Part shown: one piece after another, positions 1 to 46,637 of the stretch | How the letters are laid out: each line of letters starts with the position of its first letter | How positions within the stretch are numbered: the stretch's first letter is position 1 | Assembly (NCBI GenBank): GCA_020724775.1 | Contig: DYGG01000024.1 | Coordinates: 1-46,637, forward strand | DNA length: 46,637 nucleotides | Origin: Ignavibacterium sp. | GTDB taxonomy: Bacteria > Zixibacteria > MSB-5A5 > GN15 > PGXB01 | Direction of reading: 5' to 3' | The notes under the pieces: model-generated | Told to the model about the DNA's origin: nothing | The model's database searches: none | Seen by the model: only the letters and a program-made list of their open reading frames with translations | Program-made: the position numbers and the translations under genes

Positions 1-1223
1 ACTACCCCTTTGCTGTCGGCATCAATCGCCGAAAATGCAAAGTCATTCACCCCGTCACCGTTGAAGTCCCCAATGCCGGAGCAGTCCTGCCCAAAATAGA
101 TCTGATATCCGGGGAATGACCAATTATGTAATTCAAAATCGGGGATATTGTCCATCGGATTGCCACCCAGATAAACATAAACATCTCCCAATCCTGAGAG
201 TGAGCCATAAATGCTGGTTATCAGGTCATTGTATCCGTCACCATTAAGGTCACCAGCCCATCGAGCTTTTCCTGAATTCTCATAAAGCATCAAACCAGGG
301 ACAGTATCAAGATTCGGGCCTCCAAAATAGACGAACCCAACAGAATCTGAGCTGGGCTGCCTGCCCGCAAAGAAATCGTCATAGCCATCCCCGTTGACAT
401 CCCCCAGATTCTCCAGAACTGTTCCAAACATATCATAATCATCTTGATAATTTCCGGGCCGGCTTATTACCAGGTCTGGTATCGTATCAAACTCAGGACC
501 ACCCCAGTAAAAATGAATGGAACCATTAATGTGTTGTTGGGGAATGCGCCTCATACTCAGTGCCAGGTCTGGATAATAATCTCCGTTGAAAAGGCCGCCG
601 ATGATACCCTCGCCGAATACATATCCGTCATAAGGGATATTCCCCGGTGGTATTACAATTTCTGGTATAGAGTCGCCATCAGTACCGAGCTCGAATAGCA
701 AGGCTGAGCGAAACCGATTCCCAGTGCTAATAAGCTCATTACTTCCATTGGAGTTAACGTCTCCTCCGTTAACACTGAAACCGACCCCATACATCGTATC
801 TAATCCAAACCACTGGTCTCGGAGCGAATCCATGATGCTCCCACCGAAATAGACATTCAATTTCCACTTTACGGGACTTCGCCCCCCAGTAACCACGTCT
901 TCCTTCAAATCCCCGTTGATATCGCCCAACCTCGATATTCTACTCTGCACACTATCAATTCGGAGAATAGGAATAGTATCGAATGGATTGCCACCATAAT
1001 AAACATAGACACTGAATCTATAATCCCAGACTAATATATCATCATAGCCATCACTGTTCTGGTCACCGAGCGGGATAATGCGATAACCGAAGAGAGTCTG
1101 AGTCGTATCAGAGCGGATGAGGCCGATTTGAGTGGGGGGAGATGCGAAAACTGCCCCTGTGAAAATCAACCGGACAATTACAATCATCCAGAGAAATGTG
1201 AGAATTTTCCGGTCAGAAAACAT
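1..1223 (-). CDS. Secreted FG-GAP/VCBS repeat protein (C-terminus outside window)
   Basis: This is an open frame from the ATG at 1223 running off the window's left edge. The first ~28 residues form a signal peptide: basic start (MFSDRK), hydrophobic core, then an AxA-like site (VFAS). The rest is a series of FG-GAP/VCBS blades, each with a calcium-binding loop of the D-x-N-x-D-G type. Visible loops include GDQNSDGYDD, GDINGDLKED, GDVNSNGSNE, GDVNGDGYDD, GDLNGDGYND and GDFNGDGVND, each usually followed ~25 residues later by a YFGG or YWGG motif. Such proteins fold as integrin-alpha-like beta-propellers on or outside the cell; ligand and role are unknown. At least six repeats fit in ~407 residues, so a seven-bladed propeller could be completed outside the window. 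A GGGGGAT stretch precedes the start. It is the last gene of a minus-strand run but is separated by ~290 bp, so probably has its own promoter. Confidence 0.88.
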   Translation of the reverse strand, partial: MFSDRKILTFLWMIVIVRLIFTGAVFASPPTQIGLIRSDTTQTLFGYRIIPLGDQNSDGYDDILVWDYRFSVYVYYGGNPFDTIPILRIDSVQSRISRLGDINGDLKEDVVTGGRSPVKWKLNVYFGGSIMDSLRDQWFGLDTMYGVGFSVNGGDVNSNGSNELISTGNRFRSALLFELGTDGDSIPEIVIPPGNIPYDGYVFGEGIIGGLFNGDYYPDLALSMRRIPQQHINGSIHFYWGGPEFDTIPDLVISRPGNYQDDYDMFGTVLENLGDVNGDGYDDFFAGRQPSSDSVGFVYFGGPNLDTVPGLMLYENSGKARWAGDLNGDGYNDLITSIYGSLSGLGDVYVYLGGNPMDNIPDFELHNWSFPGYQIYFGQDCSGIGDFNGDGVNDFAFSAIDADSKGV

Positions 1224-1512
1224 CCATCCCCCGAATCTTCTACAAACCTTTCCATATTCAAGTAACGGGCTCGGTCAATTTTTGTCAAGTGAAATCTATT
1301 ATCTTGGATATCTTGAGCGCATTCTGCAGGTTCCAACCTACAATCTGAATTCCGGGTCACGGCCCTGAATAACATTATCCGTCAGGAAGTCCGCCGCGGC
1401 GAACTGACGGCGCGTTTAAAGGCAACAATTTCCCGGGCGGGAATCAAAAAAATATAAGCCCCTTTTTCCGATTAGATTTTGAGTGTTTGGATGTACGGTG
1501 CCGGCGACAATT

Positions 1513-3552
1513 TTACAGTTCCCTCAGCGCGACTTTCCATTCATCAAGGGCTTTTATCGGCAGCAGGCAGACACGGTTGCGGCAGAGGTAACCGGTCGTG
1601 GCGCCGTCAGATGTTCTCCCTTCCAGAAGAGGGGTACCTTCCTCACCGCGACTGGAAACGACCAGAACTCTATGGGGAATAGATTTCTGATAAATTTCTC
1701 TCACAAATTCAAAGCGGCTGCGGTCACCGACTATGACAATTTCGATGCTGTCTGATGTCAGAAAATCTAATGCAGTCAGAGCCGAGGTCATGGCGTACGA
1801 CAGGCTGCTCATCATAGCGGCGACGGCGCGAAGTCCCATCACGGCCGATTTGCGGAATTCTTCTCGGCCAGTTATGACTGACAGCCGGAGAAGCGACTGC
1901 ATCATGATAGAGCCGGACGCCGGCAAGGCGCCGTCGGTGACATCACGGGGACGAATAAAATGGTCGCTTTGATTGTCCGGCGCCAGGAAGAAATTGCCGT
2001 CGCCGTCGAAAAATTGCTCCAGCGCCCGTTCTGCCAGCGCCGATGAGAATTCTATCCAGCGGTAATCATAAACCGACTCATAGAGGTCTATCAGCCCGGC
2101 GGTAAGATAGGCATAGTCTTCAACGAATTCGCCGTCGGAAAATTTCCCCGCTCGACAGGAGTGAATAAGCGCGCCGTTGCGGTAAAGTTTGTTCTTTATA
2201 AATGTGGCCGCCTTCAGGGCGGCATCACGGTACCGCTCTTCCCCGGATATCTGAAAGCCGCGCGACAGAGCGGATATAGCCAGCCCGTTCCAGGATGTCA
2301 GTATTTTGTCATCGGTCGCCGGGCGGACTCGTCGGCTTCGCACATCAAGAAGTATCCGTCTTGATTCATCAATCGTCTTCTGGAATTCGTCGGCAGGAAT
2401 TCCGGTACGGTTCAGGTACTCAAAAGAGGAGGAATCGATATTGGGGATACTGGTTTTATCCTCAAAATTTCCCAGGTCGGTAATATTAAAATAGCGGCAG
2501 AACGGCTCGGCTTTTTTGCCGAGCAATGATTCGATTTCGTCCTTCTTCCAGACATAAAATTTTCCTTCCTCGCCTTCACTGTCGGCGTCCAGCGCGGAAT
2601 AGAATCCTCCTCCGGAGTCGGTCATTTCGCGCAGGATGAAATCGAGGGTCTCGCGCATGATGCGAAGATAGAGGGGGTTCTGAGTTATCTGATATGCTTC
2701 GCCATAAACAATGGCAAGCAGGGCGTTATCGTAGAGCATTTTCTCGAAATGGGGGACCAGCCAGCGGGCGTCCACGGAATAGCGATGAAAGCCGCCGCCT
2801 AACTGGTCATAGAGGCCGCCGTACGCCATTTTTTGCAACGACTTTTCCGCCGCTCCCAGAATAGTATTATCATTTTTTCTGACGGCATATCGTAGCATAA
2901 AGGAGAGTTCGGTCGGATGGGGAAATTTCGGCGCGGCGCCGAATCCGCCATTGACCGGGTCGTAGTTGTTAATCAGAGCGCGAATGGCTGTCTCCAGCAG
3001 TTTCGGCTCGAGCGGTGTCTCCTCGCCTTTTTCCGGCGTCATATGTGATTTTAGAGCGTCGCTGAGCCGGGCAGCCATCTCTTCCAGTCCCTGGCGCTCG
3101 GTCTTAAAGGAATTCGCCAACTCGGTAATAACGTGCATGAATCCGGGGCGACCATAGCGATTGTCCGGCGGAAAATAGGTGCCGGCAAAAAACGGTTTCA
3201 AATCAGGAGTCAGAAAGACCGAGAGAGGCCAGCCGCCGCTTCCGGTCATCGCCTGTGTAGCGGTCATATATATCTGGTCGATATCGGGACGTTGCTCCCG
3301 GTCAACTTTTATGGAGACAAAATTCTCATTCAGGACGGCGGCTATCTGTTCGTTCTCGAACGATTCCCGCTCCATGACATGACACCAATGGCAGGCGGCA
3401 TACCCGATGGAAAGGAATATCGGCATATCCTCCCGTTTCGCCTTTTCCAGCGCTTCCGCCGACCAGGGGTACCAATTGACCGGATTATGAGCGTGCGAAA
3501 GCAGATAGGGGGAACTTTCGTTTATAAGATGATTGGTGAATTTTTCAGTCAT
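1513..3552 (-). CDS. YyaL/SSP411-type thioredoxin-domain protein
   Basis: This is a DUF255/YyaL (spermatogenesis-associated protein 20-like) protein of 679 residues. The N-terminal thioredoxin-like domain carries the family block [17 protein letters not shown] and the redox motif CHWCH (Cys54 and Cys57), followed by [10 protein letters not shown] and [12 protein letters not shown]. The rest is an (alpha/alpha)6 glycosidase-like barrel with [10 protein letters not shown] and [10 protein letters not shown]. The reaction is unknown for the family. The frame stays open to an ATG at 3615, which would add 21 residues resembling a signal peptide ([10 protein letters not shown]). I chose 3552 because GGAG lies 9 nt before it and homologues start at about MTxxxxNxLxxExSPYLL; the longer secreted form cannot be excluded. 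It follows the Wzi-like gene by ~117 bp on the same strand. Confidence 0.92.
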
Positions 3553-3669
3553 TCCATTTTTCTCCGGGCTTGCACTTGCAAGCGAAAACAGGATTGATAT
3601 AAGACAAATTGTCATTCCGTTATCATCAAAGAGTTTCAGTCGCGTGCGACGGTATCTGATGATACGGGG

Positions 3670-5139
3670 CTATTCGATATTAACCGGAACAGAAAAAAGG
3701 AGAGAAAGTTTCCCGCTGAAGTAAGGGATGGTCTGGCTGTTGTCAGCCTGATGATAGAGATTCTTGTACATGCGGAGACCGCCGTCAAAATTGAGAAAAA
3801 GCCGTTCGCGGAACAGGAGGGTGGCGCCGATGCCGATGCGAAAGAATTTTTCGACGGTGCCGGTCGGGAAAGGCTCGCTGTATTCGCCGGGGGAATCCAG
3901 CCAGGGTTGTGTCCAGGGGTCGGCAACGTTGCCTGTTCCCTGACGTCGGTATTCCAGTTCCAGCCCCCCCTTCTTGTTATAATTGAACCAATGAGTGAGT
4001 CGCAAAAGCAACTGGTCGCCGTCGGGTCCCAATGGATATCCCAGAAGTTCGCCATCGTGCAGATACCGGTTCCGTTCGAAAATCTGATTGTAGGTGCGGT
4101 TGGCAATTCGGCAGTACTGTAAACCGATATCGACCCCCTCGAAAAGATTGAGGGACTCAAAACCGAGCATATAGCCGATTTCATCGGGTTCGTAGTCACC
4201 AGGCTCTTTCTTGTCTATCTGGAAATCATCAATTAGCAGTTGCCCATAGAATTTATGGCGGTCATGAAGATAGAAAGAGATATCGCAACCGAGAAAGGTG
4301 TTATCATCACTGTTGTTATTCAACTGCACCGAGTGGAAAAAGAGAAGCGGATTCAGATAGGCTAAATCGAAAGAGCGGCCGTATCCGCCGAAAATAATCG
4401 TTTCGAACAGGCCGAGATGCAAATTGCGGTGTAATTTGATATCAAGACGATGACCCGCAAAGAATCTGTTCTCTGTCTGAACCGTTGAATCGGACAGGAT
4501 TCTCTCCAGGCGATTCAGTTGTCCGGTCTGAAAACTAAACCGGAACCGTCCCCAGCGCACTCGTCCCAGAAAAGCATCCATGGGTCGGGCGGTAGAAGAG
4601 AGCACCAGCGACTGGTTGACAGGTCCCCAGTTGGAAACAAATCGTCCCAGGGTAATATCCCAGCGGTCTTTCGCATAATTGATATAAGTGGTATTTACCT
4701 CACCGGCAAATCCGCGCCATTTTTTGCCGAAGTATTCAGGCGATTTTGCCAGTTTCTCATCAATGCGAAATTCTCCATGGATAGTAAGGTTGCTCATCGG
4801 GGAGCCGGAAATTCCGCCGCGAAAGGATTCATATATCCGGGCACGGTTCAGTCGGGCCAGGAATGTTTCCTCGGCAAGACTGCCAAAGAGCCGTACTGCC
4901 GAAACGCCGGTTGCGGCGAAATGATTTCGGAAGGGATAGGGAAAGGTCAGCGCCTCGGAAGTTATCGGTTGAACCGTATTCGAATGGCGCAGTTCGAAAT
5001 CGGTGAATTCGGCGCGACGGGCATAATCATAGATGAACTGATATTCCGGGAAGTTGGTCGGTATCAGAATCCCGGCCTGCGCGGCGGCGCTTATCAGGAG
5101 CGCGGAAAGTACGGATAATGTCGCTTTCAGGTGTATCAT
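3670..5139 (-). CDS. Wzi-like outer-membrane capsule assembly protein
   Basis: 489 residues with a cleavable signal peptide (hydrophobic core SVLSALLISAAA, cleavage near AQA-G). The mature protein has alternating amphipathic strands typical of an outer-membrane beta-barrel. Two blocks resemble the capsule assembly Wzi family: GRFVSNWGPVNQSLVLSS near residue 165, and GGYGRSFDLAYLNPLLFF near 260. Wzi is an outer-membrane lectin that anchors or organises exported polysaccharide. The C-terminus ends in a strand-like segment but finishes VPVNIE rather than with an aromatic residue. It lies 31 bp downstream of the priming sugar transferase gene on the same strand and is probably co-transcribed with it, which supports a polysaccharide role. 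It could be a related barrel with a different ligand. Confidence 0.8.
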   Translation of the reverse strand: MIHLKATLSVLSALLISAAAQAGILIPTNFPEYQFIYDYARRAEFTDFELRHSNTVQPITSEALTFPYPFRNHFAATGVSAVRLFGSLAEETFLARLNRARIYESFRGGISGSPMSNLTIHGEFRIDEKLAKSPEYFGKKWRGFAGEVNTTYINYAKDRWDITLGRFVSNWGPVNQSLVLSSTARPMDAFLGRVRWGRFRFSFQTGQLNRLERILSDSTVQTENRFFAGHRLDIKLHRNLHLGLFETIIFGGYGRSFDLAYLNPLLFFHSVQLNNNSDDNTFLGCDISFYLHDRHKFYGQLLIDDFQIDKKEPGDYEPDEIGYMLGFESLNLFEGVDIGLQYCRIANRTYNQIFERNRYLHDGELLGYPLGPDGDQLLLRLTHWFNYNKKGGLELEYRRQGTGNVADPWTQPWLDSPGEYSEPFPTGTVEKFFRIGIGATLLFRERLFLNFDGGLRMYKNLYHQADNSQTIPYFSGKLSLLFSVPVNIE

Positions 5140-5170
5140 AGTGCCACCGGGTGGGACGTTCCCGAGGAAT

Positions 5171-6583
5171 TCAGGAGCCGCTCCCCTTGAGTACCGTCGG
5201 CACCGTTTTGGCGAGAATACGTATGTCTTCCTTGAGCGACCAGCGGTCGATATATTGCAAGTCGAGTTTCATCCACTCATCAAAATTGATTTTGTTTCTT
5301 CCGTTGACCTGCCAGAGACAGGTGACTCCCGGTTTTACGGAGAGACGTCGATGCTGCCAGGGGGCGTATTGCTCCACCTCTCGCGGCAGGGGCGGACGGG
5401 GACCGACCAGCGACATATCCCCCTTGAGGACATTGAACAGTTGCGGCAGTTCATCGATGGAGTACTTGCGAAGGAATTTGCCGATAGGGGTCACGCGCGG
5501 GTCATTTTTGATTTTGAAGACCGGTCCGGACATTTCATTGAGGTGTCGCAGTTGCTCTTTCAGGTGCTCCGCCCCGTTAGTCATGGTGCGGAATTTGAGC
5601 ATATCAAAAACCCGTCCGTTGCGGCCGGTTCTTTTCTGACGGTAAATGACCGGTCCTTCGGAATCAATCTTGATAGCGATTGCGGTAACCAAAAGGAGCG
5701 GTGAAGTCAGAGTGATTACCACCGCGGCGCCGACCCGGTCGAGCAACTTCTTGACTAATATGGCGGCACGGTTCTCTGGGACGGAATGATATAAGAGCAC
5801 CGGCTGACCGTTGAGCGCAAAAGACCGGCATTTAGAGATACTTCTCTCATATATATCAGGCAGCAGACAGATTTTTATTCCCATCTGCTCGACAATTTCA
5901 AAAGTGGCGCGACTCTGCTCAAAATCTGACGGCTCATTTGCCATGACGACATAATCGATATGATTGCGGGAGATGATGGCGGCGATATTGTCGGGGTGTC
6001 CCAGATGCGGTATATCGCGAAAACGCCAGAGGCCGCGGCGATGGGGGTCAACAAAGCCGATGACTCTAATATTCAGTTCGGGATGCCGGAGAAGATGCTC
6101 GGTGGCGCGCTGACCTCGCGGCCCGGCCCCGGCGATCAGTATGTTTTTGGCTCCGGAAAGGTTTATGCCGGTCGGCGACATGCGGCTTTTGAGGCAGAAT
6201 CTTCGGCATACAAAAAAGAGGACTGACTGGCCAATGAAATTGGACACCAGGAAAATCCCCAGAGGAGACGTCGAGGGCGCCATGCCGAGGAAATGTACGG
6301 AAGTGGTGAAAAGCAGTGGGAAGAGCAGTTCTTCCTTGAAATGCTCGCGCCTGTCAATCAGACGGTTCCGAGCCGGCACGATATCATTGGAGGGGAGGCG
6401 AAGGAGAAGCGCCAACTGGATAATCAGGGCAAGATAGAGAAGGGTCAAGAGGGAGTCGCGGTCGGAGGTCAGGGGAATGAGGGGGCTTCCGAGCAATAAG
6501 AGAATTGCCAGTATTATCGCCCGCAGGAGAAAATAGAGAAAGAGATTGACTCTATGCCCGCGCCATCGCCCCATGACTCTCAT
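5171..6583 (-). CDS. Polyprenyl-phosphate sugar phosphotransferase (priming glycosyltransferase)
   Basis: 470 residues. The N-terminal half has about four membrane segments, then a CoA-binding-like Rossmann domain (NILIAGAGPRGQRATEHLL, residues ~148-166). The C-terminal half is the bacterial sugar transferase domain: a membrane helix at ~283-305, IYRQKRTGRNGRVFDMLKFR, the acidic DELPQL motif, and GDMSLVGPRPPLP. This family moves a sugar-1-phosphate from a nucleotide sugar to undecaprenyl phosphate, the first step of exopolysaccharide or capsule repeat synthesis on the inner membrane. The sugar cannot be read from sequence. The start is ATG 6583; a GTG directly before it (6586) and an ATG at 6574 are alternatives. 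It sits between the HisC-like gene and the Wzi-like gene, all on the minus strand. Confidence 0.93.
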   Translation of the reverse strand: MRVMGRWRGHRVNLFLYFLLRAIILAILLLLGSPLIPLTSDRDSLLTLLYLALIIQLALLLRLPSNDIVPARNRLIDRREHFKEELLFPLLFTTSVHFLGMAPSTSPLGIFLVSNFIGQSVLFFVCRRFCLKSRMSPTGINLSGAKNILIAGAGPRGQRATEHLLRHPELNIRVIGFVDPHRRGLWRFRDIPHLGHPDNIAAIISRNHIDYVVMANEPSDFEQSRATFEIVEQMGIKICLLPDIYERSISKCRSFALNGQPVLLYHSVPENRAAILVKKLLDRVGAAVVITLTSPLLLVTAIAIKIDSEGPVIYRQKRTGRNGRVFDMLKFRTMTNGAEHLKEQLRHLNEMSGPVFKIKNDPRVTPIGKFLRKYSIDELPQLFNVLKGDMSLVGPRPPLPREVEQYAPWQHRRLSVKPGVTCLWQVNGRNKINFDEWMKLDLQYIDRWSLKEDIRILAKTVPTVLKGSGS

Positions 6584-6681
6584 CACCTGATAAAAATTCC
6601 CTGCGAAAGTAGTCGCCTGTTACTGCCCGGATGGTGTCATGTCCTGTGTGGTCTTTCAAATCTCTGCTCTGCATAAGAAAA

Positions 6682-7827
6682 CTATTTGGTATCTGCGATA
6701 TTGGTTTCGGTTAATCTCTCTTCGGCGCTGCGGTTAAGCCTCAATTTGCCGTTGGAGAGCGTATGGCTGTGGTAGAACTCGCGCGGCATCAATTCAAATG
6801 TCTCGGCTACTTTCCCGACCGCGGTATCCTCGGTGACGGCCAGCCCTATGTAGTTTTCCATCTGCGGCAGATATCCGAAATCGAATGCAAAGATCCCGGC
6901 TTTGCGCAGGGTAGAAAGAACCGAAGGGCTATCGGTGACCCGCATTAAGAGCAGGTCCGCGGGTGTTATGCGGCAGGATACTCCCAGACGTCTCAGACGC
7001 ACCGAGAGATAGACCAGGTTTTCATTGATTCGCTCCACCCGGCTCTGCAGAAATTCGAAATCATTGAGGACGGCCGCCGCGGCAATCTCTGCCATGATAT
7101 AAGGGGCGCGTTCCGGTTTTTGCACGCTGACTTCATCAATGCGCGCCGGGGTTGAGAGAAGGTAACTGCAGGCAAGCCCCACCAGGTTAAACGCCTCGGT
7201 GAAAGTTCGCACTATAATCAGATTATTGAATTTCTGAAGCAGGGGTGTGGCGGTCAGTCCCGAATATTCGATATAAGATTCATCGAGTATCATAATAGTA
7301 TCGCCGAGTCGCTCGAGGATAAACGCGAGTTCGTCAAGATTGTAAAGAGCCCCGGTCGGATGCGCCGGATTCTGGATATAGAGAAAATCGGTGTCGTCGG
7401 TTACTTTTTCCACCAGCCCTTCGGGGTCAGCAGTGAAGGGGGAGACTCCATAATGGGAATAGAGGTTGATATTGCATGATTCTGCCGCCAGGCGGAACCG
7501 GTCACCGGCAGGACCGGCGGCGAGAATTACACTGCCGGGGCGGGCATATCGTTGCAGAATCGCTTCAAAGGCGGAGGAGATATCTCCGAAAGTCAGAAGG
7601 CACTTTCCGGGCAGAGCGGTGAACCGGCTCAATGCCGCCAGAAGGTCGTCGCCGGTCGCGACCGTTTCGCGTCTGGCATCGACCCGCTCCCTATATTCGG
7701 AAAGGGCGCGACGAACCCGGGTTGACGGATGGTGGATGATTTCGGGCGAACCGTAATGGCGACTCGCTTTTGACACCGTAGTCGTCACCGCGGTATCACT
7801 TCTCTTGGGTTTATCGGTAGATTTCAT
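6682..7827 (-). CDS. HisC-like aminotransferase-fold protein lacking the PLP lysine (probable pseudoenzyme)
   Basis: 381 residues with the layout of a class I/II (fold type I) aminotransferase closest to histidinol-phosphate aminotransferase. NPAHPTG (153-159) matches the NPNNPTG loop, LDESYIEYSG (181-190) matches DEAYIEF, and RTFTEAFNLVGLACSY (207-222) matches RTLSKAFALAGLRCGF. In that last block the Schiff-base lysine is Glu211 (codon GAG at 7195-7197) and the phosphate-binding Arg is Ala219. The loop Asn is His156, and the C-terminal substrate Arg block reads NYIGLAV, with Gly where Arg is expected. Asp182 and Tyr185 remain. Normal PLP catalysis is therefore unlikely. The first ~25 residues are polar and basic. 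It lies 40 bp after the PHP gene and ~98 bp before the priming transferase, suggesting a structural, sensory or sugar-binding role in polysaccharide synthesis. The function is unknown. Confidence 0.85.
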   Translation of the reverse strand: MKSTDKPKRSDTAVTTTVSKASRHYGSPEIIHHPSTRVRRALSEYRERVDARRETVATGDDLLAALSRFTALPGKCLLTFGDISSAFEAILQRYARPGSVILAAGPAGDRFRLAAESCNINLYSHYGVSPFTADPEGLVEKVTDDTDFLYIQNPAHPTGALYNLDELAFILERLGDTIMILDESYIEYSGLTATPLLQKFNNLIIVRTFTEAFNLVGLACSYLLSTPARIDEVSVQKPERAPYIMAEIAAAAVLNDFEFLQSRVERINENLVYLSVRLRRLGVSCRITPADLLLMRVTDSPSVLSTLRKAGIFAFDFGYLPQMENYIGLAVTEDTAVGKVAETFELMPREFYHSHTLSNGKLRLNRSAEERLTETNIADTK

Positions 7828-7867
7828 AACAGCCTGTTTCCTTCATTGGTCACTTGACAGGGAAGAC

Positions 7868-8677
7868 TCATGACGTCGATTTCTTTCCTGTTTCCTTTTT
7901 TCGCGATATCATATCCGAAGACTTGCGATAGATATTTCCGACCGTCTTTCGAATCGGTGACGATATAAGTTGTCGGGTTTTGCGGAGAATGTCGGATTTA
8001 ATATCTTGCTGACGAGAAACCGGTTCCTCCCAGATACCCTCGTCACGATAGATTTCGAAACGGAGCAGACGCGACGCGTTCAGGAGCGCCGCTTTCAATT
8101 CCGTCTCGTTATCAGATTTTTCGATATCGAGTTCCAGATATGCCCGGCCGATTTCATCGAGAGAATGAGCATTGCTTGCCACCACTTGCGGAATGTCGGA
8201 GTGCATTTTGAGGAACTCATGAGTTCGGATAATCTCCTCCGGGCGGCATCGCGGGGTGGCAAGTTCAATCAAATCTATTTTCGAAAGGGCTTCAGCCGTA
8301 ATCTCGGTGATATCCCCACGGCTATCCTCTTTCAGATAAAGCAGCCCTTTTCCCTTGCGGAAAGGATGGGGCAGAAGGACAAGCCCTTTTTGAGAATGGA
8401 TTTCGTCGATTACATCAAGAAGGTGACGGGAGTGAACCTCGTCTTTTAAGAACAGGCCGACAATATGAACTCCCTGCTCGGTATTAATCTCCGCTGCGGC
8501 AATTACCTTCACCCGTTCGGAACAGTCCCGCGCCAGGGTCACCGCTGAGAGAGCCTCATGGTCGCAGACCGCAATAAGGTCGAGTCCGACTTCTTCCGAT
8601 TTCCGGACAATCGCTGCAATGGATGACTCGCAGTCAAAAGAGTGCTCGGTATGAATGTGAAGGTCCATTCTCATCAT
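7868..8677 (-). CDS. PHP-domain metal-dependent phosphoesterase-like protein
   Basis: 269 residues. The PHP fold is marked by the start motif DLHIHTEHSFD (His7, His9, Asp15), AVCDHEAL (Asp39, His40), AAEINTEQGVHIVG (Glu63, His71), LLPHPF (His104) and a last motif SNAH (168-171). In most PHP proteins the last motif is SDxH; here the Asp is Asn169, so one metal ligand may be altered. The family includes histidinol phosphatases (HisK), DNA polymerase-linked PHP domains and 3',5'-nucleoside bisphosphate phosphatases. The basic C-terminal tail (about 225-269, KSDILRKTRQ to KKETGKKSTS) is unusual and might contact membrane or nucleic acid. It begins with ATGATG behind an AGGGAAAG-like site. It is probably first in an operon with the HisC-like gene, priming transferase and Wzi-like gene. 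Confidence 0.85.
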   Translation of the reverse strand: MMRMDLHIHTEHSFDCESSIAAIVRKSEEVGLDLIAVCDHEALSAVTLARDCSERVKVIAAAEINTEQGVHIVGLFLKDEVHSRHLLDVIDEIHSQKGLVLLPHPFRKGKGLLYLKEDSRGDITEITAEALSKIDLIELATPRCRPEEIIRTHEFLKMHSDIPQVVASNAHSLDEIGRAYLELDIEKSDNETELKAALLNASRLLRFEIYRDEGIWEEPVSRQQDIKSDILRKTRQLISSPIRKTVGNIYRKSSDMISRKKETGKKSTS

Positions 8678-8862
8678 AAAAGACTTTCCCTGTCAATTGT
8701 AGAAAATGATTATGCAAAGATGATGCCTGTTTGCTGTGGGACGTATGGTGTTGCTAAGACTTTACTTGCCAATAGATTATGGTCTGGCGCAAATTGCCCG
8801 GTCTTATGACTGGCAGTCAGAATGGAAATCTTTTCCGAAAGGGGCTGAATATTCTTCTCGCC

Positions 8863-8905
8863 AAAAAAAATGACCGCCCGGTAGGAGAGAATATGCCGGG
8901 CGGTC
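8863..8905 (-). terminator. Intrinsic terminator of the SLBB exporter gene
   Basis: A perfect 10-bp inverted repeat (GACCGCCCGG at 8872-8881, CCGGGCGGTC at 8896-8905) with a 14-nt loop is followed, in minus-strand reading, by eight T (A-run at 8863-8870). It lies 41 bp beyond the stop of the SLBB gene and separates it from the PHP-led operon. Confidence 0.93.
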
Positions 8906-8946
8906 TTTGAGGAAGGTGAGAATGGGTACACTACTCACTTAACGGT

Positions 8947-11247
8947 TCATAATTTGTCGATGATAAAGACCGAGGTCAGGATGCCGCCGACGATGGAAAC
9001 GGCGCTGGAAATGGTCTTGAGCCAGTCCCGTTCCTGCTTGATGTCGGAGGGAACCACGATGGCGTCGCCGATTTCAACCTTGCGACGGAGAGTGCCATTT
9101 CCGGCAAACACCCGGCCATCGGCTTTAATCAGACGGGTCTCTTTCTTGTTCGCCTGCCGGGTGAAACTTCCGGCCCGTTTAACATAGTATTCAACCTTTT
9201 TCCCCGATTCGTATTTGATGGTGCCGTTGGCGCCGACCGCGCCCATCACCGAAATCCCGCTCGGTATCTGCGGCACATAAATCCGGTCTCCGTTCTGAAG
9301 AGTGACATTCCCCCGGGAGCCCTTTGAGTCAATGATTCTATCTACGTCGATTATCACCCGATTCATGCTTTCAAGATTCAAATTGACAATTTCGACTTTC
9401 TTGAATTGGCCGGCGGAATCGGCATGAAGAGGCTGCGAATTCTGCACCATTTCCGGAAGATTCTTGCGCACGAGGTCCCGGGAGATACTTTCCCGCTGGA
9501 AAATTATCCCTTTGGGAAAAGCCCGCTCGGTGAATCCGCCGGCGCGACTGAAAAGGTCATACAATGTCTCGGTGCGGGACAATAGCGCATACTGCCCCGG
9601 AAACTGGACTTCACCTTCAATCACGACCGAGCGATGCAAGAACCAGTCGGGAATCTGGCGAACGAACACCCGGTCATCTTCGAGAAGCAAAACCGCCTCC
9701 ATCTTTGTCTTGGAGAGGTCGATATATTCCAGGCGGACCCGCCCCAGACTGTCGGTGCGGGCGATTTCGAAACCGAGTTGGTAAGCATTTTTCTTCAGGT
9801 CGCCGGCGAGAAAAACCAGGTCGGCCAGATTCATATTGTCATAAAGAAGATATTCTCCCGGCTTTTTGACTTCGCCGTCGATATAGACATATTTTCTTCT
9901 TTTGACCTCGTCGATGCTGTAAACATGCAGGGAGTCCATATCCTGCAGAAGGAAATTTCCCTGACCGGAGAGGATTTGATTCAAATTGACCGGAATCACC
10001 TCTTCGCGGCGGTCGGGATACCGTCGGAACAGATTGGCGCGGTCATAATAGACATTTTTCGGCTGCAATTCCCCCAGTTTCAAGAGGTCACGAATGGTGG
10101 TGGAATCGGTTCTTTCGAATTCGCCGGGATGTTTCACCAGGCCGTCGATATAAATCACATTTCGTTTCATATCGTACAGGGAGAAGACCGCGACCCGGTC
10201 GCCATCGGCAAGGGCAATATCATTGACCGGCTTGCCGCTGTTGCCGTTAAGGTTGACGTCGATAACTTCTTTTTCATCTTCAGGCGAGAAGCGTTCCAGC
10301 ATGATTCGGTCGAGATAGGCATCGGCAGCAGTCCCTCCGGCAAGCCCCAGAAGACTGCTGACCGTTTCATTGCCCAGAATTTCATAAATGGCGGGGCGCT
10401 TGACGGCGCCGCTGATACGGACACGCGGTCCCGTCACCGGGATAAAGATGGCATCCCCGGAGGAGAGCCGAATATCGCTCTTGCTATCTCCTTTCAAGAG
10501 AAACTGGTAAAGGTCTAATGTCGTGACGATTTCATTTTTTCGAATCAACTGGATATTCCGCATGGAGCCACGCAGATTCGGTCCGCCGGCGAGGTAAAGA
10601 GCATTAAAAAGAGTCGTCAGAGAACTTACAGTATAAGCGCCGGGACGTTTCACTTCGCCGGTTAGATAAATCCTGATGGAGCGGATTTTCCCCAGGGAGA
10701 CCGATGATTTGAAATCGGAATATATCGAGGAGAATTTCCGGTTAACTGCCGCTTCAAAATCAGCCAGGGTCAGACCCCAGACAACAATCTCGCCGACTTT
10801 GGGGATAAATAACTTGCCCTGACGGTCCACGGTCAGGTTGTATTCCTTTTCGACTTTTCCCCAGAGGTAGATGACAATATTATCGCCGGGTCCAAGGATA
10901 TAATCGGCGGCATCGGCGATTTCCGGCGCCGCCGATAGTTCGGAGGGGACGTTGAAAAGGGAATATCCAAAAGGCTCCAGTTCTGTGACGGTTGGAGCAT
11001 TCGATTCGGGGGGCTTAATATTGGCGACCGGTTGAGTTTCTTTCTGGACCGGAAGCGGCGGAGTCTGGCTGGCGCCGTAAAATTCGGGACTGTTATAAGT
11101 TTTCTCACCCGTCTTCTGCGGGCGAAATTCTTCGAGATAATTTTTTATGAGACTATCGGGAACGGCATCGGTGCAATAGGCCGGCTTGAACCAGCTGACG
11201 GCCACCAGCAAAATTACCAGTGCGATAAGAATTATGATTATTCGCAT
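8947..11247 (-). CDS. Polysaccharide export protein with six SLBB domains (Wza-like/OPX)
   Basis: 766 residues from ATG 11247, chosen because GGAAGG lies 5 nt before it; a GTG at 11253 is less likely. Numbering below counts from that GTG. Residues 4-20 are a hydrophobic export signal with no lipobox. At ~118-178 is the Poly_export domain (YILGPGDNIVIYLWG). Six SLBB beta-grasp repeats follow, starting near 194 (YLTGEVKRPGAY), 278 (RISGAVKRPAIY), 367 (YIDGLVKHPGEF), 456 (YIDGEVKKPGEY), 543 (VIEGEVQFPGQY) and 667 (SVMGAVGANGTI). A C-terminal hydrophobic segment (~748-764) could be the amphipathic outer-membrane helix of Wza-type channels. These proteins form the periplasmic/outer-membrane conduit for capsule or exopolysaccharide. 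Six SLBBs make it longer than E. coli Wza (~380 residues). It is monocistronic, with its own terminator. Confidence 0.93.
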   Translation of the reverse strand: MRIIIILIALVILLVAVSWFKPAYCTDAVPDSLIKNYLEEFRPQKTGEKTYNSPEFYGASQTPPLPVQKETQPVANIKPPESNAPTVTELEPFGYSLFNVPSELSAAPEIADAADYILGPGDNIVIYLWGKVEKEYNLTVDRQGKLFIPKVGEIVVWGLTLADFEAAVNRKFSSIYSDFKSSVSLGKIRSIRIYLTGEVKRPGAYTVSSLTTLFNALYLAGGPNLRGSMRNIQLIRKNEIVTTLDLYQFLLKGDSKSDIRLSSGDAIFIPVTGPRVRISGAVKRPAIYEILGNETVSSLLGLAGGTAADAYLDRIMLERFSPEDEKEVIDVNLNGNSGKPVNDIALADGDRVAVFSLYDMKRNVIYIDGLVKHPGEFERTDSTTIRDLLKLGELQPKNVYYDRANLFRRYPDRREEVIPVNLNQILSGQGNFLLQDMDSLHVYSIDEVKRRKYVYIDGEVKKPGEYLLYDNMNLADLVFLAGDLKKNAYQLGFEIARTDSLGRVRLEYIDLSKTKMEAVLLLEDDRVFVRQIPDWFLHRSVVIEGEVQFPGQYALLSRTETLYDLFSRAGGFTERAFPKGIIFQRESISRDLVRKNLPEMVQNSQPLHADSAGQFKKVEIVNLNLESMNRVIIDVDRIIDSKGSRGNVTLQNGDRIYVPQIPSGISVMGAVGANGTIKYESGKKVEYYVKRAGSFTRQANKKETRLIKADGRVFAGNGTLRRKVEIGDAIVVPSDIKQERDWLKTISSAVSIVGGILTSVFIIDKL

Positions 11248-11641
11248 AAACACCTTCCATGGTTTTGATAAACTCCATTTCTCTCAAGCGGTTGATAATG
11301 CAAGCGGGATGCCGGTTTCCCTGAGGCAAGGAAACAGCATAAACGGCAAGCGATTACGGTTTGGCGGAGTCTGTCAATCGACAGGCGCTGAGAAAAAACT
11401 GCCGGTTGATAGTGGAAAATATTTCTTTACGTAAGATAGCAATGGAGCAAGGGGGAAAGCCGGAGTTAAGAGGCGCGCCGGACATTGCCGCCCATTTCTG
11501 TTGGCCATGACAGTGTGACAGACTTCTAATTAAGGCAAGATGGTCGCGCCGAACTGTCGCAACATTGCGGCAGAAATCGCGTTTATTAGATTAATATGGT
11601 GTCAGCAAGTCTATTTTATCTCAGAAGGGAGATGTATCATC
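11248..11641. other. Divergent intergenic region between SLBB exporter and TPR-like gene
   Basis: This 394-bp stretch must hold promoters for both flanking genes, but I see no convincing -35/-10 pair. Two local patterns stand out: a direct repeat TGACAGtgTGACAG at 11508-11521, and an imperfect 18-bp palindrome at 11555-11572 (TGtCGCAA, CA, TTGCGgCA) that could be an operator for the TPR-like gene. Confidence 0.4.
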
Positions 11642-12103
11642 ATGAACAAGTTGCCGTCGTTCGACCTGGCGGAAAGCCATCGCTACTTCGCCGCTCATTG
11701 CTTTAACAAGACCTGGGATTTCATTGACAAACCGAGCCGCACCGAAGAAGAAGGGGAAGAGATGCTTCATACCTGCCTGGCGTCACTCTGGCATTGGTCG
11801 CAGAGGGATGATGCTACCACAGAGAATTTTTCTGTAGGCTACTGGCAAGCCAGCCGCGTTTTCGCGCTTCTGGGAAGAGCCGATGATGCCCGCAAGTATG
11901 CCCGGCGCAGCCTCGAAAAAAGCCGTGGACTCGCCCCCTTTTATGAAGGGTATGCTTACGAAGCGCTGGCGCGAAGTGAATCGGTTGCCGGTAACCATGA
12001 AAAAGTGAAAGAGTATCTGGCGCAAGCCCGAAAGTTATGTGAAACAGTGAAAGACGAGGAGAGCAAAAAACTGCTTTTGGGCGATTTGGACCAGATTAAA
12101 TGA
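11642..12103 (+). CDS. TPR-like helical protein of unknown function
   Basis: 153 residues, predicted all-helical, with no signal peptide. The central part (about 65-140) has TPR-like helix pairs: GYWQASRVFALLGRADDARKY, YEGYAYEALARSESVAGN, then EKVKEYLAQARKLCETV. Such repeats mediate protein contacts; I do not recognise a specific family. I placed the start at 11642 because GGGAG lies 10 nt upstream; the frame is open back to 11540 but that extension looks non-coding. It is cytoplasmic by prediction. The NAD(P)-binding gene follows after ~97 bp and may or may not be co-transcribed. Composition matches its neighbours. Confidence 0.75.
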   Translation: MNKLPSFDLAESHRYFAAHCFNKTWDFIDKPSRTEEEGEEMLHTCLASLWHWSQRDDATTENFSVGYWQASRVFALLGRADDARKYARRSLEKSRGLAPFYEGYAYEALARSESVAGNHEKVKEYLAQARKLCETVKDEESKKLLLGDLDQIK

Positions 12104-12200
12104 TTACCAGAAATCGGACTCTTGAAAATTGTGCGCTCCGGACGGCAAACAGATTTTATAGTATGGACTTGAGAGACTTCGCAACGATAGATGAACTGGT

Positions 12201-12947
12201 ATGACACTCCTCGCCCTTTATCTTATTTACGCCCTTGCCCTGTCTATTGCTCTTGCGCGTAAGGGCGTTCGAGCCAGCACGGAGGGTAATTTTTTGTCTC
12301 CAGAAAAGAGAAAACTGCGACTGCTGATAATCGGCGCCACGGGGGGAACCGGTCGCCAGTTAGTAGAACAGGCGCTCAACCTCGGGCATGAGGTGACTGC
12401 ATTTGTGCGAAACCGCTCCGCCCTGAATCTGGCCAATCCGAGACTGCGGATAGTTCAGGGCGATATCATGGATTATGCCTCCGTTGCGGCCGCAGTAGCC
12501 GACCAGGATGCGGTGCTGTCGGCGCTGGGCCATAAGCGATATTTCTATCCGACCCGAATATTGTCCGAAGGAACCCGGAATATAATCAAGGCGATGGAAA
12601 CTCACGGTGTGGGGCGTCTGATCTGTGAGACCTCACTGGGGATTGGGAGCAGCGCAGGACGGATGGGGATATATTATACTTTCTTTCTCATTCCACTGAT
12701 ACTGCCGTTCTATTTCTGGGACAAGGCCCGTCAGGAGCAAATTGTTGCAAAGAGCAAATTGGATTGGGTGATTGTCCGACCAGGCGCCCTGACAAATTCA
12801 AAGCGGAAGGGAAGATATCGTCACGGGCAACGAGTCGGCAATTACCTCTGGACGGTGAAGATTTCACGAGCCGATGTAGCCGAGTTCATGCTCAAGCAAC
12901 TGGAAGACAACTCCTACCTGGAAACGTCCGTGAGTCTCTCTGATTAA
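12201..12947 (+). CDS. NAD(P)H-binding SDR-like protein (NmrA/BVR-B type)
   Basis: 248 residues. After an N-terminal membrane-like helix (residues 3-19) comes an atypical short-chain dehydrogenase Rossmann fold with the glycine motif GATGGTG (45-51). VQGDIMDYASVAAAVADQDAVLSALG follows across two blocks, and the family motif WVIVRPGALT lies near 190. This matches the NAD(P)-binding group that includes NmrA regulators and biliverdin reductase B; these act as reductases or redox sensors, and the substrate here is unknown. The usual catalytic YxxxK is not evident. A second hydrophobic stretch (FFLIPLILPFYFW, ~155-168) may associate with membrane. The ATG start has only a weak upstream ribosome site. 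The amino-terminal helix is uncommon for the family and could be an over-extended start, but I see no better internal ATG before the Rossmann motif. Confidence 0.8.
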   Translation: MTLLALYLIYALALSIALARKGVRASTEGNFLSPEKRKLRLLIIGATGGTGRQLVEQALNLGHEVTAFVRNRSALNLANPRLRIVQGDIMDYASVAAAVADQDAVLSALGHKRYFYPTRILSEGTRNIIKAMETHGVGRLICETSLGIGSSAGRMGIYYTFFLIPLILPFYFWDKARQEQIVAKSKLDWVIVRPGALTNSKRKGRYRHGQRVGNYLWTVKISRADVAEFMLKQLEDNSYLETSVSLSD

Positions 12948-13057
12948 GAAGGTCGGTCTTCCTCAGGACTGGTCAGCAGATTCCTCTGGATAGCATTTAG
13001 CCATTGAAAGGGCGCTACGGACCGGCAACGTTCTGCAAGGATTCCAACAAAGTTCCA

Positions 13058-14278
13058 TTACTGCATTACCGGCACCCGGAGACGTTTTGAAACCAGTTGT
13101 GCAATCCGCTCTATCCCCTCAACTATCTGCTTCTCGGTTGGAAAAGAATAATTGAGACGGATCGTGTTTCCACCGGAGCCGTCGGTAAAAAATCCTTTCC
13201 CTATCACAAAGGCGACGTTTTTCTCAACCGCTTCTTTAAGAAGTTCCAGGGTATCGATATAATCGGGGAGTTTTAGCCAGAGGAACATCCCCCCTTCCGG
13301 TTTCGACCAGGAGATACTTTCATCGGACGGCATAAACCGCTCTAAAGCGGCCAGCATTACGGAACGTTTCACCTTATAAAGCCCCCGACTGAGAACTACC
13401 TGGCGGTCCACCTGGCGCGCTTCCAGGAGGAAGGCGGCAAGGAATGAGATGTATGCCGAAGTGCAGAGGTCGGTTCCCTGCTTAGCCATCACAAGTTTAT
13501 CAATCACGGAGCCTGGCCCCATTATCCAGCCGATTCTGAAACCGGGAGAGAATATCTTGGAGAAAGTTTTCATCATTATTACCCGTTCCTCTTTATCCAT
13601 CGAAAAAAGCGAGGGGAGACTCTCTCCCTGAAACCGCAACTCTCGGTACGGAGTATCTTCAATGATAATGAGGTCGTATTGAGAGGCTATCTCCAAAACG
13701 CGGACTCTTCGCTCATAAGAAAGGGTTATTCCCGAAGGATTTTGGAAATCGGGGATGAGATAGACAAATTTCGGTTTACGCCCGGCCTCCAGCAGACGAA
13801 TAACGGTCTTTTCCAATTCCTCCGGTACGATGCCGTCAAAGTCCAACTCGACGCCGTGAAAATCGGCGCGAAATGCGCGGAACGCCTGAATCGCCCCGAT
13901 ATAGGTGGGCTTCTCCACGATAATGGGGTCGCCCGGGTCGATGAAAATCTTGGCGAGAAGGTCTAATCCCTGTTGCGAGGATGCCACCACTACCATATTT
14001 GTTGCCGTCACGTTTTCACCCTGCCGCTCCATATAGTCAATCAACTGCTTCTTGAGAAACGGCTCCCCTTCGGTTGGTGAATATTGTAGCGCCAGCCGCC
14101 CTCTCTCCCGGATGACCTTAAGAGAAGCCTCTTCGACCGCCTGGTATGGAAAAATCGCCGGGTCGGGAAGTCCTCCGCCGAAAGAGATAGTGTCAGGCTG
14201 CCTGGTCAGTTTCAATAACTCTCGTATCTCCGAGCGATAAAGACTTTTCGCCATGGTGGAAAATTGTATGTCAGCCAT
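13058..14278 (-). CDS. PLP-dependent aminotransferase (LysN/2-aminoadipate transaminase-like)
   Basis: 406 residues, fold type I class I/II aminotransferase of the group that includes 2-aminoadipate and aromatic/branched-chain transaminases. Diagnostic blocks are TISFGGGLPDPAIFP (30-44), LQYSPTEGEPFLKK (64-77), YLIPDFQNPSGITLS (173-187), IIEDTPYRELRF (206-217), and the PLP-lysine block MKTFSKIFSPGFRIGW, with Lys241 and Arg248. The C-terminal IRLNYSF holds the substrate-carboxylate Arg. All key residues are intact, in contrast to the HisC-like protein at 6682-7827. The start at 14278 is supported by GGAGG four bases upstream; an in-frame ATG at 14308 has no ribosome site. It is transcribed divergently from a MocR-type regulator, a common arrangement in which the regulator controls the aminotransferase. 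Confidence 0.92.
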   Translation of the reverse strand: MADIQFSTMAKSLYRSEIRELLKLTRQPDTISFGGGLPDPAIFPYQAVEEASLKVIRERGRLALQYSPTEGEPFLKKQLIDYMERQGENVTATNMVVVASSQQGLDLLAKIFIDPGDPIIVEKPTYIGAIQAFRAFRADFHGVELDFDGIVPEELEKTVIRLLEAGRKPKFVYLIPDFQNPSGITLSYERRVRVLEIASQYDLIIIEDTPYRELRFQGESLPSLFSMDKEERVIMMKTFSKIFSPGFRIGWIMGPGSVIDKLVMAKQGTDLCTSAYISFLAAFLLEARQVDRQVVLSRGLYKVKRSVMLAALERFMPSDESISWSKPEGGMFLWLKLPDYIDTLELLKEAVEKNVAFVIGKGFFTDGSGGNTIRLNYSFPTEKQIVEGIERIAQLVSKRLRVPVMQ

Positions 14279-14315
14279 ACTGCCTCCGCTATTTTTGGTT
14301 ATTGTCATATTTCAC

Positions 14316-14346
14316 TTGACACACACTAATAATACAATTAGTATTA
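14316..14346 (+). promoter_or_regulatory. Promoter of the MocR-type gene overlapping a palindromic operator
   Basis: TTGACA (14316-14321), a 17-bp spacer and TAGTAT (14339-14344) form a plausible sigma70-type promoter for the regulator gene. The inverted repeat TAATAC-5 nt-GTATTA (14330-14346) covers the -10 element, so a bound regulator would block it. A partly similar element, TATTACAATAGTGTTACAG, follows at 14342-14360. Operator function is inferred. Confidence 0.5.
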
Positions 14347-14453
14347 CAATAGTGTTACAGTTTTAATGTCACTATAACAATAAATCCAAACTTGGAATTA
14401 TTAGCAATAATTGTATCAATGACAAAAAGATAACCTTGTAAAGGATAATCTAT

Positions 14454-15842
14454 ATGCAGTTGCACTGGAAACCGGAGTTGCCCAGAAAAGGGGGACCTTT
14501 GTATCTGTCGCTGGTCCGAAAATTGGAGGAAGATATCGCGCAGGGACGGTTAGCGGTCGGAACCCGAATGCCGACCCAGCGAGAACTTGCCGATGAGTTG
14601 AAAGTTGCCATCGGGACCGTTACCAAGGCATTCACAGAGGCAGAGCGACGTGGTTTAATTTATGGCGACGGCCGTCGCGGTACTTTCGTCGGCGAAATCC
14701 CCAAGCCGCGGGCGATACTGGCATCGATGAATCGTACTTTGCCGATCGGAATCGACCTGAGCAAGAACCACCCGGCTCATGCCTTTGACCCTGATTTAGC
14801 CGGGGCGTTACGGCAGATTATCCGTTCTCCCCGGATACAGAGTTTCCTTCAATATCCGCCGGCATCAGGCATGCCGGAGCATCTTCAGGCGGGAGCCACC
14901 TGGCTGAGTACGGTCGGGATGAGAGTTGACCCGGAAAATCTTCATATTACCGCCGGCGCTCAGCATGCGTTAAATGTCATAATCGCCACCGAAACCACCC
15001 CCGGCGATATTATCGCCGCTGAAGAATATACTTATCCCGGGGTGAAGGCTATCGCCGATATGCTGGGGCTGGAACTGGTCGGGGCGCCGATGGACGCCGA
15101 TGGGATAATTCCCGAAGAACTGGAGTCGCTCTGCCGGAGCCGCAATATTCGGCTTCTTTATCTGAATCCGTCGCTGCAGAATCCGACCAATATAATCATG
15201 CCGACCTCCCGTCGGGAAAAGATAGTCGAACTTGCCGAGCGTTATAATTTCACTGTGGTCGAAGATGAGATACTGGCGCCGCTGATGGCGCCGCCCCCGT
15301 CATATATATCGCAACTGGTGCCGGAGCGGGCATATTTTGTTATTTCATCATCCAAGTCGGTAGCGGCGGGGCTTCGGCTCGGCTTCGTGGTAGCGCCGTC
15401 GGCAAAAAGGCAGAAACTGGGGGAAACGCTCCAGGCTTCCTGTCTCAGCATCCCGCCGCTTATGGCGGAGATTTTTGCGCGCTGGATGGATGACGGGACA
15501 GTGGCAAAGGTCATTGCCCGACGTCGCGAGGAACTGGCGGCAAGCAATAAACTGGCGCAGGAAATTCTGAGCGATTTCAAAGTGCGGATTCATCAGTCGG
15601 GATACCACCTCTGGTTGGAGTTGCCGGAAGGGTGGGGCAGCATGGCTTTTGCGACCGAATCACAGCGGCGCGGGGTGGCGGTTTCACCGGCCGAGATTTT
15701 CGCGGTGGGGCGGCGTGCTCCCGTTAACGGCATTCGCCTCTCGGTCGGGGCGGTATCCGACCGACTACTTCTGAAAAGCGGACTGGAAATTCTGGTCGGT
15801 ATTCTCAAGGGTAACTCCCGGCAGGAAAAAGTAACCGTATGA
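14454..15842 (+). CDS. MocR-type regulator: GntR winged helix fused to aminotransferase domain
   Basis: 462 residues. Residues ~12-80 are a GntR winged helix-turn-helix (LYLSLVRKLEEDIAQGRL, MPTQRELADELKVAIGTVTK, GLIYGDGRRGTFV). Residues ~100-455 form a fold-I aminotransferase domain with YLNPSLQNPTN (236-246), VVEDEIL (Asp271) and the PLP-lysine block SSSKSVAAGLRLGF (Lys301). MocR/TauR/PdxR-type regulators sense PLP and an amino compound and commonly regulate the adjacent gene; here that would be the divergent aminotransferase at 13058-14278. AAAGGA lies ~10 nt upstream of the ATG. The stop overlaps the next gene's start by four bases, so the methyltransferase is likely translationally coupled. 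The effector is unknown. Confidence 0.92.
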   Translation: MQLHWKPELPRKGGPLYLSLVRKLEEDIAQGRLAVGTRMPTQRELADELKVAIGTVTKAFTEAERRGLIYGDGRRGTFVGEIPKPRAILASMNRTLPIGIDLSKNHPAHAFDPDLAGALRQIIRSPRIQSFLQYPPASGMPEHLQAGATWLSTVGMRVDPENLHITAGAQHALNVIIATETTPGDIIAAEEYTYPGVKAIADMLGLELVGAPMDADGIIPEELESLCRSRNIRLLYLNPSLQNPTNIIMPTSRREKIVELAERYNFTVVEDEILAPLMAPPPSYISQLVPERAYFVISSSKSVAAGLRLGFVVAPSAKRQKLGETLQASCLSIPPLMAEIFARWMDDGTVAKVIARRREELAASNKLAQEILSDFKVRIHQSGYHLWLELPEGWGSMAFATESQRRGVAVSPAEIFAVGRRAPVNGIRLSVGAVSDRLLLKSGLEILVGILKGNSRQEKVTV

Positions 15843-16579
15843 ATGAGCCTCCGGAGTTTAAAAATGTCTATGAAGACAGAAAGCGGGCGGAGGCGTACGC
15901 CAAACTGGAGTTTCCCGGAACTTATTATCTGGCATACCGTGACCTGCCGTCTCTAATTGCCAGGTACGCCCCGGGAAAGCGGGCGCTTGATTTCGGCTGT
16001 GGCACCGGACGCTCCACCCGTTTCCTCAAAAGTCTCGGATTTGATGTCATCGGCATAGATATCTCCGCCAGTATGATTGCCAAAGCACGGGAGATTGACC
16101 CGATGGGGAATTACAGGCTGGTGCCTGACAGCGAATCCGGACTGCAGTCGCTCGACCTTAAAGTTGACTTAGTGCTTTCGGCATTCACATTCGACAATAT
16201 ACCGACTCGTGAGAAGAAGATAGCCCTCTTCAAGAGTCTCGGAAGTGTCTTGAGCCAGGAAGGATGTCTCATAAACCTGGTGTCGTCGCCGGAAATTTAC
16301 CGGCATGAATGGGCATCTTTTTCGACCAGCGATTTTCCGGAGAACCGATTCGCCCGCAGCGGCGACCGGGTAAAGATCATCATCACTGCCGTCGAGGATA
16401 ATCGTCCCGTGGAGGATATCGTCTGGGAGGATGACGATTATCGTCAGGTGTATCGGGAAGCCGGATTGGAACCGGTGGAGGTTCATTGTCCTCTGGGTCT
16501 GAAAGATGAGCCATATCCCTGGGTCAATGAAACCGAAATTGCCCCCTGGGTGATATATCTTCTGCGGAAGGCGGTTTGA
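15839..16579 (+). CDS. Class I SAM-dependent methyltransferase
   Basis: 246 residues with a canonical Rossmann methyltransferase core. Motif I is ALDFGCGTGRS (residues 49-59), motif II VIGIDISASMIAKAREI, then LDLKVDLVLSAFTFDNI as the post-II/motif IV region. It belongs to the methyltransf_11/25 group, which methylates small molecules or proteins; the substrate cannot be assigned. Its ATG overlaps the MocR-type gene's stop (ATGA at 15839-15842), so the two are probably one transcription unit. This suggests that the compound controlled by the regulator is also the methyl acceptor or a related metabolite, but this is inference. The C-terminal part (IVWEDDDYRQVYREAGLEP) carries the usual substrate-side helices. 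Confidence 0.88.
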   Translation: MNEPPEFKNVYEDRKRAEAYAKLEFPGTYYLAYRDLPSLIARYAPGKRALDFGCGTGRSTRFLKSLGFDVIGIDISASMIAKAREIDPMGNYRLVPDSESGLQSLDLKVDLVLSAFTFDNIPTREKKIALFKSLGSVLSQEGCLINLVSSPEIYRHEWASFSTSDFPENRFARSGDRVKIIITAVEDNRPVEDIVWEDDDYRQVYREAGLEPVEVHCPLGLKDEPYPWVNETEIAPWVIYLLRKAV

Positions 16580-16685
16580 CAATATCCGCTATCTCTTGCC
16601 GTGGGAGACTCCGGTAAGGGAAAGTCCGGTAAGTCGGATGGGGGAAAAACGGCGTTCTTCTTAGGCAGAATCGAAAAATCCCGCT

Positions 16686-16713
16686 TTGCCAATGGGGTGA
16701 ACCGTATTATAAT
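16686..16713 (+). promoter_or_regulatory. greA promoter with leaderless geometry
   Basis: TTGCCA (16686-16691), 16 bp, then TATAAT (16708-16713). Only six bases separate the -10 box from the greA ATG (16720), so transcription should start at or next to the start codon. No Shine-Dalgarno sequence is present. Confidence 0.7.
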
Positions 16714-16719
16714 ATCGTT

Positions 16720-17199
16720 ATGAACAACGACCCGATATATCTGTCCAAACAGGGACGCATCAAACTGGAGCAGGAACTAAAGAAGCTCAAGACGGAGGAC
16801 CGTCCAAGATTAATCGCCGAAATCAAGCGGGCGATGCATATGGGGGACCTTTCGGAGAATGCCGAGTACCATGCCGCCAAAGAAGCCCAGACACATCTGG
16901 AGCGGAAAATCGCTGAACTGGAAGATAAACTGAGCCGGGTGCGCTCGGTGGAAACCGATAATATTCCCACCGACAAAGCGTATCTGTTTGCGAAGGTGAC
17001 GGTCAAAGACTTGAAAAGCGGCGAGAAGATTGGATATCAACTGGCGCCGCCGGATGAGGCCGATGTTGATAATGACATTATTTCAGTGAAATCGCCGATA
17101 GGGGCGGCGCTTCTGGGGAAAGCGGTCGGGGAGAAGGTTGAAGTCAAAGTGCCGGCCGGAATCATTCATTACGAAATCCTCAAGATCTCCCGAGACTGA
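16720..17199 (+). CDS. greA: Transcription elongation factor GreA
   Basis: 159 residues, the normal GreA length. The N-terminal coiled coil (about 1-77) holds the tip motif MGDLSENAEYHAAKE (41-55), whose acidic residues enter the RNA polymerase secondary channel and stimulate cleavage of backtracked RNA. The C-terminal FKBP-like domain includes the family block SPIGAALLGKAVGEKVEV and ends in YEILKIS. Start choice is unambiguous: the -10 box sits immediately before the ATG, with no room for a ribosome-binding site, so translation is probably leaderless. It is followed by an intrinsic terminator at 17207-17250 and is convergent with the small zinc-ribbon gene. It appears to be a monocistronic housekeeping gene. 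Confidence 0.97.
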   Translation: MNNDPIYLSKQGRIKLEQELKKLKTEDRPRLIAEIKRAMHMGDLSENAEYHAAKEAQTHLERKIAELEDKLSRVRSVETDNIPTDKAYLFAKVTVKDLKSGEKIGYQLAPPDEADVDNDIISVKSPIGAALLGKAVGEKVEVKVPAGIIHYEILKISRD

Positions 17200-17206
17200 A
17201 AATAGA

Positions 17207-17250
17207 AAATCCCCAATCGCCGGCAGCGATCGGGGATTTATCGAATTTTT
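17207..17250 (+). terminator. Intrinsic terminator after greA
   Basis: The arms AAATCCCCaATCG (17207-17219) and CGATcGGGGATTT (17227-17239) pair with one mismatch over a 7-nt loop and are followed by a T-rich run ending at 17250. In reverse it also ends the convergent zinc-ribbon gene, though with a weaker T tract. Confidence 0.85.
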
Positions 17251-17266
17251 GTGGCAGTGTCGCTAA

Positions 17267-17446
17267 TCAGTATTCATCTTCATCACCGCCATAGCTGTCG
17301 ATTTCCGGGGTTTCTTCGTCGTAATATTCCTCATCCTCGGCGACAACTTCAGCGGCCATATCGGCGCACTCGATAGAGCAGTAAACCTGTCCACCCTGCT
17401 TGATCGGCTTGCCAGAGAATTTCTCTCCGCAGAATGCGCAGATCAT
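17267..17446 (-). CDS. 59-residue acidic zinc-ribbon protein (TRASH/MYM-like)
   Basis: This short gene starts MICAFCGEKFSGKP and ends in a highly acidic tail. Four cysteines form CxxC (Cys3, Cys6) and CxxxC (Cys23, Cys27) in the context VYCSIECADMA, a treble-clef pattern resembling TRASH/MYM-type metal-binding fingers. The tail from residue 37 (EDEEYYDEE onward) is almost entirely Asp, Glu and Tyr. A strong ribosome site, GGAGG, lies 10 nt before the ATG, which supports a real gene. Its role could be metal sensing or chaperoning, or RNA polymerase/ribosome contact; this is not decidable from sequence. It converges on greA with a shared terminator region. Confidence 0.8.
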   Translation of the reverse strand: MICAFCGEKFSGKPIKQGGQVYCSIECADMAAEVVAEDEEYYDEETPEIDSYGGDEDEY

Positions 17447-17760
17447 ATATCATCCACCTCCAATAAAGTAGCCAGCGGTCAAAAAATTGCGCTTGATAAA
17501 AACAAAATATTAAATCTTACGCAAGCAAAAAAACGCTGGGACCGGCAAGAATGTTCTCATTATCGGCAACCTTTATTCGACCAATTAATACAAATATTCC
17601 CGACAAAAAGTTCACCGTACCGCAAAAATGTCTAAATTGGCGACAGAAAAGAGCCAAATTTGCTATGTTATTATTATATAATAGGATATAAACCGGATTT
17701 CGGCAGTCCTATAGAATAGCCCCATTTTACCTAACCGCCTTTAAATCAAGAGGACTACTC
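17447..17760. other. AT-rich intergenic region, no gene seen
   Basis: 314 bp lie between the start of the zinc-ribbon gene and the end of the DinB-like gene. The region is AT-rich and contains TATAAT-like words around 17676-17684, but no matching -35 element or downstream plus-strand gene. I see no tRNA, repeat or reliable small ORF. Confidence 0.4.
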
Positions 17761-18264
17761 TTAGACTTCCGGCGGCTTCAGCCCGTGCTGAGACCATTCT
17801 TCCAGCGATGGTCCAAATATCCCGGGGATTTTGAGCCCGGCCTGGCGCATCAGGACTGAGAGTTGACCGCGGTGATGAATTTCATGGTCTATAATTATAC
17901 GTAATGTCAAGCCCCGCTTCCAATTAGAGCCATACATGTCATCTTCGACCTGGAGAGTTGCGTCCTTCCAATTCTTCCTGACCTCCTCCGCCAGTGAATC
18001 GGATAGACTGCGATAGCCATCGGCTATCTCTTTTGCGGTCTTGGGAATAGGGGAATTTTCCGACGGTCCTGACAGTTTCAGGCTGGTCCTGCCGGCCATC
18101 TCTGACAGGGATGTCACTATATGCCAAGCGGCACGGGCAACGGTTCTCTCCTCTGCGGCAGATTTTTGGTGAAGTGAATCATCGGTAAGAGCATCAAGGT
18201 ATCTCTGGGTGCCGTTGGAATGTTGTTTCCATGTGGCAAGGAAATCATCAACTCTGCTAAACAT
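17761..18264 (-). CDS. DinB-family protein (DUF664/YfiT/BstA-like)
   Basis: 167 residues from the second of two adjacent ATGs; AAGGAG is 5 nt upstream of it. It is a four-helix-bundle protein of the DinB superfamily. The three-His metal site is suggested by AAWHIV near residue 47 and by IIDHEIHHRGQLSVLMRQAG near 125-145, which has the family HxxxH arrangement. Members include metal-dependent thiol S-transferases: BstA/YfiT uses bacillithiol, and related proteins use mycothiol or glutathione. Because a BshB1-type gene and cysteine synthesis genes lie within 5 kb, a bacillithiol S-transferase role is attractive but unproven; many DinB proteins have no known function. It is divergent from the CBS operon across a 390-bp control region. 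Confidence 0.85.
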   Translation of the reverse strand: MFSRVDDFLATWKQHSNGTQRYLDALTDDSLHQKSAAEERTVARAAWHIVTSLSEMAGRTSLKLSGPSENSPIPKTAKEIADGYRSLSDSLAEEVRKNWKDATLQVEDDMYGSNWKRGLTLRIIIDHEIHHRGQLSVLMRQAGLKIPGIFGPSLEEWSQHGLKPPEV

Positions 18265-18381
18265 CATCTCTCCTTGGATAAGATTTGTCTGTTTTACGGA
18301 AAGATAGGGGAATTGTTTTGTGGTTCAATCACTTTTTGTCCCTTTGGGCGCCATTGCTGTAGGAAGGAGCGGTATAATATA

Positions 18382-18401
18382 CGTGGATAAGTTGTGGATA
18401 A
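18382..18401 (-). promoter_or_regulatory. Tandem DnaA-box-like sequences
   Basis: Read on the minus strand, TTATCCACA (18393-18401, exact consensus) and TTATCCACG (18382-18390, one mismatch) lie 11 bp apart, one helical turn. A weaker copy, TTATCCAAG, is at 18273-18281 over the DinB-like gene's ribosome site. There is no dnaA or dnaN gene nearby. Confidence 0.45.
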
Positions 18402-18436
18402 TCTGTGAATTTACCGTCGATTCCTCATTTTACCTA

Positions 18437-18464
18437 TTGACAAAAGCGGGAATCGACGTATATT
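18437..18464 (+). promoter_or_regulatory. Promoter of the CBS-CGL operon
   Basis: A consensus TTGACA at 18437-18442, 16 bp, then TATATT at 18459-18464 predict a transcript start near 18471. This gives a leader of about 180 nt before the CBS start codon. Confidence 0.7.
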
Positions 18465-18491
18465 AATTAAGACATAAATAGTCCTTAATTA
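18464..18491. promoter_or_regulatory. Palindromic operator at the CBS promoter
   Basis: TAATTAAG (18464-18471) and CTTAATTA (18484-18491) are perfect 8-bp inverted arms with a 12-bp spacer. They overlap the end of the -10 box and the predicted transcript start. The position suits a repressor, for example an Rrf2/CymR-like cysteine regulator; the regulator is not identified. Confidence 0.5.
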
Positions 18492-18493
18492 GT

Positions 18494-18577
18494 ATGAGCA
18501 TCAATTCCAGTAAATCATCGGAGAGAATAATAGCCTGCGGCTGTTGTTCTCATTATGACCGGGAGGCGGTAATGTAG
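18494..18577 (+). CDS. Cys/Ser-rich leader peptide of the CBS-CGL operon
   Basis: This is a 27-codon frame, ATG at 18494 to TAG at 18575-18577. It contains three cysteines in four codons (ACGCC at residues 14-18; TGC 18536-18538, TGT 18542-18544, TGT 18545-18547) and six serines. It lies ~20 nt after the predicted transcript start and ends ~30 nt before a terminator hairpin placed just upstream of CBS. There is no clear Shine-Dalgarno sequence, so initiation strength is uncertain. By analogy with amino-acid attenuators, ribosome stalling at the Cys codons when charged tRNA-Cys is scarce would free the segment GACCGG (18557-18562) to pair with CCGGTC (18606-18611) and prevent termination. The peptide itself is probably not functional. 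Confidence 0.6.
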   Translation: MSINSSKSSERIIACGCCSHYDREAVM

Positions 18578-18608
18578 TCGCCTGATGGCTCATTATTGCT
18601 TTTTTCCG

Positions 18609-18637
18609 GTCCACCCTTAAAGTTGGTGGACTTTTTT
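18609..18637 (+). terminator. Attenuator terminator upstream of CBS
   Basis: GTCCACC (18609-18615), a 9-nt loop and GGTGGAC (18625-18631) are followed by six T (18632-18637), and the CBS ATG is at 18653. An alternative stem of GACCGG (18557-18562) with CCGGTC (18606-18611) would consume the first bases of the terminator arm. Further upstream AGGCG/CGCCT (18564-18568/18579-18583) can form a small hairpin. Confidence 0.75.
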
Positions 18638-18652
18638 ATTTCAGGAGATTAA

Positions 18653-19681
18653 ATGGATATAACGAAGGTGTCCGGAAAAGGAAATAAGAGATTGGATAGT
18701 CAGAGCAGGAAGTTTGAGCGGTCGGTCACGGAAGTGGTTGGCAATACGCCTCTGGTAAGGTTGCATCGGCTGGCAAAGAACTGCCGTGGTGCCGTTCTCG
18801 CGAAACTCGAATTCATGAATCCGACCGGTTCGGTGAAAGACCGGATGGCGATATATATACTGGATGAGGCGGTGCGGTCGGGGCAGTTGAAGCCGGGCGG
18901 GACGATAGTCGAGGCGACCTCTGGCAATACCGGCGCGGCAGTGGCGATGTATGCGGCGGCGAATGGGTTCAAGGCTATTTTTACTATCCCGGACAAGATG
19001 TCCGATGAGAAGATAAACACCCTGAAGGCTTTTGGGGCAGAAGTGTTTGTCTGCCCGACTGCGGTTCCACCCGACTCTCCGGAGAGTTACTATGAGACGG
19101 CTCGTCGAATTGCCGCCGAAACGGAAAACTGCTATTTTATCGGGCAGTATCATAATCTGAAGAATATCGAAGCGCACTACAAACTGACCGGACCTGAGAT
19201 CTGGGAGCAGACCGAAGGGAAGATTACCTATTTAATTGGTGGTATCGGAACGGGCGGTACAATTTCCGGCGCGGCGCGCTATCTCAAGGAGCAGAATAGG
19301 AAGATAAAAGTAGTGGCGGTTGACCCGCTCGGGTCGGTCTATAATGACTATTTCAAGACTCAGAATCTGATCGAGCCGCACACTTATCTGGTGGAAGGGA
19401 TTGGGGAGGATATGCTCTGTCCGACCATTGATTTTACTGTCATCGATGAGATAGTCCAGGTTGATGACGGTCAGAGTTTCCAGACGGCGCGCGAACTGGC
19501 GCGTACGGAGGGAATCCTTGCCGGCGGGTCCTCGGGGGCGGCGGTGTACGCGGCGCTGAAAGTGGCGGAGAGATTTAACGAGAATGACCTGGCGGTGGTG
19601 ATTCTTCCTGACAGCGGACTGAAATATCTGAGCAAATTTTATAATGATGATTGGATGAAGGAGAAAGGATTTCTATCGTGA
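18653..19681 (+). CDS. Cystathionine beta-synthase (catalytic core, no CBS regulatory domains)
   Basis: 342 residues, fold type II PLP enzyme of the cysteine synthase/CBS family. The lysine block is NPTGSVKDRMA (Lys62), the substrate loop TSGNTG (89-94), and the phosphate loop GTGGT (199-203). The stretch VEGIGEDMLCPTIDF near 265 and the ending LPDSGLKYLSKFYNDDWM are typical of CBS rather than O-acetylserine sulfhydrylase, and the next gene is a cystathionine lyase/synthase. It would condense serine and homocysteine to cystathionine in the cytoplasm. The C-terminal tandem CBS-domain module found in human CBS is absent. GGAG lies 7 nt before the ATG. The stop overlaps the next gene. Expression is probably controlled by the leader described at 18437-18637. 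A cysteine synthase is the main alternative. Confidence 0.9.
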   Translation: MDITKVSGKGNKRLDSQSRKFERSVTEVVGNTPLVRLHRLAKNCRGAVLAKLEFMNPTGSVKDRMAIYILDEAVRSGQLKPGGTIVEATSGNTGAAVAMYAAANGFKAIFTIPDKMSDEKINTLKAFGAEVFVCPTAVPPDSPESYYETARRIAAETENCYFIGQYHNLKNIEAHYKLTGPEIWEQTEGKITYLIGGIGTGGTISGAARYLKEQNRKIKVVAVDPLGSVYNDYFKTQNLIEPHTYLVEGIGEDMLCPTIDFTVIDEIVQVDDGQSFQTARELARTEGILAGGSSGAAVYAALKVAERFNENDLAVVILPDSGLKYLSKFYNDDWMKEKGFLS

Positions 19682-20844
19682 AAAAGGAACGGAAAATGGA
19701 TACCCGGGCGATCCATGCCGGCCGTGAGATTGACGGCGGGGTGGGGGCGGTTTCGACGCCGATTTATCAGACGTCGACTTACCGTCAGCAGTTCCCCGGC
19801 GACGAGAGCGGGTATGTTTACTCGCGGACGTCAAACCCGACCCGCCATGCGCTGGAGACGGCTCTGGCGGAACTGGAGGGAGGGCGATTCGGATTTGCTT
19901 TTGCCAGTGGTCTGGCGGCGACCAACACCGTGATGAATCTCCTGTCAGCCGGAGACCATCTGGTGGTGGGAGATGACCTTTACGGCGGAACCTTCCGTCT
20001 TTTCGAAAAAGTCTTCAAGCAATTTCAGTTGACGTTCACTTATGTTGACGGCCGCCGGGCGGAGAATTTTGCCGGAGCCATCCGACAAAATACAAAACTG
20101 CTCTGGCTGGAGACGCCATCGAACCCGCTGATGCATTTGACCGACATTGCGGAAGTCGCCAAAATCGCGCGGGAAAGCGGCATACTGCTGGCGGTTGATA
20201 ATACTTTCGCGACGCCATATATTCAGCGACCGCTGGAACTGGGGGCTGATATTGTAGTCCATTCGCTGACTAAGTATCTTGCCGGGCATTGCGACATGGT
20301 AGGAGGGGCGGTCGTAACCGATAAGGAAGAACTGGCAGAAAGAATCGGTTTCTATCAGAACGCCGTCGGCGCGATACTCGGCCCCTTTGACTCTTTTCTG
20401 GCGCTTCGGGGACTAAAGACTCTCCCGGTCAGGATGGAGCGTCACTCCTACAACGCTCGGAAGATAGCGGAATTCCTGAAACAGAGCCCGCTGGTCAAAG
20501 AGGTCTATTATCCGGGAATTGACGGCAAGCCGCTCCCCAACCGAATGACGATGGCGGGGGGAATGGTTTCTTTTGTGCTTGATGCCGAGATGGATACGGT
20601 CAGAGAATTTGTTATGGCGACGTCGGTCTTCATTCTGGCCGAATCACTGGGAGGGGTGGAATCGCTCATAAATCATCCGGCGACGATGACGCATGCCTCC
20701 ATTCCGGCGGAAATCAGGAAGGCGCGGGGGATAGATGACGGACTGGTGCGGCTGTCGGTTGGACTGGAAGATGTTGAGGACCTGATTGATGATTTAAAAG
20801 GGGCGCTGGCTGCGAGCGAGAAGAGGATGGTGAAAAAAGGGTAA
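19678..20844 (+). CDS. Cystathionine gamma-lyase / gamma-synthase family enzyme
   Basis: 388 residues from GTG 19678, which overlaps the CBS stop (GTGA) and has AAGGA 8-9 nt upstream; ATG 19696, giving MDTRAIHAG, is an equally plausible start. Family landmarks are STPIYQTSTY, YSRTSNPTR (PLP phosphate Tyr/Arg), FASGLAA, the LETPSNP block, VDNTFATPY (Asp), HSLTKYLAGHCDMVGG with the Schiff-base Lys at ~199, and ESLGGVESLINHPATMTH. As partner of CBS it most likely splits cystathionine into cysteine, 2-oxobutyrate and ammonia, completing reverse transsulfuration. Gamma-synthase or methionine gamma-lyase activity cannot be excluded by sequence. The two genes form a tightly coupled operon. Confidence 0.92.
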   Translation: MKKERKMDTRAIHAGREIDGGVGAVSTPIYQTSTYRQQFPGDESGYVYSRTSNPTRHALETALAELEGGRFGFAFASGLAATNTVMNLLSAGDHLVVGDDLYGGTFRLFEKVFKQFQLTFTYVDGRRAENFAGAIRQNTKLLWLETPSNPLMHLTDIAEVAKIARESGILLAVDNTFATPYIQRPLELGADIVVHSLTKYLAGHCDMVGGAVVTDKEELAERIGFYQNAVGAILGPFDSFLALRGLKTLPVRMERHSYNARKIAEFLKQSPLVKEVYYPGIDGKPLPNRMTMAGGMVSFVLDAEMDTVREFVMATSVFILAESLGGVESLINHPATMTHASIPAEIRKARGIDDGLVRLSVGLEDVEDLIDDLKGALAASEKRMVKKG

Positions 20845-20885
20845 AGTTGTGACCGGGTATTCGCTTAACGGTGAGAATAATTCTG

Positions 20886-20906
20886 TCGGAACCGCCGGGG
20901 TTCCGA
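20886..20906 (+). repeat. Hairpin after the CGL gene
   Basis: A perfect 8-bp inverted repeat, TCGGAACC (20886-20893) and GGTTCCGA (20899-20906), has a 5-nt loop. There is no T tract, so it is a weak terminator at best; it could stabilise the 3' end of the operon mRNA. Confidence 0.45.
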
Positions 20907-21012
20907 AATATGGGAATAGAGACTTGAAAGAATGATAAAACTCTCGGAAATGAAAGGTAGAAGCAATGCAGAAATTAAAACCACGTGAACAAGTAGTTAT
21001 CAGGAGGTAATT

Positions 21013-21831
21013 ATGCGTGTCCACTCGTTTCATCGCGTGGCGCGTGACTATATGGCGAAAGTAACGCCGCATCGTCACGCCCATTATCAAACCTTGATGC
21101 ATGAACTGAAACTTCGGGGAGATGAGCATCTTCTCGATGTCGGCTGCGGTCCGGGGATAATAGCGCTGGAAGCGGCCCGCCGCCTGCCCCAGGGGCAACT
21201 GACCGGAATTGATATTTCGGCCAATATGATTGAGTTAGCAAAAGGACTGGCGGCAGAACAAGGGGCTGCCAATGTCGAGTTTCAGGTCGGTGACGCCCTC
21301 AACCTGAAGTTTCCCGACAACAGTTTTGATGTCGTGATATCCTCGCTGGTCTTTCCCTGGGTTCCTGACCAGAAGCGTCATCTGGCGGAGATTCATCGGG
21401 TCCTCAAACCGGGCGGCCGCCTGGGGCTGGTGACCCTTTCCAAGATAGTTTACCGGGAGTTCATTGGCGCGCTTCGTCACGCCGCCAGGCGGAACCCTGA
21501 ACTTCTTCCGATTGAGAAAGACTTCTATCGTTTTCTCGGCGCGAAAGTCTATAATCTCAAAGGGGCCGAAGAAGAGTTGCGTCGCGCCGGTATGGAGGTC
21601 CGCCGCAGTTTCCGTTTGACCACGGAAGACCCGGTGACGCCACAGGATTATCTGACCCGTATCAACTCCATCGTGGATGAGAATTATCTCGAGGGGTTGT
21701 CCGAGGAGGATAAGGCGAAGGTTCGCCAGGATATATTTCTGGCTCTGGCGCGCCGCAACGGCTCGCTTCATTTCACAGAGTCAGCCCTCTTTTTACTTGC
21801 GGAAAAGAAACTTGATGACGCTCGATGTTGA
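21013..21831 (+). CDS. Class I SAM-dependent methyltransferase (UbiE-like)
   Basis: 272 residues. Motif I is LLDVGCGPGIIALEAA (40-55), followed by LTGIDISANMIELAKG, the motif-IV region FPDNSFDVVISSLVFPWV, and HRVLKPGGRLGLVTLS, the strand typical of the methyltransf_11/UbiE group. The C-terminal ~110 residues are helical and family-specific. The substrate is unknown. The ATG is preceded by a strong CAGGAGG, so the start is secure. It is the last plus-strand gene of the CBS-CGL stretch but is 168 bp away, with a hairpin between, and converges on BshB1 with only 10 bp separating the stops. A link to sulfur or thiol methylation is possible from context only. Confidence 0.88.
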   Translation: MRVHSFHRVARDYMAKVTPHRHAHYQTLMHELKLRGDEHLLDVGCGPGIIALEAARRLPQGQLTGIDISANMIELAKGLAAEQGAANVEFQVGDALNLKFPDNSFDVVISSLVFPWVPDQKRHLAEIHRVLKPGGRLGLVTLSKIVYREFIGALRHAARRNPELLPIEKDFYRFLGAKVYNLKGAEEELRRAGMEVRRSFRLTTEDPVTPQDYLTRINSIVDENYLEGLSEEDKAKVRQDIFLALARRNGSLHFTESALFLLAEKKLDDARC

Positions 21832-21841
21832 GCGCGTTAAG

Positions 21842-22555
21842 TTATTCTTTAACCAAATCAAACAAATCGACAATCCGAATCGGTTCAACATGGTAGAACC
21901 CCTGGCCATATTTGCATCCGGCTTGCTGGCCGAATGAGCGCGCCATAGATTCCAGGGTCCATATATAGTCGCGCGACTTCTCCGGGTTGAGGAACTGCGA
22001 CCGGTGGCACTTGAGGGCTTCAAGCCACAGCTCAAACTGCTCGGTGATATCGACGATAAAATTGGGGCTGAGTCCGGGCGGCAGGAAGTAATGGAAAATC
22101 CGCTTTACGGAATGCGGCTCTCCCGGTATCGGCATCTTTTTCAGGGTCGCATAGTTGGCGGCGTTGATTACGATCTGTCCCGCGGCGACATGGTCGGGGT
22201 GCGACTGGCGTTTGCCGTGGCCGACATGGGGGTACGGCGCCAGTATGATGGACGGCTTATGACGGCGAATCAACGTTGCCAGTTCGATTCTTTTCTCATA
22301 ACTGTCAAACAATCGCGTATCGCCCCAGTCATAAGTATGAATAAGGTCGGAGCCCATAACGCGGGCGGCATTGAGAGCCTCCTCGGCGCGGATTTCCGGG
22401 GTGCCGCCGGTGCCCATTTCGCCGGCGGTGAGATAGACAATGCCGGTCCGGTAGCCGCTGCGGCCGAGCCCTATTAGCACTCCACCGGTGCCGACTTCGA
22501 CATCATCGGGGTGCGCCCCGATGGAGATTAAATCGTACTGCTTCTCGTCATTCAT
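21842..22555 (-). CDS. bshB1: Bacillithiol biosynthesis deacetylase BshB1-like (PIG-L/LmbE family)
   Basis: 237 residues, the usual BshB1 length. Zinc-site motifs are IGAHPDDVEVGTGG (His15, Asp18) and SHPDHVAAG near 118-126. The BshB1-type blocks LTAGEMGTGGTPEIRAEEA and RHKPSIILAPYPHVGHGKR follow. The enzyme removes acetyl from N-acetylglucosaminyl-malate in bacillithiol synthesis, before cysteine is added by BshC; other LmbE-like deacetylases share the fold. The start is an ATG without a ribosome site, immediately after a terminator (22558-22593). Either it has its own promoter inside the hairpin region or readthrough is used. Cysteine synthesis genes and a DinB/BstA-like gene are close by. 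Confidence 0.88.
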   Translation of the reverse strand: MNDEKQYDLISIGAHPDDVEVGTGGVLIGLGRSGYRTGIVYLTAGEMGTGGTPEIRAEEALNAARVMGSDLIHTYDWGDTRLFDSYEKRIELATLIRRHKPSIILAPYPHVGHGKRQSHPDHVAAGQIVINAANYATLKKMPIPGEPHSVKRIFHYFLPPGLSPNFIVDITEQFELWLEALKCHRSQFLNPEKSRDYIWTLESMARSFGQQAGCKYGQGFYHVEPIRIVDLFDLVKE

Positions 22556-22557
22556 AC

Positions 22558-22593
22558 AAATAAAAAGCCGGAGAAGGTCACCTCCCCGGCTTT
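22558..22593 (-). terminator. Intrinsic terminator between esterase-like gene and bshB1
   Basis: Arms AAAGCCGG (22586-22593 on the reverse strand) and CCGGCTTT (22564-22571) extend inward with GGAGG/CCTTC-type pairing, followed by a T-rich run (A/T at 22558-22563). It lies 18 bp after the esterase-like gene and ends 2 bp before the bshB1 ATG. Confidence 0.85.
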
Positions 22594-22610
22594 ATCGATT
22601 TTAGTTATTT

Positions 22611-23816
22611 TCAGTCGTCGGCTCCAGCCATATTTTCCGAATGGAAAATCAGGATTGTTTCCAGAATATCATAAATATATTGACTTCTGACCGAGGGGTA
22701 GCCGGGATATCCTTCAAATTCCAGATATTCATGGTCCACGTTCTGGGAGGTAAGATAGTTATGGAAATCGAGAGTCTGCTGATAGAAGCCGTATTGCGCC
22801 TCGGGCGTATTAATCAGCATAATCGGCTGCTCCAGAGTTGGCGGATTGGCGGCGCGAATGGCTTCAATATTGTTTGCCAGCCAGAGGTTCCAGATTGGTG
22901 TATACCTCGCTCCCGTGGAATCGAACGGCAGATGAATCTTCACTTTACCGGCGCCGCTCGGTGTGATTAACAGGGTTGTCGAATCGGTGATGACATTGCC
23001 ATCGTTAACCACGCCGGTGTCATTAGGCGAGAAACTGCAAGCGGCGGCAAGAATCATGGTGCGAAGGACATCTTCAGAAGTGGTATCCATGGCGCGATAG
23101 GTGGTATCGAGATTGTCGATGATTTCATCGAAATAAGGAATCAATCCGCCGTTGCCGGTGGCGCCGTCAAAGTCGAGAGGAGCAGTTACAGCGGAAACGG
23201 AACCGAAGTTGTCCGGATATTTGTGAGCAATCCGGAAGGCGCCGTAGCCACCCATGCCGTATCCGGAAATGCCGCGCGACGCGCGCTCCGGGATGGTGTT
23301 GAAGATGGCATCAATGTAATCAATGAGGCTGGCTCGGGCGTCATTGAACGTGAGAGTGGAGTCTTTCTTTCCTATGATTGACTCATATAGTCCGCCCGCT
23401 TCGGAGTTGCCGTAGAAGGAGCCGCCATAGGCGTTAGCGCCGTTGACACAGACTATCCAGGTCGGCTGGATTTTGCCGGTTCCGATGAGACGGTCCGCGA
23501 CATCTTTCAAGCCGTGATTAAAATAGAAGAATTCATCCTCTCCGAACGGAGAAAGCAGGAAGAGCACCGGATAAGGCGTTCCCAGATTTTGCAGCGTGAA
23601 GACCGGCGGCGAATAGATGCGGAAGCGGACGAGATAGGGGTCTTCGGCAGAGGAGAACATCGACTTATTCAGATAAAAAGCGAAAGAGTGCTGTCCGGGA
23701 AGTATATAACCGGTGTCGTACTGGTCAATTTTTGAGGTGATGCCCCGGTCGCTGCATCCGGATAGCAAGCCGGCCAGCAGGATTAGGGATGCTATTATCA
23801 AATATGTTCTAAACAT
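22611..23816 (-). CDS. Esterase-fold lipoprotein lacking the catalytic serine
   Basis: 401 residues. Lipoprotein signal with lipobox LLSGC (Cys21), so probably anchored in the outer membrane or periplasm. The body resembles the putative esterase (esterase D/antigen 85-like) alpha/beta hydrolase family: YPVLFLLSPFGEDEFFYFN, then the nucleophile elbow. The elbow reads SGYGMGGYGAFRIAHKYP where the family has GxSMGGxGA; the Ser position is Gly187 (GGC, 23256-23258). The C-terminal region expected to hold the catalytic His reads EFEGYPGYPSVRSQY, with no His. The protein is therefore likely a binding protein rather than an esterase. AGGAGG lies 8 nt before the ATG. It is 12 bp downstream of the FadL-like gene, forming an operon. 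Confidence 0.82.
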   Translation of the reverse strand: MFRTYLIIASLILLAGLLSGCSDRGITSKIDQYDTGYILPGQHSFAFYLNKSMFSSAEDPYLVRFRIYSPPVFTLQNLGTPYPVLFLLSPFGEDEFFYFNHGLKDVADRLIGTGKIQPTWIVCVNGANAYGGSFYGNSEAGGLYESIIGKKDSTLTFNDARASLIDYIDAIFNTIPERASRGISGYGMGGYGAFRIAHKYPDNFGSVSAVTAPLDFDGATGNGGLIPYFDEIIDNLDTTYRAMDTTSEDVLRTMILAAACSFSPNDTGVVNDGNVITDSTTLLITPSGAGKVKIHLPFDSTGARYTPIWNLWLANNIEAIRAANPPTLEQPIMLINTPEAQYGFYQQTLDFHNYLTSQNVDHEYLEFEGYPGYPSVRSQYIYDILETILIFHSENMAGADD

Positions 23817-23828
23817 GGACGGGACCTC

Positions 23829-25280
23829 CTAAAACCTGTATGAAATACCCAGGACGGTCTGGTAGTTGGTGCCGCGGTAGTCGCCGGCCATATTCTTTAA
23901 TGTTCCGTCATCATTAAAGGTCATCTCGCTGACACTGAGGTCATCCTGTTTGGTATATCCGATGGCGAAATCGAGGTTCCACTGATTCACTTCGAAACCG
24001 AATCCGAAATTGACGCTGAGTTTATCGCCAAGGTCAAAGAAATACGGGGTGAAGGTTTCATTGGTCACCGGCGACTGGTCGTAACCGAACCCGGCGCGAA
24101 TTTCGAGGAATCGGAGAGCGCGGTAGTTGGTGCCGGCCATGACCCGGAAGGCATCATCCCAGACCACCGGAAGGGCATGCTGTCGGCTATAGAGAGAATC
24201 ATTGGCGTTGACAAAACTGGGGTCCTTGAGCCCTTCGAATTTTGTAAAAGTGAAATCGTATCCCTTAAAGGAGGACCAGAAAGTCATTTCGGCATCGACG
24301 GCGACGGTCAACTTATCATTGACCTTGTATGAAATGGCGCCCGCGATTGAAGCCGGCAGGTCGATATCGGTCTCGAAGTCGGATTTTACCATAACAATTT
24401 CGCCGGCTGAAAAGAGATACTCTTCGTCGCCGGGACGATAACCGTAGTTCTGGATAGCCGAAGGATTGAACGGCATATAGAAACGGGATTCGGTTTCGCC
24501 GGTGATATTCAAAGAGGTGGGTCCGGAAACGACAAAAGCGCCGCTCAGTTTTTCGGTAAGGTCATAGAGCAGTCCGGCGCGGACGCCCAGTCCCCAGCCG
24601 TTGCCGTCACTGCGGTACCACTGCGGAATTTTTTCGTAGGGGCGGTCGCTAATCGGAGAGGGCATCGGATTGCGGCGCAGGACGACATCGGTAAAATACA
24701 GGTCGCCGCGGACAAGCGCCAGTCCGACACCGAGGGAGAGTTTGTCGTCGAGAAAATTCCGGGCGGCGGTGAGTTGGAACTCGACCGCATCAAGATTATT
24801 ATGGAACTGGCGGTCGGGGTAATCCTGCGAATTGTATCCGGGGAGATTCTGGTACAACTCCCAGTTGAGATTCTGGTCGAAACTCTGGATGATGCTGAAA
24901 CCGAAGACGGTCTCGCCCCAGACGGGAAGACGAGCCAGAATGCCGCCCTGGGGAATATTCAGGATTTCGTGATGATTAGCGATATCCTGACCGTTGAAGA
25001 AACCGGATTCGTACTGGTCACCCCAGTAAATGTTCGGCTTGGTCCAATAACGGTTATGCATGGCGGCGAGATTTGCCGCGATATAGTTGTCCTGAATACG
25101 GGCGTAACCGGCCGGGTTGTAATAAGCGGCCGACCAGTCATCAGCCACCGCGCGGAATGCCCCACCCATGCCTCTCGCTTTAACTCCGATGCCGTCGAAG
25201 GTAAAGCCGCCGCCGGAAGCCAGCGAAGCGGTCAGCATCAGCATTAAAAAAAGAAAGGCGGAATACCTTAATATTCCCAT
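23829..25280 (-). CDS. FadL/OmpP1/TodX-family outer-membrane transporter
   Basis: 483 residues from ATG 25280, chosen because GGAG is 6 nt upstream; the frame is open to 25310. The signal peptide (FLFLMLMLTASLASG) is followed by the family's hatch sequence GGGFTFDGIGVKARGMGGAF and DDWSAAYYNPAGYAR (NPAG motif), then repeated amphipathic beta strands and a C-terminal strand ending in GISYRF with terminal Phe. These 14-stranded barrels carry hydrophobic compounds such as fatty acids or aromatics across the outer membrane; the ligand is unknown. It is first in an operon with the serine-less esterase-like lipoprotein, suggesting a joint role in binding or uptake of a hydrophobic or ester compound (inference). 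Confidence 0.9.
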   Translation of the reverse strand: MGILRYSAFLFLMLMLTASLASGGGFTFDGIGVKARGMGGAFRAVADDWSAAYYNPAGYARIQDNYIAANLAAMHNRYWTKPNIYWGDQYESGFFNGQDIANHHEILNIPQGGILARLPVWGETVFGFSIIQSFDQNLNWELYQNLPGYNSQDYPDRQFHNNLDAVEFQLTAARNFLDDKLSLGVGLALVRGDLYFTDVVLRRNPMPSPISDRPYEKIPQWYRSDGNGWGLGVRAGLLYDLTEKLSGAFVVSGPTSLNITGETESRFYMPFNPSAIQNYGYRPGDEEYLFSAGEIVMVKSDFETDIDLPASIAGAISYKVNDKLTVAVDAEMTFWSSFKGYDFTFTKFEGLKDPSFVNANDSLYSRQHALPVVWDDAFRVMAGTNYRALRFLEIRAGFGYDQSPVTNETFTPYFFDLGDKLSVNFGFGFEVNQWNLDFAIGYTKQDDLSVSEMTFNDDGTLKNMAGDYRGTNYQTVLGISYRF

Positions 25281-25573
25281 TCTCATCTCCGTAAATATAA
25301 ATGCTAACAATTCTTCCCAGTCACCTCAGGGTCAGCCGGTTAATCAGTCAATAATACCGGCAACCGCAATAAATTCCAATCCGCCGTAATCATGGGCGGA
25401 CAAAAAAGCCTTGTGAAATTACCATAAAGGAGGCGGTTTGTCAAGCCCTCAGACGTTTTTTTGCCCTGACTGCGTCTCCCTGATTAAGTTCCCATCTCAC
25501 AATTTATTGACGCAGATAAGGGGTTGGGAATCCAATGCAAAAATTGCGGGCAAGCAGAATTAACTTTAGCCGG

Positions 25574-26428
25574 TCAGCGTCGGTACCGAGCCAGGTTGTA
25601 AAGGCTGGTGCCAAAGAAAATAGCGGAGGCGACCAGGATAACTGCCGCCCCGGTGGCGATATTCCAAGCCAGAGAAGCGATTGGCCACAGCAGAGAGGAG
25701 ACAAAAGCAAGAGCGCCCGACCACCAGAAAAGCGTTCCGGAGTTACGGGCAATATTGCGCGCGGAGGCGGCGGGAAGAATCAACATGGCGGTGACCAGAA
25801 GCAATCCGACCGCGCGGATGCTGAAAGTCACCACAATCGCCAGCAAGGCGGCAAAAGAATACTCGTACAATGTGGTATTAACCCCTTTGGAAAAAGCCCA
25901 ATCCTGATGCAAGCCGATCATCAGCAATTTGTTGTAAGTGCTCCAGATATAGATGACGGCGAGGAGAAAGAGCAGAATCATGGCAGTCAATTCGATTTCG
26001 GTGATGGTGAGAATGTCGCCGAAGAGATAACTCTGCAGGTCGCGACTGAGTCCACGGCGGGCGGAGATAATCGCAATCCCGAGCGCGATGACGGTAGAAA
26101 AGAAGACGCCGATGACGGTATCGGTGGAGAGTTCGGTATGTCTTTTGACTTTGATAATACCCAGGCCGATAATGACGCCGAAAATGACTAATGTAACCCA
26201 GGGATTCAGCCCGAAGAGAAGCCCGAGGGCAATGCCGGTGAAAGCGGAGTGGCTGATGGTATCGGAAAAGAAAGCCATCCGGAAGTTGACTACCATAATA
26301 CCGATAGCGCCGCAGAGAAGGGATAACAAAGTCAGCCCGATAAAGGCGCGGATTATAAAAGTTGATTGCGCCCATTCAAAAGGGAGCAAAGTCCCGACCG
26401 CCTGATAAAGATAGTCGTACAGGTTCAT
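25574..26428 (-). CDS. Metal ABC transporter permease (ZnuB/MntB-like)
   Basis: 284 residues with about eight hydrophobic segments, as in ABC-3 family permeases for zinc or manganese. Recognisable blocks are MVVNFRMAFFSDTISHSAFTG (start of the second cytoplasmic region, as in ZnuB), LFGDILTIT and LLLVTAMLILPAASARNIAR. It forms the membrane channel with the ATPase and binding protein encoded immediately upstream (12-bp gap to the ATPase gene). It is the last gene in the operon. Metal choice between Zn and Mn is not decided by this protein; the His-rich loop in the binding protein favours zinc. There is no obvious ribosome site, consistent with translation coupled to the preceding gene. Confidence 0.93.
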   Translation of the reverse strand: MNLYDYLYQAVGTLLPFEWAQSTFIIRAFIGLTLLSLLCGAIGIMVVNFRMAFFSDTISHSAFTGIALGLLFGLNPWVTLVIFGVIIGLGIIKVKRHTELSTDTVIGVFFSTVIALGIAIISARRGLSRDLQSYLFGDILTITEIELTAMILLFLLAVIYIWSTYNKLLMIGLHQDWAFSKGVNTTLYEYSFAALLAIVVTFSIRAVGLLLVTAMLILPAASARNIARNSGTLFWWSGALAFVSSLLWPIASLAWNIATGAAVILVASAIFFGTSLYNLARYRR

Positions 26429-26440
26429 ATCAAAGGCGAC

Positions 26441-27205
26441 CTATTCATGCTTATGCTTCTCCGGGTGGGGGTACCGGACGACTTCGATATGATGGCCAAA
26501 AACCGCCTGCAGATTCTCCGGGGTAAGAATTTTGGCAGTCTCCCCCTGACAGATAAGCGTCTTATTAAGACAGATTACATGGTCGGCATGATTGGTGACG
26601 ACGGAGAGGTCGTGACTCACGATAACCATCGTGAAATGGCGGCGGTGATGAATCGATTCCAGAAGGTCACAAAAAAGTCGCTCGCCGGTGATATCGATAC
26701 CGGAGACCGGCTCATCCAGAAGCAGCAGATTGGGATTTCCCGACAGAGCCGATGCCAGAAGGACTCTTTGCAGTTCGCCGCCGGAGAGTTTGCCGAGGGG
26801 ACGTCGCGTCAGATGCGCGGCTTCGACAAGATTAAGATTCTCTTCCGCTTTCTCAATTAGAGCGCGGCGCCGTCCCAGCCAGAGCGGTTTTTTCTGATAA
26901 GGCATGACCAGAAAATCGATGACGGTCATCGGAATACCGCGGTCAAAATCGAGCACCTGCGGGACATACCCGAAGCGAGGTGTAACAGTCTGACCCTCCG
27001 CTGAGAGAAACTGCACCTTGCCGCTGAAGGGAACCTTGTTCAGAATAACTTTCAGGGCGGTGGTCTTTCCGGCGCCGTTGGGCCCGACTAAAGCAGTCAC
27101 GGAACCGGCCGGAATTTCCGCGCTGATATTTTCCAGCACTTTGATGCCATCAAAGGAAACCGAAAGATTCTGAAACTGAATTGCCGGCGAAGATAATTCC
27201 GTCAT
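26441..27205 (-). CDS. Metal ABC transporter ATP-binding protein (ZnuC/MntA-like)
   Basis: 254 residues, a complete ABC ATPase: Walker A GPNGAGKTT (residues ~40-48), Q-loop in FGYVPQVLDFDRGIP, signature LSGGELQRVLLA, Walker B LLLLDEP, D-loop SGID and H-loop VSHDL. The FDRGIPMTVIDFL block after the Q-loop is typical of zinc/manganese importers. It powers the permease at 25574-26428. The last residues, PHPEKHKHE, are His-rich and may bind metal. Its start overlaps the upstream znuA-like stop by four bases, so the genes are translationally coupled. Confidence 0.95.
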   Translation of the reverse strand: MTELSSPAIQFQNLSVSFDGIKVLENISAEIPAGSVTALVGPNGAGKTTALKVILNKVPFSGKVQFLSAEGQTVTPRFGYVPQVLDFDRGIPMTVIDFLVMPYQKKPLWLGRRRALIEKAEENLNLVEAAHLTRRPLGKLSGGELQRVLLASALSGNPNLLLLDEPVSGIDITGERLFCDLLESIHHRRHFTMVIVSHDLSVVTNHADHVICLNKTLICQGETAKILTPENLQAVFGHHIEVVRYPHPEKHKHE

Positions 27206-28134
27206 TTCATCGCCCTGACAAGGTTCTCAAGATTTTTTAGCATGACGGTCTCATAATAATCGCGAGGCGGATGGGAAGGTCCCGTGGCAACCGGGTCGAT
27301 GACATATACCGGGATCTTCAGTTCCGAAGCCAGCGTGCGCGCCATCCGTTCCGAATACTGCGGCTCGGAGAAAATGGCGGCAATTTTGTTCCGGCGAAGT
27401 TCCGAGGAAAGGGCGATCGCCTCTCTGGCGGAAGGTTCCTGCCCCGGCTCCTTTTCAATTATATCTACAATCTGGAATCCAAAATCGCGCGCCAGATAAT
27501 CATATATTTCATGAACCGCCGCGACTTTTGGATGGGAGAGATTAGTAAGCCGTGAGCGATACTGAGTCACGACAGAATCAAGACGGCTTAAATAGTCGGC
27601 GGCGTTGGCATTGATAAGTTCGGCATAGCGGGGGAAATGCTGCGCCAGCGAGGCGGCTATCCGCGCAATCATCGCCTGCGCCTGGAGCGGTGATGCGAAA
27701 GGGTGGGGGTTCCATTGTCCCCCGTCTGATTCGTGGTCATGACCGGTATGAACCGCCCGGGAAGGAAGCGGCGCGATGCCGGAGGTGGCATCGATAACCG
27801 ACATTTCATCACTCCCGCCCACAATATCCTCGATAAAATCGTCCAGACCCATGCCGTTGATAATGACCAGGTCGGCTAAGTGCGCCTTTTTGATATCGTC
27901 GGGGGCGAGAGAAAAATCGTGAGGGCAGCCGTAATCGCCGGGGAGAAGAATCTCTACCTGCAGGTCCGGTATATTGTAGGTCAGATTCAGAGTGAACAGA
28001 TAGATAGGAAAGAAGGTTGTCAGAACTCTGGTTCTCTTGTCGCTCTCACCGGCGGTAAGGGGCGAAATGGCTGTCACTGAAATGAATGCAAGAAGTGATA
28101 ATATATATATCAGTCTAATATTTTTTTTGGGCAT
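27202..28134 (-). CDS. Zinc/manganese-binding periplasmic protein (ZnuA-like, cluster A-I)
   Basis: 310 residues with a Sec signal peptide (hydrophobic 8-25, cleavage near LTAGE). Metal ligands of the cluster A-I family are visible: His72 (GCPHDFSL), His144 (WNPHPF), His208 (AAVHEIYDYLARDFG) and Asp280 (VIDPVATG). A short His-rich loop, HTGHDHES (129-136), lies before the second ligand, as in zinc-specific ZnuA proteins. It delivers metal to the permease. It is first gene of the operon. A TATAAT box ends only eight bases before the ATG (28143-28148 on the reverse strand), so the mRNA would be leaderless or nearly so. The third to fifth codons form an A8 run. Confidence 0.93.
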   Translation of the reverse strand: MPKKNIRLIYILSLLAFISVTAISPLTAGESDKRTRVLTTFFPIYLFTLNLTYNIPDLQVEILLPGDYGCPHDFSLAPDDIKKAHLADLVIINGMGLDDFIEDIVGGSDEMSVIDATSGIAPLPSRAVHTGHDHESDGGQWNPHPFASPLQAQAMIARIAASLAQHFPRYAELINANAADYLSRLDSVVTQYRSRLTNLSHPKVAAVHEIYDYLARDFGFQIVDIIEKEPGQEPSAREAIALSSELRRNKIAAIFSEPQYSERMARTLASELKIPVYVIDPVATGPSHPPRDYYETVMLKNLENLVRAMK

Positions 28135-28137
28135 GAC

Positions 28138-28148
28138 ATAATATTATA
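28138..28148 (-). promoter_or_regulatory. -10 box and palindrome at the znuA-like start
   Basis: TATAAT (complement of 28143-28148) lies eight bases before the start codon and overlaps a perfect 10-bp palindrome, ATAATATTAT (28138-28147). It could be part of a Zur/Fur-type site blocking transcription when metal is abundant. There is no good -35 element, and the operator call is tentative. Confidence 0.4.
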
Positions 28149-28209
28149 CAACAGCCCGATTCCACCAAGTAAAAATATCGTTGAATATGGAGCCCAGGGG
28201 GAAGGTCTG

Positions 28210-29742
28210 TCATTTCCGCTTCAAAGCCAGTTCATGGAGAGCGTCATAGTATCCGAAGGCGGCGGCTTGATTCAGATGCAGAAGCGCCATTGGTTTGTCG
28301 GCAACCTGCGCCAGGTAGTAATGAAAGGAGGCCTGATCGGGATATTGGGCAAGAGCGCTCTGAAAACGGTCGCGGGCGCCGAGGAAATCTTTCATAAGAT
28401 AGGCGCGATACCCATCAGAAGCGGCCAACGTTGCCGCGCCCAATGATGTCTCCGCCAGACGATTTATCATCAGTTCTTTATGATTGAGGTTGATGTATGA
28501 GAAAAAGACAGAGGGAAGTTCCGCCAGCGGATAGCCGGTTTCTTCGACAGCATCAAGCACCAGCATCAAGTAAGTGGTTATCTTGTCTAAAGCGTCGCCG
28601 TCTTCAAGTCCGGCGCGGATAATTCGGCTGTTAAGGCGGTCAAAACGGTCGCTGGAAAGCCAGGTAGGGCGGACGGTCATTATGGAACTGATATCGGAGA
28701 CATGCACGGCGCCGAGAAGATGACCGATCTCATGCAGCAGCAGTTGCCCCTCAAGGAAAACTTTCCATTCGCGGAGTTCGGCAGAAGGCGGAGAGATTTC
28801 GGCAATAACCGCCAGTTTCCGCCCCAGGTCAGATAATCCAACCTGAATATGGCCGTCACCGATATAGTAATCTTCTCCATTATCAGGGCGAAAGACGGCA
28901 ATTGTTAGAGTATCCGATGGCGGCAAACCGCCCCGGATGAAAGAGCGGAGCAACCGTTCGATATCAGAGTAAGAGAGTTCCTTGACCGTGAAATACTCCA
29001 GCGCGACCTGATGCAGCCCCACTCCGAACTGCTTATGGAGGGAGCGCGCGGCGTAATCTACCCCGCGCAGGAGGTCTTTTTCCATGTTCCCCTTAATGTC
29101 ATTGGCGATTCGCGAATCGACCAGCAGTTTAAGCGGTCGGGAACGGTCGTAAATCTCTTTCACCGGCGGCAATTGCGGGAGAAACGAGAGCGCTTCAGAG
29201 AGAAGGCGCTTGAGAACAAAATCAGGCGGCTCAATGTGACCCAGACCATCCTTGAGACGGAGGGAATCTTCGGTGGCGACCCAGTTTTCGAGGGGACGGG
29301 CGCTGGTTTTCTTTCCTTTTATCAGGAAAACTGACGAATCGAGACGGAAAAAATCGGTCCGCAGTTCGATGGCGGCGGTGAATTCAAAAACAGCGGGGGA
29401 TGATGAGCGCAGTCTGACCCGGCGGAACTTTGGCTTTGGCGCCAGATGCAGAAGGTAATCGTAGTCGCTAAATTTCGAAGCGACTTTGGGGTCTTTAAGG
29501 TTTGGTTTTTCTTTAAGGGGAATAATCTCGAACTGAAATCCTTTCGACCAGAGATAATAATCGAGATGATTCTGGAAACATTCCAGAAAATTTTCGGCAT
29601 TGTACTCGAGATTTTCCGGCAGACGGGGCGCGGTGATGACCACCGCTATTTTTCCCGGTGGAAAATCGAGCGGTTCACCGGCATAAAGCGGCGGAACCGC
29701 GAGGAGAAGGAATAAAGAGAATATGAGTCGCTGTTTCATCAT
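28210..29742 (-). CDS. Matrixin-like zinc metalloprotease (metzincin) with TPR-like C-terminus
   Basis: About 510 residues from ATG 29742 (MMKQRL); the frame is open to 29817 but a signal peptide starts at 29742 (FSLFLLLAVPPLYAGE), so the protein is exported. The middle domain contains HEIGHLLGAVHVSDISSIM (28678-28734): the metzincin zinc motif HExxHxxGxxH with the Met-turn Met eight residues after the third His, the spacing seen in matrixins. His337, His341 and His347 would bind zinc, with Glu338 as general base. The ~310 residues before it do not match a prodomain I recognise. The C-terminal part (RAYLMKDFLGARDRFQSALA) is TPR-like. Substrate unknown. It is divergent from the TPR lipoprotein at 29799. 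Confidence 0.82.
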   Translation of the reverse strand: MMKQRLIFSLFLLLAVPPLYAGEPLDFPPGKIAVVITAPRLPENLEYNAENFLECFQNHLDYYLWSKGFQFEIIPLKEKPNLKDPKVASKFSDYDYLLHLAPKPKFRRVRLRSSSPAVFEFTAAIELRTDFFRLDSSVFLIKGKKTSARPLENWVATEDSLRLKDGLGHIEPPDFVLKRLLSEALSFLPQLPPVKEIYDRSRPLKLLVDSRIANDIKGNMEKDLLRGVDYAARSLHKQFGVGLHQVALEYFTVKELSYSDIERLLRSFIRGGLPPSDTLTIAVFRPDNGEDYYIGDGHIQVGLSDLGRKLAVIAEISPPSAELREWKVFLEGQLLLHEIGHLLGAVHVSDISSIMTVRPTWLSSDRFDRLNSRIIRAGLEDGDALDKITTYLMLVLDAVEETGYPLAELPSVFFSYINLNHKELMINRLAETSLGAATLAASDGYRAYLMKDFLGARDRFQSALAQYPDQASFHYYLAQVADKPMALLHLNQAAAFGYYDALHELALKRK

Positions 29743-29763
29743 GGTAAAATCGCTTATTGGCGC

Positions 29764-29792
29764 TTGAAAATCAAGGTGCAAAGAAGTATAAT
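29764..29792 (+). promoter_or_regulatory. Leaderless-type promoter of the TPR lipoprotein
   Basis: TTGAAA (29764-29769), 17 bp, TATAAT (29787-29792), then six bases to the ATG at 29799. A second TATAAT directly abuts the ATG. This is the same geometry as at greA; no ribosome site is present. Confidence 0.7.
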
Positions 29793-29798
29793 TATAAT

Positions 29799-30650
29799 AT
29801 GGGAAAAGTAACGACACGGGCGCTCGGCCTTTTGATTCTGTTCATTTTTATTTTCGGGTGCGGCAAGGAGCCGACAGACCTGGCGGGATTGAAGAAAGCG
29901 GCGACCGACTCGCTGGAGAAAGGGGAAAACCGTAAGGCGCTTGTCTATCTGACTAAGGCAATGAGCCTGGCGCCGTCGGATAAAGAACTGCTGGTCGGCA
30001 TGGCGGAAGCCTACAAAAAAGAAGGGGTGACCGATTCGGCGCTGTCGTACTTTCGTCGCGCCGATAAACTCTATCCGCGCGACCGGAAAATCAACCGGGA
30101 GTTGATAGAATTGTATCGCGCCACCGATGACGCTGACGGCGCTCTGGGAGCGATAGCCGTTATGGTCGCCACCGGAGACAATGAAAAGATTTACTGGCTC
30201 CTCCTGGCGGAACTTTATACGAAGTTAAACGATATGAAGAATGCGGCAAAATACTGGCGGTTTTTAATGATTGATAATCCCACCGAGCCGAATTACTACC
30301 TTCAGTACTCCAATACCCTGACCTATCTGAAGCAGTACGAGGAAGCGAATCAGGTTTTGGCACAGGCGATGGAGCAGTTCGGACCGGCGGCGGAAGGGTA
30401 TGCCAATATGGCGGTCAATTTTCTCAATATGCGGCAGTTCGATAAGGCGGAGGAGAATTTCCGCCGGAGCCTGGAGTTGAATCCGAACAGCCCGATGACC
30501 TGGCTTAATCTGGCGAATCTTCTTTCAGGACGCGCTGAGCGCGCCAAGAAGGAAGAGGCGCTGGGGATATATCGTCGGTTTCGCGGGCAGGCGCCGGAGG
30601 CGATGCGTCTCGATTCACTTATCGGGGGGCTGGAGAAAGAGTTGCAGTAG
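29799..30650 (+). CDS. TPR-repeat lipoprotein
   Basis: 283 residues. The signal peptide ends in a lipobox-like FIFGC (Cys21), so it is a membrane-anchored lipoprotein. The rest is a tetratricopeptide superhelix of about six repeats: KAATDSLEKGENRKALVYLTK, KEGVTDSALSYFRRADKLYP, and later YANMAVNFLNMRQFDKAEEN with RRSLELNPNSPMTWLNLANLL. TPRs mediate protein-protein interaction; the partner is unknown. I chose the start at 29799, not the open-frame beginning at 29757, because the lipoprotein signal begins there and a promoter occupies the upstream bases. Divergent from the metzincin, so the two may be functionally linked. Confidence 0.88.
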   Translation: MGKVTTRALGLLILFIFIFGCGKEPTDLAGLKKAATDSLEKGENRKALVYLTKAMSLAPSDKELLVGMAEAYKKEGVTDSALSYFRRADKLYPRDRKINRELIELYRATDDADGALGAIAVMVATGDNEKIYWLLLAELYTKLNDMKNAAKYWRFLMIDNPTEPNYYLQYSNTLTYLKQYEEANQVLAQAMEQFGPAAEGYANMAVNFLNMRQFDKAEENFRRSLELNPNSPMTWLNLANLLSGRAERAKKEEALGIYRRFRGQAPEAMRLDSLIGGLEKELQ

Positions 30651-30946
30651 GGGCGGGATGACACCTCTCAGGCGGAGTTGCCGTCTGATTTTATATTGAC
30701 AGGAAGGCTTGTCGGGGGTAAATAGAGGCGAGGAAGGGAGAGCGTGACGAGCCGCCGCGACTCGTCTGTGACAAAACGGTCCGGGCGGAAAAACAGGGAA
30801 GTTAAGGAAGGTCGTGGCGCGGTCAAGTCGAGGGGCCGCGGCGACGGGGAAACGGGATGTTTCTTGATGGATAAGACCGACTCCAGAGCAGCCTCAGGCA
30901 AAACAACGGGGGGGGGAAGCGAAATCTTCAAGTCAGTTGATTTCCC
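30651..30946. other. Leader region of the polysaccharide locus with short overlapping frame
   Basis: 296 bp without a certain gene. A GTG-initiated 68-codon frame (30744-30950), arginine- and glycine-rich, ends in a TGA that overlaps the wzx-like ATG (ATGA at 30947-30950). It has a GGGAG-like site but no recognisable protein, so it may be only a translated leader or noncoding. The wzx-like start has no ribosome site of its own. Confidence 0.35.
30908..30916 (+). repeat. G9 homopolymer upstream of the flippase
   Basis: Nine consecutive G lie 30 bp before the start of the wzx-like gene, inside the short frame at 30744-30950. Such tracts can change length by slippage and act in phase variation; that is a possibility here, not shown. 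Confidence 0.7.
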
Positions 30947-32299
30947 ATGAACCAAGGCGTTCTGCATAGGCTGGAAAACAAGCGCTTACTGACGCGCAAC
31001 ATGGTCCTGAACCTTTTGGGTCAAGGTGCGCCATTGCTGGTTGCGCTATTTTCAGTTCCGCTACTTATCAAAGGACTTGGAATTGAGCGATTCGGAATTC
31101 TGACCATAGTGTGGGTATTGGTTGGCTATTTGAGCATACTTGATTTCGGTCTTGGGAGGGCACTGACTCATTTCATTGCACAAGAAATATCAGGATATCT
31201 TGACTCGATAGCATACAGAGTAATTGCCTCTGGATTGATAGCAATGGCTATGATCGGTGTCGTCGCCTCGCTGTTGGGTATCTTAGTCTTTCCGTGGATA
31301 ATTGAGAATTATTTTCAATTCTCGGCTGACTTACTGGCTGAAACGAAGGCGACAATATATCTGATTGCATTGGCGGTTCCATTTACAATTTCCTCGGTGG
31401 GGATGAGAGGCCTATTGGAAGCACAGCAGAGGTTCGATATTGTCAATGGCATTAGAATTCCATTGGGAATAATGAATTATTTGGGTCCCTTACTAATAAT
31501 ACCTGTCTCAAGAAGCCTTGTAGCAGCGGCACTCGTATTGGTCAGCATTAGAGTCATAGCATGGATTGTCTATGTTTATTTTATGTACAGATGTTACCCA
31601 GAACTGAGACAAACAAAACTGCCAATGCCATCATTGAATACGATCAGGCCGCTTTTGCGCTTCGGAGGTATGGTGTCAATTAGTAATGTACTGGCAAGTA
31701 TTGCCTTATATGTAGATCGTTTTTTTGTCGCAAGTATACTCGGTACTGCGCAAGTTGCATATTACACCACACCCTTTGACGCCGTGACAAAACTGTGGGT
31801 GATTCCAACTGCAATAATGGGAGTAAGTTTTCCCGCGTTGACAAGTTGGTCAAAAATGGACTTTAAGCGAGTCCGCGAACTGTATCATAGAAGCATGCGC
31901 GTGATCTTTTGGTTAGTTACCCCTGCGGCGCTTGTAATAATAATATTTGCCGAACCACTGCTCAAATTTTGGCTGGGGAGGGATTTTTCGGAACAAAGTC
32001 ACGCGATTCTTCAAATATTGGCAGCGGGCGTTCTTATCAATTGCCTTGCACAAAGTTCATTTGGCTTAATACAAGCAATGGGAAAGCCGAAGATTACCGC
32101 TATTTTTCATATCATTGAAACGCCCATATACGTTATGTACATGGTAATGCTAACATCGACATATGGCCTGATAGGGACTGCACTCGCCTGGTTTATCAGG
32201 GTCCTTATAGGCGGCGCTCTATTGTTTGTGACTGCCAATTTCATACTCAAGAATGCTGATGAGTCAATAACTAATACAGCAAAAGCCCTGGTTAAGTGA
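30947..32299 (+). CDS. Polysaccharide flippase (Wzx/RfbX-like)
   Basis: 450 residues with ~12-14 hydrophobic segments, a MATE-like/MOP-superfamily polysaccharide transporter. The N-terminal block NMVLNLLGQGAPLLVALFSVPLLI and the FGILTIVWVLVGYLSILDFGLGRALTH region are typical of Wzx proteins. It would flip undecaprenyl-linked repeat units across the inner membrane. The base composition is AT-richer than the flanking genes, usual for serotype-specific genes acquired by transfer. The ATG has no Shine-Dalgarno site and overlaps the stop of a short upstream frame, so initiation may be coupled; MVLNLLGQG downstream is a less likely start. It is followed by a pyruvyltransferase-like gene after five bases. 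Confidence 0.9.
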   Translation: MNQGVLHRLENKRLLTRNMVLNLLGQGAPLLVALFSVPLLIKGLGIERFGILTIVWVLVGYLSILDFGLGRALTHFIAQEISGYLDSIAYRVIASGLIAMAMIGVVASLLGILVFPWIIENYFQFSADLLAETKATIYLIALAVPFTISSVGMRGLLEAQQRFDIVNGIRIPLGIMNYLGPLLIIPVSRSLVAAALVLVSIRVIAWIVYVYFMYRCYPELRQTKLPMPSLNTIRPLLRFGGMVSISNVLASIALYVDRFFVASILGTAQVAYYTTPFDAVTKLWVIPTAIMGVSFPALTSWSKMDFKRVRELYHRSMRVIFWLVTPAALVIIIFAEPLLKFWLGRDFSEQSHAILQILAAGVLINCLAQSSFGLIQAMGKPKITAIFHIIETPIYVMYMVMLTSTYGLIGTALAWFIRVLIGGALLFVTANFILKNADESITNTAKALVK

Positions 32300-32303
32300 G
32301 CAA

Positions 32304-33539
32304 ATGATAAGATTGGGAGTTTTTGGAGCATTTGACCGCTTCAATTACGGTGACCTATTATTTCCTCTTATTTTAGAACGGACTCTGGGAGCCGTGAGTG
32401 TCGAATTGGAGTGGGAGTATTACGGACTTATTTCCAGTGATCTTAGTAGAACGGGTGGAAAACCTACAAAATCAATCTCGGAATTCCTCAAATCAAAGGA
32501 CGACAAGGTCCCGAAAGTCCTCATAATAGCAGGTGGGGAGGTTTTGGAAGCCTCGTGGACAACCGTTACGAGCTATCTACTGCCAAAGGGGGCTGAAGTC
32601 GCCTTGCGTGGAATCAGAAAAATTGCGGGTGAAAGAATCTCCGATTTGATTTCACGACTCCACTTGCGACTAAACCATGATAGGCCTTTCGTAATCGGAC
32701 CGTATGGACCAAGTGGTAGAATGCTAGTACTTTATAACGCCGTTGGCGGTTCAGCGCTCTCATTGCTGAAGCCGAAGGAGAAGAGTATTATCGCTAAGGA
32801 ATTGGATAAAGCGAGCTATATATCTGTTCGTGATTGGGCCACCCGAGAGCACATTCAATCGCTCGGAATCAATCAGGAGGTTTTCCTTGCACCCGATTCA
32901 GGAATTCTGATTTCAGACATTTTTAAATCAGACGCAAGCGAAGATTATGACCCTTTCAATTCAAGCGGTGTCTCACGGGGAGGACGTCCTTTTCTATGTT
33001 TTCAGTGCAGTCGCAGATTTGCCAGCGGTAGAGAAAAGAAGATTGCAGAGAGTTTGATTCGTCTGAGCAACGACCGTAAATTGAGTATTGTATTTGTGAG
33101 CATTGGACTGGCTACAGGGCATGAAGACCAGGTAGCAGTACGGAAAATTGCCGGATTTGTGGGTGACAAGGTCCCTGTCTTGGTACCGAGAGTTACCCAT
33201 ATTCGTCAAATAGCCACTTTTATTGCCAGATCTTCGGTTTTCGTGGGTACGAGTCTTCACGGTGTAATAACTGCGATGTCATATGGTGTACCGTTCGTCG
33301 GGTTCACTTCTGAAGTAAGTAAACTGCGGCATTTCCTGGAAACTTGGAATCAGACAACAGCCACACAACCAATTGATATTGATAACATGAATGACGCGGT
33401 CGATAAGGCTCTAACGGGCACCCAACACCAGCGACAAGAACTATCTTCCAGGCTGAAAATGGAGTCTTACAAGAATTTTGACAGAATGCAAACTGTGATT
33501 CAACTGGCTGTTAACGGTCAATGGATGGGCAAACTTTGA
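32304..33539 (+). CDS. Polysaccharide pyruvyl transferase-family protein
   Basis: 411 residues. N-terminal GVFGAFDRFNYGDLLFPLIL resembles the NxGD block of the PF04230 family. The C-terminal signature is SSVFVGTSLHGVITAMSYGVPFVGF, the family's hallmark SxRxHG-like segment, here TSLHG. Between them lie APDSGILISDIF and a Rossmann-like second domain (SIVFVSIGLATGHEDQ). Family members (CsaB, WcaK, GumL-like) transfer pyruvate ketals or act as glycosyltransferases on surface polysaccharides. The acceptor is unknown. It shares the low GC of the flippase gene and lies in the same operon. Its stop overlaps the start of the GT2 gene by one base. Confidence 0.85.
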   Translation: MIRLGVFGAFDRFNYGDLLFPLILERTLGAVSVELEWEYYGLISSDLSRTGGKPTKSISEFLKSKDDKVPKVLIIAGGEVLEASWTTVTSYLLPKGAEVALRGIRKIAGERISDLISRLHLRLNHDRPFVIGPYGPSGRMLVLYNAVGGSALSLLKPKEKSIIAKELDKASYISVRDWATREHIQSLGINQEVFLAPDSGILISDIFKSDASEDYDPFNSSGVSRGGRPFLCFQCSRRFASGREKKIAESLIRLSNDRKLSIVFVSIGLATGHEDQVAVRKIAGFVGDKVPVLVPRVTHIRQIATFIARSSVFVGTSLHGVITAMSYGVPFVGFTSEVSKLRHFLETWNQTTATQPIDIDNMNDAVDKALTGTQHQRQELSSRLKMESYKNFDRMQTVIQLAVNGQWMGKL

Positions 33540-34552
33540 TGCTGCCCCTGCCCATCATCATCCTCAATTATAACGGCTGGAGGGATACGCTGGAGTGTCT
33601 CGAAAGCGTCTTGAAACTTGCGCATCCCTCAATCCAGGTCATTGTGGTCGATAACGGGTCAACAGATGATTCGGTGAACATAATCAAATCATGGGCAAAA
33701 GGAGAAATTCAGGCCGGATGCGATAATCCTCTTCTAAAACATTTTACCTTCCCTCCGGTCGCCAAGCCGATTTCCACCAGAATTCTTGAGGTCGATGGCA
33801 AGTTTGAAGCGCCAATAATGAATCAGAGAGAACTGATTATTATTAGAGCCGGCGTCAATCGGGGATATGCGGCTGGAATTAACATTGGACTGAAATATTG
33901 TCTGGCTCATCTTAAGTTCGAGTATGTCTGGTTGCTCAATAACGACACGGTGGTAACGCCATCGGCGCTTTCGGCGCTGGTGGCGAAAATGAAATTAGAC
34001 CCGACAGCGGGAATCGTCGGGTCAACACTTCTCTATTATCAGAAGCCTGAAACCATTCAGGCTCGGGCTGGAGCACATTACAACAAGTGGCTGGCGCTCA
34101 GCCGTCATATTGACGTTTTTCGGCCGTCACAGAGCGACTATAGGTTAGCGGATATAGAGAATCGGCTTTCATATGTGTGCGGGGCTTCGATGCTGGTGCG
34201 ACGGGAGTTTATCGAGCAGGTGGGGCTGATGAGTGAAGAGTACTTTCTCTATTTTGAGGAACTGGATTGGGCGGTCCGCGCCGAGGGGAGGTTTAGAATG
34301 GCATATGCGCCCGAGAGTGTGGTTTATCATAAGGAGGGGGGAAGTATCGGGAGCAGTTCGGCGGGGGCGAAGAAGAGCAAGATGGCGGATTTTTATAGTC
34401 AAAGAAATCGTGTCCTATTCACCAAAAAGTATTACCGGTTGGCTCTGCCTACGTTATATTTGGGATTGATATTATCAATCATCAATAGAATTCGGAGAGG
34501 ACAGTGGCATCAAGCACTTACGATAGCCAGAATCGCTCTTCATCTCTCGTGA
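33539..34552 (+). CDS. GT2-family glycosyltransferase
   Basis: 337 residues from ATG 33539 (TGATG overlap with the preceding stop); the frame also has an ATG at 33521. The GT-A fold is shown by PIIILNYNGWRDTLECLESV, VVDNGSTDDS, a variable insert of about 60 residues, RGYAAGINIGLKY, the DxD-like LNNDTVV, and CGASMLVRREFIEQVG with EEYFLYFEELDWAVRA, which carries the ED motif and catalytic base region. This is close to the rhamnosyltransferase-type GT2 group, which transfers sugars from nucleotide donors to lipid-linked repeat units at the inner face of the membrane. The donor cannot be assigned. Its C-terminal end overlaps the polymerase-like gene by ~49 bases. Confidence 0.92.
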   Translation: MLPLPIIILNYNGWRDTLECLESVLKLAHPSIQVIVVDNGSTDDSVNIIKSWAKGEIQAGCDNPLLKHFTFPPVAKPISTRILEVDGKFEAPIMNQRELIIIRAGVNRGYAAGINIGLKYCLAHLKFEYVWLLNNDTVVTPSALSALVAKMKLDPTAGIVGSTLLYYQKPETIQARAGAHYNKWLALSRHIDVFRPSQSDYRLADIENRLSYVCGASMLVRREFIEQVGLMSEEYFLYFEELDWAVRAEGRFRMAYAPESVVYHKEGGSIGSSSAGAKKSKMADFYSQRNRVLFTKKYYRLALPTLYLGLILSIINRIRRGQWHQALTIARIALHLS

Positions 34553-35760
34553 TTGCCTTGTACGCAATCTGGATTGCAGTAATAGGCGCCGAAAGAGTAG
34601 ATTTTTTCAACGGCACCGGTCCATTCATACTGACCCCTTTCTTGGTTTTTTCCCCCTTATTAATTGTATTCGGAGCAATAGCGTCTGTTGTACGGCAGAA
34701 AAGCATTCCATTGGTCATTCGAACTGAAAATAACGTGATTCAGTTAGCGGTCATGCTTACCATCTTTGTGGGTCTCGTAGGGGTGTCAGTGTTTTTTGGC
34801 GAAGATCACGAATTGGGGATTAAGCGCTATATCCTGTTAGTCATGAATATTTCTTTTGTTGCCCTAATAACGGCACTTATATCTCAGACGGGAGAATACA
34901 AGCGCGTTCTCTTGCTCGGCGGATACTTAGGCATAAGTTTTTCGGCACTCTTCAGCATAATTCAAGTGATGAATTGGTTAAGCGGTTCACAAATTATCGT
35001 CCCCTATCTTTCGGTTGAATCACACACAATAGGAGTATTAGTACCCAGACCATCGGGCGTTTCACTTGACCCAAATCGTGGTGGACTCTTGGTAGTCATT
35101 TATTGCTTTTTTGTTCTGTTCTTCTCGACACCGTCTCGTACACGGACATTTTTCTTGAGTTCAGGCGCCGTTCTATTGATTTCGTCATTATCCAAGTCCG
35201 CCATAATAACCGGCCTGATAGCGCTGGCGGTCATATTGTTCAACAGCCGGATTCGAAGCACACTGAGATTCGAGAATATTCGAAAAGGTATACTTGTCTC
35301 CGCTGTCTTGGTGCTGGCAATACTGATTTTCGCAGACTGGGGTCAGATATCTTCATTAATTGACTACGAGGAAGTGCTGACGGAACGATTTTCGGCCGAT
35401 GAAACTTCTTCAGGTGGAATCCATCTTTCACTTATCATTAGAGGATTTGATATATTTGTTGATTCCCTTAAGAATTTCTTTGTTGGAGTAGGGTTCGGTA
35501 GCGCCCATACGGTGTTGCAGGATTTCTATCCGGGTAATAAGTATGCGAATTTCCATTCTACCTATATTGCCGTGATGGTTGAGTCAGGGTTCATCAGCCT
35601 CTTATTTTTTCTACTTATTCACTTCTTGCCGGTCTTGAGGAAAACCAGTTTTCTCCCGCTTCTTTTGGGCATTGCATTTTTCAATATATTCTATCAGTTA
35701 ATTCTCGAGCCAGCCTTCTGGCTAACGGTCGTCCTAAGTTGGCGAAATTGGCGTTATTGA
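34504..35760 (+). CDS. O-antigen polymerase/ligase-like membrane protein (Wzy/WaaL type)
   Basis: 418 residues with ~10-11 hydrophobic segments. The large periplasmic loop and flanking helices, including SSLSKSAIITGLIALAV and FFVGVGFGSAHTVLQDF then NFHSTYIAVMVESGFISL, match the Wzy_C superfamily, where the HNxxL/HS-type segment near the C-terminal loop is characteristic. In this locus it is the most likely polymerase joining repeat units in the periplasm; a ligase is the alternative. The start is GTG 34504 with GGAGAGGACA directly upstream, so it overlaps the end of the GT2 gene in another frame. It is AT-rich like the flippase gene. Confidence 0.85.
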   Translation: MASSTYDSQNRSSSLVIALYAIWIAVIGAERVDFFNGTGPFILTPFLVFSPLLIVFGAIASVVRQKSIPLVIRTENNVIQLAVMLTIFVGLVGVSVFFGEDHELGIKRYILLVMNISFVALITALISQTGEYKRVLLLGGYLGISFSALFSIIQVMNWLSGSQIIVPYLSVESHTIGVLVPRPSGVSLDPNRGGLLVVIYCFFVLFFSTPSRTRTFFLSSGAVLLISSLSKSAIITGLIALAVILFNSRIRSTLRFENIRKGILVSAVLVLAILIFADWGQISSLIDYEEVLTERFSADETSSGGIHLSLIIRGFDIFVDSLKNFFVGVGFGSAHTVLQDFYPGNKYANFHSTYIAVMVESGFISLLFFLLIHFLPVLRKTSFLPLLLGIAFFNIFYQLILEPAFWLTVVLSWRNWRY

Positions 35761-35772
35761 GTGTTGGTTGGC

Positions 35773-36864
35773 ATGATGAGAACTTACATTAACGGACGGT
35801 TTCTTACACAGTCGCTGACCGGCGTTCAACGGTACGCTATCGAAATAGTAAAGGCTCTCGACAGTCTGATCTCCTTTGATGAGAACATCAATAAGAGATT
35901 CAAATTCATTATTCTTGCTCCCAGAGACGCCGACCGCGATCTCAATCTAAAGAATATATCGATTAAAAGAATCGGTCGCTTTCAGGGGCATCTCTGGGAG
36001 CAATTGGAACTTCCTCTTCACAGCCGGGGCGCAATCCTGGTCAATCTATGCAATATGGCGCCGATTCTCAAGCGCAAGCAGACCGTCACCATTCATGACG
36101 TCGCCGTCTTTGCCATGCCGGGCGCGTTTTCCTTTTCATTTCGCGCCTGGTACAAATTTGTATTTCGAGTTCTGGCGCACAACAGGTCGGAGATTGTCAC
36201 CGTTACGGAGTTTTCGCGGTCGGAGATAAAGAAAGTCCTTGCCGCTGCGGATAAGAGACTTTCGGTAATTCCAGCCGGCTGCGAACATGTATCGGAAATT
36301 ACTTCGGACCACCGGATAGTCAGCGAGTTGGGATTGACGAGCGGAAAATATATTCTAACTGTCGCCAGCCTCAACGAAAGAAAGAACTTTCGGGGATTTC
36401 TGGCGGCAATCAGGCAGCCAAACATTGCCGGATATCAAACGGTAGTGGTTGGAACCGTCAACGAGAAGGTTTTCGGAAGCCGTGGCTTTGAAATGCCGGA
36501 GAATGTCTTACAGATTGCGGAGGTCAGTGACGCCAAACTCAAAGCCTTATACTCCAACGCCGCGGTCTTTGTTTACCCGTCGTTCTACGAAGGCTTCGGG
36601 CTGCCACCCCTGGAAGCCATGGCTTGCGGTGTCCCGGTGGTGGTATCCGATATCCCGCCTCATCAGGAAATCTGCGGCGAGGCGGCGATGTACTGCGACC
36701 CTCACGATATTAAAGATATTGCTGATAAGATTGAAAAAGTGTTACTTTCCGACCGTACAAGAATGGAATTGGTTGCAAAAGGAAAAGAACGAGCCGGGCT
36801 GTTTTCATGGGATAATTCGGCGCAGATGCTGGTCGAATTGATCACCGAAAGGTTTTCCCCATGA
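35773..36864 (+). CDS. GT4-family glycosyltransferase
   Basis: About 364 residues; ATG 35773 (MMRTYINGRFL) is preferred over the GTG at 35761. A GT-B fold, group 1 glycosyltransferase: NGRFLTQSLTGVQRYAIEIV (N-terminal acceptor domain), ILTVASLNERKNFRGFLAA, VVVGTVNEKVFGS, and the EX7E donor block FYEGFGLPPLEAMACGVPVV. It transfers a sugar from a nucleotide donor to the growing polysaccharide repeat, probably mannose or glucose-like, but this is undetermined. GC is closer to the genome background than in the flippase-to-polymerase section. The end overlaps the next GT gene by four bases. Confidence 0.92.
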   Translation: MMRTYINGRFLTQSLTGVQRYAIEIVKALDSLISFDENINKRFKFIILAPRDADRDLNLKNISIKRIGRFQGHLWEQLELPLHSRGAILVNLCNMAPILKRKQTVTIHDVAVFAMPGAFSFSFRAWYKFVFRVLAHNRSEIVTVTEFSRSEIKKVLAAADKRLSVIPAGCEHVSEITSDHRIVSELGLTSGKYILTVASLNERKNFRGFLAAIRQPNIAGYQTVVVGTVNEKVFGSRGFEMPENVLQIAEVSDAKLKALYSNAAVFVYPSFYEGFGLPPLEAMACGVPVVVSDIPPHQEICGEAAMYCDPHDIKDIADKIEKVLLSDRTRMELVAKGKERAGLFSWDNSAQMLVELITERFSP

Positions 36865-38069
36865 AAACCGCCATTGTGCATGACTGGCTGATGACTTACG
36901 GGGGGGCGGAGCGGGTGCTGGAGCAGATGCTCAAAGTTTTCCCCGATGCCGACCTCTTCGCGCTCTATGATTTCATCCCCGAGGGGAAGAGAGATTTTAT
37001 CCAGAACAAGCCGGTGACGACCTCCTTCCTGCAGAAATTCCCCTTCGCCCGGAAAAAATACCGCAGTTATCTTCCGTTCATGCCGCTGGCAGTGGAGCAG
37101 TTCGACCTGTCGGCGTACGACCTGATTATATCAAGTTCTTTTGCGGTGGCGAAAGGGGTCATTACCGGACCGGACCAGTTGCATATCTGCCTCTGCTATT
37201 CGCCGCCGCGGTACGCCTATGATTTGACCTTCCAGTATCTCGATGAGGCGGGACTTCGTAAAGGATTCCGTGGCGCCATTGCCAAACTGATTCTTCACTA
37301 CATCCGCAACTGGGATTACCGGACAGCGGCCTGTGTTGACCAATTTATCGCCATATCCGAATATATCGCGCGGAGGATTGAAAAGATATATCGCCGTGAT
37401 TCGAAAGTTATCTATCCGCCGGTCGATACCGAGGCGTTCACGGCAGGTGACGAGCGGGGGGATTTCTACCTGACAGCGTCCCGGATGGTGCCGTATAAGA
37501 AAATCGGTTTGATAGTCGAGGCATTCGCGCAGATGCCGGAGAAGCAACTGTTTGTTATCGGCGACGGTCCCGAATACAGCAAAATCGAAAAGAAAGTCAC
37601 CGAAAATGTAATTCTGCTGGGATTCCATCAGAGCGACGTCTTGAAGGAATATCTGCAGAATACGCGGGCGTTTGTCTTTGCGGCGGAAGAAGATTTCGGG
37701 ATTCTTCCGATCGAAGCGCAGGCATGCGGGACGCCGGTTATCGCCTTTGGCAAAGGGGGAGCGCTGGAGACAGTAATCGAGGACCGGACCGGTATTTTCT
37801 TCCGGGAGCAGACGGTTGATGCCATAATCGATGCCGTCAAGCGGTTCGAGGAGAGGGAGCCTCAGTTCGACCGGAAAGAGATTCGCGCCCATGCCGAGCG
37901 GTTTTCGGTGGAGCGGTTTCAGGCTGAGTTCCGGGCGTTTGTGGAAAAGGCTATCAGAGATTTTCATGAGCGAAAAGGGAAGAAATTGCAGGGCGAAGAG
38001 AGCAAATCTTTCCCGAAATTGCAGTTGCGAAACCGTCTTAAAAACCAGACCACGCTCGACCTGCCGTAA
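36861..38069 (+). CDS. GT4-family glycosyltransferase (WbaZ-like)
   Basis: 402 residues, GT-B fold. N-terminal VHDWLMTYGGAERVLEQMLK is typical of WbaZ/mannosyltransferase-like GT4 enzymes; PPRYAYDLTFQYL, YPPVDTEAFTAGDERGDFYL, SRMVPYKKIGLIVEAFAQM and the EX7E-like AEEDFGILPIEAQACGTPV follow. It acts with the preceding GT4 on the lipid-linked repeat. The ATG overlaps the previous stop (ATGA) and AAAGG lies ~6 nt upstream. A basic, low-complexity tail of ~40 residues (from EFRAFVEKAIRDFHERKGKK) extends beyond the catalytic domain. GC is back to the high background value. Confidence 0.93.
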   Translation: MKTAIVHDWLMTYGGAERVLEQMLKVFPDADLFALYDFIPEGKRDFIQNKPVTTSFLQKFPFARKKYRSYLPFMPLAVEQFDLSAYDLIISSSFAVAKGVITGPDQLHICLCYSPPRYAYDLTFQYLDEAGLRKGFRGAIAKLILHYIRNWDYRTAACVDQFIAISEYIARRIEKIYRRDSKVIYPPVDTEAFTAGDERGDFYLTASRMVPYKKIGLIVEAFAQMPEKQLFVIGDGPEYSKIEKKVTENVILLGFHQSDVLKEYLQNTRAFVFAAEEDFGILPIEAQACGTPVIAFGKGGALETVIEDRTGIFFREQTVDAIIDAVKRFEEREPQFDRKEIRAHAERFSVERFQAEFRAFVEKAIRDFHERKGKKLQGEESKSFPKLQLRNRLKNQTTLDLP

Positions 38070-38169
38070 GTCGTTACAATTCAAGTCAGTGGGGGTATCG
38101 TAATTATCGGCTCCGTTCGGTACGGCGCTTGATAATAATCTGTCAGTGAGAAATGGGATTTCGTCAAAA

Positions 38170-39249
38170 ATGCAAGGAAGATTGACCTTCAAAAATTCAT
38201 CCGACCCGGCGCCGGAGAAAGATAACTCCCGCGCCGAAATCAGCATTATCGAACTGGCGCATCTGGCGCTCCGGAAACGATATCTTCTGGCTATCGCGAC
38301 TCTTTCGGTAATGATACTGGTCGCGGCCGGGCTCTTTCTGGTTCCGAATAAATTCCAATCGACGGCGTCGATACTCCCCTCGGGACAGACCGACAAACTG
38401 GGCGCACTCAAGGAACTTGCCGGGCTGGGAAATCTGGCGGCGATGAGCGAGGAGAATTCCTCACAACTTTTTCCGTCGATACTCCGCTCCAACCAGGTAA
38501 AAGACCCGCTTCTGAAAAAGGATTTTGTTTTCGAAAATGACGGGGAGACAAAACGGCTGGCGCTGCCGGCATATTTTGATGATGACGACCCGGACCGGCT
38601 GCGGAAAGCGCTGGAGCAGATAACCGACATCAATATGGACAAGAAAACCGGCGTGATTCGTCTGGGAGTGGAGACGGAGTATCCGGCATTTTCGCAGGCG
38701 ATATTGAAAGAGATGCTGGCGGAACTGGAGAATTTCAATCTTCATAAACGTCGCTCGCAGGCGAAAAACCGCGAGAATTATCTGGCGCGGGAGATGGCAG
38801 TGCGGGAGACGGAGTTGAAAGAGGCCGAGCGGAAATTGGAGGAGTTCCAGGCGGTGAACCGGGACTGGGATGTCTCGAGCGACCCGGAGTTGCTGCGGAT
38901 TTTGATGCAGATGAAGCGGGATATTGAGATAAAATCGAAGACCTATATATTTCTTCGCGAGCAGTATGAAATCGCCAAACTGGAAGTGCAGAAAGACCTG
39001 CCGGTGGTGGTGCTTCTGGATGAGCCGACGCTTCCGACGCAGAAATCAGGACCGCATCGGCTGGTGATGATTCTTCTCGCCGGCGTTGTTGCATTCGTTA
39101 TCGCTTTTCTCTCTGTTTTCCTCGCCGATTCCTTACGGAAAAACAAAAATGAAGAGCAGAGGGAGGCAATCAATAATTTTCGGGATGATTTTCTTCGGGC
39201 GTTTCCGGTGGTGAACAGGGTGCGGGGGCGACTTTCGAGAACAGTCTAA
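38170..39249 (+). CDS. Wzz/chain-length determinant-like protein without kinase
   Basis: About 359 residues from ATG 38170; a GTG at 38146 in frame would add eight. It has the two-helix Wzz topology: TM1 near residues 40-58 (LAIATLSVMILVAAGLFLV), a long periplasmic part with coiled coil (REMAVRETELKEAERKLEEF), and TM2 near 300-320 preceded by the Pro-rich DEPTLPTQKSGPHR, as expected for PCP proteins. No Walker motifs or Tyr cluster are present, so it is a PCP-1/3-type co-polymerase without a fused tyrosine kinase. It controls polymer length with the Wzy-like protein. It starts 77 bp after the last GT gene; the region between has no clear signal. Confidence 0.9.
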   Translation: MQGRLTFKNSSDPAPEKDNSRAEISIIELAHLALRKRYLLAIATLSVMILVAAGLFLVPNKFQSTASILPSGQTDKLGALKELAGLGNLAAMSEENSSQLFPSILRSNQVKDPLLKKDFVFENDGETKRLALPAYFDDDDPDRLRKALEQITDINMDKKTGVIRLGVETEYPAFSQAILKEMLAELENFNLHKRRSQAKNRENYLAREMAVRETELKEAERKLEEFQAVNRDWDVSSDPELLRILMQMKRDIEIKSKTYIFLREQYEIAKLEVQKDLPVVVLLDEPTLPTQKSGPHRLVMILLAGVVAFVIAFLSVFLADSLRKNKNEEQREAINNFRDDFLRAFPVVNRVRGRLSRTV

Positions 39250-39265
39250 TATCTTAGTGAGGAAA

Positions 39266-39324
39266 GTCGGGTTTTTCGTCCTCACAATGCCCCTTACTTT
39301 CCCGGTTCGGACTCAGAACCCGAC
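39266..39324. repeat. Nested inverted repeat (hairpin 1 of 3)
   Basis: Outer arms GTCGGGTT (39266-39273) and AACCCGAC (39317-39324), and an inner pair GTCC (39278-39281) with GGAC (39309-39312). It is the first of three stems between Wzz and the Asp-rich lipoprotein gene. Confidence 0.6.
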
Positions 39325-39343
39325 CTACTCTGGCTATTTGAGA

Positions 39344-39369
39344 GGTGTCGGGAAAGGGTTCCCGACACC
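39344..39369. repeat. Perfect hairpin (hairpin 2 of 3)
   Basis: GGTGTCGGGAA (39344-39354), loop AGGG, TTCCCGACACC (39359-39369): an 11-bp perfect stem. No T tract follows on either strand, so it may be a processing or mRNA-end element rather than a terminator. Confidence 0.7.
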
Positions 39370-39391
39370 GCAGTAAGTTCAACTGCAAATC

Positions 39392-39426
39392 AAAAGCCGG
39401 TTCGGGATATCAAGTCCCGAACCGGC
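39392..39426 (-). terminator. Terminator of the Asp-rich lipoprotein gene (hairpin 3 of 3)
   Basis: A 12-bp perfect stem, GCCGGTTCGGGA (39396-39407) and TCCCGAACCGGC (39415-39426), with a 7-nt loop, is followed in minus-strand reading by TTTT (A-run 39392-39395) and further T. It lies 34 bp after the stop of the Asp-rich lipoprotein gene. Confidence 0.85.
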
Positions 39427-39460
39427 GGGTGCGATATAAATAACCAAAGAGAGGGCTTAG

Positions 39461-40678
39461 TTAATCATCATCTCTGTCACCGTAATGGCCGGTGCTGTCG
39501 CTGTTGTCATGATCGTCACCATCGTCATCATCACGGTCGTCATCGCCGTCATGACCCCAGCCCCACCCAAAAGAGCCATCATCATCCATCCCGTCATCAT
39601 CGTCGATGCTCCTGCCGCAGAAGGTTTTCCACCGTCCGGCGAAGTACCCCATGCCGTCATCGCTGAACCGGCGCGGCATCATGTAATGTCCTTTGAGAGC
39701 GCCCAGCGGGTTGGCGTTGGCATCGTAGAAGTAGCCGAAGAATTTTCCTCCGGCGCGACGGAAAGCGGTCTCGTCGGCGTTCCAGTTGGGATGCGGTCTA
39801 TATACTCCCTTAAGCAGTCCTTCAAAACGGCCGGTGACATCGATCCATTTTCCATAAAACGCCCGCGGGATATCATTGAGAGTATCCGGTCCCCAAATTC
39901 CATTGACGTAGCCGGCGAGCATGCCGTTGCGGGAAATCCAGCGTCCTTTGAAAATCCCCTGGCCAGTCGAATCGACTCCCCATTTTCCTTCGAGAAAGCC
40001 GCCGGGGCAGATGCGCGGAGTAATCTTGAATGCCCGGAAGGCGACAATATTGACAGAGTCGTCGAGGTAGAAGACAGTATCCAGACGGGAGAGGTCATCC
40101 AGTCGAAAACTGAATTCAAACGGCTCGGTATCGAGCGTTACCGTGACCGGCGTATCGACCGCCATCGAATCGAGAAGCGAATCAAAAGGCGGCACAAAGA
40201 GATAGACAAAGATGCCGTCGTGATGAACAGAAGTGAAGGAGACCCATTCAATCAGTTTGCGGTCGGTACGGGGAAGGATATAATCCTGATTCGGCTCGAA
40301 ACCGATGGTGCGGCGAAGAGCCATACCGCCGCGGCTCATCGAAAGGGAACCGGTCCAATCGGTTAGTTCCGTTACGGTCGAATCAAAGCAGGGGGAGCCC
40401 CAGATAATTCTGAGGGCATAGGCGTTGAGCGCTGGAAGGTTTATGACCGAGTCGTAATCAAGACTGTCGAGGTAAATATCATCATATTCGGCTTCAACTG
40501 CCAGACCGGCGGTCAGGTCGGGGTCGCCGAAGTTGGGAGATTCATCGGTCGGCGTGAAACCGCCAAACTGGTCGGCGATGGAAAGTTCCTGCTCCGGAGA
40601 GGTGCTATCTTTGCTGCATCCAGCCATTAAGGCAAGCAGGCCGAAAAGTAGTGCAAAGACTAAGAATCGTTTAACCAT
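39461..40678 (-). CDS. Lipoprotein with W/G-rich repeats and polyaspartate tail
   Basis: 405 residues. Lipobox LMAGC (Cys21) marks a lipoprotein. Residues ~40-230 show no family I recognise. From ~240 to ~345 there are short repeats of the type GFLEGKWG, GIFKGRWIS, MLAGYVNGIWG, FYGKWIDVTGRFEGLLKG and FAGRWKT: MORN-like, each with Gly-x-W cores, suggesting a small beta-sheet ladder. The last ~45 residues (from CGRSIDDDDG) are dominated by Asp with Gly and Ser, as in calcium-binding or repetitive acidic surface tails. It may bind divalent metal or polysaccharide at the cell surface; this is inference. It starts at an ATG with GGAG upstream and is followed by its own terminator. Confidence 0.85.
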   Translation of the reverse strand: MVKRFLVFALLFGLLALMAGCSKDSTSPEQELSIADQFGGFTPTDESPNFGDPDLTAGLAVEAEYDDIYLDSLDYDSVINLPALNAYALRIIWGSPCFDSTVTELTDWTGSLSMSRGGMALRRTIGFEPNQDYILPRTDRKLIEWVSFTSVHHDGIFVYLFVPPFDSLLDSMAVDTPVTVTLDTEPFEFSFRLDDLSRLDTVFYLDDSVNIVAFRAFKITPRICPGGFLEGKWGVDSTGQGIFKGRWISRNGMLAGYVNGIWGPDTLNDIPRAFYGKWIDVTGRFEGLLKGVYRPHPNWNADETAFRRAGGKFFGYFYDANANPLGALKGHYMMPRRFSDDGMGYFAGRWKTFCGRSIDDDDGMDDDGSFGWGWGHDGDDDRDDDDGDDHDNSDSTGHYGDRDDD

Positions 40679-40958
40679 TGAGTTTCTCCTTTACTGAGAT
40701 GATTGCAACGTATTAACCGGCAAGAAAGTGTGTCAAATGGCGTGCCAATCACTCAGCATAGGATTAAGTTATTGGTGTTAAAAGAGTTAATCTGCACAGG
40801 CGAGTAATCATGGGCTTTTTGGAATGTACCCGCAGGTACAGCGCAACATCTCTCGCACCAATAGGGACAGAGAAGTAATGCAGCCGTTTTCGGACAAAAA
40901 ATTACCCCTTGGAGAACGTCTTTGCAGCAAAGATTGTTTGCAGGCGCCGCCGTGGCGT

Positions 40959-41222
40959 TCAGATGCCGGTCCAGGCAGTCTGCTCGAGGGCTTGCACAAT
41001 GGTTTCGTAACTGGGAATCAGGCTGGCTCCGTCAGTTCCCGAGGGCTTACGGATGCCGTTAAGCAGGTCGAAGCCGTTAATCATCACCCGCGGGCTGGGG
41101 ATTTCTGTCTCCCTTTCGTTGATAACAGCGGAGATACCGAGATTGCTGACTGCCTTCTTGACAAAGGATGCCGCCTGCAGATGAGCGGCGTTGTTTTTGG
41201 AATAAAGGATATCGATTTGCAT
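40959..41222 (-). CDS. Small thioredoxin-like protein without the active-site cysteines
   Basis: 87 residues. MQIDILYSKNNAAHLQAASF and the later SPRVMINGFDLL resemble a group of small thioredoxin-fold proteins whose usual form is xxILYFxGCPNxxxA followed by GSPTIxINGxD. Here the CxxC-like segment has become SKNNAAH, and no cysteine occurs anywhere in the protein, so redox function is unlikely. AAGGAG lies nine bases before the ATG, supporting expression. It may bind a ligand or protein instead. I am moderately sure of the fold and not of the function. No co-transcribed gene is evident; the next minus-strand gene is ~280 bp downstream. Confidence 0.65.
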   Translation of the reverse strand: MQIDILYSKNNAAHLQAASFVKKAVSNLGISAVINERETEIPSPRVMINGFDLLNGIRKPSGTDGASLIPSYETIVQALEQTAWTGI

Positions 41223-41476
41223 TGCCTATCACTCCTTTGATAGGGTATCCTGTCCAGATAACTTCTGTCAACAAAAAAGTTGGTTTTGAGTCATATCCGG
41301 GGACCGTGCGCCGGATTTTCTATTCAAGAAGTCGGGGGCTTAAGCGTTCCGTTTAATAGTTTAACAAAAATTTCGGCCGGAAGTTTCGCCTCTCCGTTGG
41401 ATTCCGCCAAAAAAAACGATTTTGCTACCGGTCACGGCGAGCCGGTCATCAAATTGTCATAGTCGATGGTTATTTG

Positions 41477-43561
41477 CTAACGCCCCATCTGGCTTGCGGC
41501 GATATAAGCGGCGACCTCATCGGCAAAATGGGGATTCTTGGCGGTCACCCGAAGAAAGGTCTCTTCCGCCAGGGCGCGGAATTTCCGCTCGCCGGTCAGT
41601 TGGTGCATTTCCTGGTAATAAACCGCCATGTCGAAGAGAATCAGGTAATTGTCAGGGTGGAGGGTGGCGGCTTTTTCTATCGCCAGGAGGCCTTCATCCC
41701 TTCGGCCAGTGGCGGAAGAGATGCGGCTTTTTAGTATCAAGGCGGAGAGATTGTTTGGGTAGGTTTTGAGGAATTGCTCAATGTAAAAGGCGGCGCTGTC
41801 ATATAGTTTCTCTTCAAAAAAATCCCGCGCAATTTCATATTCAGTCGAGAGATAGGCGGCAACCTCGCGATTGCCGGTGAGATGGCTGATACGGTACAGC
41901 CCGATTTCGGCGTCACGGACAGCATAAACGGTGACAGGGCGCGCCATCGCCAGGTCGGGGAATTCATCGACAATTATCGGAAAGGCATCACTGTTGACGG
42001 TGAGGTGGGTGACGGGCGAATTCCTTAGAAGGTCCGGTTCCTTTCCGGAAATGCCGACGGCATAAATCATTCCTTTGAGACGGTTTTCGGGAAGAAAGGT
42101 TGGCGCCATTGGGCCGGTGATGACGGCCCCGGGGGAGAGAATCTCGCCCTGGTCGATTCCGCCGTTCTTAATATTGAAGGATTTTTCTTTCTGCCATTTG
42201 TCGTAGCCATTAAAGAAACTCCATCCGGCCAGAACCAGGAGGAATATTCCCAGAGAGAGGCGGACCGTTTTATCAAAAAAGATGCGGGAGAAAGAGAATT
42301 TCCATTCAAGAAGAGTCAGCACCAGAGCGGGAAAAGCGGTGGTCCAGACCAGCCGTTTATAAACCGCGAGAAATCCGATTTCGACATAGAAAGTGTACAG
42401 GAACTGCTCGATAAATATCCAGAGAGCGGCAAAGAAGATTATCAGAGAGAATCGGCTGCCTTCGGGCGGGATTGGCGCAGTCGAATTTCGGTCGGACGAA
42501 TCGAGGAAATGTCCGGCGATGCCGGCAAGCGGCAGATATGAAAAATAGATATAACGGAGGGGGCGGTAGTTTCCCAGGCAGAAGAAAAACTGAGCGGAGA
42601 TAAGCCAGAGTATCAGGAAGAGCAGGGCTGGATTTTCGAGCAGCCACTTTTTCCCCTTCTGTCGAAAAGTGTAAATGACGCCGAGAAAACCTCCGATTCC
42701 AAGCGCCGGAGATAGATAATAAAAGCGCGATTCGTTCCCCAGAGAAACAAACCGCTCCAGGAAATTGAGGGGAGAAAGAAGCGCCTCGGGGAAGCCATAC
42801 AAGCCATAAGATTGCATGAACAGATAACTGAAGGTCTCTTTCAGATTCCCGCCATAGAATATCAGGCTAAAGGCAAGAGAAGTCGCCAGAAAGGAAACGA
42901 GGAGTATCAAGAGCCGTCGCCGACGGGAAGAATAGTCAATCCATAATCCTCCGACCAGCGGTACGGCAAGAATAAAACCGAAGATTTTGCCGGTCAGCGC
43001 CGCTAATGCCAGCGAAACTCCAAGGAGCGCCAGTCCGGTGGAATTCTGACGGAAATTGACAAAGAGGTAAAAGAGCAGAGCCGACCAGAAAAGAAGGCCG
43101 TTTTCAAGGTACGGCAGACGCCCGTAAACGAACAGGACCTGATTGCAGAGCAGTAAGAAAAGAATTGCCAAAATTGAAGTCCGGCTTACGATTTTTCGAA
43201 GCGCGAGTGTAAACAAGAGGATGGCTGTGACCGAAAGCAGAAGCCCGGTCAGGTTGGCGTTGGCTCGGGAGACTCCCGAAATCAGGAAAATCAGATAACT
43301 CAATCCGGAAACGAGGGAGTATTGGAAGATTTTCCAGGATTTTTCCTGCAGCGGGTCCCAGTCGTCGAAGAGGATTTTGTTGCGGGCATGATAAGTGTAC
43401 TGGTATGGGTCGGTGGAAAGAGACTGCCCGGAGCCGTCAAAGTAAAGCGGCGGGTCGGCGTCGAGGTCCGACAGGCGGAGCCAGAGGGAAACGGCCAATA
43501 GCGCCAAAATGGCAGCGCCGTAGAGTAGAGAGAGATAGAGAGATGATGAGCGCCGATTCAT
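41477..43561 (-). CDS. GT39-like membrane glycosyltransferase with TPR-like C-terminus
   Basis: 694 residues. Roughly 11-12 hydrophobic segments span residues 8-450. Segment DLDADPPLYFDGSGQ near 33, after TM1, corresponds to the acidic loop of the PMT/ArnT-like GT-C family (dolichyl- or undecaprenyl-phosphate sugar donors). YGRLPYLENGLLFWSALLFY (~148) fits the second conserved loop. About 100 periplasmic residues follow TM12, then TPR-like helices from ~585 (YDSAAFYIEQFLKTYPNN, LLAIEKAATLHPDN). It would transfer sugars to lipid or protein at the periplasmic face. The substrate is unknown. Translation starts with an ATG near a weak site. It is divergent from the nuclease gene at 43675. Confidence 0.8.
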   Translation of the reverse strand: MNRRSSSLYLSLLYGAAILALLAVSLWLRLSDLDADPPLYFDGSGQSLSTDPYQYTYHARNKILFDDWDPLQEKSWKIFQYSLVSGLSYLIFLISGVSRANANLTGLLLSVTAILLFTLALRKIVSRTSILAILFLLLCNQVLFVYGRLPYLENGLLFWSALLFYLFVNFRQNSTGLALLGVSLALAALTGKIFGFILAVPLVGGLWIDYSSRRRRLLILLVSFLATSLAFSLIFYGGNLKETFSYLFMQSYGLYGFPEALLSPLNFLERFVSLGNESRFYYLSPALGIGGFLGVIYTFRQKGKKWLLENPALLFLILWLISAQFFFCLGNYRPLRYIYFSYLPLAGIAGHFLDSSDRNSTAPIPPEGSRFSLIIFFAALWIFIEQFLYTFYVEIGFLAVYKRLVWTTAFPALVLTLLEWKFSFSRIFFDKTVRLSLGIFLLVLAGWSFFNGYDKWQKEKSFNIKNGGIDQGEILSPGAVITGPMAPTFLPENRLKGMIYAVGISGKEPDLLRNSPVTHLTVNSDAFPIIVDEFPDLAMARPVTVYAVRDAEIGLYRISHLTGNREVAAYLSTEYEIARDFFEEKLYDSAAFYIEQFLKTYPNNLSALILKSRISSATGRRDEGLLAIEKAATLHPDNYLILFDMAVYYQEMHQLTGERKFRALAEETFLRVTAKNPHFADEVAAYIAASQMGR

Positions 43562-43674
43562 CGGGAGAGAAAATTGGAAATTTAAGGCGGTTTGGCAACA
43601 GAATATAAATATGATTGCGCCGGAGCCGGATTAATATATAATTAGGAGAGAGATTTTTGGACAAAGGAGGAGAG

Positions 43675-44907
43675 GTGGCTACCGCTTATAGCAAATCGAA
43701 AATTGAGACGTTCAAGAACTGCCCCCGGCAGTATAAATTCCAGTATATCGAGCGGGCAGTGGTGGAAAAGCCGGTTAGCGTGGAAAACTTCCTCGGCTCG
43801 GCAGTTCATTACGCTCTGGAGAAACTGTATAATTTCAAGATGAATACGCGGCTTCTATCCAAAGAGGAACTTCTGGAATTATACCGTAAATACTGGGAGA
43901 CTCCGGAAAAAGACAAAATCAAAGTTACGCGCGAAGGACTGGGAGTTGACGACTATATCAGAGTCGGGTCGGAGGCGCTGGCGCAGTATTATGATAAGAA
44001 TGCTCCCTTTGAAGACGGCACCTCGGTGGCGCTGGAGAAGAAGATAACCTTTCCGCTTGACCCGGAGGGGCGCTTCACCATCAGCGGCGTCATTGACCGT
44101 ATCTGCCGTCGCCACGACGGCGTGACCGAGATAATTGACTACAAGACCAACGTTTCCCTTCCGACGCAGCAGACTCTTGATAATGACACTCAGATGGGCT
44201 TGTACCAGTTGGGCGTGAAATACCTCTGGCCCGATTTCAAGGAGATACAGGTGCGGCAGGTCTTCCTCCGCCATGGAGTCTCGCTGACGGCGGTGATGAA
44301 TGACGACAAACTGGAGGAGATTCGGTATCGCGCCTTTCAGGATATCCTGGAGATTGAGAAAGTGCGCCGTGATGACGCTTTCCCGCCGCATGAATCGCCG
44401 CTCTGCGACTGGTGCGTCTATTATGAACTCTGCCCGGCGAAACGTCACCGGTTATCGCTGGATGACGATCTCGGCGTCGAGTTTGACAAGGAAGCGGGCA
44501 AAGAACTGGCGCAAAAGTATCTGGAACTGAGTCGAAAGAAGAAAATTCTGGAGGCGGAACTGGAGGCGATGAAGGACGATATATTCAAATTCTGCGAACA
44601 AGCCGATATAACCACTCTGGTTTCTGCTCTTGGCTCGGTAAAGATAACCGTTTCCGAGAAAGAGGCTTTTCCCACCAAGACTGATGATGAGCGGGCGTTT
44701 TATGACCTGGCGCTTCTGGCGCGGCAGGCGGGACTGGAGGAATGCTTCAAACTCGATTCTGGCATCCTTTACAAGGAATTCTATGCGCGGGAGAAACTCC
44801 CGGAAGATTTAAAAAGGAAACTGGAGAAATTTCTGATTAAGAAAGTTCAGAAGTCGATAAGAACCAGTATCAAGAAAGAAGTGCCGGATATCGACTTTGG
44901 GGAGTAA
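43675..44907 (+). CDS. Iron-sulfur PD-(D/E)XK nuclease (RecB/AddB/Cas4-like)
   Basis: 410 residues from GTG 43675, which has AAAGGAGGAGAG directly upstream; a TTG at 43657 is less likely. Nuclease motifs: NFLGSAVHYALEK (His45), GVIDRI (Asp141), EIIDYKT (Asp155, Lys157) and TQMGLYQLG (Gln173). Four cysteines, Cys16 (FKNCPRQYKF), Cys244, Cys247 and Cys253 (LCDWCVYYELCP), match the C...CxxCxxxxxC layout of [4Fe-4S] nucleases such as Cas4, AddB and Dna2. The C-terminal ~150 residues (coiled coil YLELSRKKKILEAELEA, then a basic tail) are an unassigned extension. A 5'-3' exonuclease/DNA-end processing role is expected. No CRISPR array or AddA/helicase partner is present in the window. A TATAAT box is at 43637-43642. 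Confidence 0.9.
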   Translation: MATAYSKSKIETFKNCPRQYKFQYIERAVVEKPVSVENFLGSAVHYALEKLYNFKMNTRLLSKEELLELYRKYWETPEKDKIKVTREGLGVDDYIRVGSEALAQYYDKNAPFEDGTSVALEKKITFPLDPEGRFTISGVIDRICRRHDGVTEIIDYKTNVSLPTQQTLDNDTQMGLYQLGVKYLWPDFKEIQVRQVFLRHGVSLTAVMNDDKLEEIRYRAFQDILEIEKVRRDDAFPPHESPLCDWCVYYELCPAKRHRLSLDDDLGVEFDKEAGKELAQKYLELSRKKKILEAELEAMKDDIFKFCEQADITTLVSALGSVKITVSEKEAFPTKTDDERAFYDLALLARQAGLEECFKLDSGILYKEFYAREKLPEDLKRKLEKFLIKKVQKSIRTSIKKEVPDIDFGE

Positions 44908-44924
44908 TCGAAACACCCAATGCG

Positions 44925-46493
44925 CTAATCATTGTCGTAGTTAATGTCAAACTGCTCATCCATTATGACTCTCTGTGCATTCTTGTGATATGGAATAGTA
45001 TATGGTACGATAGGTCTCTTTCCGCCTAATAGTTCTTCAATCGTCAGAATCTGGAGTTTGGGGAATTTCTTCTCAAAATTACTTGATTCATAAAATCCCG
45101 CATTCAACGCTTCCTTTTTCATTGGTTCTGTTGGCTCTTCCAGAGTGAGCATAATGCCAATTTCAGCTTTTTCGCGGACGGTAACATGGGCCAAGTCACG
45201 AATATCCTTTACCGAGACTTTACCGCTCTTGACTTGCACAATTGCTCTTTTTGTGACAATTTTATTCCTTTTCATATCCTCAAAGAAATAGAGGTAGCCG
45301 TCAATGCCGGAATCAGCGCCTTTCTTTTTGTCTCCATAGGGCCGAGCATTGATAAGGGAAAGCGCCCACCACTGAAACTGATATCGATTTTGCGAAGCCA
45401 GTTCTCTGGCTCCAGATAGGTCCTCTGGTTCGCCGATTACTCTATAATCTTCATTCGCTTTTAAGGCGAACATGCTCTTCATACGCCATTTGATCAGATT
45501 AATTGCCAAATGCGTCACATCTATTCCTACCCATTTCCTCTTTATTCTATGGGCTACTGCTATGGTAGTTCCGCAACCGCAGAAAGGGTCAAGCACGAGA
45601 TCTCCCTTATTCGAAGAAGCTCTTATTATTTTTTCGATGAGTGCCTCTGGCTTCTGAGTGGGATACCCTAATCTCTCTTTTGCCGCTCTATTAATGACAG
45701 GTATCACCAACCAGTCCCGAGGCGGAACGCCCGGCGATTTATCAAGGTAGTCTCTATAAACAAGGTTGGGATGAGATTTCTCAAGTTTTATGTCTAAACC
45801 TTGCTTGCCGGTATAAATTCCCCCCTTTCCCCTTATCTGAAATTTGCGCCCTTTGGAGTCCGCATAGTTAAATTTCTCAATCGTACCAGGGCTATATGGG
45901 AGAGCAACATCTTCCCAGTTGAATGTATGTATGTCGTTTGGTGATTTTGTGAAAAATAGGATGATATCGTGCTTTTTGTTCCAATACCGTTTTGAAATCT
46001 CGCGCTCAGAATAACACCAGACCAATTCGGCCTTGTAGCACCCTTTGCCAAATATGGTGTCCATCAATATTTTCAAATAATGACTGGCAGTTGGGTCGCA
46101 ATGGAGATAAATTGAGCCGGTTTCCTTAAGAATGCGTTTCAATTCAAGCAGTCTTATACACATCATGACCAAATATGCCATCATATCATTTTGACCGAGA
46201 AAGCTCTTAAACCCATTAATCATTTCCACTACCTTCGGCGGAGATGTCTTTACGATCTCTTCGAAGTACTTGGCAGTCTCATAAGTCCAATGCCAGGTGT
46301 CCTCGAAAGCAGTGATTTGCGCTTCTGAGGGTTCACCAGAAGTCTCACGGAACAGTATATTATAGTCCGCTTTTGAATTGAAGGGAGGGTCAAGGTAGAC
46401 CAAGTCAACAGACTCGTCGGGGAAATATTCTCTCAATATTTTGAGGTTTTCACCAAAATACAGAGTGTTTTCGAGACTTTTCTTGGCCGTCAT
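44925..46493 (-). CDS. Site-specific DNA methyltransferase fused to an Mrr-like endonuclease domain
   Basis: 522 residues. The N-terminal ~350 are a beta-class amino-methyltransferase: motif IV VDLVYLDPPFNSKADYN (DPPF 35-38), SGYL-like target region in the middle, and late motif I LVLDPFCGCGTTIAVAHR (DPFCGCGTT 302-310). The order DPPF before FxGxG defines the class. After an FQWW segment (373-376) comes SGIDGYLYFFE (GIDG 396-399) and RAIVQVKSGKVSVKD (Lys422), the D...QxK pattern of Mrr-type PD-(D/E)XK nucleases. The fusion suggests one protein that both methylates and cuts, or a methyltransferase with a restriction-derived domain. It may act as a defence gene. The upstream bases are very AT-rich, and the gene is AT-richer than its neighbour, consistent with transfer. 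Confidence 0.85.
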   Translation of the reverse strand: MTAKKSLENTLYFGENLKILREYFPDESVDLVYLDPPFNSKADYNILFRETSGEPSEAQITAFEDTWHWTYETAKYFEEIVKTSPPKVVEMINGFKSFLGQNDMMAYLVMMCIRLLELKRILKETGSIYLHCDPTASHYLKILMDTIFGKGCYKAELVWCYSEREISKRYWNKKHDIILFFTKSPNDIHTFNWEDVALPYSPGTIEKFNYADSKGRKFQIRGKGGIYTGKQGLDIKLEKSHPNLVYRDYLDKSPGVPPRDWLVIPVINRAAKERLGYPTQKPEALIEKIIRASSNKGDLVLDPFCGCGTTIAVAHRIKRKWVGIDVTHLAINLIKWRMKSMFALKANEDYRVIGEPEDLSGARELASQNRYQFQWWALSLINARPYGDKKKGADSGIDGYLYFFEDMKRNKIVTKRAIVQVKSGKVSVKDIRDLAHVTVREKAEIGIMLTLEEPTEPMKKEALNAGFYESSNFEKKFPKLQILTIEELLGGKRPIVPYTIPYHKNAQRVIMDEQFDINYDND

Positions 46494-46637
46494 AATAATG
46501 ACATTCTATTCATATCATTCTAATTATAAAATTATCAAATTTATCAATGAAATCAATACAATAAAATTAATATAGCAAAAAAGATTCTGTCAAGAAGGTT
46601 GTGTAAATTGATTAATAAGCATATCCTGATTTTGATT

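Follow-up and report, generated by a model that had tools for sequence, protein, structure and literature searches.

A candidate cell-envelope metzincin encoded head to head with a TPR lipoprotein in Zixibacteria

What kind of zinc protease is encoded beside a divergent TPR lipoprotein gene in this Zixibacteria genome, and do the two gene products share a role at the cell envelope? The window considered here is the whole 46,637-nt stretch of contig DYGG01000024.1 that was analysed, and the features of the locus within it are collected in Table 1. An ORF had initially been drawn at 28210-29817 on the reverse strand; the ORF exists, but its start codon and coordinates needed correction to 28210-29742. 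Its GTG at 29817 lies upstream, beyond the promoter described below, and translation probably begins at ATG 29742, or else at the next ATG, 29739. As read from the sequence, the product opens with a signal peptide of type I (PPLYA/GEP) and lacks a lipobox, and it could be secreted past the envelope.

Table 1. Coordinates of the features at the protease locus (positions in the window).
Feature	Position	Strand	Basis or remark
Secreted metzincin-type metalloprotease gene	28210..29742	-	510 aa; second in-frame ATG at 29739
Signal peptide, residues 1-21	29680..29742	-	Read from sequence; similar hydrophobic leader begins every homologue
N-terminal domain, residues 26-190, predicted HpaA/PelC/FlgT/CsgG-type envelope fold	29173..29667	-	AlphaFold, Foldseek against PDB
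Metzincin catalytic domain, residues 197-385	28588..29154	-	AlphaFold model, Foldseek
Zinc-binding motif HEIGHLLGAVH (H337, E338, H341, G344, H347), residues 337-347	28702..28734	-	Invariant in 16 homologues
Met-turn methionine M355	28678..28680	-	Invariant in 16 homologues
C-terminal helical, TPR-like tail, residues 386-510	28213..28587	-	AlphaFold helices; TPR-type profile matches
Predicted -10 box GATTTT, protease promoter	29746..29751	-	17 bp from TTGATT; 3 nt/6 nt before first/second ATG
Palindrome CTTGAAAATCAAG, predicted interlocked -35 boxes of two divergent promoters	29763..29775	.
Predicted -10 box TATAAT, lipoprotein promoter	29787..29792	+	17 bp from TTGAAA; 6 nt before ATG
TPR lipoprotein, partner gene, 283 aa	29799..30650	+	Start ATG 29799; FIFGC lipobox; Pfam TPR matches, conserved adjacency
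Metal (Zn/Mn) ABC transporter substrate-binding protein, ZnuA type	27202..28134	-	Neighbour in family f1 only
Metal ABC transporter ATPase and permease (ZnuC, ZnuB type)	25574..27205	-	

Catalytic domain, clan membership and relatives

Behind its signal peptide the protease carries HEIGHLLGAVHVSDISSIM. In an alignment of 16 homologues with identity down to 18%, the columns invariant after M1 are H337, E338, H341, G344, H347, M355, D368, N371, A456, A493 and G497; because the zinc motif and Met-turn stay invariant over this range, their occurrence is not a matter of chance. The Met-turn spacing, initially described as exactly that of matrixins, is confirmed by MMP-14, which aligns across motif and Met-turn with equal spacing. 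The third zinc His is followed by V348, which a few homologues replace by A or T. Comparison of the window gene with a congeneric copy gives a dN/dS of 0.15 for the whole gene and 0.10 for the catalytic domain, indicating that the protease is under purifying selection, and with an intact zinc site it is predicted to be catalytically competent; an inactive pseudoprotease was rejected on the invariant catalytic set and the dN/dS of 0.10.

The initial annotation had let its assignment stand or fall with structure prediction, and the zinc site does sit in a metzincin fold. The assignment survives because the full-length AlphaFold model (mean pLDDT 85, pTM 0.86) matches solved metzincins: Foldseek against the PDB returned fragilysin and adamalysin/ADAM catalytic domains at a probability of 1.00 and E 1e-7 to 1e-5, with a target TM of up to 0.65, for ADAM-8. 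The twisted five-stranded sheet with its backing and active-site helices is present in the model (strands 201-209, 242-251, 279-284, 302-305 and 310-314; helices 220-239 and 321-342). The metzincin clan is defined by the zinc motif HEXXHXXGXX(H/D) (PMC3427221, PMC9848320). On motif, Met-turn and predicted fold alike, the protease is a metzincin by clan, and it belongs to the superfamily of human MMPs and ADAMs.

As a family name, 'matrixin' finds no support. Pfam sees the active site alone, below every cut-off (M10, PF00413, 18.7 against 24 bits; Reprolysin_5, 15 against 27 bits), the protease being the sole PF00413 match in its genome, and the top Foldseek matches are fragilysins and adamalysins/ADAMs. 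Matrixins (M10A) have a Ser after the third zinc His as their family-specific residue, whereas the protease has V348 there, and its Reprolysin_5 score leaves it short of the adamalysin/reprolysin (M12B) Pfam models. Astacins (M12A) have a Glu after the third His and a SIMHY motif, where the protease has V348 and SIMTV (astacin features from PMC9848320), and of the four conserved cysteines of archaemetzincins (M54; HEXXHXXGXXHCX4CXMX17CXXC; PMC3427221) none occurs in the window protease sequence. The protease has no match to an M48 peptidase domain and shows a metzincin fold instead. Judged by these residues and profiles, it is outside the matrixin, reprolysin, astacin and archaemetzincin families.

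The protease resembles adamalysin/ADAM (M12B) and fragilysin (M10C) in its catalytic-domain fold, HExxHxxGxxH motif and Met-turn, but differs from them in that sequence similarity is not significant beyond the active site, in that V or T/A takes the place of a classical family residue behind the third His, and in that a predicted CsgG/PelC-type N-terminal domain and a TPR-like tail replace the known prodomains and ancillary domains. With matrixins (M10A, PF00413) it shares HExGHxxGxxH and an identical Met-turn distance in the MMP-14 alignment, but that match is limited to about 26 residues and no cysteine-switch prodomain is recognised; the earlier remark that the chain is unlike known MMPs is correct outside the active site.

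Full-length relatives occur in nine genomes of family f1 (the window's own included) and in several of family f4, with more distant ones in two f9 genomes. The f1 proteins form one clade in the tree (99/99), which together with the f4 distribution fits vertical descent with repeated loss. Two distant relatives pass the PF00413 gathering score: L061, from f9, which also passes Reprolysin_5 at 30.3 bits, and L072 (genome G039, family f4), a second, very divergent metzincin-TPR protein that at 31.6 bits is above the Pfam M10 cut-off. Family f2 has a shorter metzincin-TPR form of about 350 aa, like the protease in its signal peptide, metzincin domain and TPR tail, but with no N-terminal domain, different neighbours and no adjoining TPR lipoprotein. 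Five f2 loci (L064, L066-L069) encode the shorter protein with HEMxHxxGGVH, and in longer f2 loci (L097-L100) the metzincin-TPR gene is divergent from that of a conserved ~550-aa protein with the N-terminus MLSS(L/F)DITRILAE. Strict patterns drawn from the homologue alignment matched four loci, three in Zixibacteria/Zixiibacteriota and one recorded as 'bacterium'; those drawn from the window protease alone matched nothing in the genome contigs searched. Searches of Pfam, NCBIfam and the literature did not recover this architecture; in the literature searched, no paper linked Zixibacteria with metalloproteases, and no metzincin-TPR fusions were evident in titles and abstracts.

N-terminal domain, TPR tail and proposed function

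The ~310 residues that had been placed ahead of the zinc site as one stretch resolve into two parts, an N-terminal domain of ~170 residues (about 26-190) and, from 197 to 336, the ~140 residues that open the metzincin domain and form its upper half. Modelled alone (AlphaFold pLDDT 86.6), the N-terminal domain matched HpaA, PelC, Cj1090c and FlgT in the PDB at a Foldseek probability of 1.00 and CsgG at 0.97, followed by GNA1162, LptE and TolB. These matches reach TM 0.36-0.51 only, and neither a sequence relation to any PDB chain nor a Pfam match was found for the domain, so the likeness is a resemblance of fold. CsgG and TolB-N are grouped in one Pfam clan (PMC3173608). The predicted fold resembles that of outer-membrane-associated proteins (HpaA, PelC, FlgT, CsgG, LptE, TolB-N); the protease differs from PelC, CsgG, FlgT, HpaA and TolB-N, to which it has no detectable sequence relation, in not being a lipoprotein and in having the domain fused to a protease. 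The tail is called TPR-like, as in the initial annotation, because the model has helices throughout 388-509 and TPR-type profiles match at 446-497.

Sequence and models together point to a putative dedicated cell-envelope protease system. Our preferred reading, to which we give somewhat less than an even chance, is an exported metzincin endopeptidase docked in the cell envelope: the N-terminal domain and the TPR tail would serve as its docking parts, with an outer-membrane assembly or the TPR lipoprotein as the docking site, and from there the metzincin domain would process or clear outer-membrane or surface proteins. There is a parallel in BepA, an exported M48 zinc peptidase that has a TPR domain at its C-terminus and docks on BAM, the outer-membrane assembly machine (PMC8423444). 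By analogy, we infer a BepA-like mode of action carried out by a peptidase of a different clan. BepA has an M48 fold, with a Glu as the third zinc ligand, and no CsgG/PelC-type domain, and would be a functional analogue only. Characterised metzincins mostly act outside the cell or on hosts; an envelope-docked metzincin in a free-living uncultured phylum, if true, would extend the range of the clan and provide a metzincin counterpart of BepA.

The chief rival to the docking model, which we regard as rather unlikely, is that the protease is made as a zymogen: the N-terminal domain would be an inhibitory prodomain blocking the active site, and its removal by cleavage would free the metzincin to act outside the cell on environmental protein. 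Fragilysin and MMPs are prodomain-inhibited zymogens, and the top Foldseek matches of the full model are profragilysins, over 350-390 aligned columns; but the whole-chain match has an rmsd of about 16 Å and therefore needs only the catalytic parts to be superposed, and the N-terminal domain alone matches envelope proteins, with no fragilysin prodomain among the 50 matches listed. Faster evolution of the N-terminal than of the catalytic domain (dN 0.137 against 0.069; mean column identity 30% against 46%) would suit a prodomain, and E171, which closes a disordered loop before the catalytic domain and is invariant in the 14 long f1/f4 homologues and in profile A4, could be a zinc-capping acid and hence a candidate switch, although that loop (159-166) is disordered in the model and too uncertain for a switch to be judged. 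A TPR tail, moreover, would be unusual for a free secreted enzyme.

The divergent gene pair and its promoter region

At every locus where the sequence extends far enough for the arrangement to be tested, 15 in Zixibacteria of two families, the protease and TPR lipoprotein genes stand head to head, and the divergent TPR lipoprotein noticed initially is borne out by these loci and by its Pfam TPR matches. Co-occurrence across genomes, which had been suggested as a check, is thus upheld for the pair, but the dependence is one-sided because the lipoprotein is often found without the protease: it is present in 66 of 132 genomes of the phylum, most of them without the protease. The shared envelope role proposed from the arrangement gains an independent line of evidence in the fold of the N-terminal domain and loses the mutual dependence that it implied. 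Most f4 and f3 genomes have the lipoprotein without the protease, so the lipoprotein has a role of its own; in f4 loci missing the protease it usually faces dprA directly.

The intergenic gap of 56 bp holds CTTGAAAATCAAG; the palindrome CTTGAnnnnCAAG reads as two interlocked -35 boxes, each separated by 17 bp from a -10 on its own side, the predicted promoters being TTGAAA-N17-TATAAT rightwards to the lipoprotein and TTGATT-N17-GATTTT leftwards to the protease. The 17-bp spacing on the protease side recurs at 14 loci and, judged by eye, at a fifteenth (L033). Flanks have diverged among f1 genomes, most of which have an identical palindrome. The right arm, on the protease side, reads CAAG at all 15 loci that have the protease and at 1 of the 20 that lack it (Fisher p = 4.9e-9, which is optimistic because related genomes were treated as independent). 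Protease losses are scattered over f4. Most loci that lack the protease retain the lipoprotein arm, whereas the protease arm decays. In a single genus, G057, with the protease, has CTTGAATTGCAAG and G038, without it, has CTTGAATTGCAGG. At locus L037 (genome G005, 7956-8649) a deletion of the catalytic part has left only the N- and C-terminal ends of the protease gene, and in the palindrome the protease arm is altered to CAAA. The interlocked promoter is in effect a natural experiment on protease loss, and since that loss is nearly always accompanied by decay of the protease half of the promoter, functional pairs elsewhere could be predicted from the symmetry of their promoters.

With interlocked -35 boxes, RNA polymerase would be able to initiate in only one direction at any one time, which may keep protease and lipoprotein output in a fixed ratio. 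Taken whole, the proposal would be of a hitherto undescribed family of metzincins. Its members would be envelope proteases that combine a docking domain of outer-membrane type with a metzincin domain and a TPR tail, and they would be controlled jointly with an outer-membrane lipoprotein through the symmetric promoter and its interlocked -35 boxes. Such a family would represent a second, independently evolved BepA-like form of outer-membrane protein processing; we hold this to be possible rather than probable. The distance from the protease-side -10 to the ATG is 6-9 nt in most loci, which suggests a leaderless protease mRNA; a leaderless habit was not borne out genome-wide (6 of 35 window genes against 4.4 expected), so this reading depends only on the conserved spacing of the pair.

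A secreted scavenging protease whose lipoprotein neighbour is an independent gene merely sharing the promoter region would agree with the wide occurrence of the lipoprotein without the protease and with a signal peptide lacking a lipobox, but it is distinctly unlikely: the two genes have stayed together through rearrangement of everything downstream, where f4 has dprA and f1 a metal transporter/fadL, and almost all loci that keep the interlocked promoter have the protease. We likewise give little credence to the palindrome being a transcription-factor operator rather than a -35 pair. Its arms are perfectly palindromic and strongly conserved against diverging flanks, as an operator would be, but each has a -10-like hexamer on its own side at a distance of exactly 17 bp, protease-negative loci mostly keep one arm while the other decays, and among the matches listed the exact or one-mismatch copies in the genome are nearly all inside ORFs and outline no regulon, on which ground a regulon operator was rejected. 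One one-mismatch copy in the window's genome, CTTGAGTTTCAAG (L112, 1501-1513), lies 41 nt upstream of a signal-peptidase-I-like ORF.

Neighbouring genes

Downstream of the protease, f1 genomes usually have a ZnuABC-type (or other metal) transporter, a FadL-type protein, an esterase and a PIG-L-type protein, and f4 genomes have dprA, a UPF0029 protein and a PfkB kinase; the zinc-transporter operon was rejected as core context, not being conserved in f4. That the protease belongs to a zinc-limitation response with the downstream transporter is very unlikely, for although a ZnuABC-type transporter is immediately downstream in the window and most f1 genomes, and two f1 loci have a different metal transporter at the equivalent place, none adjoins the protease in G003 (L030) or in any f4 locus, G002 keeps the TPR lipoprotein and transporter without the protease, and znuA seems, from a reading of the sequence, to have its own promoter (TTGGTG-N16-TAATAT).

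On the other side, a polysaccharide-type cluster with flippase and glycosyltransferase-like genes (30947-39249, forward strand) directly follows the TPR lipoprotein in the window, and similar genes adjoin the pair in several f1 genomes. A 405-aa protein with no Pfam match is encoded ~9 kb from the pair (39461-40678, reverse strand); its relative in most f4 genomes is a lipoprotein encoded just beyond the TPR lipoprotein.
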